This document shows positions 1-39,256 of a stretch of DNA of 39,256 nt, piece by piece. This DNA is from Rhodocytophaga aerolata (GTDB lineage Bacteria; Bacteroidota; Bacteroidia; Cytophagales; 172606-1): assembly GCF_030503435.1 (NCBI RefSeq), contig NZ_JAUKPO010000043.1, forward strand, positions 1 through 39,256, in the 5' to 3' direction. The position numbers and the translations under genes are program-made. The notes beneath the pieces were generated by a model. It saw nothing but the letters and a program-made list of their open reading frames with translations. It did not search any database and had not been told where the DNA came from. Numbering within the stretch: the stretch's first letter is position 1; every line of letters begins with the position of its first letter.

Positions 1-249
1 CACAGAAAAACTAAATTTTGCGTATCTCAAGGAAATTGTTGTAACGCTAACTCCCGTCTAAAGCAACCTAATAAGGAAGATACTGGTGCAGGTCTCCTAG
101 TGATCTGGTATGTATAGGTGATCCGGATAGTCCACCATTGAGAGACCCAATCATTGGTTCATTCTACTTTAATTCAAGCTTAAAAAAGCTATTCCACATG
201 CAGGATTGTATCATAGTATTTTAATTTATTTAGTGAACTACTCTTACAA

Positions 250-666
250 TTAACCTATTAGTTCAATTATTTTTTCTTCGGTTAATGGTTTAACTATGTA
301 TTCGGATACTTGATAAACTTTGGCTTGTTGTATGTCTATCTGGGCAGCTGAGCTAGAAAGCATAACCACTTTGACCTGATGGTCTTTAAAACAATGCCTC
401 TGTTTACATTCTTCTAAAAATTCAAATCCATTCATCACAGGCATATTGATATCGAGTAAAATGAGTTCTGGACAAAAATTAGCAGAGGCCTGCTGATGGG
501 CTTTTGCGGCCCCCTTACAATGGGCGTCTATGTAGTCTAAGGCCTCTTTCCCATTTGTGGCTGTAGCGATATGAGAAGCTACCTGCAGATCTTCTAGTAA
601 GGATTTAACAAGATACGTACTTGTCTGATCATCATCTACGATCAAAATTTTGTCAAGCTGTTTCAT
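250..666 (-). CDS. single-domain response regulator (CheY-like receiver)
   Basis: A 138-aa stand-alone receiver domain with no output domain. Visible residues: acidic pocket DDD at 11-13, phospho-acceptor Asp72 in LILLDINMPVMNG, the switch Ser around 104 in MLSSS, and conserved Lys126 in the YIVKPL motif. Such proteins take phosphate from a histidine kinase and act by protein contact. A 21-residue stretch at about 50-65 between alpha2 and beta3 is longer than usual. It lies 62 nt downstream of a paralogous receiver gene on the same strand, so the two are probably cotranscribed. No kinase is in view. ATG start at 666. Family assignment is secure; the partner and output are unknown. Confidence 0.95.
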   Translation of the reverse strand: MKQLDKILIVDDDQTSTYLVKSLLEDLQVASHIATATNGKEALDYIDAHCKGAAKAHQQASANFCPELILLDINMPVMNGFEFLEECKQRHCFKDHQVKVVMLSSSAAQIDIQQAKVYQVSEYIVKPLTEEKIIELIG

Positions 667-728
667 GGGTAGTTCCTTTTCAAAGTAGGTGATAAGTTTT
701 AGATAGTATGTCTATGAACAGATTCCTG

Positions 729-1121
729 TTAGGCAGAAAGCGCTAGCAACACGCTTTCAATTTTCTCTTCTGTTAGTGGTTTCTCCACAAGGGCTTTAAT
801 TTTATACTTACGAGCCTTTTCTTGGTTTCTCGCATGCAGCGAGCTTGTAAGTAGAACAATCGGTAAATCTTTTTTATTAAGCTCTTCCAACCTTTCCAAA
901 AATTCAAATCCATCCATGGTGGGCATTTCTACATCCAAGAAAATGACATCCGGACAATTCTGTTCGCTTTGCAGGCAATCTTTTATCTCCTCCAAGGCTT
1001 GAGCCCCATTTTCAGATACCCGGATTTGGGTATGAGCGTAAAGTTCTGAAAAGAGCATACTAGTAAGTAGGTTACTGATATGGTCATCGTCAACAATGAG
1101 CAGTGAATTTATTTTTTTCAT
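729..1121 (-). CDS. single-domain response regulator (CheY-like receiver)
   Basis: A 130-aa receiver-only protein. It shows the acidic pocket DDD at 11-13, phospho-acceptor Asp63 in IFLDVEMPTMDGFEF, switch Thr92 in VLLTSS, and Lys114 in VEKPLTEEKI. The C-terminal KPLTEEKI is identical in the neighbouring receiver at 250-666, which points to a tandem duplication. This gene is promoter-proximal of the two, with the ATG at 1121. The pair resembles Rcp1-type regulators common in Bacteroidota, which usually sit near hybrid kinases. No kinase is visible, but one could lie beyond the left edge. Confidence 0.95.
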   Translation of the reverse strand: MKKINSLLIVDDDHISNLLTSMLFSELYAHTQIRVSENGAQALEEIKDCLQSEQNCPDVIFLDVEMPTMDGFEFLERLEELNKKDLPIVLLTSSLHARNQEKARKYKIKALVEKPLTEEKIESVLLALSA

Positions 1122-1299
1122 GGACTTATCTTTGCAAATAGTATAGTTCTCATCTTAGATCATGTTTTAGGTGGATAAATGTGACTAATATGGAAAATTA
1201 AGGAAAAAGAAGATTTTTATAAGTATATACGCAGGTATATTTAACCAATTATAATAGGAAATAGATTTGATTAAGCATAGTTGCTAGCAAATAATAGCC

Positions 1300-1758
1300 A
1301 TGAAAAAGTACCAAGATATCTCTTCGCTGTTGCTGCGTGTAGCCACAGCGGCCAACTTTCTTTCTCCAGTAGCTGACCGGTTTGGCTTATGGGGACAAGC
1401 CGGACAACCAGGAGTAGCTTGGGGCAACTGGCAGAATTTTGTTACCTATACAGGCCAAGTGAATTCTTTTGCTCCGCAAAGCCTGGTGCCCCTGCTGGCT
1501 ATAGCCGCTACTGTACTTGAAGTAATTCTTGCCTTGCTGCTGCTGGTCGGGTTCCAAACAAGAGTAGCTGCCTTAGGCTCAGCTTTCCTTACCCTGCTTT
1601 TTGCCCTAGCCATGAGCTATTCATTTGGCATCAAAGCGCCACTGGATTATGCCGTGTTTGTGGATTGCAGCTCTGCTTTTTTACTGGCTACGCTTCCTCG
1701 CTATAGATGGAGCCTAGATGAATGGCTTAGAAACCAGACAACGACAAGTATTGTATGA
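1300..1758 (+). CDS. DoxX family membrane protein
   Basis: A 152-aa integral membrane protein with about four hydrophobic segments: roughly residues 7-25, 60-83 (LLAIAATVLEVILALLLLVG), 88-108 and 115-132. The fold and the N-terminal LLLRVATAANFLSPVADRFG pattern match the DoxX/DoxD-like superfamily, small quinone-associated or redox-related membrane proteins whose role is often unclear. The start is the ATG at 1300. It is transcribed divergently from the response-regulator pair. The region downstream has no gene for about 380 nt. Another DoxX-like protein is encoded at 29408-29929. Confidence 0.85.
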   Translation: MKKYQDISSLLLRVATAANFLSPVADRFGLWGQAGQPGVAWGNWQNFVTYTGQVNSFAPQSLVPLLAIAATVLEVILALLLLVGFQTRVAALGSAFLTLLFALAMSYSFGIKAPLDYAVFVDCSSAFLLATLPRYRWSLDEWLRNQTTTSIV

Positions 1759-2136
1759 GTAAAGTTGTACAAATGCAGGGTATTTGGCAGCTACACAGCC
1801 TAATACTTTTAGTATTTAAAATTAGTCTATTTTCCACTTTCGAAAAATAAAGCCACTATTTTTTCATCTCATGGATAAAGCTTCTCAGGGATGGCTTAGC
1901 CTATGAGCTTTTAACCAAAGGGCCACTTTGTTATGGCAAAGCCCGTTTGGATTTTCCCTAAGATATTGGAGAGTAGAAAGAGGGCCGTGTTTGAAACCTG
2001 AATCTTGTGCTTTATGTAATGGGTGGTTAACTTAACTTCCATTTTCTGGTAACTTTCAAAATCTAATTATCAAAAACAAAGGCAAAGAAAAGGTAGTTAT
2101 CCTTGTGAAAAGGAACTATCTCATACTCTACTTCTC
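1759..2136. other. gene-free interval 1759-2136
   Basis: I see no convincing gene here. It holds one member of the dispersed palindrome family at 2018-2044. The rest is AT-rich spacer with stop codons in all frames. Confidence 0.5.
2018..2044. repeat. dispersed palindrome, degenerate copy
   Basis: The core GGTTAACTTAAC is flanked by AATGGGT on the left and TTCCATTTT on the right. It fits the pattern of the palindromes at 26759 and 29352 (G-run, AGTTAA, TTAACT, C-run, T-run) but with several mismatches. It lies between the DoxX gene and the 88-aa protein. Confidence 0.4.
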
Positions 2137-2403
2137 ATGGCTCATCCTATACATCCTGATCCAGCGTTAGTAACTAGACTCAGTGCTGATGAACTGTTCA
2201 TGCACCAATACCAAATCCACATTCAGCAAATGGTCAACTCGCTCAACAAGTTTAGCTCAGCGGTTGGGCAGATGAGCAAACAAGAGTTAGTTTTGTCCAA
2301 GCAGTTTCTTCTAGCACAGCTACAAGCAAAAAAATTGCACCCGCTGTTCTATACTTTTATGATCAAAGAGATCGATAACAGGCTGGAGAAATGTAATGGA
2401 TAG
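2137..2403 (+). CDS. hypothetical protein, 88 aa
   Basis: I do not recognise a family. The protein is soluble and mostly helical, with no signal peptide or membrane segment. It is rich in Gln, Leu and Lys (for example QYQIHIQQMVNSLNKF and KQFLLAQLQAKKLHPLFYTF), with an amphipathic helical pattern from about 20 to 85. It has an ATG start at 2137 and is isolated, with about 380 nt upstream and 650 nt downstream free of genes. The regular composition makes a real gene more likely than chance, but nothing indicates a function. Confidence 0.6.
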   Translation: MAHPIHPDPALVTRLSADELFMHQYQIHIQQMVNSLNKFSSAVGQMSKQELVLSKQFLLAQLQAKKLHPLFYTFMIKEIDNRLEKCNG

Positions 2404-3053
2404 CTACTTGTAGCAAGCAATACCTTTCTAGTCTATGCAAGTTAGCATATCGCTTTTATGGGGGACTAGGGCGTAATCTGGTTAAGCAGTAAGAGGTTAT
2501 AGAAAGTAAAAAGTAGATACTATAGCTCAATCTCTACAATTTAAGACGCTGAATATAAACTTGGCACTCTTTCCATACGCTAATATTTTAGAAGCTGTCC
2601 AGGGGACCTTGCATCCTAAAGATGGTCATTAGGTAGAGCTATTTTGTATAAGTTTAAAGATAGCGTTTAACTATGAAAGAACAGGGTAGTTAAAAAATTT
2701 CTCCAATATGTGTAACTGCTGAATTTGAAAACAGTATTTTTTCTCCTTCCATTCTACACTTTTTCAAGGAAAGCATAAAACATGTACTTGATAACACCAT
2801 AAAAGCTAAACATACCGTCATGTTTTGCTCCTACGCCTACAAAGAGTATATTTGACTAAACATTTGGCCTAAATTTTATTCTATCTTAACAAGAAGCCGT
2901 AGAAGGAGTGTAGGTTAGGCTATGGCTAAGGCAGCCCAATGAATTTGTCCAGGTTAGTCATCCTGAGCAAAAACAAAGCAGACGCTAGTAAGGTACTAAC
3001 AGCCATTGCCAAGCTTAAAGAAGCAAACAGGAATAGTTAAAAAATTTAAAATA
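2404..3053. other. gene-free interval 2404-3053
   Basis: No gene is supported here. Two short stretches of the form AGTTAAAAAATTT occur near 2688 and 3037. They resemble the AT element at 17221-17252 upstream of a ferritin-like operon. A GAAGCTGTCC string at 2591 resembles an insertion-sequence end, but no partner end was found. Confidence 0.4.
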
Positions 3054-3353
3054 ATGGATCACATTCTATGTTTTAAATGGTGCTACAAAGAAACGGTCTA
3101 TCATTATTGTAAATTATATGCGAGTCGTCAACCCCCGGCTCAAGTGGTAGTTAATTTTTCCAAACAACAACCTATTCTTGATTTTTTTGAATTTAACTTA
3201 ACTGAAACTGATAGTCAACTGCTCTATTCGGACTTATTTGAATCAAGTACACCTATTGACTGCTGGGAATATGAAGCTGCTTATCGGCGGGCAACTTCCC
3301 AAGATTTTGATCTCTACATTAATGGACGAAAACAAACTTTTAAATTTCTATAA
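3054..3353 (+). CDS. hypothetical protein, 99 aa
   Basis: No recognised family. I chose the ATG at 3054 (MDHILCFKWCYKETVYH) because the only upstream in-frame start is a TTG at 3006 in poor, lysine-rich context. The product is small and soluble, rich in aromatic residues and Cys near the N-terminus. It has a regular acidic/aromatic middle section (ILDFFEFNLTETDSQLLYSDLF) and a C-terminal DLYINGRKQTFKFL that could end in beta strands. It stands alone on the plus strand. It is probably a real small protein; function unknown. Confidence 0.5.
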   Translation: MDHILCFKWCYKETVYHYCKLYASRQPPAQVVVNFSKQQPILDFFEFNLTETDSQLLYSDLFESSTPIDCWEYEAAYRRATSQDFDLYINGRKQTFKFL

Positions 3354-3773
3354 GCGGCAGGGCAAGAACCATTAAGCATATTCCATACACTTATGTAAGC
3401 TAAGGATAAATCAGGCATTTGAGATATTGATTACAAAGCTCAAAAAAATCATACAAATAGTAAAAATTGCTGAATATAGAGTCTTTGAACAGGTGAATAT
3501 GGCTTATGCTAAAAGATTAAGAAAAGGGTCAACACTTTTAAATCGGGTTAAAAAGATATAGTCAATTTTAAAGCCCCGTTAGAGATACTTCTTTATGGGT
3601 TTGTTTTTTTGAATATACCTACACTAGCATACCGTTTTTATTGAGTATGGAACAGGTGCGTTAGGAGCCGAAGTGCCAGTAGAAATTGACGATGAAACCA
3701 TTTTGGTATCTCTTCAATTTGGTATATCTTGTCATACCATCAGCTATCCTATACTTGTAACACGCTTATCCCT
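3354..3773. other. interval upstream of the acyl carrier protein, with a possible gene remnant
   Basis: There is no ATG-initiated gene here. A protein-like open frame without a normal start runs from 3628 to 3777. It reads GTGALGAEVPVEIDDETILV in its middle, and its TGA overlaps the ATG of the acyl carrier protein gene as ATGA. It could be the tail of a decayed upstream gene once translationally coupled to the ACP, or chance. Confidence 0.3.
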
Positions 3774-4046
3774 ATGAAACAAAGTCAGCCACAGATTGAG
3801 CATATCCTCACAGATCTACTACACAGAAAAATGGGCATAGCTAAACAACGCATCACCTCACAATCCCAGTTGATACGAGAATTGGGATTAGACTCCTTAG
3901 ATGCAGTGGAGTTGATTGTGGAAGTAGAAAAACACTTTAACATTGCTATTTCAGATGAAGAGTTAGAAGAGTTTGTTACCCTGCAAGATATTGTTGCTTG
4001 TATTGAAACCAAGCTATCATTGAACGAAAAAACCTCTTTAAATTGA
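3774..4046 (+). CDS. acyl carrier protein
   Basis: A 90-aa stand-alone acyl carrier protein. The phosphopantetheine attachment site is the Ser in LGLDSLDAVELIVEVEKHF, followed by the typical acidic helix II and FNIAISDEELEEFVTLQDIV. It carries growing acyl chains as thioesters for fatty-acid or other acyl synthesis. I prefer the ATG at 3774 over a longer frame from 3729, since 3774 gives the usual ACP length and N-terminus. No fatty-acid genes are adjacent, unlike a housekeeping acpP next to fabF, so this may be a secondary, specialised ACP. A palindromic repeat begins about 45 nt after the stop. Confidence 0.9.
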   Translation: MKQSQPQIEHILTDLLHRKMGIAKQRITSQSQLIRELGLDSLDAVELIVEVEKHFNIAISDEELEEFVTLQDIVACIETKLSLNEKTSLN

Positions 4047-4090
4047 TTGCTCTTGTTTATACTTGCCTGTGCACCTGTTTTTTAGTTTTT

Positions 4091-4121
4091 AAAATAGGGT
4101 GGTTAAAATAATTACCCTTTT
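4091..4121. repeat. dispersed palindrome, possible terminator after the ACP gene
   Basis: An imperfect dyad: AAAATAGGGTGGTTA, then AAA, then TAATTACCCTTTT. It starts 45 nt after the ACP stop codon and ends in a T-run, so it could act as a terminator. It belongs to the same pattern as the copies at 26759, 29352 and 30603. Confidence 0.5.
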
Positions 4122-4306
4122 GCCATTACTTTAAAATTGATCGATAGAATAGAAGGAGGTCAAAGGCAGCAACCCATTCAATAAAAACAACTAATGTATG
4201 CTCAACTTTCCTATCCGGCTCCCGTACCATAAGTATACTTCTTTGAACAACGTTGTTAAAGAGCTAAATAAATTATTAGAAACCATCCTTGCCTCAAGTA
4301 ACTCCT

Positions 4307-4843
4307 ATGGATAGCATTAACCGCCAACAGCCCGAAGAAAACCACAAAGACCTACAAGACATTCAAGCCATCAAAAAGATACAGGAGATTGCCGGTAAGA
4401 ACAATACTTGTTTTTTCAGCACTTATCTCAAAACAGATAAGCCAATGGCTACCCGTCCCATGGCTGTACAAAAAATAGATGAAGAGGGGAATTTCTGGTT
4501 TTTGAGTGCAAACGACAGCTATAAAAACCTGCAGATAGGGCAAGATAGCCGTGTTCAACTGCTCTTTCAAGGTTCTGCTTATTCAGATTTCCTGAGCCTA
4601 TATGGAGAGGCTAGTATATTGACCGACAAAGAGCGAATAAAAGAACTATGGAATCCGATGCTGAAAACATGGTTTACTCAAGGAGTGGATGATCCACGCA
4701 TAAGTGTAATCAAAGTAAAACCGATAGAAGGATACTATTGGGATAACAAGCATGGCAATGCCGTAGCCTTCCTAAAGACGGCTATAGGGGCTGCCATTGG
4801 CCAAACACTCGATGATTCTATCGAAGGTAAGGTAAAGATATAG
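4307..4843 (+). CDS. pyridoxamine 5'-phosphate oxidase-like general stress protein
   Basis: A 178-aa protein of the general stress protein 26 / PNPOx-like flavin-binding split-barrel family. Visible features: IKKIQEIAGKNNTCFFSTYL, then TRPMAVQKIDEEGNFWFLSA (the split-barrel strand pair), then SRVQLLFQG and SLYGEASILTDKERIKELW, and a C-terminal VKPIEGYYWDNKHG that packs near the flavin in relatives. Members bind FMN/FAD or F420 and are linked to stress, but the substrate is usually unknown. I chose the ATG at 4307 (MDSINRQQPEENHKDLQ), because that N-terminus is what the family normally has; the alternative is a TTG at 4289. Converges on the ferritin-like pair, with a hairpin between. Confidence 0.88.
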   Translation: MDSINRQQPEENHKDLQDIQAIKKIQEIAGKNNTCFFSTYLKTDKPMATRPMAVQKIDEEGNFWFLSANDSYKNLQIGQDSRVQLLFQGSAYSDFLSLYGEASILTDKERIKELWNPMLKTWFTQGVDDPRISVIKVKPIEGYYWDNKHGNAVAFLKTAIGAAIGQTLDDSIEGKVKI

Positions 4844-4924
4844 GGAGATTTGCTTTACTAAACTTCTTTATAACTTTAGGTATACGTTTAGCTGCTCTCT
4901 TAACTTAGTGTTCACTTTTTTAAG

Positions 4925-4961
4925 TTCATTGGGGAAGCCTGCTAGCTACTGCCCCAATGAA
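4925..4961. terminator. bidirectional hairpin terminator
   Basis: A perfect 10-bp stem, TTCATTGGGG with CCCCAATGAA, around a 17-nt loop. It lies between the convergent stress-protein gene (ending 4843) and the ferritin-like gene (ending 4988). T- or A-rich sequence flanks both arms. Position and structure fit a shared terminator. Confidence 0.7.
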
Positions 4962-4987
4962 ACTAAATAACTGATAAACCTATATCT

Positions 4988-5821
4988 TTATGCCACGATG
5001 AAAGGACCGGCAATACTGCGTACCGTAGCTTCGTCTAAAGCTTCATCAAAAGCCTCGCTTACTTCAGCCGCTGTGTAAGTGGTCCCTAGAGCCGTTACCA
5101 GATTCAATCCCGCCTGGGTGGTATTTCCCTCGGATGGAAACGTAGTAGCCGGATTTCCGGGTCCATAAACGACCTGGGGTGCGCCATTGGCTTCGGCATT
5201 GCTTATCCAGCCAGCTTGCATAATACCTCCTCCGGCTGCTCCCCTGCGCATCATGCGGATATGGGCGGCATGGCGGGCTTCCACGGAATGGATCTGCAAG
5301 GCTACAGTCAGGTAATCATTGGGATTACCCGCCTCTTTGATTTCACCGGCTTTGCCTTTGTAGGCACGTACCCCTGTATCTTCTAAAGCTTGGGCAAAGG
5401 CAAGGAATGTGGGATAATTGTCAAAGGCAGCTCCAAAATTGAAAGAACTTGGACGGGGGTTAGCCGCCCCGCCTAAGGCTCCTTTTAATAATGCCACATG
5501 GGCAGACTCATGTTTTTTGATTTGCATGATGGCATTCATGGGAGCCCCTGTTGGAATTAAACCAGGCTTTGCCAAGGCTTGTAGATAGAAATCTTCTTCC
5601 AGATACTCGAGTAACAAGGCATAGTTGAACACTGCCGGTACATCTTTGTTGCCTGCTAGCACCTGATTAAAAGCCGAACCTATCAGTAGGGGAGCTGCTA
5701 CCAAAGCAGCTTTTTTGCTCATCCCGGCTAATTGGGTAAATATATTGCGGCGGGAAACAAGCTGGTCCATGGCCTGAGGATCTAGTTTCTCTACCTGGGA
5801 AATTAAATGAAATAAGTTCAT
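4988..5821 (-). CDS. ferritin-like domain protein (Ferritin_2 type), second gene of the pair
   Basis: A 277-aa protein of the ferritin-like / desiccation-related family (Ferritin_2). The four-helix diiron-type pattern is visible: Glu72/75 in LLLEYLEEDFY, Glu105-xx-His108 in KKHESAH, Glu147 in ALEDTGVRAYKG and Glu181-xx-His184 in SVEARHAAH. An RR motif (SRRNIFTQL, residues 23-31) precedes a hydrophobic stretch (38-52), so Tat export to the periplasm is plausible despite the long n-region. It is the second gene after 5847-6554, with a 25-nt spacer. The arrangement is repeated at 17413-18982. A role in metal or oxidative-stress handling is inferred from family only. Confidence 0.88.
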   Translation of the reverse strand: MNLFHLISQVEKLDPQAMDQLVSRRNIFTQLAGMSKKAALVAAPLLIGSAFNQVLAGNKDVPAVFNYALLLEYLEEDFYLQALAKPGLIPTGAPMNAIMQIKKHESAHVALLKGALGGAANPRPSSFNFGAAFDNYPTFLAFAQALEDTGVRAYKGKAGEIKEAGNPNDYLTVALQIHSVEARHAAHIRMMRRGAAGGGIMQAGWISNAEANGAPQVVYGPGNPATTFPSEGNTTQAGLNLVTALGTTYTAAEVSEAFDEALDEATVRSIAGPFIVA

Positions 5822-5846
5822 CGTATTTATCTCTTTCTGTGTCTGA

Positions 5847-6554
5847 TTATTTACCTACGTTTGTTGCTGTAATTTTTTCTTTGATGAAAGCTTGAGCAGC
5901 CATGAGCACTTCATCCACCGACATGGCTTTGTCCAGGCCAGTGCTTGCATCTACCACATCATCGGCAGCAAAATCTCCATTGTTGATCAGATCCCGGATC
6001 ACGGCCGCATGACGGGCTTCCACAGAGACAATCTTACCGGCAAGCAGTAAATAATCTGTATTCTTGAGCAGCTTACCTGCCCCATTATAAGCAGCTACTC
6101 CCAGGTCTTCAAATGTTTTGGCGGTGGAAAGTACTGAGCTACGATCCGTGAAAGTAACACTGCTAAAATCAGGGGTTAAACTGCCAATGATATTGCCAGG
6201 GGCGGCGGCCGTAATAGCCGCTTTGAAGAAATCCCGATGAATAGCTTCATGTTTGGCAATGGAAGTAAAGTAAGCCTGTTCCTCGGCTGAAATGCCAGTA
6301 TAAGGCGTGGCTATGATTTGCGCATAGAAAGCAGCTTCTAACTGCTCTAAGGCATAGGCATAATTTAATACGCCGACATCTCCTGAACCTAAATCTACCG
6401 TAGCAGCTGAGGGAGTATCATCGTCTTTATTACAGCCACTGATCAGCAGGGCGGTTGAAGCGGTAGCAACACTAGCTACTTGTAAGAACCTGCGACGGCC
6501 TACAGGTTGTAGGGGTTGCCCGGCACGGGTGGCATGCATAACAGATTTTGGCAT
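5847..6554 (-). CDS. ferritin-like lipoprotein with Tat signal, first gene of the pair
   Basis: A 235-aa protein with a twin-arginine signal, GRRRFLQVASVATASTALL, ending in lipobox LISGC (Cys41). It should therefore be folded before export and then lipid-anchored. The ferritin-like helices show Glu70/73 (YALEQLEAAFY), Glu103-xx-His106 (KHEAIH), Glu149 (TFEDLGVAAYNGAGK) and Glu179-xx-His182 (SVEARHAA). The ligand set suggests a diiron site, but activity is unknown. It is closely similar to 17413-18153. ATG at 6554. An AT-rich motif about 150 nt upstream (6699-6720) is shared with the other pair. Confidence 0.88.
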   Translation of the reverse strand: MPKSVMHATRAGQPLQPVGRRRFLQVASVATASTALLISGCNKDDDTPSAATVDLGSGDVGVLNYAYALEQLEAAFYAQIIATPYTGISAEEQAYFTSIAKHEAIHRDFFKAAITAAAPGNIIGSLTPDFSSVTFTDRSSVLSTAKTFEDLGVAAYNGAGKLLKNTDYLLLAGKIVSVEARHAAVIRDLINNGDFAADDVVDASTGLDKAMSVDEVLMAAQAFIKEKITATNVGK

Positions 6555-7236
6555 AGCGAAAAGAGAATTAAATAGAGTAAGTTGAGTAGGAAAGATACCT
6601 TTCTAGGGACGATTCAGAGAACTTATTCGTATCACCGCTCAGCAAGGTTATTGGTTAGCAGAAGAATAAATGTATGTTTAGACCTATAAACAGGAAGAGT
6701 CATTGGTTAAAAAAATTAAAAACAGGATCACCTACGCGCGTAATGGTGGCAAAAAAAAACATAAAGACTTATAATCAGTTTGTTATATATATTCTACCTA
6801 TCATTCTCAAGCCATCGCCTGTAAGTAAGAAAAAGCAACAAATTTAACTTTATAGGATATTTAAAAATATAGTTTCTATTTTTTTTCTAGAATAATAGAA
6901 AAATACTATACTTACCTACATAATAATTGATTTTTGCGTGAAACTATTTCTCTTTTATTTATCGGTAGCTAAAAATAGAATTTAGCTACGCCCAACTGCT
7001 AAGCAGGCAAGTTTCGTATTCTCATACTCACTTATGTTTGATGAGTCCTTCAAAAGGATGGGAGTAGATTTATCTTATGCACTTGCATATTTTGGGCTAA
7101 AAATCACGATTCAAACAAATATAATCTAAACTTCATGTCTGGTAACATCGCCTGTTTCTATTAACGTGGGATACCTACGGATATCAAAAATCTAATGGGT
7201 GGCAATACCTAAAGTAACAAGTTAAAATAATTCCCC
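6555..7236. other. upstream region of the ferritin-like pair
   Basis: About 680 nt without a gene. It should hold the promoter for the operon ending at 4988. On the minus strand an AT-rich stretch (6699-6720) reads TTTTTAATTTTTTTAACCAA. It resembles the one at 17232-17254, at a similar distance from the paralogous operon. Confidence 0.5.
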
Positions 7237-8888
7237 CTGGGTGTTGCACAACGTAGCGGAGCACAAAATAAAGGGTATGTACTTGTTGAGTAGTAAGGAG
7301 TTGAACATTGGCTTTAGGATGAGTAAAGCAAGAGAGCAGTTTCTGCAGGTTGTAAGCTGTAGCTGACCGAAGCCGATGCACACTCGTAGCAGGTTCAGCA
7401 TAAACTTATGAGCAGCTTGTTTTCCTTTTGAATTACTTCTCTTCATACCATAATAGTTGAGTAAACTACCAAAAACCGGTTCTACCGTAGCCATTCTTTG
7501 GCCTTTCATTCTCTTACCCTCTTTGCTTTCTACCCGCTCCTGCATCTGTTTGTGATAGTGACGGTAGACACTAAAAGTGAGGCTTTGCCTCCTCTTATTG
7601 CCACAACACTCCTTTTTAAAGGGACACTCTTTACAATTGGACCTGATGCTTCGCAACATCGGTCCTTTTCACCCGGGCATGATAGTAATGGTTAGCAAAG
7701 CCTTTATCCATTTTGATGCCATGGTAGTAAAGCAACTTTTTGTTGCGGCACACATAAGCATTTTCTGTTATATCATAACTAAATCCTTCCCTTACCGCAT
7801 GGTAACTACCATGTAAAGAAATATAGGCTTTGATTTGACGTGCCTCTAATGAAGCATGGAGCCGATGCAAGCGGAGGTGCTTCGCCCTTCGTTCGTAGCA
7901 GGTCCGTTTTCCCCCGAACTAAAGCCTGCATCGGCTGATAAGTATCGAAAGGTTAATCCATACTGTTTAAGCTTTATGGATAGCTTGTCAACGATTGCCA
8001 TCAAATGGCGGGAATCTTTTTCGTCGATGAATCGTGACTGATTCATTCAGTCTGCTTGTATATGGGTAATGACATGATGAACGGATGGCAAAGCACATCC
8101 GCTGTGTCTACAGCCATACTGGCGAGGTAGTACAAACGGGAAGGCTTACCTGTTTTTTGAGAGAGCTTTGCCTCAGGATCGCTCATACTGATATGGCTGC
8201 GATTATTTCTTGCACAGCTTTTAGGTTTGGCTGTCTTTTCTAGGGCACTAAATGGTGCCTTTTGCCCGAAAAGATCAGCCGCCGTGATTTGTTTAGCCTC
8301 TCCCGTGTGCAGTTTCCAGGCTAATATAGCTTTTCGCTTGAGGCTATCTGATCTGAGCAAAAACGCTCAGTATGCATTGGCCTCTACAAAGGCGGCATCT
8401 ACTATTGACCGAGAATGGTCAAGTGAGTGTGCCCACTAACCATACCTGCTTCTACACAGGCAGTCAGAATAGACTGAAAGCAAGTTTCAAACACAGCAGC
8501 TGGCAATCGCTTGCGTGTACGAGACAGGGTACTGTGGCGGACCTCAAGATTAGATCTTGATCTAAGGTCCAGGCAAGCGTTCTCCTAGATTATAATTTAA
8601 AAAATAAAGAATATCAAGCCTCAACTGGCTCTTTTTAATAAGAGCCCGCTCAGAGCAAATATTTTCAAAATGAGCTACCAGCTGTAGCTTGAAAAACACC
8701 ACTGGATCTATTGATTTCTGCCCACACTTGCCATAATAAGGCGATACTGCTTGATAGAGGAAGTCTAACTTGAGCAGTTGCTTAATTTGGCGATAAAAAT
8801 TATTCTTGGGAACATAGGTTTCCACTATCAGTGAAGGGCAAGTTTTGTTGAAATCTTTTCTTTTGCCTACCATTCCTGAATTTACCAC
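7222..8888 (-). pseudogene. IS1182 family transposase, multiply frameshifted
   Basis: Transposase pieces in order on the minus strand. 8562-8888 is the N-terminal DUF772-like domain, with YGKCGQKSIDPVVFFKLQLV, and stops at a TAG. About 8420-8545 is HSTLSRTRKRLP, then GHTHS. About 8340-8430 is DHSRSIVDAAFVEANA. 8043-8360 is KAILAWKLHTGEAKQIT. 7846-8046 carries the catalytic-region motif LSADAGFSSGENG. 7631-7870 and 7222-7659 are the C-terminal parts, with the cysteine cluster CKECPFKKECC and then TVEPVFGSLLNYYGMKRS. At least five breaks separate them. The last frame runs through the inverted repeat into flanking DNA, so the original stop was lost. Confidence 0.85.
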
Positions 8889-8929
8889 TCAGAAGCCAGA
8901 TTTCAAACCGGCAGTTGTGCAACACCCAG
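7237..8929 (-). mobile_element. decayed IS1182-like insertion sequence with intact ends
   Basis: A 1693-bp element bounded by perfect 16-bp inverted repeats: CTGGGTGTTGCACAAC at 7237-7252 and its reverse complement at 8914-8929. Both ends are flanked outside by runs of C (at least CCCC), which could be a 4-bp target duplication, though a C-run makes this uncertain. The interior is a transposase broken by several frameshifts and stops, so the copy cannot move by itself. The intact ends could still be recognised by a transposase encoded elsewhere. Confidence 0.85.
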
Positions 8930-9357
8930 CCCCCTTTATTGAGACTACTCCATTACTCCATACTTATGGATGAATCCCACTAATTTTTTCTTCCATACGG
9001 CCGTATGAAAATTGAGGGTCTAACATCTGGCAATCATAGATAGCAAAGACAGAGGTAAAACGAATGACAGGGTTAATAGTGCTTGTATGGCAGGAGAGCA
9101 TCGGTTGATGAATTCTAAATTGCTCGCCTTATTTGGCTTTTCCATTGCTATGTTCTTTATTAGAATTGAAGCCCTTTTTAACAGCTTGCTAACAAAATAG
9201 AGTAACTATCCGTAAAGGTTAGTACTGACTACTAAACCTGTGAGGTTTTTTCCACTTACTTCAAAACAGGCACCAATATATTTAGCTCATAGGTGTAGAT
9301 TCTTTAAAGGTCCGGTAATCAAAGGCTACTAATCATTCTACTATCTGTTTTAAGTTT
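8930..9357. other. gene-free interval 8930-9357
   Basis: No gene with clear support. A 41-codon minus-strand frame (9020-9145) begins MEKPNKASNLEFINRC and ends in a hydrophobic stretch. It might be a fragment or chance. The region probably also contains the promoter of the sugar dehydrogenase gene. Confidence 0.4.
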
Positions 9358-10593
9358 ATGGTAAAGCTTGTGACTGTCTTTTTGAGCACATTACTTATTT
9401 TGAGTGCCTGCAGCAGAGGTACGAACGATGCCAACAAAAGTGAAGCGATCGGCAATGAAACACCGGGACAGCCGGTAGAAATCAGGGAGCCGGATGCAGG
9501 CTACCAACCGGCTTTTGCAGGGCAAACGCGTGCACCTGGCGTGCAAACCACTACCCCCTATGAAGTCCGCATTATTACCGAAAAATTAAATAAACCTTGG
9601 GGCATCGCTCTACTGCCTGATGGGCGCTTTTTGATTACAGAAAAAGAAGGGAGCATGCGTATCGTTACCACCGATGGTCAACTAAGTGACAAAATCACAG
9701 GTTTACCCCAAGTAGTAGCAAAAGGGCAGGGAGGTCTGTTGGGGCTCGTCCTCGACCCAGACTTTGCTACCAACAGAGAGTTGTATTGGATGTTTACTGA
9801 AAAAAGAGAGAAGGGCAACCTGGCGGCAGTCGCTAAAGGTAGATTATCAGCCGATGAACGCCGGATAGAAAATGCCAGCGTTATATACCGCCTTACACCA
9901 GCTTATGATGGAAACAATCATTATGGTGGCCGCTTGCTATTCGACCAGTCCGGCAACTTATATGTTACTACCGGTGAGCGTTTCAAAGAAGAAAGACGTG
10001 TGCATTCACAGGATTCTACTACATCCCTTGGTAAGCTACTTCGCATTACAAAAGAAGGAAAACCAGCTGTTGGCAATCCGTTTGCCGGGAGGGCCAATGC
10101 AAGTGCCCAGATCTATTCTATGGGTCACAGAAATGTACAGGGCATTGCTATTCATCCGCAGACAGAAGACTTGTGGATAGCTGAAATGGGACCACAAGGG
10201 GGCGATGAACTGAACTTTGTTGAGCCTGGTAAAAATTATGGATGGCCAAAGATTTCCTATGGAATTGAATACAATGATGACAAAATCGGGCAAGGAAAAA
10301 CCCGGCAGGAGGGCATGGAGCAACCTGTTTATTTTTGGGATCCTGTATTATCGCCAAGCGGGATGACTTTCTACAAAGGCAATGCTATACCAGAGTGGAA
10401 GAACAATCTGTTCATTAGTGGTCTCAACAGCCATCATATTGCCCGCATTGTGTTGGAAAACAGAAAAGTGGTGGGCGAAGAACGTTTGCTGGCAGATCAG
10501 CAGCAAAGGTTCAGAGCAATAATTGAGGGAAATGATGGGGCTCTATATGCGATCACCGATGAAGGCAGGTTGTATAGAGTTGGCAAGCAGTAA
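9358..10593 (+). CDS. PQQ-dependent sugar dehydrogenase-like lipoprotein
   Basis: A 411-aa protein of the glucose/sorbosone dehydrogenase (GSDH) beta-propeller family. A lipoprotein signal ends in LSAC (Cys18). Family motifs in order: KPWGIALLPDGRFLITEKEG, GQGGLLGLVLDPDF, the catalytic-His blade NNHYGGRLLFDQSGNLYV, GKLLRITKEGKP, GHRNVQGIAIHP, WIAEMGPQGGDELN, NYGWPKISYG and LSPSGMTFYKG. Relatives oxidise aldoses with PQQ as cofactor in the periplasm; the sugar used cannot be read from sequence. It converges on the hydrolase gene at 11910-12746, with an IS5 element inserted between them. No PQQ synthesis genes are in the window. Confidence 0.93.
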   Translation: MVKLVTVFLSTLLILSACSRGTNDANKSEAIGNETPGQPVEIREPDAGYQPAFAGQTRAPGVQTTTPYEVRIITEKLNKPWGIALLPDGRFLITEKEGSMRIVTTDGQLSDKITGLPQVVAKGQGGLLGLVLDPDFATNRELYWMFTEKREKGNLAAVAKGRLSADERRIENASVIYRLTPAYDGNNHYGGRLLFDQSGNLYVTTGERFKEERRVHSQDSTTSLGKLLRITKEGKPAVGNPFAGRANASAQIYSMGHRNVQGIAIHPQTEDLWIAEMGPQGGDELNFVEPGKNYGWPKISYGIEYNDDKIGQGKTRQEGMEQPVYFWDPVLSPSGMTFYKGNAIPEWKNNLFISGLNSHHIARIVLENRKVVGEERLLADQQQRFRAIIEGNDGALYAITDEGRLYRVGKQ

Positions 10594-10852
10594 CAAATTC
10601 AACGCGTACGCTAGGAGCCTGTTAATCACCAAACCTGGTAAACTGCCTGGGTCCTGCTGAAAATTGTTTGCAGTTGCATATCTAGGCTGCACTAATGCTG
10701 CTGAACATAACGTCTTCTGCTATCCGGTAAGATTAAGTAAGCCCCTCACTCCTTGCCGGAGTTGCTCACTATGACAAGGGTTACTTACCCAAACATGCAG
10801 ATAAGGTATACTCGCCTTTAAGTTGCTCCACAGGTAGAGGAAATTCTTCTAA

Positions 10853-11782
10853 GAAGCTGTATTAAAAGGGTAAGAGGAGGAAAAAGTACTCAAAGTAAAT
10901 AAGTTTGTAGTGCCAACTGACAGACAAATTTCCATGAGTACTACTCAAAGCAAAGGAAAACGAAAGAAATATCCAAGTGACATCAGCAAAAATGGCTGGA
11001 AAAAGTTAAAGCCGTACCTACCTGGGCCAAAGTCAGACCCACAAAAAGGGGGACGTCAACCCGTACCGTTGAAAGAGGTAATTAATGGGATCATGTATGT
11101 GGTGAAAACCGGTTGTAGTTGGAGAAGTATGCCACATGACCTACCTCATTGGTCAACAGTCTATGGCTATTTTAATTGTTGGAGTAAAAGTGGATTATGG
11201 CAGCAGATCCACTCTTTTCTAGTCCGGAAAGTGCGTCGGCAAATGAAAAGAAAACCCACTCCTAGCGCGGGCAGTTTAGATTCTCAGAGTGTCAAGACGA
11301 CTGCTTGTGGGGGAGAGCATCGAGGATTTGATGCGGGCAAGCTTGTTAAAGGCCGCAAACGCTTCATTCTTACTGATACACAAGGCTTATTATTAGCTGT
11401 TTGGATTTGTGCGGTAAGTGTATCGGAAAAACAAGGAGCCCAGCAGCTTTTACGCTATATCAAGCGGGTAGCCTGCCTGCGGGCACTTTGCGGGCAGATC
11501 AAGTTGGTCTGGGTAGATGGGGGTTACCGAGGAGAAGACTTGATTAACTATGTGGAAAAGTTATGGCAGTGGACCTGGCAGATAGTCTTAAGAACTGACC
11601 AGGTAAAAGGCTTTAAAATCCTGCCTCGAAGGTGGGTAGTGGAAAGGACTTTCGCCTGGATACTTAATGCCCGGAGATTAAACAAAGATTACGAAAAGAA
11701 CCGGAGAAATAGCCAGTCCATGGTCTATCTAGCTATGCTCCCCCTCTTGTTAAATCGATTGGACTAGTTTTAAAACAGCTTC
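10853..11782 (+). mobile_element. IS5-family insertion sequence, apparently intact
   Basis: A 930-bp element. Ends are GAAGCTGTATTAAAA at 10853-10867 and TTTTAAAACAGCTTC at 11768-11782, matching at 14 of 15 positions as inverted repeats. A direct TAA lies immediately outside each end (10850-10852 and 11783-11785), the 3-bp target duplication expected for some IS5 subgroups. The single transposase frame is uninterrupted and its stop lies 1 nt from the right repeat. It inserted between two convergent genes without breaking either. Confidence 0.93.
10934..11767 (+). CDS. IS5 family transposase
   Basis: A 277-aa DDE transposase. Catalytic residues visible: Asp116 in SLDSQSVKT, Asp195 in VWVDGGYRGED and Glu237 in RRWVVERTFAWILNARRL (the Y/W-V-V-E-R-T-F signature). 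The N-terminal DUF4096-type domain reads DISKNGWKKLKPYLP, then GIMYVVKTGCSWRSMPHDLPHW. I chose the ATG at 10934 over a GTG at 10910. The length is normal for single-ORF members of the family and the frame is unbroken, so the protein may be active. Confidence 0.93.
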   Translation: MSTTQSKGKRKKYPSDISKNGWKKLKPYLPGPKSDPQKGGRQPVPLKEVINGIMYVVKTGCSWRSMPHDLPHWSTVYGYFNCWSKSGLWQQIHSFLVRKVRRQMKRKPTPSAGSLDSQSVKTTACGGEHRGFDAGKLVKGRKRFILTDTQGLLLAVWICAVSVSEKQGAQQLLRYIKRVACLRALCGQIKLVWVDGGYRGEDLINYVEKLWQWTWQIVLRTDQVKGFKILPRRWVVERTFAWILNARRLNKDYEKNRRNSQSMVYLAMLPLLLNRLD

Positions 11783-11812
11783 TAAGCCTTTGTCTATAAA
11801 AATAATGAGAAC

Positions 11813-11872
11813 AAGAATTACCCACAAAAAGCCTCTTCAGCTATAAGGAGAGGCTTTTTGTGGGTAATTCTT
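11813..11872. terminator. 24-bp perfect hairpin, bidirectional terminator
   Basis: A perfect 24-bp inverted repeat with a 12-nt loop: left arm 11813-11836, right arm 11849-11872, with GCCTCT facing AGAGGC at the apex. It lies between the sugar dehydrogenase (+) and the hydrolase (-), with the IS5 element inserted on its left. It was probably the shared terminator of the convergent pair. The stem contains AAAAAGCC / GGCTTTTT, as in Rho-independent terminators. No long U-run follows the stem, and its length is greater than usual. Confidence 0.75.
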
Positions 11873-11909
11873 AATAAGCCGCAGGGACAACCCCTCCCCC
11901 GACTATCTC

Positions 11910-12746
11910 TTATTTACCAATAAAGGAGAGTAAATCCCCATTAAGCTTATCTTTTTCGGTGTAGAATAATCCGTGAGGAGCATCTTTATAAACAATATAC
12001 TGAGCCTGAGGCAAGGCCTTTGCTGTACGGTCCCCTGAGGCTTCAATGGGCACGGTTTTATCATCATCGCCATGAATAATTAAGGTAGGAACCTTTATTG
12101 AAAGCAAATCTTGTCTGAAATCTGTTTCTGCAAAAGCATGGGCAGCCTCTATCGTGGCCCTATGAGAAGCGGCATAGGTGCGCATAAAATCCCCATCCAG
12201 ATGTGCCTGGCTTACTTTGCTATTGAGCAGGCCAACGCTGTAGAATTTTTTGGAAAAGGATTGCAGGAAAGCTGCCCGGTCCTGCTGCATTTGAGCGAGC
12301 ATTTCATCGAAAACACTTTTATCTACCCCATCCGGATTATCACTTGTTTTTAGCATGAAAGGAGTCACTGAGCTGACAAAGGCTACTTTAGACACTCTTG
12401 CTCCCTGGTAGCGACTCATATAGCGGGCTACCTCTCCACCCCCCATAGACATGCCCACCAGCGTCACCTCTTGCAGTTCAAGTGTATCGAGCAATATTTT
12501 CAGATCGTCTGCAAACGTATCGTAGCTGTAGCCATCAAAGGGTTTAGAGGACTGCCCGAAACCCCGGCGGTCATAGGCGATTACACGCAAGCTGTGTTTG
12601 GGTAATTCGGCTAATTGGTAGTCCCACATGGCACTACTCAAGGGCCAGCCATGAATCAGCACCACTGGTTTGCCTTTGCCTAAATCCTGGTAGAAAATGT
12701 TAATCTCATGGCCGGAAGCATCCGAGCCTGTTTTAATAAAAGGCAT
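11910..12746 (-). CDS. alpha/beta hydrolase, chloroperoxidase/arylesterase type
   Basis: A 278-aa alpha/beta hydrolase close to the cofactor-free haloperoxidase/arylesterase group. Oxyanion-hole loop LIHGWPLSSAMW (31-42), nucleophile Ser100 in VGMSMGGGEVARY, acid Asp228 in IHGDDDKTVP and His258 in DAPHGLFYT. It has no signal peptide, so it is likely cytoplasmic. It may hydrolyse esters, or form peracids in the presence of peroxide; the substrate is unknown. ATG at 12746. An 18-bp operator-like dyad lies 91-108 nt upstream. It recurs before the sigma gene at 14698, with a TetR regulator gene between, so TetR control is likely. Confidence 0.92.
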   Translation of the reverse strand: MPFIKTGSDASGHEINIFYQDLGKGKPVVLIHGWPLSSAMWDYQLAELPKHSLRVIAYDRRGFGQSSKPFDGYSYDTFADDLKILLDTLELQEVTLVGMSMGGGEVARYMSRYQGARVSKVAFVSSVTPFMLKTSDNPDGVDKSVFDEMLAQMQQDRAAFLQSFSKKFYSVGLLNSKVSQAHLDGDFMRTYAASHRATIEAAHAFAETDFRQDLLSIKVPTLIIHGDDDKTVPIEASGDRTAKALPQAQYIVYKDAPHGLFYTEKDKLNGDLLSFIGK

Positions 12747-13690
12747 AAAGAATCATTGGGTTAGGGGTATAACAAGTATTAAGTCTACTACTTTGTAAAA
12801 GCAGCAGACAGAATCAATAGAGTTCTATACGAAGTTACCAAACAAGTGTTTGGTTGGAAGTGACAAAAATGAGTAGAGATTCATTGCGATTTATATACAA
12901 AAGATAGATACAATTATTTGTGAGTAGTAGAAGAGTTGATAATCAAAACCAATTAGATATAAAATGCAATTATGTAGATATTACACCCTTTTTAATTATA
13001 TTTTTCCCTTATATCTGCTTGTACTTTTAAGGCATTCTATTTTATCGTCTGAAATTCAAACTTTTATAATATTCTCATTTAAAAAAAGTCTGTTGACAGC
13101 AAGAGCGCTATCAGGTGAGTAGCATTCGTGAGATGAATAAGTGAAAGCAATAAATAGAAGCTAGTCAGCTACTAATCAAGCAATAAAATACATAAGTAAT
13201 GCCTATGATTGACTTTTCTCTTAACCCGGATGTGGAGCTAAGTGCAGCATTAGCAAGCAAATGGCTCCACTAGGAAAGACTTTTGTAAGGAGCGCAACAT
13301 TTACTTATTTCCTAACTTTTCTTTGTTTAAGGGCTCAAATGTAAGTCAAGAAAACAGCTCCTAGCAATGAAGCGATTGATTTTACTGGCCAGTGGACAAA
13401 AAAAAGAGCTACTTGTTTTACTTACCTATATGCTCAGGCTGATCAATAAAGAATTCTCTAAATTTTCTTCCTAAAGCACTAAGGAAGCAATGCAGACTTG
13501 AATGATTAAGCTCTCTGCTTGGTTGAAACCTGTTCATTTGTAGCATTCTCATAGGTCTGTACTGTTGGACTAGGTATACGTTGACTTTATAGTATCAATC
13601 ACATCTATTCTTCAACGCATTATTCTGCTAGGGTTTGACCAAATGTAAGAGCAGGACAAATAAAATGTAGTAAATAGAATGAAACCTTAT
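12747..13690. other. intergenic region 12747-13690
   Basis: About 940 nt without an intact gene. The right end of the hydrolase promoter region is here (operator at 12837). A 22-codon frame at 13205-13273, MIDFSLNPDVELSAALASKW, reads like a protein start and stops at TAG. Continuing past the stop gives ERLL, and the whole faintly recalls the N-terminus of 2OG-Fe(II) oxygenases. It may be a decayed gene. Confidence 0.4.
12837..12854 (-). promoter_or_regulatory. probable TetR operator upstream of the hydrolase
   Basis: Sequence ACCAAACAAGTGTTTGGT: two perfect 8-bp arms around a 2-bp centre, typical size for a TetR-family operator. Read toward the hydrolase it is followed by TAACTTCGTATAGAACTC. 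The copy at 14596-14613 differs by one base and is followed by TAGCTTTCGTATAATGCTC. The shared sequence after the dyad suggests it overlaps or abuts the -35 region of a TATA-type promoter. The binding protein is inferred to be the TetR regulator at 13691-14248. Confidence 0.72.
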
Positions 13691-14248
13691 TTACACTAAC
13701 AAACCCTCTATCCTGTGACGAGTAGCTGCAAAAAAAGTTTTATCAAAGAAGATGCAATAGAGGGTAATGGCGCCTTCAATCTCTTGAATAGCCTGCCAGG
13801 ATAGTTGCTTGCTTTGCTCAAAACTATACTGAGCGGAAAATATATGGGTAAAAGCCTCTCTCCACTCAGTAAAAAAAGCTTGAATAATGCGTGTAAAAGC
13901 AGAAGGATTAATAGCCGCATAGCCGCCTGTTTGCCCCATAATACAGCCCCCTTGCTCTTGAAAATAAGCCTGCTCAGTAGCTTCCATCATTTTTTCTAAG
14001 CGCTCTTTGGCTGATTCGGACGGGGAAAAAGCGACACTAAACACCTGCCTTTTGAACGAGTCGTGAACTGCTCCCAATACCCCTTCCATTAAATGCTCTT
14101 TAGAAGTGAAATAATGGTAAATGCTCCCTTTCAAAAGACCACAGGCTTTCCCAATAGTTTCCATTGAGGTATTGTAATAGCCTCTTTCCCGGAATAATTG
14201 ATAGGCTTTCCAAATAATCTGCTCTCTTGATGTGTGACCCTTATTCAT
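13691..14248 (-). CDS. TetR family transcriptional regulator
   Basis: A 185-aa TetR/AcrR-type repressor. The N-terminal helix-turn-helix domain reads SREQIIWKAYQLFRERGYYN, then TSMETIGKACGLLKGSIYHY and FTSKEHLMEGVL, all canonical positions. The C-terminal domain (about 70-185) should bind a small ligand and has a TetR_C-like LEKMMEATEQAYF and GGCIMGQTGG. I chose the ATG at 14248 (MNKGHTSREQ). An ATG at 14263 and a TTG at 14293 are in frame but add non-homologous residues. It sits between the two genes that carry the 18-bp dyad (12837 and 14596). I see no copy of that dyad directly before this gene. Confidence 0.92.
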   Translation of the reverse strand: MNKGHTSREQIIWKAYQLFRERGYYNTSMETIGKACGLLKGSIYHYFTSKEHLMEGVLGAVHDSFKRQVFSVAFSPSESAKERLEKMMEATEQAYFQEQGGCIMGQTGGYAAINPSAFTRIIQAFFTEWREAFTHIFSAQYSFEQSKQLSWQAIQEIEGAITLYCIFFDKTFFAATRHRIEGLLV

Positions 14249-14446
14249 ATGAAGGGTAAACATACGAAGAAAAGAAAAAATCCCATTAACCAAGCAAATA
14301 TCCTCAGATAACTTTTGTTATACATGTTACTTTCCTTTTTTGGTTAGGGAAGCCTGGGTTGAATTACAATCTGCCAATACTCCTATTACTCCCTCAAATA
14401 GAATTAGTGAATAAGCAAGTTTCTCGGAGTAGTAACCTTCTTTATG

Positions 14447-14480
14447 CTCCCATTGTCTATAATCTCCCATTGTCTATAAC
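14447..14480 (+). repeat. 17-bp tandem direct repeat, two copies
   Basis: Two adjacent units, CTCCCATTGTCTATAAT and CTCCCATTGTCTATAAC, differing only at the last base. They lie in the control region between the TetR and sigma genes. They may be a recent slippage duplication or a two-site binding element. Confidence 0.75.
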
Positions 14481-14595
14481 AGGGATGCTCTCTTCCATAG
14501 ATTCTGTCTTAGAACACGTTTTTGGGCGTAAGAAAGAGGCACTTAAGATCAGTTTGCAAATTATTATCAACTTGGCTTACTTTTTTTACTTTAAA

Positions 14596-14613
14596 ATCAA
14601 ACAAGTGTTTGGT
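14596..14613 (+). promoter_or_regulatory. probable TetR operator and promoter of the sigma gene
   Basis: Sequence ATCAAACAAGTGTTTGGT, 17 of 18 identical to the site at 12837-12854. It is followed by TAGCTTTCGTATAATGCTC, in which TATAAT (14622-14627) is a plausible -10 element. The dyad ends 84 nt before the ATG of the sigma gene, almost the same distance as in the hydrolase copy. Repression by steric block of RNA polymerase is the likely mode. Confidence 0.72.
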
Positions 14614-14697
14614 AGCTTTCGTATAATGCTCTTATAGAAAAGCTTATCCTTATCGCTTAAGCACATAAAATCTTCTTCTGCTTACTTCTTTCATTTT

Positions 14698-15243
14698 ATG
14701 AAAAAACCTCTACCTACAGAGCAAGAGCTGATAGGCCTGCTTCAAGCCAAGGAAAAAAAAGGATTTGACTTACTGTATCATTTATACTCGAATGCTTTAT
14801 ATACCATCGCATTCAAGATTGTTCATTCCCAACAACTCGCTGAAGATGTCTTGCAGGATAGCTTTATAAAAATTTGGAAAAACATCCATACATACGATGC
14901 CTCCAAAGGCAGTCTGTTTACTTTCATATTAAATATCACCCGTAACACAGCCATTGATAAAACCCGTTCCCTGTATTATCAAAAGCAAAGACAAGGCTTG
15001 AAATGTACTATTCTGCTCTTTGACAGGGTTGATCAAAAACACTGCTTTTATCAGCAGGTGGATTATATCGGTATTACTAAATACATAGACGCACTAGCGC
15101 CCCAATACAAGCATCTGATTGAGTATGTCTATTTGAAAGGCTATACACACCAAGAGGCCGCAAAAGCGCTAGAAATTCCACTAGGTACAGCTAAATCCAG
15201 ATTGAAAAGTGCTATCGCTCAATTACAATTGATGATTCTTTGA
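14698..15243 (+). CDS. ECF-type RNA polymerase sigma factor
   Basis: A 181-aa group 4 sigma factor. Sigma2 domain at about 23-93: DLLYHLYSNALYTIAFKI, then the core-binding AEDVLQDSFIKIWKNI and the -10-recognition part FTFILNITRNTAIDKTR. Sigma4 at about 126-178 has a helix-turn-helix GYTHQEAAKALEIPLGTAKS followed by RLKSAIAQL. It would direct RNA polymerase to a small set of promoters. Such genes usually sit next to an anti-sigma gene. Here a hairpin terminator follows 36 nt after the stop and no anti-sigma candidate is nearby, so control may be transcriptional, through the TetR-type operator upstream. Confidence 0.93.
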   Translation: MKKPLPTEQELIGLLQAKEKKGFDLLYHLYSNALYTIAFKIVHSQQLAEDVLQDSFIKIWKNIHTYDASKGSLFTFILNITRNTAIDKTRSLYYQKQRQGLKCTILLFDRVDQKHCFYQQVDYIGITKYIDALAPQYKHLIEYVYLKGYTHQEAAKALEIPLGTAKSRLKSAIAQLQLMIL

Positions 15244-15279
15244 AGGCAGCAATACCCCACGTGCTACTTATCTGAATAG

Positions 15280-15310
15280 AGAGAAGAAGTGCCTTTGGCA
15301 CCTCTTCTCT
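15280..15310. terminator. hairpin terminator after the sigma gene
   Basis: Arms AGAGAAGAAGTGCC (15280-15293) and GGCACCTCTTCTCT (15297-15310) pair over 14 positions with one G-U wobble and a 3-nt loop, then TTT. It lies between the sigma gene and the convergent esterase gene, so it may serve both. Confidence 0.8.
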
Positions 15311-15346
15311 TTAGGTGGAATATGATATGAGTAGGAATATAATCTG

Positions 15347-16402
15347 TTACTCAAAAGCTTTCTTTAGTTCTGTTGTTGCAAAGGCTTGGGCTTGTTGGGC
15401 TTGCTCAAGTAGGGCTGACATACCAAAAAATTCATGAGTTACTCCTTTATACACTTTACGCATGACCATTACTCCATCGTTTTGCAACCGTTTCGCTAGT
15501 TCTGCGCCATCTGACTCCAGAGGATCAATTTCTGCATTGATAATCGTTGTGGGAGAAAGTCCTGTCAAATCAGTATGAATCAATGAGATATATCGGTGTC
15601 TGTTTGTTTTCCAGTTAGGCTTATAGTAGTTAAAGAACCATTCCATCAGTGGCCTGCTCAACGGCTTGGCATTTGCATATTTCTCGTAACTTGGCGAGAG
15701 CAAATCTTCATCGGCGATTGGATAGACCGAAAGAATATGTACTGGCAATGGTAGGCTACGTTCCTTTGCCATCAAAGACACCGCCACGGCTAAGTTACCA
15801 CCTGCACTTTCACCAGCAGTAGCTATCTTAGAAGGATCACCATTAATGGAAGCAGCATTCTCTACGACCCATTTATAAGCGGCAAAGGAATCTTCATGAG
15901 CGGCAGGAAAGGGATGCTCAGGCCCTTGCCGGTAAGCGACAGAGACCACGATAGCTCCCACTTTATCCGAAAGTGCCCGGGCAGAAGGATCATACGTATC
16001 CAGATTAGCGATCACCCAACCACCACCATGATAATAGACAATCACCGGAAAGGGCCCTGCTCCCTTTTTAGGTGTATAGATCCGCACGAGAACCCCTTGA
16101 GGAGAAGGCCCTGGAATAACCTTATGATCGATCAATAAGTCCGGTTGGGTAAGTGGAAGCCCTTTCTCCTTGATTAGCGATTTAACGGCATCAGTGGGCG
16201 TAGGGGCTTCTCTTGCCTGCCCTGGTGTTAATTCATGTAAGGGTGGGGTGCCAAAACTATCTAGTTCCTCAATAATGGCCTGCATCTGCGGATCAATCGT
16301 AGGAGCCCAGCTTGGCTTTGGCCCTTTTGGCTTGATAACTATAGGAAGAAGCGGCCCTGGAATTTCAGGTACACAGGCACTAACCAGCAGCAGAAGTAAC
16401 AT
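15347..16402 (-). CDS. alpha/beta hydrolase-3 (HSL-type) esterase, probable lipoprotein
   Basis: A hormone-sensitive-lipase-type esterase. Visible elements: oxyanion-hole motif YYHGGGWVIAN, nucleophile Ser in TAGESAGGNLAV, acid Asp in INAEIDPLESDG and His in VTHEFFG, in family order. It hydrolyses short acyl or aryl esters. The N-terminus shows a hydrophobic run ending in LLVSAC, a lipobox, so it is probably anchored outside the cytoplasm. The start is uncertain. The ATG at 16402 gives MLLLLLVSAC with no positive charge. In-frame TTGs at 16426 and 16513 would add a better n-region (the latter including TKRQPL). The frame stays open to a TTG at 16684, which is too long for a signal. It converges on the sigma gene. 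Confidence 0.85.
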   Translation of the reverse strand: MLLLLLVSACVPEIPGPLLPIVIKPKGPKPSWAPTIDPQMQAIIEELDSFGTPPLHELTPGQAREAPTPTDAVKSLIKEKGLPLTQPDLLIDHKVIPGPSPQGVLVRIYTPKKGAGPFPVIVYYHGGGWVIANLDTYDPSARALSDKVGAIVVSVAYRQGPEHPFPAAHEDSFAAYKWVVENAASINGDPSKIATAGESAGGNLAVAVSLMAKERSLPLPVHILSVYPIADEDLLSPSYEKYANAKPLSRPLMEWFFNYYKPNWKTNRHRYISLIHTDLTGLSPTTIINAEIDPLESDGAELAKRLQNDGVMVMRKVYKGVTHEFFGMSALLEQAQQAQAFATTELKKAFE

Positions 16403-16781
16403 AGCTGCTTTTGCCAGAACAAACAAAGATAGAGGCTGCCTTTTTGTGATAGCCTGTGTTGGAGAATCCTTAGAACCTTTCCCGGATGCTGCATGGGAGT
16501 GAATGTGTTTCAAAATGTTTAGGAGGTTTGTGGTGAATACTTGTACTGCTTGTAACAGACATTTATCAAGACACCCTTGGAAGCAAACTAGATAAATAAC
16601 CTGTAAAGTAACTTGGCAAGATGCGTTCCTAAAGGTATCTACTACAAGTACGAATGAGTTTGCTTTCCAGATGAGTGAAGACAAAAAAAATTATTTAAGC
16701 AGTAACTTGAGCGTAGCTTAGTTTAGTGGAGGATAAAGTAAGCACTATAGCAGAAGCCAAATCCCAATATCAGAGTTAATT

Positions 16782-16809
16782 AAATAGGGGTGAGCTTGAC
16801 TTACCCTAT
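16782..16809. repeat. dispersed palindrome copy
   Basis: AAATAGGGGTGAG, then CTTGA, then CTTACCCTAT. Same pattern as the other copies, with a GTGAG/CTTAC inner arm. It lies in the intergenic region upstream of the esterase and downstream of the broken small gene at 16957-17151. Confidence 0.5.
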
Positions 16810-16956
16810 GTCTAAATAGGATCCTATATTTAAAGCTGCATTAGGTAGGTGAGCAACTATTTACCGGTATTTGTGAAAGTATGGTTGGTGAAACAAAAAC
16901 GACCGCTACTTGCTTTCCTTACACCTGTTTTTCTGCAGGTAAATTGAATTGCCAAC

Positions 16957-17151
16957 TTATTTTTGCTCGCCGAGTAATAAACTATTTCCCTTAAAGCCCT
17001 CATTATAAGGTTTACTAACTGTTTTTGCATTTGATTTTTTCTCAGCTACACAATTAGGTATTTTCTTTCCATTTTTGGTTTTCATTTCTTCCTGCGTCTA
17101 TCCACTCCAACAAGGATCTTCTTTTTTCGATTTTTTCTTGGTTGATGACAT
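16957..17151 (-). pseudogene. small basic protein gene interrupted by one in-frame TAG
   Basis: Reading from the ATG at 17151: MSSTKKKSKKEDPCWSG, then TAG (17098-17100), then TQEEMKTKNGKKIPNCVAEK and further to a TAA at 16957, 64 codons in all. The motif DPCW-x-GY....MKxKNGKxVPNCV is one I recall from small lysine-rich proteins in Bacteroidota and phages, where a Tyr normally follows CWxG. The TAG sits exactly there and needs only one base change from TAT or TAC. The frame is otherwise clean on both sides. It is either a recent nonsense mutation or stop-codon suppression; the former is likelier. Confidence 0.55.
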
Positions 17152-17412
17152 AGTTTTTATGTTGATTCTACCATTGCTGCGCGCTTTCTCTCTGTAAATT
17201 TGTATGCTGAGATATCTAACTAGTTAAAAAAATTTTTATAATTTTTTAACTAATATATATAATCCCTTCCTGCAAAAAGGCATGAGTGTTTCATTTTTAA
17301 ATGAACTTTTCTTTTCCTCTTCTCTTCTCCAATCTGGTTTGCAGGCTTACTCGTAGGTATAGTAAATACACAAATGGTAGCCTTTTACTAACACACCTAA
17401 ACCAATTCATGT
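17152..17412 (+). promoter_or_regulatory. control region of the second ferritin-like pair
   Basis: It holds an inverted repeat: TAGTTAAAAAA (17221-17231) and TTTTTTAACTA (17242-17252), a perfect 11-bp match around 10 nt. The right half, with TTTTTATAATTTTTTAACTA, resembles the element at the same relative distance from the first pair (6699-6720, minus strand). The site is about 160 nt upstream of the ATG at 17413. An operator, UP-like element or hairpin are all possible. Confidence 0.45.
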
Positions 17413-18153
17413 ATGCGTGTACCACTATCTAATTCCAAGGAGCGTACTGCTTCTGCTAAGAACGGGGAAAATCTCAGACGCAGATCGTTTCTCAAATTTG
17501 CAGGCTTTGCCACTGCCTCAACTGCTGTAATGCTCAGCGGCTGCAAAGAAGTACTTGATAAACTTCCTTACCCGGTGGATGTAGATCCGGATGATTATGT
17601 ACTTAAAACTGTTCGGCTGGGAAAGGGCGACACTGGGGTGTTAAACTATGCTTATACCCTGGAACAACTAGAAGCCGAATTCTACATTCAGGTGGTAGCT
17701 GCCTCAGGTTTTGCCTCTATGTTTAACTATTATGAGCAACGTTCGCTCAGAGAAATCCGCGATCATGAGGTAGTACACCGGGATTTTTTGAAAGCTGCCC
17801 TTGGAGATAAAGCTATTGGCCAGCTCAAATTCGACTTTAAAGCTGTAAATTTTGAAGATAAGCAAAGTATTTTGCAAACAGCTAAAACATTTGAGGATTT
17901 AGGGGTAGCTGCATATAATGGTGCTGGCAAAAGACTGGCAAGTCCTGATTTGCTGACCATTGCAGGTAAAATAGTATCTGTGGAAGCTCGTCATGCTTCT
18001 ATTATCCGTTCGCTGGTAGATACAGACCCAACTTCTTTTGCCGGCGATGATATTATAGATATGAATGGATTAGATCTGGCTTATGAACCTGCTAAAGTAC
18101 TGGAAGCAGCCAATCCGTTCATTTTGAATAAAATAGATGCCAGTGAATTATAA
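17413..18153 (+). CDS. ferritin-like lipoprotein with Tat signal, first gene of the second pair
   Basis: A 246-aa paralogue of the protein at 5847-6554. The Tat signal LRRRSFLKFAGFATASTA ends in lipobox LSGC (Cys44). Ferritin-like ligands: Glu83/86 (YTLEQLEAEFY), Glu118-xx-His121 (DHEVVH), Glu160 (KTFEDLGVAAYNGAGKR) and Glu190-xx-His193 (SVEARHAS). Expected to be a lipid-anchored periplasmic four-helix bundle, possibly metal binding; the reaction is unknown. The next gene starts 25 nt after the stop, exactly the spacing of the other pair. Confidence 0.88.
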   Translation: MRVPLSNSKERTASAKNGENLRRRSFLKFAGFATASTAVMLSGCKEVLDKLPYPVDVDPDDYVLKTVRLGKGDTGVLNYAYTLEQLEAEFYIQVVAASGFASMFNYYEQRSLREIRDHEVVHRDFLKAALGDKAIGQLKFDFKAVNFEDKQSILQTAKTFEDLGVAAYNGAGKRLASPDLLTIAGKIVSVEARHASIIRSLVDTDPTSFAGDDIIDMNGLDLAYEPAKVLEAANPFILNKIDASEL

Positions 18154-18178
18154 ATCCACCTAACCTGAAATAGACACC

Positions 18179-18982
18179 ATGAATATATTTGACTTACTTA
18201 CTACGGTTGATCCACAGAAGATCAACCTGGATGAACAGATGGCCTCCGGTAGACGGGCCATGTTCCGCCAACTAGGCGACTGGGGAAAAAAAATGGCCCT
18301 GGGTGCCATTCCTTTCGGCGCAGCTACCCTATCATCCAAAAATGCCATGGCCGCCCATGAAGATAATGTGGATGTCCTTAATTTTGCTCTTTTACTTGAA
18401 TACCTGGAAAGCGAATTTTATATCATGGGCCTGGACACCATTGTACCCAAAGGCACAGATGATGAAAAAGTGTTTATGCAAATCAGTAAGCATGAAAAGC
18501 AACATGTAGAGTTTCTGCAAAAAACGATCAAAAGCCTAGGTGGAATGCCCATAGATAAACCGGCTTTTGACTTTACTGCTGGTGGCGCCTTTATGCCTTT
18601 CAGTGATTATGATCAGTTTAAAGTATTGTCTCAGGCATTTGAAGATACGGGTGTGCGGGCATACAAAGGTCAGGCCGCTAACTTGATGGATAATGATACA
18701 CTACTCACTGCCGCCTTACAAATACATTCGGTAGAAGCCCGACATGCGGCAAAGATCCGGATGATGCGTGACGAATTCGGATGGATCTATTTTAATCACC
18801 GGGGAAGAGGCATGCCCTATGCTACACAGCCTGTGTACAAGGGAGAAAACATGTCAAAGCAAGCCGGCATTGAGCTGAAAACAATAACTACGGTAGAGGA
18901 AGGTGGTTTTACTGCCGCCTTTGATGAGCCTTTGACAAAAGAAGAAGTCACTGCTATTGCCAGCTTGTTTCTAAAAAAATAA
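18179..18982 (+). CDS. ferritin-like domain protein, second gene of the second pair
   Basis: A 267-aa paralogue of the protein at 4988-5821. An RR motif, SGRRAMFRQLG (23-33), precedes a short hydrophobic segment ending near ALGAIPFGAATLSS, so Tat export is plausible. Ligand pattern: Glu74/77 (LLLEYLESEFY), Glu106-xx-His109 (KHEKQH), Glu155 (AFEDTGVRAYKG) and Glu186-xx-His189 (SVEARHAAK). The C-terminal half has TQPVYKGENMSKQAGIEL, as in desiccation-related Ferritin_2 proteins. It is the last gene of a two-gene operon; a terminator follows 22 nt after the stop. Confidence 0.88.
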   Translation: MNIFDLLTTVDPQKINLDEQMASGRRAMFRQLGDWGKKMALGAIPFGAATLSSKNAMAAHEDNVDVLNFALLLEYLESEFYIMGLDTIVPKGTDDEKVFMQISKHEKQHVEFLQKTIKSLGGMPIDKPAFDFTAGGAFMPFSDYDQFKVLSQAFEDTGVRAYKGQAANLMDNDTLLTAALQIHSVEARHAAKIRMMRDEFGWIYFNHRGRGMPYATQPVYKGENMSKQAGIELKTITTVEEGGFTAAFDEPLTKEEVTAIASLFLKK

Positions 18983-19376
18983 CACTTTGTATTATACTAC
19001 CTAGAAAGCCTTGAATTTGACTGTTCAGGGCTTTTTTACTATTGCAGGCTATCTATGGAATCAGCTACTAGTATTTTTAGAAAAAGTAAGTAAAATACAA
19101 CGCTTCATTTGCCTTCCGCAAGCTAAAAAGGTAATATTATTTTTCACTAAACACCATTCCGTACCTTAGAATAGTATTGAACGGTGTTTATATTTATTTT
19201 GGATTACTCTCTCCCGGGTTGCTTTGCAGGAAAGCAATGTTGAAGTATAGTAGTAGAAGTAAAAATGGATATTCTATCTATGCTTTCCCTTATTTTGTAA
19301 ACAGCTTTGCTCGAAGCGGAAAAGGGTAACGCAGGGAAAAAAAATGCTCATTTTTTAATAGGGAGCCTCCACTTTA
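18983..19376. other. interval between convergent genes 18983-19376
   Basis: Apart from the terminator at 19005, it holds an 11-bp inverted repeat with one mismatch: AAACACCATTC at 19149-19159 and GAACGGTGTTT at 19179-19189, with a 19-nt loop. No gene is visible. Confidence 0.45.
19005..19037 (+). terminator. Rho-independent terminator of the second ferritin-like pair
   Basis: Stem AAAGCCTTGAA (19005-19015) with TTCAGGGCTTT (19024-19034), 11 pairs with one wobble, 8-nt loop, then a T-run. Directly after the operon's last stop codon. Confidence 0.85.
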
Positions 19377-20165
19377 TCAGTAAAAATCAAGCTTTTGTTT
19401 TAAGCCTTTAAAGTTTTTTAGCTCTAACTCGATCGCACCTATAAACATATCGGCTTCTACTTTCACAGGTATTTTATTTTTGTCGTTTGAAATCCATACT
19501 TTTATCGCATTTTCATCTTTGAAAAGCCCGTTGGCAGGCATAAGTGGTGTGAGCCCAATAGCTTTGATTTTGCCAAACTTTGTCTTGACCTCTCCTTTTC
19601 CCCGGTAGCGGACTTTAACTGCATAAAGCTGATCATCAAAAAAAGCATCGATGTGGATAATGGCCCCTTCCGGCAGCTTGTTAAAATCAATCGTTCTTAA
19701 AAAAAAGTAGCCGCTAATTAAATCTTGAACATTTTCAGGAATGGTAAATTGTTTTGTTTTCTGGCTCTTTTCCCTAGATTGTAGTTGCTTCTGTAGGTGA
19801 TCAAAAAAAACAGTGGTTTCTTTTCGGTAGGTGTTTTCCTCAATATTCATGTAGAACTGCTGAGGAATCAAGGCGCTTGTATCGATATATGATTGCCAGG
19901 TGTCACGCACTTTATAGCCTAGATCAAATGCGCCGGATGTTCTGCCATAAACGCTTACTTGATAGCAACTTCTGTTGTTAACTTTCACTAAGCTAGGACT
20001 TACTTCCACGATACCTTCTCCTATATTGACAAATCCATAATGTACCCGGTAGCGCAGTTCTTCTCCAGCGGTAAAACTATCGTTGTCTATTCGCCGGTAA
20101 GGATCATGTCTAGTAAAGCCAACTACGGCTAAAACAAGGAGCAGGCAATAAAACCATTTATGCAT
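19377..20165 (-). CDS. DUF3108 domain-containing protein
   Basis: A 262-aa protein. The N-terminal hydrophobic segment WFYCLLLVLAVVGF suggests export or an anchor. It is followed by the DUF3108 start pattern FTAGEELRYRVHYGFVNIGE and later YKVRDTWQSYIDTSALIPQQ, DLISGYFFLRTIDF and the C-terminal IKVWISNDKNKIPVKVEADM, FIGAIELELKNFKG. The family is common in Bacteroidota cell envelopes with no settled biochemical role. It is a mainly beta-sheet protein of normal family length. ATG at 20165. It converges on the ferritin-like pair. Confidence 0.92.
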   Translation of the reverse strand: MHKWFYCLLLVLAVVGFTRHDPYRRIDNDSFTAGEELRYRVHYGFVNIGEGIVEVSPSLVKVNNRSCYQVSVYGRTSGAFDLGYKVRDTWQSYIDTSALIPQQFYMNIEENTYRKETTVFFDHLQKQLQSREKSQKTKQFTIPENVQDLISGYFFLRTIDFNKLPEGAIIHIDAFFDDQLYAVKVRYRGKGEVKTKFGKIKAIGLTPLMPANGLFKDENAIKVWISNDKNKIPVKVEADMFIGAIELELKNFKGLKQKLDFY

Positions 20166-20356
20166 AGATGAGTAGCGTTTTCAACAGGTTATCTATCTTA
20201 GTAGTAGAAAATGTTGTAATGGAAAATAGAGTTGCCTTTTTGTATAGAGAAACACAGAAGCTGTTTTACAAAAGCTAGGTAGCCGGCAGGCCCAAGAAGG
20301 TCAGCAAGGAGGGACTTCTTCAAGATTACTTTGCGGCAAGTAGGTAGCATAAAATG

Positions 20357-20629
20357 TTAGTTTAAAATGGGTAGATTACTTAGTTTGGTTGGCCTATAGA
20401 CAACAGATTTTATTTTAACTCTCTTCTTATTTTCCTTTGCCCAGATAAAGAGTTTTTCTTTTAAGTCCCTTGTGACTTTTTCCGGTGTGTGCTGCCAAGT
20501 TTGTATAAAAGGTAATTGCTCTACATGCCCGCTATACCCGCTAAATGCAGATTTTTGCACGACAATAGCACAATCTAGAAGAGGGGATCTTTTGAAAAAT
20601 AGGGAGCGTATAGAAAAAAAGAATGCCAT
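20357..20629 (-). CDS. hypothetical protein, 90 aa, uncertain
   Basis: An ATG-started frame of 90 codons with no recognised family. The middle reads VEQLPFIQTWQHTPEKVTRD, then LKEKLFIWAKENKKRVKIKS, protein-like and basic. The N-terminal part (MAFFFSIRSLFFKRSP) is less convincing, and a plus-strand frame overlaps it. It lies upstream of the DUF3108 gene on the same strand, with 190 nt between. It might be a true small protein or the end of a decayed gene. Confidence 0.35.
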   Translation of the reverse strand: MAFFFSIRSLFFKRSPLLDCAIVVQKSAFSGYSGHVEQLPFIQTWQHTPEKVTRDLKEKLFIWAKENKKRVKIKSVVYRPTKLSNLPILN

Positions 20630-20726
20630 AGGTATCGACTTTTCTCACAAATGAAGGTGAGAAGGGTTAAACAGATAGAGTGACCATACTCACGGATAGA
20701 AGCCGTGTGTACTTGTCAACCTACGT

Positions 20727-20761
20727 ATACAAAAGCCCCTTGGATTGGGAGGCTTTTGTAT
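20727..20761. terminator. hairpin, probable terminator
   Basis: ATACAAAAGCC (20727-20737) and GGCTTTTGTAT (20751-20761) form a perfect 11-bp stem with a 13-nt loop, followed by TTTG. It is isolated between the 90-aa frame and the DUF2911 gene. It could end a plus-strand transcript from a gene no longer recognisable. Confidence 0.65.
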
Positions 20762-20935
20762 TTGTTTTTCCTTTCGATCTAAAAAAATTTTTACCCTATA
20801 TACCTCTACCTATGCACCTTTAGTAGCTATTCTCTTTCATCTTTTGTGCTTGATAATACTTCCAAACTTGACAATTAATTGAATCTTGATGGTCTAAGTG
20901 ACTATTTTAGCGTATACTCCTTTAAAAAAATATAA

Positions 20936-21490
20936 ATGAAAAGGTTGATCCTCTCTATCCTCTTGCTTGCTTTATTTTCCTTGCGTTCACAAGCTCAAAG
21001 CTTTAGCGAGTTAGATAAAAGTCCGATGGACATCGCCTATTTCCCTGCTAACTTTGCACACGACAGAAAAGAGGGCCAAAAGGCTATCCTCCGAGTGACT
21101 TACAGTAGACCTGCACGAAATGAAAGGGAGGTTTTTGGAAAACTGGTCCCCTACGGAGAAGTCTGGCGCACAGGAGCCAATGAAGCTACCCAAATAAAGG
21201 TTTATCAGGATGTTGAACTAAATGGAAAAAGAGTAAAAGCAGGGAGCTATTCCCTTTTTACTATTCCGCAAGAAAAACAATGGACGATCATTTTAAATGC
21301 GGATCTGGATTACTGGGGTGCCTATAGCTATAAGGCAAACAAGGATATAGTAAGAGTAATGGCTCCGGTCAGTAACCTTACTAATCAAGTGGAAAACTTT
21401 ACCATTCAATTTGAAGCCAAGGGTGCGAACAAAGGAGTAATGAGGTTTGCCTGGGATCAAACCATGGTTGAAGTTCCCTTTACCTACTAA
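20936..21490 (+). CDS. DUF2911 domain-containing secreted protein
   Basis: A 184-aa protein with an N-terminal signal peptide (MKRLILSILLLALFSLRSQA, cleavage probably before QSF). The DUF2911 signature is clear: ILRVTYSRPARNEREVFGKL, then VPYGEVWRTGANEATQIKVY, GKRVKAGSYSLFTIP and WTIILNADLDYWGAYSY. The family is widespread in Bacteroidota and is a periplasmic or surface protein of unknown activity. Length is normal. ATG at 20936. No neighbour suggests a pathway. Confidence 0.94.
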   Translation: MKRLILSILLLALFSLRSQAQSFSELDKSPMDIAYFPANFAHDRKEGQKAILRVTYSRPARNEREVFGKLVPYGEVWRTGANEATQIKVYQDVELNGKRVKAGSYSLFTIPQEKQWTIILNADLDYWGAYSYKANKDIVRVMAPVSNLTNQVENFTIQFEAKGANKGVMRFAWDQTMVEVPFTY

Positions 21491-21841
21491 TAAACGGATT
21501 GAAAAATCTTAATACTTTTAAGTTACCTAAGATGGGCTAGTCAACTTAACTCTCCCTTTCTTGAAAATATAGAAAACGATTTTTGTGCCCCGTACTCATT
21601 ATCATCCAGTAAAGGGTATTCTATTGAGGGATACAATGTATTGGTACAACTTTTATAGAGTTAGATAAGTGTGGTAAATTTCAAGGCAATACTACATTAA
21701 TTGGGAGGTTTTTGTCAATCTAAAGATAAACATTCAAGTAGGCGCACTTTTTCTCTGTTAGCTAAGTTGCTACAAAGAGATTAACAAAATTAGACTACAG
21801 GTAGCCTTTTCTAGATTACTTTCACTTAACAACAAAAGCTG
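21491..21841. other. interval between the DUF2911 and tatA genes
   Basis: No gene. A weak relative of the dispersed palindrome occurs near 21528-21562 (GTCAACTTAACTCTCCCTTT on the right side), starting about 40 nt after the DUF2911 stop. The tatA promoter should be in the right half. Confidence 0.4.
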
Positions 21842-22111
21842 ATGAGTCTTACAACCATTTTTGCCTTTTTAGGAAACCTCGGTGGCCCTGAAATCATATT
21901 AATTGTCCTGTTTGTATTAATCTTTTTTGGAGCAAAGAAGATACCCGAATTAGCTCGTGGCTTAGGTAGAGGTATCAAAGAATTTCAGTCAGCCACCAAA
22001 GACATTAAAAATGACATGCAAGAAAGTGTAAAAGAAGATAAACCGGTGGTGAAAACAGAGGTTGAAAATCCGGAGAATAGCCAAGCAACTAAACAAGACA
22101 ATATTAACTAG
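21842..22111 (+). CDS. tatA: Sec-independent (twin-arginine) translocase subunit TatA/E
   Basis: An 89-aa TatA-type protein. Short N-terminal segment, one membrane helix (about 16-32, IILIVLFVLIFFG), the FGAKKIPELARGLGRGIKEF hinge and amphipathic helix, then a charged acidic tail. It forms the translocation pore for folded proteins with TatC. No tatC is adjacent. Four Tat-type substrates, the ferritin-like proteins, are encoded in the same window, so the gene may matter for them, but TatA serves the whole cell. ATG at 21842. Confidence 0.95.
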   Translation: MSLTTIFAFLGNLGGPEIILIVLFVLIFFGAKKIPELARGLGRGIKEFQSATKDIKNDMQESVKEDKPVVKTEVENPENSQATKQDNIN

Positions 22112-22537
22112 GTACGCTACATCTATTTAGGATGTTCTTCTGTTTTGACCCCTCTCATCGCCCATGCATCGTATTTCTTTATAAAAAAACTCAGTGGCTG
22201 TTTCACAAAAGCTGTTTGCTTATTGTCCTAGATGAGTAGTAGCCTTACCTGATGAATGGCAGCTTTCACTCTGGACTTGGCTGTACCTGTGTTAGTAATT
22301 TGCGCAGATGCGGTAATCGTAGTTGAAGCAGATTTTAAACGATACTACCTAGGATGTTACTACCTACTTTAAAAGCAGTATTTACTAGAGACCTTAATTG
22401 ATTACGCAACGGATTTCCTTGTACAACCGTGAAAATGCCCTCTGGCAGGTATAAGTAGGTATTGCAAATCCAGACGACAGTTTGTGTTTGCATTTGATTG
22501 GAAATATCCATACCGAAAATTCAATCCTCTCAAGACC
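22112..22537. other. interval 22112-22537
   Basis: No gene is supported. The string GTGGCTGTTTCACAAAAGCT near 22196 resembles ends of IS5-type elements and resembles another at about 20256 (GAAGCTGTTTTACAAAAGCT). No transposase or opposite end is seen, so these may be solo relics. Confidence 0.35.
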
Positions 22538-23074
22538 TCAAGTGTCTTTATGAAATTGTTCTGTAATTTCCTTAACAACAATTCCAAACTTCCTGACAAC
22601 GCTGCGGATGATAAGTGTTTTACCATCAGGCATAAGATACATATGCTGTGCAATGTTCACGTGCCGCACTATTCCTTTGTCAGCTATCTTTAAGCGATAA
22701 CGCCAGGCAAAGTAATTACCATATAATTCTCCCTTGGCAATACCCGTTATATCACTTCCGGTGCCTTCGAGATGATGCACATCTATTAGTTTTAATTCAA
22801 AGGTGCGGTGCTTTTGCTTTCCATTGTCCGGATAAAAAAGGTCCTGCTCAATACGTAAAACGCGGTTATCATACACTCCTGTCGTTTTTGTGGTTATATG
22901 CTCAGTTGGCTTTCCGCTGCGGGCTTCTAAGACACCTGTCGAATGAGTATGACCATCAAAAAATTTTATGGGGTCAAGAGTGGCTCCGCTTCTTTTAAAA
23001 CTTTCAGGCTTCAATGTAGAGCAGCTTGTTAAAACAAAAAGAACGAAATAAGTTAAAATAGAATTATTTTTCAT
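22538..23074 (-). CDS. DUF3833 family lipoprotein
   Basis: A 178-aa lipoprotein: signal MKNNSILTYFVLFVLTSC with lipobox Cys18. The body matches DUF3833: LDPIKFFDGHTHSTGVLEARS, a run of antiparallel strands (TTGVYDNRVLRIEQDLFY), then GSDITGIAKGELYGNYFAWR (the conserved G-x-A-x-G-N...W-R-Y region) and a C-terminal YLMPDGKTLIIRS with KFGIVVKEITEQF. Function is unknown; the family is thought to be a lipocalin-like barrel. ATG at 23074. It reads divergently from the large delta-60 gene. Confidence 0.85.
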   Translation of the reverse strand: MKNNSILTYFVLFVLTSCSTLKPESFKRSGATLDPIKFFDGHTHSTGVLEARSGKPTEHITTKTTGVYDNRVLRIEQDLFYPDNGKQKHRTFELKLIDVHHLEGTGSDITGIAKGELYGNYFAWRYRLKIADKGIVRHVNIAQHMYLMPDGKTLIIRSVVRKFGIVVKEITEQFHKDT

Positions 23075-23813
23075 CAGTGCTTTTGAATCGTGAAATGGGT
23101 AATAAGGCGTAGTACTGTATCTGTCTCAATACGTAAAAAAATCACTGTTGATTAAAACATCAGTGCTTCCCTGGCTCACCAATGATGAAATCTTTCATTA
23201 TTCCCTCGCCTTATAACCGCTCTTCAAAAAGACTATTGTCAAAAGTCCAATGTCTTCTTAAAATGTGTAAAAAAACGATGGATTTCCTGGTTGTTTAATT
23301 AGGCTCAATTCAAAACACTAATTTTTTACACCTATCTTAGTTCAATTGAATCCTCCTAAACTGCACCTATATAATCAAAAATTTTAAGTCTCAGCAAAGG
23401 GGAAGTTTGTTTAACTGTTCTTTTCCTATTTCGACTTACATTGCTAAAAATAGCATAAGAGAAAAAAGATACTTTCTAAAAGAGTAAGAGTAACATATAT
23501 TATTCCTTTTTTGTCCTTTACTTTCCTCAAATCCATTTATATAGCTTCGAAAAATTTATTTTCAGTAATCAAGTTTTGGATAAGGTAGCCTGTAGTAGTT
23601 CTTATATTAATACTTTGTGGATAATTCCTTGAATTAGTTTTATAGTGAGCTGTAAAAAATAGATAGTATGCAAGATAACTATATTAACAGCAATAATCGA
23701 TCACATAGAAGCTAATAGAGCCGTAAACCATACGTCTTATACCCGCTTTCCAAGGATGTGGGTGATATGCAGAAATGTTCTAGTCTGTATTTAGAGCAGA
23801 TATTTCTGATTAT
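23075..23813. other. divergent intergenic region 23075-23813
   Basis: About 740 nt with no gene. A degenerate copy of the dispersed palindrome lies at 23396-23424. Promoters for the DUF3833 lipoprotein and the delta-60 protein should be at the two ends. Confidence 0.45.
23396..23424. repeat. dispersed palindrome, degenerate copy
   Basis: AAAGGGGAAGTTTG, then TTTAACTGTTCTTTT. The left arm is identical to the copies at 26759 and 29352 for 12 bases; the right arm has diverged. Confidence 0.5.
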
Positions 23814-26519
23814 ATGCTATCATCTTTGCTAAATGGATTCTTGTTTGCCTTATTTATATTTTGTAGTTCCTACTCCTTTGCGCAGACCTACTCCCTAGAT
23901 CCCTCTTTCCAACCGCTTCTAGTCAAAAACCCTGGAGGGAGTGTGGACCAAATCATTATACAGCCAGATCAGAAAATCTTGCTCAATGGCAGAGCGGATT
24001 ACATCAATGATATCCGGACAGAAGGTATTGTTCGCATAAACCAAGATGGTAGCCTGGATCCCTCCTTTCATATCAGCAATACCATTGCCGATTATACTTG
24101 GATAGCTTTACGTCCGGATGGCAAAATACTTGCAACTAACCTATATTCGAATTCTGAAGGCAAATCCCAGTTCTATGTTCATCTGCTGGACTCACAAGGT
24201 AGAATAGATTCTACCTACTATACAGATATTGTTTGTGATTACCCATCTTCCAAAGCCTTCGCCTTACAGACGGATGAAAAGATCTTGTTGGGCGCTAATA
24301 CCTATGCGAATAGCACCTATGAAGGAAAAGTTTACCGTCTTCATAGAAATGGCCGTAAAGATACTACCTTTCATAGTGAGCAGGTAAAGGCTACTTGGAT
24401 CAGTCAAATCCTGCTGCAGCCTAATGGAAAAATTATTTTACTCGGTGGCTTCTATCTTGAAGCAATCAATCGCCACACAAGTATTCTGCGGCTGAATTCC
24501 GATGGCAGCATTGATCCGAGTTTTGCCTATAGTCCCTTAAGTGCTGTCAGTTCGGCCATAATTCAACCCGATGGACAAATTTTAGTCAGCCGCGATGCCT
24601 CATCTGCCAGCAATGGATCAACAAGTATTGTGCGGTTAAACCCGGATGGGTCACAAGACAATACATTTCAACTCCCTACCACTAGTCCTCCTATGGCTAT
24701 CTATTCCTTCGCTTTGCAGCCTAATGGAAAGATTCTAGCCGGCAGCTGGATACGCAAAGCATCTAACGATCCATCCGGATACAGTCGTGTGATCCGCTTT
24801 AATTCGGATGGAAGTTTTGATGAGTCTTTCGATAATGGCCAAGATGCTGATCACCTAATTACAAGTTTAGCTATCCAGCAAGATGGAAAGCTATTAATAG
24901 GTGGCCTGTTTACCACTTATAACAGTCAATCCCAAGCTGGCCTTATTCGTTTAACTACGAATGGGAGTATAGATACTTCTTTTAAAATTAGATTAGAATA
25001 TAGTGGGTATATTGGTGTAATAGCCCGGCAACAGGATGAGAGGATCCTCGTAGGAGGAGGCTTTAGTAGTGCAAATGGGAAAACTCAAAATCGGTTAACT
25101 AGATTAACTTCTAGTGGAAGGATAGACACCACCTTCTCTATAGGTACCGGACCTAAGGGTATAGAGAGCAGTAGTTATGCCGATATTCGGGACATTAAGT
25201 TGCAAAAGGACGGGAAAATAGTAGTAGGGGGTAAGTTTACCTCTTTCAATGACCAAGCCACCTCCTCGCTTGTTCGCTTAAACGGCGATGGAAGTATTGA
25301 CCAGGTTTTTCAGTTAGCATGGGAAGCTGATTACTCGGTAGAAGAAATTGTCATACGGCCTGATGGAAAGATACTTGTAGGGGGTGCTTTTCCCTATAAT
25401 TATAACCCTCAAAAAACCCTACTACGATTGCTACCGGATGGCAAGGAAGATCCATCGTTTAACATTGGTAGCGGTTTTAATGGAGGCATTACCAGCCTAT
25501 GTCTACAAGAGGACGGAAAGATTCTAGTAAGCGGAAGTTTCACCCAGTATGATGGGATGGACATAGGAGGAATTGTTCGACTACTGCCAGATGGTTCACT
25601 AGATACTAGCTTTACGATCGGCTTGGTAAATAATGCTATCGAGCAAATTCTGCTGCAAGCAGATGGAAAAATTCTTCTGGAAGGCTCGTACGTTTCTTAT
25701 CAAAATTATTTAGCCAGTAAGCTTATTCGCCTACACTCAGATGGCACATTTGATAATACATTTAACCCCACATTGGGCATGAATGATTATATAGAGGATA
25801 TGACCATCCAGCCCGATGGCAGGATTTTGCTAGCAGGCAGTTTTCACTCACCAAGAAGACACTTTATCCAATTAAATGCGGATGGGTCTGCTACGAATGC
25901 TTTTTTCTCGTTTGCCCCCGAACTAACTTTGGTAGTCAATAAGCTATTGATCGACAGTTCGACAATGTTAGTAGCCACTTTTTCAGGGTTAGAAAGACTT
26001 ACACAAGCTGCTCCACAATCTATTGTTTTCAACGCGATTGAAGACAAACTTACGAGTGATGCTCCTTTTAGTCTGAGTGCAAGTGCAAGTTCAGGCCTGC
26101 CCGTCACCTTTACTGTGGTGTCAGGCCCGGCTTCTGTGTCTGGTAATATACTTACGCTATCCGGCATAGAGGGAGTAGTTACCATTCGAGCGTCCCAAAA
26201 AGGAAATTCGGTCTACCTTGCTGCCACGGACGTAGAAAGAGCTTTTCGGGTGAATGCAGTTCTGGGATTGGAAGAAATCAGGGAAGAAGTAAAGATTTAT
26301 CCCAATCCCACAATTGAGCAATTTGTGTTCACGCTTCCTTTCCGCTGGCAAGTAAAAGAGATTAGATTAGTGGATATGCTAGGCAAACCCCAGAAAGCTA
26401 CTATACTCAATACATCAACCGGGTATAGAGTTACTGTACACCAATATACTCCTGGTTTGTATCTACTACTTGTAAAAACAAACGAAGGAGAATTTATAAA
26501 AAAAGTTATTCTTAAGTAA
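23814..26519 (+). CDS. secreted delta-60 repeat beta-propeller protein with T9SS sorting tail
   Basis: A 901-aa exported protein. Signal peptide at 1-23 (LFALFIFCSSYSFA). From about 25 to 725 there are roughly 13 repeats of 50-60 residues, each with IQPDGKILxxG, then RLNxDGSxDxSF (for example GSLDPSF, GSIDPSF, GSFDESF, GSLDTSF). This is the delta-60/DUF5122 beta-propeller family. About 735-820 is an Ig-like segment (SASASSGLPVTFTVVSGPAS). The last 75 residues, VKIYPNPTIEQFVFTLPF through FIKKVILK, are a type A T9SS C-terminal domain, so the protein is carried across the outer membrane and attached or released. The ligand is unknown. ATG at 23814. Confidence 0.93.
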   Translation: MLSSLLNGFLFALFIFCSSYSFAQTYSLDPSFQPLLVKNPGGSVDQIIIQPDQKILLNGRADYINDIRTEGIVRINQDGSLDPSFHISNTIADYTWIALRPDGKILATNLYSNSEGKSQFYVHLLDSQGRIDSTYYTDIVCDYPSSKAFALQTDEKILLGANTYANSTYEGKVYRLHRNGRKDTTFHSEQVKATWISQILLQPNGKIILLGGFYLEAINRHTSILRLNSDGSIDPSFAYSPLSAVSSAIIQPDGQILVSRDASSASNGSTSIVRLNPDGSQDNTFQLPTTSPPMAIYSFALQPNGKILAGSWIRKASNDPSGYSRVIRFNSDGSFDESFDNGQDADHLITSLAIQQDGKLLIGGLFTTYNSQSQAGLIRLTTNGSIDTSFKIRLEYSGYIGVIARQQDERILVGGGFSSANGKTQNRLTRLTSSGRIDTTFSIGTGPKGIESSSYADIRDIKLQKDGKIVVGGKFTSFNDQATSSLVRLNGDGSIDQVFQLAWEADYSVEEIVIRPDGKILVGGAFPYNYNPQKTLLRLLPDGKEDPSFNIGSGFNGGITSLCLQEDGKILVSGSFTQYDGMDIGGIVRLLPDGSLDTSFTIGLVNNAIEQILLQADGKILLEGSYVSYQNYLASKLIRLHSDGTFDNTFNPTLGMNDYIEDMTIQPDGRILLAGSFHSPRRHFIQLNADGSATNAFFSFAPELTLVVNKLLIDSSTMLVATFSGLERLTQAAPQSIVFNAIEDKLTSDAPFSLSASASSGLPVTFTVVSGPASVSGNILTLSGIEGVVTIRASQKGNSVYLAATDVERAFRVNAVLGLEEIREEVKIYPNPTIEQFVFTLPFRWQVKEIRLVDMLGKPQKATILNTSTGYRVTVHQYTPGLYLLLVKTNEGEFIKKVILK

Positions 26520-26879
26520 AATTTTGATAAAAGATGGCAAGATAATTTTATAAAATAATCTAATCTTTATCTTATTCTTAGCATTATTATAATAAGCAAT
26601 TCTCCTAATGATTTTTCAACCAACCTTTGTTAGAGTATCTTCCACAGGTAAAGCAAAATTTTCCAGAATTTGGGAGATTTTAGGAATGCTTACCGCAAAT
26701 ATGGATATTTGACTTCTATTAATGTTTATATCATTTTAACATTCTCATCAGTTACCCGAAAGGGGAAGTTAATTTAACTACCTCTTTGCTAAAATTAGTT
26801 AGCATTTTTTTTACTAGGCATTTGTTCGAAAAAATGGCAACCAGGCATCGCGACAAACCACCTTGCGACTTTTTAACAA
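26520..26879. other. gene-free interval after the delta-60 gene
   Basis: AT-rich, no gene. It contains the palindrome at 26759-26787; nothing else stands out. Confidence 0.45.
26759..26787. repeat. dispersed palindrome, well-conserved copy
   Basis: AAAGGGGAAGTTAA, T, TTAACTACCTCTTT: two 14-nt arms with two mismatches. It lies 240 nt downstream of the delta-60 gene. One of the best copies of the family. Confidence 0.7.
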
Positions 26880-27075
26880 GCTTCACAAACTGACCGTGCC
26901 TATCTGGACCCGATAATGATAGGATGGCTTACAAGAGGCTTGCACCCTCTGGAATATTATGGTATCTTCGATGCCAGATGCCCGTACTGGGCACACACAC
27001 TATACCCGGCGACAATCAGTCCTTCCTCACCACAGGTCTCCAGGGCAGTTGTCCTGGTGTGCGAGGATTTTTGAA
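26880..27075. other. structured non-coding stretch, possible RNA or mobile remnant
   Basis: GC-richer than its surroundings and without a clear gene. It contains several short hairpins: CAAGAGG/CCTCTGG around 26932-26952, TGCCC/GGGCA at 26979-26993, and CCAGG/CCTGG at 27040-27057, the last enclosed by CCTC (27025) and GAGG (27063). A frame through it (26924-27109) reads RLAPSGILWYLRCQMPVLG but has no family I can name. I have a vague recollection of similar strings in other Bacteroidota genomes, so a dispersed intergenic element is possible. It ends about 55 nt before the VOC gene. Confidence 0.35.
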
Positions 27076-27129
27076 CCATGATAGGAAAAAGGAACTTGAT
27101 CAAAATTAGATCTTCAAAAAACACAGGGA

Positions 27130-27561
27130 ATGAAGCCAAGAATGACCGTATTGACATTAGGAGTAGATGAGTTAGAAAAAGCAGTTGATTTTTATAAAAA
27201 TGGCCTTGGCTTTCCAACAGAAGGGATCATAGGAGAAGAATTTGAACATGGAACAGTTGCCTTCTTTACCCTACAGAATGGGATAAGCCTTGCTTTATGG
27301 CCAAGAAAAAGTATTGCACACGATACGACACTCACTCAAACACAACCTGCTGCAACAGATTTTACCATTGGCCATAATGTTGCAAGTAAACAAGAAGTGG
27401 ATGCTGTCATGCAACAGGCAGAAAATGCAGGAGCCACGATTGTAAAAGCTGCTCAAACTACCTTTTATGGGGGCTATGCAGGCTATTTTCAAGACCCTGA
27501 CCAACACATATGGGAAATCGTATGGAATCCGGCATTTGACATCAATGAAGGAATAAGTTAA
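27130..27561 (+). CDS. VOC superfamily (glyoxalase/bleomycin-resistance-like) protein
   Basis: A 143-aa vicinal oxygen chelate protein with two beta-alpha-beta-beta-beta modules. Module one begins MTVLTLGVDELEKAVDFYKN, then GLGFPTEG and FFTLQNGISLALWP. Module two has VASKQEVDAVMQQAENAGAT and YFQDPDQHIWEIVWNP, in which the Glu of WEIVWNP is the usual metal or ligand residue. Such small proteins can be isomerases, dioxygenases or binding proteins for antibiotics; the substrate cannot be told from sequence. ATG at 27130. It heads a run of small accessory genes on the plus strand. Confidence 0.9.
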   Translation: MKPRMTVLTLGVDELEKAVDFYKNGLGFPTEGIIGEEFEHGTVAFFTLQNGISLALWPRKSIAHDTTLTQTQPAATDFTIGHNVASKQEVDAVMQQAENAGATIVKAAQTTFYGGYAGYFQDPDQHIWEIVWNPAFDINEGIS

Positions 27562-27687
27562 AAATTACAAGTGCACAACTTCTATGACAACCAGGTTGCT
27601 TCACCGCATTGCTTTAGCAAAAAGCCCTTGTTGCCATAATCTGTGCTCTACTGGTGATAAGTACACTTAGAAATATTACTATTGGAG

Positions 27688-28069
27688 ATGAACACAAAGA
27701 TAGTCATGAGTATATGTGCCGGTGTCTTAGGTGTAATGGGAATACTATTGTCATTCTTACCTCAAGAAATGGCAAGTTACCTGGGCTTAGTAGATACTAA
27801 TCCGATCTTACTACAACTGCTAGGTGCCTTGTATGTGAGTTTTGCCATGATTAACTGGACAGGGAAAGCAAATGTACTGGGGGGGTATTTACGGAAAACC
27901 CATTACGCTTGGAAACTTTACCCACTTTGCTATTGGCACGCTCGCCCTCCTGAAATGGGTGATGCAGGGGACACCTTCCATCGTTTGGCTAGCAATTACC
28001 CTCCTCTATTTACTATTTGCCATTGTATTTGGCTATATTTTATTTACACACCCTAAAATGAAAGCCTGA
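27688..28069 (+). pseudogene. small four-helix membrane protein, frameshifted at a G7 tract
   Basis: Frame one from the ATG at 27688 encodes MNTKIVMSICAGVLGVMGIL, PQEMASYLGLVDTNPILLQL and LGALYVSFAMINWTGKANVL. It is then lost at seven consecutive G (27879-27885). The next frame continues GGIYGKPITLGNFTHFAIGT, LALLKWVMQ and ends TLLYLLFAIVFGYILF, THPKMKA. With six G the two join seamlessly as NVLGGIYGKP. The joined protein would be about 126 aa with four membrane helices, a type common in Bacteroidota as a conserved hypothetical. The frameshift may be a real mutation, phase variation or a sequencing error. Confidence 0.75.
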
Positions 28070-28172
28070 GAAAAAATCACCAACACTAGATAAGCCATCT
28101 ACCAGGCAGCCACACCAAGCAAGCAGGAGGCCACAAAATTAGGTAGCTTTGTGCCAATAGCGATCAGAAGAA

Positions 28173-28658
28173 ATGAACACACTCACAACCCGAGACATCC
28201 TTTTACGAAGGCTAACAGTAGCTGATGCAGAGGCATTTTATGCACTATATACCTGGCCTGAAGTAATTCAACATTTTGACAGCTCGCCTTTCTTGCCGGA
28301 TGATACAGCCATTAGCTTCACAAGTAGAATTATAGAAAGTTGTTACTGTATTTGGACCATCCGCTTGAGAGGTGAACCAGAAAAAATTATTGGCGACCTC
28401 GCCCTCCATCACTATGATATGCAGCACAAGAGAATTGAAATAGGAGGAAGTCTGTTACCTGCCTATTGGGGCAAGAACCTGATGAAGCAAGCCTTTGAGT
28501 TATTGATTGATTTTTCAAGGCAAACACTTAAAATTGAACAAATCATTGGTAAAACTAGTCCCGACAATAGGCAGGCCATTAAGCTGGTAGAAAAACTAGG
28601 TTTTCAACGTGTAGGAGTAGTAGAAAATGAGCTAATTTTGAGCAAACGCTTGTCTTAA
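28173..28658 (+). CDS. GNAT family N-acetyltransferase
   Basis: A 161-aa acetyltransferase of the RimJ/RimL-like GNAT group. Features: TTRDILLRRLTVADAEAFYA (motif C start), WTIRLRGEPEKIIGDLALHH, IGGSLLPAYWGKNLMKQAFE (the acetyl-CoA-binding loop region, with LLPAYWGKNLM in place of the usual YWGKGYA), then IIGKTSPDNRQAIKLVEKLG (motif B N-x-x-x-x-x-x-x-x-K-x-G-F) and FQRVGVVENEL. It transfers acetyl from acetyl-CoA to an amine, perhaps a protein N-terminus; the target is unknown. ATG at 28173. Confidence 0.92.
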   Translation: MNTLTTRDILLRRLTVADAEAFYALYTWPEVIQHFDSSPFLPDDTAISFTSRIIESCYCIWTIRLRGEPEKIIGDLALHHYDMQHKRIEIGGSLLPAYWGKNLMKQAFELLIDFSRQTLKIEQIIGKTSPDNRQAIKLVEKLGFQRVGVVENELILSKRLS

Positions 28659-28787
28659 CGTTAGGCAAGCTATTAGCTACCTTTTCTCATCCACATGCCC
28701 TCACCACCAGAGAGTCATCAACTGCGGCAGGTGTTAACTGTAGCAGGTGTGGAGAAAGGAGACAAATAAGAACTATAGAGGACATCT

Positions 28788-29156
28788 ATGAGAATAGAAA
28801 TAAGAGAGATCAAGGGAATTACCCTGGCAGAAGTCATCTCTGAAAGCCTTGTAATCGGTAATCTACAGGATGCTTTAGAGCTGATTGGCAATTGTGGCTA
28901 TCAGGGTGTAGACAAAGTAATTGTTCAGGAACATAATATAACCCCCGATTTTTTTGATCTGAAAACGGGCTTAGCCGGGGAGGTACTGCAAAAGTTTTCC
29001 ACGTATGGGTTGAGCATAGCCATCATAGGAGATTTTTCCAAGTATAGCAGTAAGAGCTTACAGGATTTTATTTATGAGAGTAACAAAAGTAATCGCGTTA
29101 ATTTCTTTCCTTCAGTCCAAGAGGTAAAAGAAAGACTGATATCGACTAGCCATTAG
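28788..29156 (+). CDS. DUF4180 domain-containing protein
   Basis: A 122-aa small soluble protein that fits DUF4180 from end to end: IKGITLAEVISESLVIGNLQ, DALELIGNCGYQGVDKVIVQ, EHNITPDFFDLKTGLAGEVL, LSIAIIGDFSKYSSKSLQDF and IYESNKSNRVNFF. The family has a STAS-like/SpoIIAA-like alternating pattern and no established function. ATG at 28788. It is isolated by about 130 nt from the GNAT gene. The gene downstream is convergent. Confidence 0.92.
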   Translation: MRIEIREIKGITLAEVISESLVIGNLQDALELIGNCGYQGVDKVIVQEHNITPDFFDLKTGLAGEVLQKFSTYGLSIAIIGDFSKYSSKSLQDFIYESNKSNRVNFFPSVQEVKERLISTSH

Positions 29157-29351
29157 AATAGCAAGAGGTGTGTATGAAAAAAACAATGCTTAACCCTAGC
29201 TGAAATGACTATTGCTCCTGCAACAGATCCTATGCGTATCAGGAGGCTTTGAGGAGTCTCTATGCTTGATAAGAGAGGCGTTTACTTTCAGCCTGTAGAG
29301 TTAGAGAAAAGCTGTTATCTCTCCCTCACCTCCTTTCATTAAGATTTAGCA

Positions 29352-29380
29352 AAAGGGGAAGTTAAATTAAATTCCCCTTT
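29352..29380. repeat. dispersed palindrome, best copy, between convergent genes
   Basis: AAAGGGGAAGTTAA, A, TTAAATTCCCCTTT: 13 of 14 arm positions pair. It lies between the DUF4180 gene (+) and the DoxX-like gene (-), 28 nt from the latter's stop, and has T-runs on both sides, so it can serve as a bidirectional terminator as well. Confidence 0.75.
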
Positions 29381-29407
29381 CTAATAACACTCTCAAATAT
29401 TCATTTT

Positions 29408-29929
29408 TTAAAAAGAAAGGATGCTTTCTTTTTCTTTCAGGTCTTTGCTGGGATGAGGAACAAACTTTTTCTCCGTCTGTTGACGAATAGCCCAATAATA
29501 CACCCACAGCATATACAGAGGCTGGAAAAACAGCCTTGACCAAACATACCAAGGACTTGCCGGTAAACCTCCCGGAGGGGGTAGATTATGGATCGCTACA
29601 TGGATGTTTGCCGGAAAAACCAACAGCAAGTACCCTATTATTGCCCAACCGGCTACCCGCTGAAAACGTGGAATTAATAAAAGAACCGCCAGAACAATCT
29701 CCACAAAACCTGTTAGCATCACCCAAAATTCGGGGTGAGGTAGCAGGCCATTGATCATATAGGAGAGTTTTTCTGGCTTGGCTATATGGATGATGCCTAT
29801 CAACGAAAAGGCAAGGGAAAAAGCAATCCGCCCTTTTAGGCCATGTGATCGAAGTTTGTCCTGTAGGGTAAACTTTGACAGCAGCCAAAGCAGACTAAAG
29901 AAAGCAAGTAGTTGAATGAAGAATGCCAT
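29408..29929 (-). CDS. DoxX-like membrane protein
   Basis: A 173-aa integral membrane protein with about four or five helices: residues 3-18, 34-55 (RIAFSLAFSLIGIIHIAKP), 66-87 (MLTGFVEIVLAVLLLIPRF), 92-110 and 130-145. The GIIHIAKPEKL and FPANIHVAIHN patterns are typical of the DoxX-like subgroup. I chose the ATG at 29929 (MAFFIQLL); a GTG at 29974 would add 15 residues. It follows the Crp/Fnr gene by 64 nt on the same strand and is likely its target or operon partner. The C-terminus is a charged tail. Confidence 0.88.
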   Translation of the reverse strand: MAFFIQLLAFFSLLWLLSKFTLQDKLRSHGLKGRIAFSLAFSLIGIIHIAKPEKLSYMINGLLPHPEFWVMLTGFVEIVLAVLLLIPRFQRVAGWAIIGYLLLVFPANIHVAIHNLPPPGGLPASPWYVWSRLFFQPLYMLWVYYWAIRQQTEKKFVPHPSKDLKEKESILSF

Positions 29930-29993
29930 AATGTCTTTTAGATAATTACTTTGCAAAAGAAGGCAAGCTTTCACTCTAAAAAATTGATCTATG

Positions 29994-30590
29994 TTAGGAA
30001 ATCAAGTTTGCTCGAATTCTACTTAAACTTTCCGGATGGATGCCTAAGTAACGGGCAATCTTATGGACAGGCACCTGTTCAATGATTGTCTTTCCTTTTT
30101 CCAGCAAGTCTTTGTATCGCTGCTCAGCTGTTTTGGTCATCAAGTCAAGCTCGCGTTGTGTTTTGCGCACATAGTGGGATTCAGCTATCAGCCTTCCCAG
30201 CATATTAGCTGTAGCAGACTGCCCGTAAAGCGATTGCATTTGCCCATAATCAATCCGCTCTACCAGGGTTGGTACTAAGGTTTCAATATAAACCTGAGAG
30301 GGTTTTCTAGACAGAAAAGACATGTAGGAAGAAAAGTAATCCCCCTCAAACCAAAAGTCGAGAATAGCTTCTTTTTGCTCCTGTAAAGAGCCTACCAGCA
30401 CAGCTCCTTTCTTGATGAGGTAGATATAATTTTCTATATCATCTTGATGGGTAATGATTTCTCCCTTGCCGAAGGTTTTAGTTTCTGTCTTGAGGCTAAT
30501 GGAAGCTTCTAGCGGCAAATGATACTTATCAAGCATTTTCTCAAACATAGAGCTGCTATTTTGGGATACGCAAGATACTGACTTTATCAT
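29994..30590 (-). CDS. Crp/Fnr family transcriptional regulator
   Basis: A 198-aa regulator. The cNMP-binding-like barrel spans about 20-125 (KTFGKGEIITHQDDIENYIY, LIKKGAVLVGSLQEQKEAIL, DFWFEGDYFSSYMSFLSRKP). The C-terminal helix-turn-helix reads KIARYLGIHPESLSRIRANL. It lacks the Fnr cysteine cluster, and ligand binding cannot be judged. This short type in Bacteroidota commonly controls an adjacent membrane or reductase gene. The next gene downstream is the DoxX-like gene. The ATG at 30590 gives MIKSVSCV; an internal ATG at 30548 (MFEKML) is an alternative start. Confidence 0.92.
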   Translation of the reverse strand: MIKSVSCVSQNSSSMFEKMLDKYHLPLEASISLKTETKTFGKGEIITHQDDIENYIYLIKKGAVLVGSLQEQKEAILDFWFEGDYFSSYMSFLSRKPSQVYIETLVPTLVERIDYGQMQSLYGQSATANMLGRLIAESHYVRKTQRELDLMTKTAEQRYKDLLEKGKTIIEQVPVHKIARYLGIHPESLSRIRANLIS

Positions 30591-30602
30591 GAATTGTCTA
30601 TA

Positions 30603-30631
30603 AGCTGAGGAGTTAAAATAACCACCCCTTT
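30603..30631. repeat. dispersed palindrome, partial copy
   Basis: GAGGAGTTAAAATAACCACC, then CCTTT. It lies 12 nt upstream of the Crp/Fnr start, in the divergent space with the PadR gene, so this copy cannot be a terminator of either neighbour. It might instead be a regulatory site. Confidence 0.5.
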
Positions 30632-30826
30632 CGAGTGACTCTTAGATTATGCTCCATATAATTTAAAATCGGACATTCACTGTCCGTTTCCGCACACTTT
30701 TTCATACACTCTATTCTGTCAAAATGGCCTCTGAGACTTCCTACAGGCCAATATTAGTATTGGCAAAGCATTTGTTAAGCAAATGTGAGGATAATAGATA
30801 GTGAAATGATATAATCCTTTTTCTAA

Positions 30827-31162
30827 ATGAGCAGAAACTACCTAGGAGAATTTGAAGAACTCGTCTTGTTAACTGTAGCCCATATGCAGGGAGAAGCCTA
30901 TGCTGCGGCTATCACCCTAGATGTTACAAACCGGACTGGCCGCACCATTATCTTAAGTGCGGTGCATGTAGCCCTCTACCGGCTGGAAGAAAAAGGCTTA
31001 GTGACTTCACTTGTGGGAGGAGCGACAAAAGAAAGAGGCGGCCGAAGGAAGCGGCTGTTTTCCGTCACAGCCTATGGAATTAACACTTTATCCCAAATTA
31101 GAGAGGTTCGGGAAGAGCTCTGGCAGTTGATTCCTAAACACATTCAACCTTCCTCTTTATGA
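30827..31162 (+). CDS. PadR family transcriptional regulator
   Basis: A 111-aa winged-helix repressor: GEFEELVLLTVAHMQGEAYA, AAITLDVTNRTGRTIILSAV and HVALYRLEEKGLVTSLVGGA (recognition helix), then the wing GGRRKRLFSVTAYGINTLSQ. Its stop overlaps the start of the permease gene as ATGA, so the two are translationally coupled. PadR proteins next to such permeases normally repress that transporter and respond to a small molecule. ATG at 30827. Confidence 0.95.
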   Translation: MSRNYLGEFEELVLLTVAHMQGEAYAAAITLDVTNRTGRTIILSAVHVALYRLEEKGLVTSLVGGATKERGGRRKRLFSVTAYGINTLSQIREVREELWQLIPKHIQPSSL

Positions 31163-33813
31163 AAAGGCAGCAACCACCTACATGGATAGACAAAATCCTA
31201 CACTATAGACTCCCTAAGGAGCAGTTTGAAGAAGTGCAGGGCGATATGCATGAGCTATACCATCACTGGGCAGAAGAAATGGGTAAGAGAAAAGCAAATC
31301 GAATGTATCTGCTCAATGCCTTCACTTTCCTGCGTCCTTTGCCCAAACGTTCAGATTCTCTTTCTTGCAAAATTCATCCCTATTTACAAACCAATTCTTT
31401 GGATATGATCCGTAGTTACCTAGTTATTGCTTTCAGATATCTTCTCAAACGCCGTTTATACGCAGGTATCAATATTTTTGGCTTATCCATAGGGATAACC
31501 TTTACATTATTGATTAGCAGTTATATTTGGTCAGAAGTCCAGGTAAATGCTACGCTGAAGAATGCACCTCGCCATTATATTGTACAGAGCAAATGGACAC
31601 AAAAGGACATGGGACTTGAGATTACCACCTTAGCTCCCCTTGGGAAAACACTTAAAGAAGAATATCCACATCTGGTGGCTAATTATTACCGGTTTGACGG
31701 GATCACATCCATTGTTTCAAAAGGCGACAAACATTTCCGGGAAGATATTCAGGTAGGAGATTCAACTTTACTAGATATGTACGGATTTAGTTTGATTCAT
31801 GGAAATGCCCAAACTGCCCTTAACTCACCTAACTCTGTAGTTATTACTGCCCAAAAAGCCCTCAAATATTTTGGTAAAACCGATGTCATCGGACAGACAC
31901 TTACTATCTCCTCAAATACAGGAGATAAACAGGATTTTGCCATAACTGGCATTCTCGATAAGTTACCCCGTAATTCAGTAACGAATCTGCTTAATATAGA
32001 CAATCAGATATTTACTTCTACGGAGAGCATGTCATTTTTTGGCAGGGGTGATATGAAAGGATGGGATAATATCTACATTGTAACCTATATAGAGCTAAAG
32101 GAAGGGGTGAAACCCTCAGATTTAGAACAACCTCTCGCACAAATTTTAGCTAGGCACGCACCTGAAACAATCAAAGCAAACCTGCACAGTTATCTGACGC
32201 CTTTACAGGACTTTTACCTGGAGACTAACAATGCGCTAGTGAATAAACTGATTGTTACCCTTGCCTGGGTAGTAACATTTATTCTACTGATGGCTATTGT
32301 TAATTTCGTTAATATTTCAATTGGTAGTTCTTCATCCCGCCTAAAAGAAATTGGGGTGCGAAAAGTATTGGGAGGAATCAGGCGACAATTAGTCTACCAA
32401 TTCTTGACTGAATCTATTGTTTTAGCATTTATTGCTATGCTTTTATCACTAGTGCTGTATGAAGTTTTCAGGCCTTTCTTTGGAGATCTGCTTGGGCAAC
32501 AAATAACATCCTTATTTTCAGTTTCCCCGTATTTATTTGGAATCCCTGTTGGACTTGCTCTCCTTATTGGGTCTTTGGCTGGTATATACCCTGCATTTGT
32601 ACTATCATCAATGCCTTCAGTAGATTCGCTGAAAGGAAAACTCAAGTCTGTCAAAGAAAATATAATTTTTCGCCGGCTGCTGATTGCCTCTCAGTTTTCA
32701 GTTGCGTTGATCGTATTTTTTGGTGCCTTAATTATTTCCAGGCAAGTAGATCTTTTCTTTACAAAAGAGCTCGGATACAACAAAGAAACTATTTTCTCGG
32801 TGGCATTACCTCGTGATTTTTCACCAAAAGGGGTAGCAAAAATGGAAACGGTGCGAAATGAATTTATGCGTTTGCCAGTTATAGAAAGTGCGAGTTTTTC
32901 CTATGAAATACCGGATGGAAATAACGGGTTCAGCGCCAATCTATACCTGGCTGAAAAAGATTCCACTCAAAGCATTACGGCAAAAGTGTTGCAAACAGAT
33001 GAGAAGTATGCCGAAACATACCGGATTAAAATGGCGGAGGGGCAGTTTTTCCATGCCCAACAAGGCACATATAATCCCGAACGCATTGTCTTGAATGAAG
33101 CAGCTGTGCAAAGTTTAGGTTTTAAAAATCCGCAGCAGGCAATCGGACAGAAAATAAAGGTACAAGGCACCTCTTTTGTTTCAACCATTTTCGGCGTTAC
33201 AAAAAACTTTCATTTTGAGTCTATGCACTCTCCGGTTCGTCCCATTGTGTTTACCCATGTCCGCAATACAAGACAGTATCGCTTTTTGTCCTTGAAACTA
33301 AAACCTGGCAACATAAGCCAATCAATAGCTAGCGTTGAAGGCGTATTTCATCAGTTGTTGCCGGGTGCACCATTTGAATTTACTTTCATGGATGACACCT
33401 TACAAAAGCTTTATCAATCTGAAATACAACTAAAAAAAGCGGCCCAGATTGCTACTGTATTAGCGCTTGTGATTGTGTGGCTAGGTGTAATGGGCATGGT
33501 TTCCTTAAGTATAACCCGCCGGATGAAAGAATTAGGTATCAGGAAAGTACTAGGAGCTAGTGTGAGAAGCCTTGTGTTATTATTTATAAAAGAATTTATG
33601 TTAGTATGGGTGCTTGCTGTTGGTATTGCTTTCCCTTTAGCCTACTTCATCATGCATAACTGGCTGCAAGCTTACGCCTACCGAATTGAGATGGGCTGGA
33701 TATCTTTTGTTAGCTTAGGTGCCGCCTTTGCCCTATTTATCAGCTTCATAATTAGCCTGCAGACAATACGTGCTGCACGAACCAATCCATCTAAAATTTT
33801 AAGAAGTGAGTAA
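31159..33813 (+). CDS. FtsX/MacB-type ABC transporter permease with PadR-associated prefix domain
   Basis: An 884-aa permease. Residues 1-75 are the small soluble prefix domain (PPTWIDKILHYRLPKEQFEE, VQGDMHELYHHWAEEMGK) typical of permeases paired with PadR. Then come two MacB/FtsX units: first membrane helix about 103-125 (GINIFGLSIGITFTLLISSY), periplasmic MacB_PCD domain, helices about 370-500 with SSSRLKEIGVRKVLGGIRRQ, a second helix at about 515-535, second periplasmic domain, and three C-terminal helices with MKELGIRKVLGASVRSLVLL. There is no ATP-binding domain; the ATPase must come from elsewhere. It starts within the PadR stop codon. A palindromic repeat follows 6 nt after the stop. 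Confidence 0.94.
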   Translation: MKRQQPPTWIDKILHYRLPKEQFEEVQGDMHELYHHWAEEMGKRKANRMYLLNAFTFLRPLPKRSDSLSCKIHPYLQTNSLDMIRSYLVIAFRYLLKRRLYAGINIFGLSIGITFTLLISSYIWSEVQVNATLKNAPRHYIVQSKWTQKDMGLEITTLAPLGKTLKEEYPHLVANYYRFDGITSIVSKGDKHFREDIQVGDSTLLDMYGFSLIHGNAQTALNSPNSVVITAQKALKYFGKTDVIGQTLTISSNTGDKQDFAITGILDKLPRNSVTNLLNIDNQIFTSTESMSFFGRGDMKGWDNIYIVTYIELKEGVKPSDLEQPLAQILARHAPETIKANLHSYLTPLQDFYLETNNALVNKLIVTLAWVVTFILLMAIVNFVNISIGSSSSRLKEIGVRKVLGGIRRQLVYQFLTESIVLAFIAMLLSLVLYEVFRPFFGDLLGQQITSLFSVSPYLFGIPVGLALLIGSLAGIYPAFVLSSMPSVDSLKGKLKSVKENIIFRRLLIASQFSVALIVFFGALIISRQVDLFFTKELGYNKETIFSVALPRDFSPKGVAKMETVRNEFMRLPVIESASFSYEIPDGNNGFSANLYLAEKDSTQSITAKVLQTDEKYAETYRIKMAEGQFFHAQQGTYNPERIVLNEAAVQSLGFKNPQQAIGQKIKVQGTSFVSTIFGVTKNFHFESMHSPVRPIVFTHVRNTRQYRFLSLKLKPGNISQSIASVEGVFHQLLPGAPFEFTFMDDTLQKLYQSEIQLKKAAQIATVLALVIVWLGVMGMVSLSITRRMKELGIRKVLGASVRSLVLLFIKEFMLVWVLAVGIAFPLAYFIMHNWLQAYAYRIEMGWISFVSLGAAFALFISFIISLQTIRAARTNPSKILRSE

Positions 33814-33818
33814 AATAG

Positions 33819-33846
33819 AAATAGGAGTTACAAATTTCTCCCCTTT
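33819..33846. repeat. dispersed palindrome, degenerate copy after the permease
   Basis: AAATAGGAGTTACAAATTTC, then TCCCCTTT. It begins 6 nt after the permease stop and ends in T-rich sequence. Resembles the copy at 30603. Could act as a terminator. Confidence 0.45.
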
Positions 33847-34031
33847 CTTAGAACTATTACTTAATGCAAATATTAGTTTAACACAATGTATCCTATTAAT
33901 ATACTCTAGCTTTAACTCTTTACTGACTCCACTCTGGTGCAGGGCTTATGACTCCATGCTATCCTCCAATAGAATTAAAATTGGATGCAGGATAGATAAT
34001 TTTATTAACTTGGCTACCTGTCTTTTAATCC

Positions 34032-34772
34032 ATGCCAGCCATGCCATCGAAAAGGATCTTAGAAATATGTGCCTTTACTTTTCAATCTTGCCTGATTGCC
34101 CAGAAAGCCGGCGCTGCCCGGGTTGAACTCTGTGATAACCCCCTTGAAGGAGGCACAACGCCAAGTTATGGAACCATTAAACTGGTACGGGAGAAACTCT
34201 CCATTAAGCTCTATCCCATTATCCGCCCAAGATCTGGAAATTATTATTATAACGATGAGGAGTTTGAGATCATTAAGCATGATATACAAATCTGTCAGGA
34301 GTTGGGCTGTGATGGGATCTCTGTTGGCGTGCAAACGATTGATGGACATATAGATACTCAACGCATGAAGCAAGTTGTAGAATGGGCTTACCCAATGGGC
34401 GTCACCTGTAATCGGGTCTTTGATGGCACACCTGATCCTTTCAAAGCTTTAGACGATCTAATTACCTGTGGGTGTGAACGGGTACTTACCTCTGGCCAAA
34501 GCAGTGCTGCACCGCAGGCTGGGAAACTGTTGGGGGACTTGGTTAGACATGCGGCCAATAGAATTAGTATTATGCCTGGAGCCGGGATAAAATCTGGTAA
34601 TCTGTCAAAATTAATAGAAGAAAGCAAGGCAACCGAGTTTCACGCATCAGCCAGGATTATTGCCCAGAATCCGGTAACATTTGTAAACCGGAATGTGAGC
34701 GATTATGGGAATGTATATATTGCGGATGAAAGTGAAGTGAGAGCTATGGTGCAAATTTTAAATATCTACTGA
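34032..34772 (+). CDS. cutC: CutC family protein (copper homeostasis)
   Basis: A 246-aa TIM-barrel protein of the CutC family: KRILEICAFTFQSCLIAQKA, GAARVELCDNPLEGGTTPSY, GTIKLVREKLSIKLYPIIRP, RSGNYYYNDEEFEIIKHDIQ, LGCDGISVGVQTIDGHIDTQ, GVTCNRVFDGTPDPFKALDD, CGCERVLTSGQSSAAPQAGK and IMPGAGIKSGNL. All are family landmarks. The family is linked to copper handling in some bacteria and animals, but the chemistry is unsettled. The ATG at 34032 matches the family length; an ATG at 34041 is close by. It stands alone. Confidence 0.94.
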   Translation: MPAMPSKRILEICAFTFQSCLIAQKAGAARVELCDNPLEGGTTPSYGTIKLVREKLSIKLYPIIRPRSGNYYYNDEEFEIIKHDIQICQELGCDGISVGVQTIDGHIDTQRMKQVVEWAYPMGVTCNRVFDGTPDPFKALDDLITCGCERVLTSGQSSAAPQAGKLLGDLVRHAANRISIMPGAGIKSGNLSKLIEESKATEFHASARIIAQNPVTFVNRNVSDYGNVYIADESEVRAMVQILNIY

Positions 34773-34875
34773 ATAGCAAACTAGGTAAAGTTTGTGTCGC
34801 AGAGATGAATTCCTCCCTGAAAGTCCATTTAGAAGTAATTAAAATAGGGGCCAATACTGAAACTTTATCTATGGG

Positions 34876-34908
34876 CAAGAGGGGGAAAAGATATCTTTCC
34901 CCCTCTTG
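34876..34908. terminator. strong GC-rich hairpin, probable terminator
   Basis: CAAGAGGGGGAAA (34876-34888) pairs with TTTCCCCCTCTTG (34896-34908): 13 bp with GATATC in the loop. About 100 nt after the cutC stop and 44 nt before the left end of the ISL3 element. Probably ends cutC transcription, or ended the truncated gene now on the right of the element. Confidence 0.65.
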
Positions 34909-34951
34909 TATATAATCTGGTGTAAAGAGGCCAGTGGCACCGTTTGATAGA

Positions 34952-36632
34952 GGTTCTTCGTCTTTTTTGGTGAAAAGTAAGATAATTTCTTGTTAAGCAA
35001 GCATGGATACTTCCCTGCTTTTGCCACCTCAATTTGCCATATGCTACAATAGCGTATCTGAACAAAGTGTTCGGTTTGGGGTGATGAGTACATCCCATCA
35101 TGGAATCTGTCCTCTCTGCCGACAGCCCAGTAGCCGAATCCACAGTTATTACTCTCGCAAAGTAACTGACTTACCCATCAGTGGTAAATCCGTCCACTTG
35201 TTGCTCCACGCCCGCAAGTTTTTCTGTGCGCAGGCTTGTTGCCCCCGAAAGATCTTCACTGAAAGGTGGGGTGGGGATCTGATGTCTTATCAAAGGAGAT
35301 TGAATCGGGCAACGGCGCAAATCCGTTCGATTGCTTTAATGATGGGGGGTAATCCGGGCACAAAACTGACTCATTTACTAGGGCTGCCAGTAAGTGCCTC
35401 CACTGTTCTTCGCATACTCAAACAAACGTCCCTACCTTCTCAGCATACGCCCAAAGCCGTCGGTGTGGACGATTTTGCTTTCAAAAAAGGGCGGATCTAT
35501 GGTACTATTCTAGTAGATCTTGAAAAAAGAAAACCCTTGGAATTATTGCAAGATCGAGAAGGGAAGACTTTAGAGGATTGGCTGAAAGCGCACCCTGGTA
35601 TTGAACTGTTAACTAGAGATAGGTCTTTTGTATATGCCAATGCAATAACGGCAGCTTGTCCACAAGCCGTCCAGGTTGCCGATAGATGGCACCTGCTGAA
35701 GAATCTCTCCGAGCAGTGGGAACGCTTGCTGGATAGTCAGCGAACTTTAATTGGTCAAACTGCCCTGGAAATTGGGCAAACTCATCTAAAACCATCCGTT
35801 CAACTTCCAGATCTCAGTTCGGTAATTGCTAAGCTTGAGCAGGCAAATGTAGGCGATGACCTACCTTCAGAGAAGCGCTATGGTAAATATCAACAGGTGA
35901 AACAGTTGCAAGAGGAAGGCCATTCGATGCGGGCCATTGCCCGTCACCTGGCTATGTCTCGAAGAACGGTAGGAAAATATTTCAATCAAGAACGATTCGT
36001 GCCTAAAACCAAAACTAAGCGGTCTAACTTACTTAAGTTTGATTCCTATCTGCTGCAGCGCTGGAAGGAAGGAGAAGCCAATGGCAACACCTTACTGAGA
36101 GAAATTCGGGCCTTGGGATATACCGGCAGTTATCCCATCCTGAGGAATTGGTTAGCTAATTATCCCCCAAGAGCTAATGAGCAGGGTTTACCCATAGCAG
36201 ACAGGCGGTATGCTTATTCCAATCGTAGTTTGAGTTTCGCTTTTTGTCAAGCCGAAAAGGAGTGGGATACAGAAAAGAAACCGCTGCTGGAGAAGCTTCT
36301 CCAAAAGAGCCCACTGCTGCAACAAGCCCGGGAATTGAGTCTGGAATTTAAGTCATTGATGGAGCAAAAGAAAGGGGAATGTCTGGAAAACTGGTGTCAG
36401 CGAGCTGGTCAATTCCCTGCTTTTGCGGGCTTTGTCCGAGGTATCGGGCAGGACTTCCAAGCCGTTCAGCAGGCTTTTTCATCCTCTTGGAGTAATGGAC
36501 AGACGGAGGGACAGGTTAACCGACTCAAGACGATCAAGCGCCAGATGTATGGAAGAGCGAGCTTTACTTTATTACGTTTAAGGGTACTAGCTGATTCTGG
36601 ATAGCACTTTTCACCAAATGCGGCGAAGAACC
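34952..36632 (+). mobile_element. ISL3-family insertion sequence, apparently intact
   Basis: A 1681-bp element with 27-bp terminal inverted repeats at 34952-34978 and 36606-36632. They match at 23 of 27 positions: both begin GGTTCTTCG and end TTTGGTGAAAAGT when read inward. The transposase is full length. The family normally makes an 8-bp target duplication. The flanks here, TTGATAGA on the left and CATTTAGC on the right, do not match, so the two sides may no longer be the original target halves. Confidence 0.9.
35003..36604 (+). CDS. ISL3 family transposase
   Basis: A 533-aa transposase. N-terminal zinc finger: CPLC at 36-39 and the cysteines around 75-80 (CAQACCPRKIFTERW). A helix-turn-helix region follows (LTHLLGLPVSASTVLRILKQ). 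The DDE_Tnp_ISL3 domain starts at AVGVDDFAFKKGRIYGTILV, with a second acidic position in LLTRDRSFVYANAI and the ADRWHLLKNL motif. An internal helix-turn-helix (SMRAIARHLAMSRRTVGKYF) follows. The final NGQTEGQVNRLKTIKRQMYG carries the catalytic Glu. The frame is unbroken and the ATG at 35003 is 24 nt inside the left repeat. Confidence 0.94.
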   Translation: MDTSLLLPPQFAICYNSVSEQSVRFGVMSTSHHGICPLCRQPSSRIHSYYSRKVTDLPISGKSVHLLLHARKFFCAQACCPRKIFTERWGGDLMSYQRRLNRATAQIRSIALMMGGNPGTKLTHLLGLPVSASTVLRILKQTSLPSQHTPKAVGVDDFAFKKGRIYGTILVDLEKRKPLELLQDREGKTLEDWLKAHPGIELLTRDRSFVYANAITAACPQAVQVADRWHLLKNLSEQWERLLDSQRTLIGQTALEIGQTHLKPSVQLPDLSSVIAKLEQANVGDDLPSEKRYGKYQQVKQLQEEGHSMRAIARHLAMSRRTVGKYFNQERFVPKTKTKRSNLLKFDSYLLQRWKEGEANGNTLLREIRALGYTGSYPILRNWLANYPPRANEQGLPIADRRYAYSNRSLSFAFCQAEKEWDTEKKPLLEKLLQKSPLLQQARELSLEFKSLMEQKKGECLENWCQRAGQFPAFAGFVRGIGQDFQAVQQAFSSSWSNGQTEGQVNRLKTIKRQMYGRASFTLLRLRVLADSG

Positions 36633-36635
36633 CAT

Positions 36636-38408
36636 TTAGCCAGTATATATAATAAAACTGGCATTTGTTGAACCATCCTGCCAGGTGTATAAGGAAGCAA
36701 ACTTGGTATGAGCACTTAATAAGACTGGCTTATCATCACAAATAATCTGATCTGCTCCTAAATTTACTTCTAAGGGACGTTCATAGGTTACCTCAATAGT
36801 ATATCTGGTTGAACAACCATTTGTACAGATATCCACCCAGTAAACACCTGATTGTTTAACAGTAAACGTAGATTTAGCTGATCCATCTTGCCAGCGGTAG
36901 ACACCTTGTTGAGATGAGACATCTAGAAGTAAACTTTCTCCATTGCATAATAAGGTATCGTTACCCAAACTGAAGGCCGGAGAGACAATAATTTTCTTTT
37001 CTAACTCTTGCACACTACCATCTGTTAAACTTACTCTGGCGTGTACAGAATAAATTCCTGGCTTGCTAAAGTGATGCACAGGAGCTAGCTCAGTAGATTG
37101 ATTACTTGCCTCACTTGTTGTAGTATCACCAAATTGCCATTCCACCGTTGTTACAGCTAAATTATTTTGAATGGTGAAATTGTATAAGGTATTTTCACAA
37201 GCTTTCTGATAAGTGATATAAGGATCAGCGTCAAAATAGCTGCTAATAAAGTTGGGAAAGCAGGCCCAGGTATAAAAGTTATGGGTATTTCCAGGATTTA
37301 TCTCTTGTGAGTTGAAGCGGCAGGCTAGACCGGGTTTATCCGGATCATGAATAACACCGGCATAGGTAGCATGCTCATTAGGTTGGTTGACATAAATTTT
37401 ACCATTTAAAGCCAACTGTAAGCCATAAACACTATAGTAAGGAATTTTTTCTGCATCAATACTATACCTTGACTCACAAATAGTCTGTGCTGAACCTGCT
37501 GCCAAGTTAAATTGATATATTTTCCTGCTCTCTGAAGCCCCCACATACAAAAGCTTGCTGTTGGCAGAAAAGCTAATGCCATAGGGCTTTAACAAAGGAT
37601 CATCTGAGAACCCTTCTGATAGAGTGACAGGATTAGATACTATACCGGAAGTTGCATCAAAATCAAAAACTTGTGCAAGATTTTGTCCTTGAACAGCTAA
37701 GGCTAGCTTTTTACCATTGGGTGAAAATTTCATTTCTCCAATCGTATTACTATATCCAATGCGATTTTGCGTCAGGTACTCATGCTCAGATCCGCTATGA
37801 CTGATAATGGGCTGTCCACTTACTCCTTGCTCTGTAACAAGATACGCCAAAAAACGGTTTGATCCCCATTCATGGGTCATCACCCATACGTCTGTTCGAT
37901 TTACATGAAAGACAGCAGAAAGCCGTTCAGTAGCCGGCTTGTATAAAAATGTATTCTTTGTAGCAGCGACCACATCTCCAAACCCATTATTTAAACACAT
38001 ATTCACTTCTGAGTAATGAATACCACTATTAGGAAGATTTTCATAACCTCCTTCATCAGCTGTAAATATATAATAAATGCTTTCATCCCCTGGCTTTGGA
38101 ATGATAATGGCTGACTGGGTAGAAGTCCAATGTCCTTTTAAGCCACGGCCATTCGGCATTTGCTTATGAGTTCGATCCCACACACTCATCCCATCGGTAT
38201 AAAAAAGCAGACGCCCCTCTTGATCAGCTATGGTAGCACAACCTTCAGAGGTGTTTAAGGCACCATTGGTTATTATCTTAGGTGGAGTATCACTAAAATC
38301 CAATCCATTATTTCTACCAAAATACCATAGAGAAGCCTGTTTTTGCGCTTTTGAAGTGTAAAAAGTGAGGAGAAAGTATGTCAGAAGAGAGTAAATAACA
38401 AAACGCAT
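36636..38408 (-). pseudogene. secreted PKD-domain protein, 3' end removed by the ISL3 insertion
   Basis: The remaining 590 aa start at the ATG 38408 with a signal peptide (MRFVIYSLLTYFLLTFYTSKA, cleavage before QKQ). Residues about 20-390 form a propeller-like region (ASLWYFGRNNGLDFSDTPPK, EMKFSPNGKKLALAVQGQNL, PYGISFSANSKLLYVGASES). A PKD domain follows (VEWQFGDTTTS, HHFSKPGIYSVHARV), then two Ig-like CxxxYRWQDGS/YTWQDGS repeats. The second repeat is cut off after QDGSTNASFIIYTG, with the stop codon formed at the junction with the element. Relatives normally continue to a T9SS sorting or gliding-motility C-terminal domain, which is missing. The frame left of the element does not supply the rest. 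Confidence 0.82.
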
Positions 38409-38462
38409 GAGAAATAGCTTCGTTAGAGTATCGTACAACAATAAAGTTATAGATCTGATCAA

Positions 38463-38905
38463 GAACTATTACTTGTAGCTACATGAAGCAGTAGTTTGCC
38501 CGTGTGTATATATGTATGAAATTTTCTATATTATCCTAGAATGACTTATCAGATAATCTTCACTAAAATTACTTACTTGGTTATGCTTCAAATTTTATTG
38601 AGCCAACCAAACTATCAAAGGCCATAGAATTTAATATAGATTCGTAATCAAATGCATCAGGAATGGAGGCTATCTATTTTGTACAGTTTGAAAAGCAAGT
38701 TCAACCTTTTACTAGATGGCATACCTGGTCGTGAATACTAATCACGAGTGATTTTTATACAATATAAAAATGGGTAACTGACCTATGTATGAATAGATGA
38801 GGTTATCGTGCTTAATCTTTAAGGACTAAAAGTAATTTAGAATCAGTTTTGAACAGAACCCCTCTCAACTTATGGACTGTTCTATATTGCATATCTAAAA
38901 ATAAG
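38463..38905. other. intergenic region 38463-38905
   Basis: No gene is supported in this region. A 19-bp dyad, TCGTGAATACTAATCACGA, lies at 38729-38747, about 160 nt before the lipoprotein start. It could be an operator. The rest is AT-rich. Confidence 0.4.
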
Positions 38906-39235
38906 ATGATAAAATGTTTAACGACTCCTTTCTTACTTCTTTGTTTTTTGTTTTTAATAGCTTGTTCCAAAGATGATGTAGCGCATCCGCAAGCAACAAC
39001 CAAAACACTTGCCAATACTAAATGGGATTTAACTACCTGGGGCACAGGCACTGGAACCGAATCCAGTATACAACCGGGAGAACATGTATATTATCATTTT
39101 CTTGATGGGGAAAACTTAAAGCGAATTAATGAAGAGCCATGTTGCCCTACAACAATAAAGGAATATACCTATCAGCTTAAAAATGACACCTTGATTACCA
39201 ATGTGCTACTCCCCGGAATTCGGACCACTAGCTAA
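38906..39235 (+). CDS. small lipoprotein, lipocalin-like, function unknown
   Basis: A 109-aa lipoprotein. Signal MIKCLTTPFLLLCFLFLIAC ends in a Cys20 lipobox, followed by SKDD. The mature part reads TKTLANTKWDLTTWGTGTGT and later CCPTTIKEYTYQLKNDTLIT, the W-x-L...Y-x-L-x-N-D-T-L pattern of small lipocalin-like/META-type lipoproteins in Bacteroidota. I chose the ATG at 38906; an upstream frame from 38849 would put a long non-signal stretch in front. It ends at a TAA at 39235, slightly shorter than many relatives, so the C-terminus could be trimmed by a mutation. The window ends 21 nt later. Confidence 0.65.
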   Translation: MIKCLTTPFLLLCFLFLIACSKDDVAHPQATTKTLANTKWDLTTWGTGTGTESSIQPGEHVYYHFLDGENLKRINEEPCCPTTIKEYTYQLKNDTLITNVLLPGIRTTS

Positions 39236-39256
39236 GTTGAAAAACAAGTATTAAAA

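Follow-up and report, generated by a model that had tools for sequence, protein, structure and literature searches.

Gene content of the locus

The window (the whole stretch of 39,256 nt analysed here) carries a gene for a TetR-family regulator between two almost identical 18-bp dyads, one facing a hydrolase gene and the other a gene for an ECF sigma factor. The relevant features, in order along the forward strand, are:

11910..12746, minus strand: alpha/beta hydrolase ABH1, 278 aa (Pfam Abhydrolase_1, 3.9e-39)
12826..12851, minus strand: putative ECF-type promoter of the hydrolase gene, AAAC-N16-CGTATA, overlapping dyad 1
12837..12854, minus strand: putative operator dyad 1, ACCAAACAAGTGTTTGGT, reading ACCAAACACTTGTTTGGT toward the hydrolase; 14/14 half-site positions
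13691..14248, minus strand: TetR-family repressor, 185 aa from ATG (TetR_N, PF00440, E 1.7e-15)
14596..14613, plus strand: putative operator dyad 2, ATCAAACAAGTGTTTGGT, toward the ECF gene; 13/14 half-site positions
14599..14625, plus strand: putative ECF-type promoter of the sigma factor gene, AAAC-N17-CGTATA, overlapping dyad 2
14698..15243, plus strand: ECF sigma factor, 181 aa (Pfam Sigma70_r2, 6.1e-16; Sigma70_r4_2, 9.4e-10)
15347..16684, minus strand: esterase ABH3, Abhydrolase_3 / hormone-sensitive-lipase type (Pfam, 2.1e-61)

The regulator is assigned to the TetR family by its TetR_N DNA-binding domain. It shows a weak likeness to the LmrA/YxaF-type C-terminal domain (TetR_C_13_2, 20.3 bits against a cut-off of 27), and it scored 60.6 bits with the NCBIfam equivalog AcuR, below the cut-off of 247. 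The sigma factor has the layout of an ECF, with only region 2 (residues 26-91) and region 4 (residues 126-176) joined by a linker of fewer than 50 residues. ABH1 is of the non-haem haloperoxidase/arylesterase-like kind, with bromoperoxidase, chloroperoxidase T and arylesterase among its solved relatives. By eye, the ABH3 protein shows a hydrophobic stretch of the lipoprotein kind with LLVSAC at its end, and its true start probably lies inside the listed open reading frame.

A scan of the window reproduced what an earlier, sequence-only reading had described. The two dyads are identical at 17 of 18 positions, and their distances to the start codons are 90 nt for the hydrolase and 84 nt for the ECF, where 85-91 nt had been given. 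The tails that follow them toward the genes are similar (AACTTCGTATAGAACTC on the hydrolase side, AGCTTTCGTATAATGCTC on the ECF side), and tetR lies between them on the minus strand, with its ATG at 14248. No dyad stands near the start of the window tetR, the nearer one being 347 bp away, which counts against reading these genes as one module.

Allowing up to three mismatches, the only matches in the window were these two dyads, each found on both strands (shuffled window: mean 0.02 matches). In the organism's own genome (9.07 Mb), a scan with up to two mismatches returned a single further dyad, at C168:10114-10131; the many unrelated copies that the sequence-only reading had named as contrary evidence did not appear. 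With up to three mismatches the genome gave 13 matches (7 + 6) against 15 (8 + 7) for a reversed-pattern control, and since this total does not exceed the control we regard the three-mismatch sites as background.

Several neighbouring features were seen in passing. An IS5-family transposase gene (10910-11767) lies directly downstream of ABH1, so that the neighbourhood may be mobile. Between it and the 3' end of ABH1, at about 11814-11873, we noticed by eye a near-perfect inverted repeat (aagaattacccacaaaaagcctct and its complement), possibly a two-way terminator. Two consecutive Ferritin_2 proteins (Pfam) are encoded at 17413-18982.

Conservation of the dyad beside tetR relatives

The sequence-only reading had proposed looking for the dyad beside orthologous tetR genes, and it is conserved there. 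We assembled 110 TetR loci, comprising 80 contigs among the matches listed, six places from a search of 59 genomes and 24 loci from a search of the bacterial order; these loci are not all independent, and the full 300 bp upstream is present in 107 of them. In 61 of the 110 relatives among the matches listed, the 300 bp upstream of the TetR match start contain a dyad matching at least 12 of 14 half-site positions, whereas 20 dinucleotide shuffles of the same loci gave a mean of 0.2 (largest value 1) and the reversed palindrome gave 0. Widening the distance to 1.2 kb raises the count to 79 of 110 among the matches listed. The other 49 relatives among these matches have no dyad within 300 bp, which counts against both the operator and the module reading; some of these loci have related palindromes with other spacing.

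A class-wide search found TetR matches in 15 of 395 genomes, with the dyad present at 7 of the 14 loci outside the organism's own genome and no ECF match at any of the 14 within stretches of about 2.6-3.6 kb. The two sets overlap in part (L269 is the same as L063, and others look like near-copies). Close variants of the recognition region GLLKGSIYHYF occur in many of the TetR loci inspected. The subfamily is found here in Bacteroidota and, by record titles, in Campylobacterota and Proteobacteria; one plasmid record has a TetR relative at 31% identity, and none was found on viral contigs. In a number of loci (L071, L080, L081, L089 and others) the same kind of TetR has a member of a different hydrolase family nearby; the dyad is often present, and no close sigma factor lies in the flank covered.

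Because it is kept upstream of tetR relatives as a phylogenetic footprint, the dyad is very probably a TetR operator. By the same token, both dyads of the window are very probably docking sites of the neighbouring TetR repressor, and we propose with high confidence that ACCAAAC-N4-GTTTGGT is the operator of this TetR subfamily. Among the literature matches listed for ACCAAAC and TetR, no title reports a TetR operator.

Sister clusters with TetR, ECF and esterase genes

The third genomic dyad lies in a cluster on C168, between divergent genes for a TetR protein 70% identical to that of the window and an ECF sigma factor 62% identical to the window ECF over the first 147 residues. An Abhydrolase_3-type esterase gene, homologous to that of ABH3, follows tetR. 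As this dyad is part of a paralogous TetR-ECF pair, the regulon appears small and local, and it seems quite likely from the sequences that it is both local and common to the ECF and hydrolase genes. The single regulon of a hydrolase and a sigma factor predicted by the sequence-only reading is supported in part, with the dyad common to both genes and its third copy in the paralogous pair. Within region 4, most of which is absent, the frame of the C168 ECF passes into unrelated sequence; this ECF is therefore probably not functional, and the finding counts against the module reading. The frame (L041, 10219-10704) may have been broken by a mobile-element insertion, and the promoters of that cluster may now depend on another sigma factor.

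TetR, a close ECF and an Abhydrolase_3 esterase occur together in four clusters (window, C168, G004 and G006) from three genomes of one family. Gene order differs among them: hydrolase and tetR leftward with ECF rightward in the window, esterase and tetR leftward with ECF rightward in C168, esterase leftward with tetR and ECF rightward in G006, and tetR, esterase and ECF all rightward in G004. The G006 cluster is cut by the end of its 5-kb contig, so that only the start of its ECF is visible. Including the organism's own genome, the TetR protein was matched in 6 of 59 genomes (E<=1e-25) and in 29 of 390 genomes of the order (E<=1e-30); no match at E<=1e-25 was found in G001, of the same genus, or in the family members G002, G003, G005 and G007. 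Among the 110 TetR loci, many of which are only about 3.5 kb long, two (L072 and L232, kept in all 110-locus counts) have a weak ECF match (29% and 21%) within 4 kb, neither with a dyad.

The hydrolase named in the sequence-only reading, ABH1, does have a dyad, but the commoner partner is the second esterase: homologs of ABH3 lie near tetR in the three sister clusters, although ABH3 itself is dyad-less in the window. Lipoprotein-like N-terminal stretches are visible by eye in the esterases of all four clusters. In a tree of ECF proteins, one change suffices for the three TetR-type ECFs of adequate length (support 78/89). The tree does not place the G004 ECF next to those of the window and C168, contains long branches, and is only compatible with a single origin of the TetR-type ECFs.

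A putative ECF-type promoter overlapping the probable operator

The sequence-only reading had the two genes share a promoter as well as an operator. The common tail agrees with this, and to it we add that an ECF-type promoter appears to overlap the operator, since the AAC of the left operator half-site forms AAC-N16/17-CGT with a CGT in the tail. AAC at -35 and CGT at -10 are described as hallmark boxes of ECF promoters, alongside positive autoregulation and a co-transcribed anti-sigma factor (PMC8103513, as far as the available text goes). By sequence, the window sites have these boxes of an autoregulated ECF promoter.

The four ECF clusters contain six strong dyads, and each has CGT at 5-6 bp on one side only (6 of 12 sides), in 6/6 cases the side that faces an ECF or hydrolase gene. 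Elsewhere, CGT occurs on 1 of 208 dyad sides (110 TetR loci, among the matches listed). The difference corresponds to p about 4e-8, a value to be read with the sites being not independent, the clusters kin by descent and the CGT criterion set after the first sites had been seen, which inflates p. The AAC/CGT idea arose at C168 and the two sites of the window; G004 and G006 were also examined. A weaker dyad (11/14) in front of the C168 esterase gene likewise has the CGT. The combined element lies ahead of the ECF gene in 4/4 clusters (in G004 the ECF gene is the one after the esterase) and ahead of the esterase in C168 (the weak site), G004 and G006. For the window ABH3 neither a dyad nor the combined element was found, which counts against the module reading. 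The common tail is best read as an ECF-type promoter, and the sigma factor therefore probably drives both genes.

Searched as a composite (AAAC-N4-GNTNGGT-N5/6-CGT), the element has five matches in the organism's own genome, four of which are the module promoters; because a reversed control also gives four, it is the location of the matches that counts. The other seven family genomes have 1-3 matches each, and one of the two in G006 is the module ECF promoter; the G004 module site misses the pattern because its half-site ends in GTTTGTT. A looser composite pattern was discarded, with 243 matches against 252 for the control and zero mismatches only at the two window sites.

A wider ECF regulon is not claimed, because AAAC-N16/17-CGTATA occurs at 23 sites here and at 21 in G001, where the TetR was not found; the reversed pattern gave 109 here, a poor yardstick owing to its different composition. 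We also sought a conserved AAC/CGT promoter ahead of other ECF relatives and rejected it. In the 300 bp upstream of 30 such relatives there are six single AAC-N14..18-CGT matches, not at a constant place; those of L124 and L125 are no more than 100 bp from the presumed start. Start codons were guessed in this comparison, and several rows begin inside the gene. With no constant place upstream of its relatives, this ECF group is not one known to use AAC/CGT boxes.

A few intergenic AAAC-N16/17-CGTATA sites of the organism's own genome (C111:777539, C111:1002450 and C99:44212) precede genes that by eye encode a stress-type oxidase, a universal stress protein and a response regulator; these sites may belong to another ECF or be chance. 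In the window, AAC-N17-CGTAAA without a dyad lies at 9191-9216. A glucose/sorbosone dehydrogenase gene (9358-10593) follows some 140 bp further on and may be an ECF target outside TetR control. A dehydrogenase of this kind was considered as a module member and dropped: three clusters have one nearby, but identity to the window copy is only 24-28% in G004 and G006.

Absence of an adjacent anti-sigma gene

Anti-sigma proteins commonly keep ECF sigma factors in check. A paralog of the window ECF in the same genome (C11, 56% identical) has an adjacent anti-sigma-like gene, which we call RskA-type from a reading of its sequence rather than from a family search. Among 29 loci of ECF relatives (3.5 kb each, a sample of the order, in which 234 of 390 genomes have an ECF match), 27 have an RskA-like match, 26 of them within 200 bp of the ECF and one (L112) at 1.3 kb in a locus cut by its end; L123 and L126 have none. 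This TetR is found neither in the 29 loci nor at C11.

In the window, tblastn with the C11 anti-sigma-like protein found no RskA-like gene, and a Pfam scan of nine window proteins gave no anti-sigma match. No RskA-like match was obtained in C168 or in 16 kb of G004; the 5-kb G006 contig also gave none, but its end inside the ECF precludes a judgement. A further ECF with an anti-sigma is present in both G004 and G006 (L108, L110), and because an anti-sigma-partnered ECF is also present, the TetR-type ECF is an extra copy in G004, G006 and the organism's own genome. To the sequence-only reading this adds that its relatives mostly have an RskA-type neighbour and that the window ECF has none.

Proposed mechanism and alternative explanations

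From the dyads, their conservation beside the TetR subfamily, the fixed CGT of the ECF clusters and the missing anti-sigma gene, we infer TetR binding, the specificity of the sigma factor, the direction of control and a ligand. Without ligand, a TetR dimer would sit on ACCAAAC-N4-GTTTGGT ahead of the ECF and hydrolase genes and block the overlapping promoters. A ligand, which may be a hydrolase substrate such as an ester, would release it. The ECF would then direct RNA polymerase to AAC-N16/17-CGT at both promoters and amplify its own synthesis and that of the hydrolase. As the -35 AAC lies inside an operator half-site, TetR would compete with region 4 of the sigma factor for these bases, and it would do the job of the RskA-type anti-sigma in the nearest paralogs. 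On balance we favour TetR, not an anti-sigma, as the gate of a self-amplifying ECF and its hydrolases, and we lean equally toward the window ECF recognising its own promoter. Self-recognition has against it the lack of a constant place for these boxes ahead of other ECF relatives, and the fact that AAAC-N16/17-CGTATA is about as frequent in G001. Only tentatively do we propose the evolutionary account in full, that in this lineage an ECF from the group paired with RskA-type anti-sigmas gave up that partner and came under TetR through a half-site, ACCAAAC, that doubles as the -35 box, giving a ligand-opened, self-amplifying switch with esterases, some apparently lipoproteins, as its output.

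The same operator evidence would equally serve a TetR that represses both promoters while another sigma factor reads them, the ECF gene being a plain TetR target. That the 30 other ECF relatives lack an AAC/CGT pair at a constant place fits such an arrangement, as does a TATAAT in the window ECF site. The TATAAT is, however, not kept in the other six sites, and by eye the seven sites do not match the housekeeping boxes of Bacteroidota (TTTG / TAnnTTTG). Together with the fixed CGT beside all six strong ECF-cluster dyads, against one of 208 sides elsewhere, this makes promoters read by another sigma factor unlikely in our view, if not negligibly so.

More improbable still is that the TetR senses a substrate and represses esterases, with the ECF gene captured by rearrangement and its control without a role. 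Capture would suit the wider family, where no close ECF was found near TetR (two of 110 loci with a weak match within 4 kb) and a different hydrolase family is its neighbour in a number of the 110 loci, and it would suit the IS5-family transposase beside the hydrolase. It sits poorly with the recurrence of TetR, ECF and Abhydrolase_3 in four clusters of differing gene order, in each of which the ECF gene follows a dyad with CGT. We give least credence of all to the dyads belonging to another regulator or being a chance repeat or mobile-element relic. The distance of the window tetR start from any dyad and the 49 of 110 relatives without one within 300 bp would be expected then, but not the footprint beside the other TetR relatives, nor that the only other near copy in the genome falls at the paralogous TetR-ECF locus.

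The probable operator common to the hydrolase and ECF genes is what remains of the sequence-only reading as it stood; promoter type, anti-sigma, esterase and precedent needed correction or addition. If the TetR-gated switch that we favour holds, the locus offers a concrete route, the reuse of a TetR operator as part of an ECF promoter, to a question that is little explored, namely how some ECFs came under DNA-level control. The locus also points to ACCAAAC-N4-GTTTGGT as an operator of a TetR subfamily. Since the C11 paralog of this genome has kept its anti-sigma gene, the proposed rewiring can be tested in one strain.

Comparison with known systems

The sequence-only reading knew of no described system combining these genes. 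We likewise found no description of the module itself in the titles and abstract openings of the matches listed for ECF/TetR/anti-sigma, AcuR and orphan ECF. A TetR-controlled ECF has nevertheless been proposed: ECF203, with a Streptomyces example, is presented in the available text of a review as a transcriptionally regulated group, possibly TetR-regulated (PMC8999054), and the window module may be seen as a variant of that kind. Likened by the review's description and not by sequence, the two agree in that the ECF has no anti-sigma listed with it and that a TetR repressor encoded nearby is proposed to control its gene (PMC8999054). They differ in that the nearest kin found for the window ECF are RskA-partnered ECFs of the same bacterial order, and in that the window has an identified putative operator, common to hydrolase genes, which overlaps an AAC/CGT promoter.

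AcuR of the Rhodobacter acuR-acuI-dddL system is the best NCBIfam match of the window TetR, at a score far below the cut-off, and there too a palindrome overlaps the promoter. Its operator, TAATAGAC-n6-GTCTATTA, is unlike ACCAAAC-N4-GTTTGGT, and the available description is of a three-gene operon without a sigma factor (PMC3017554). The SigK-RskA-type pairs are close on the side of the sigma factor, given the identity of the window ECF to the C11 paralog with its adjacent anti-sigma-like gene; where such pairs have the anti-sigma gene, the window has genes for a TetR and esterases.
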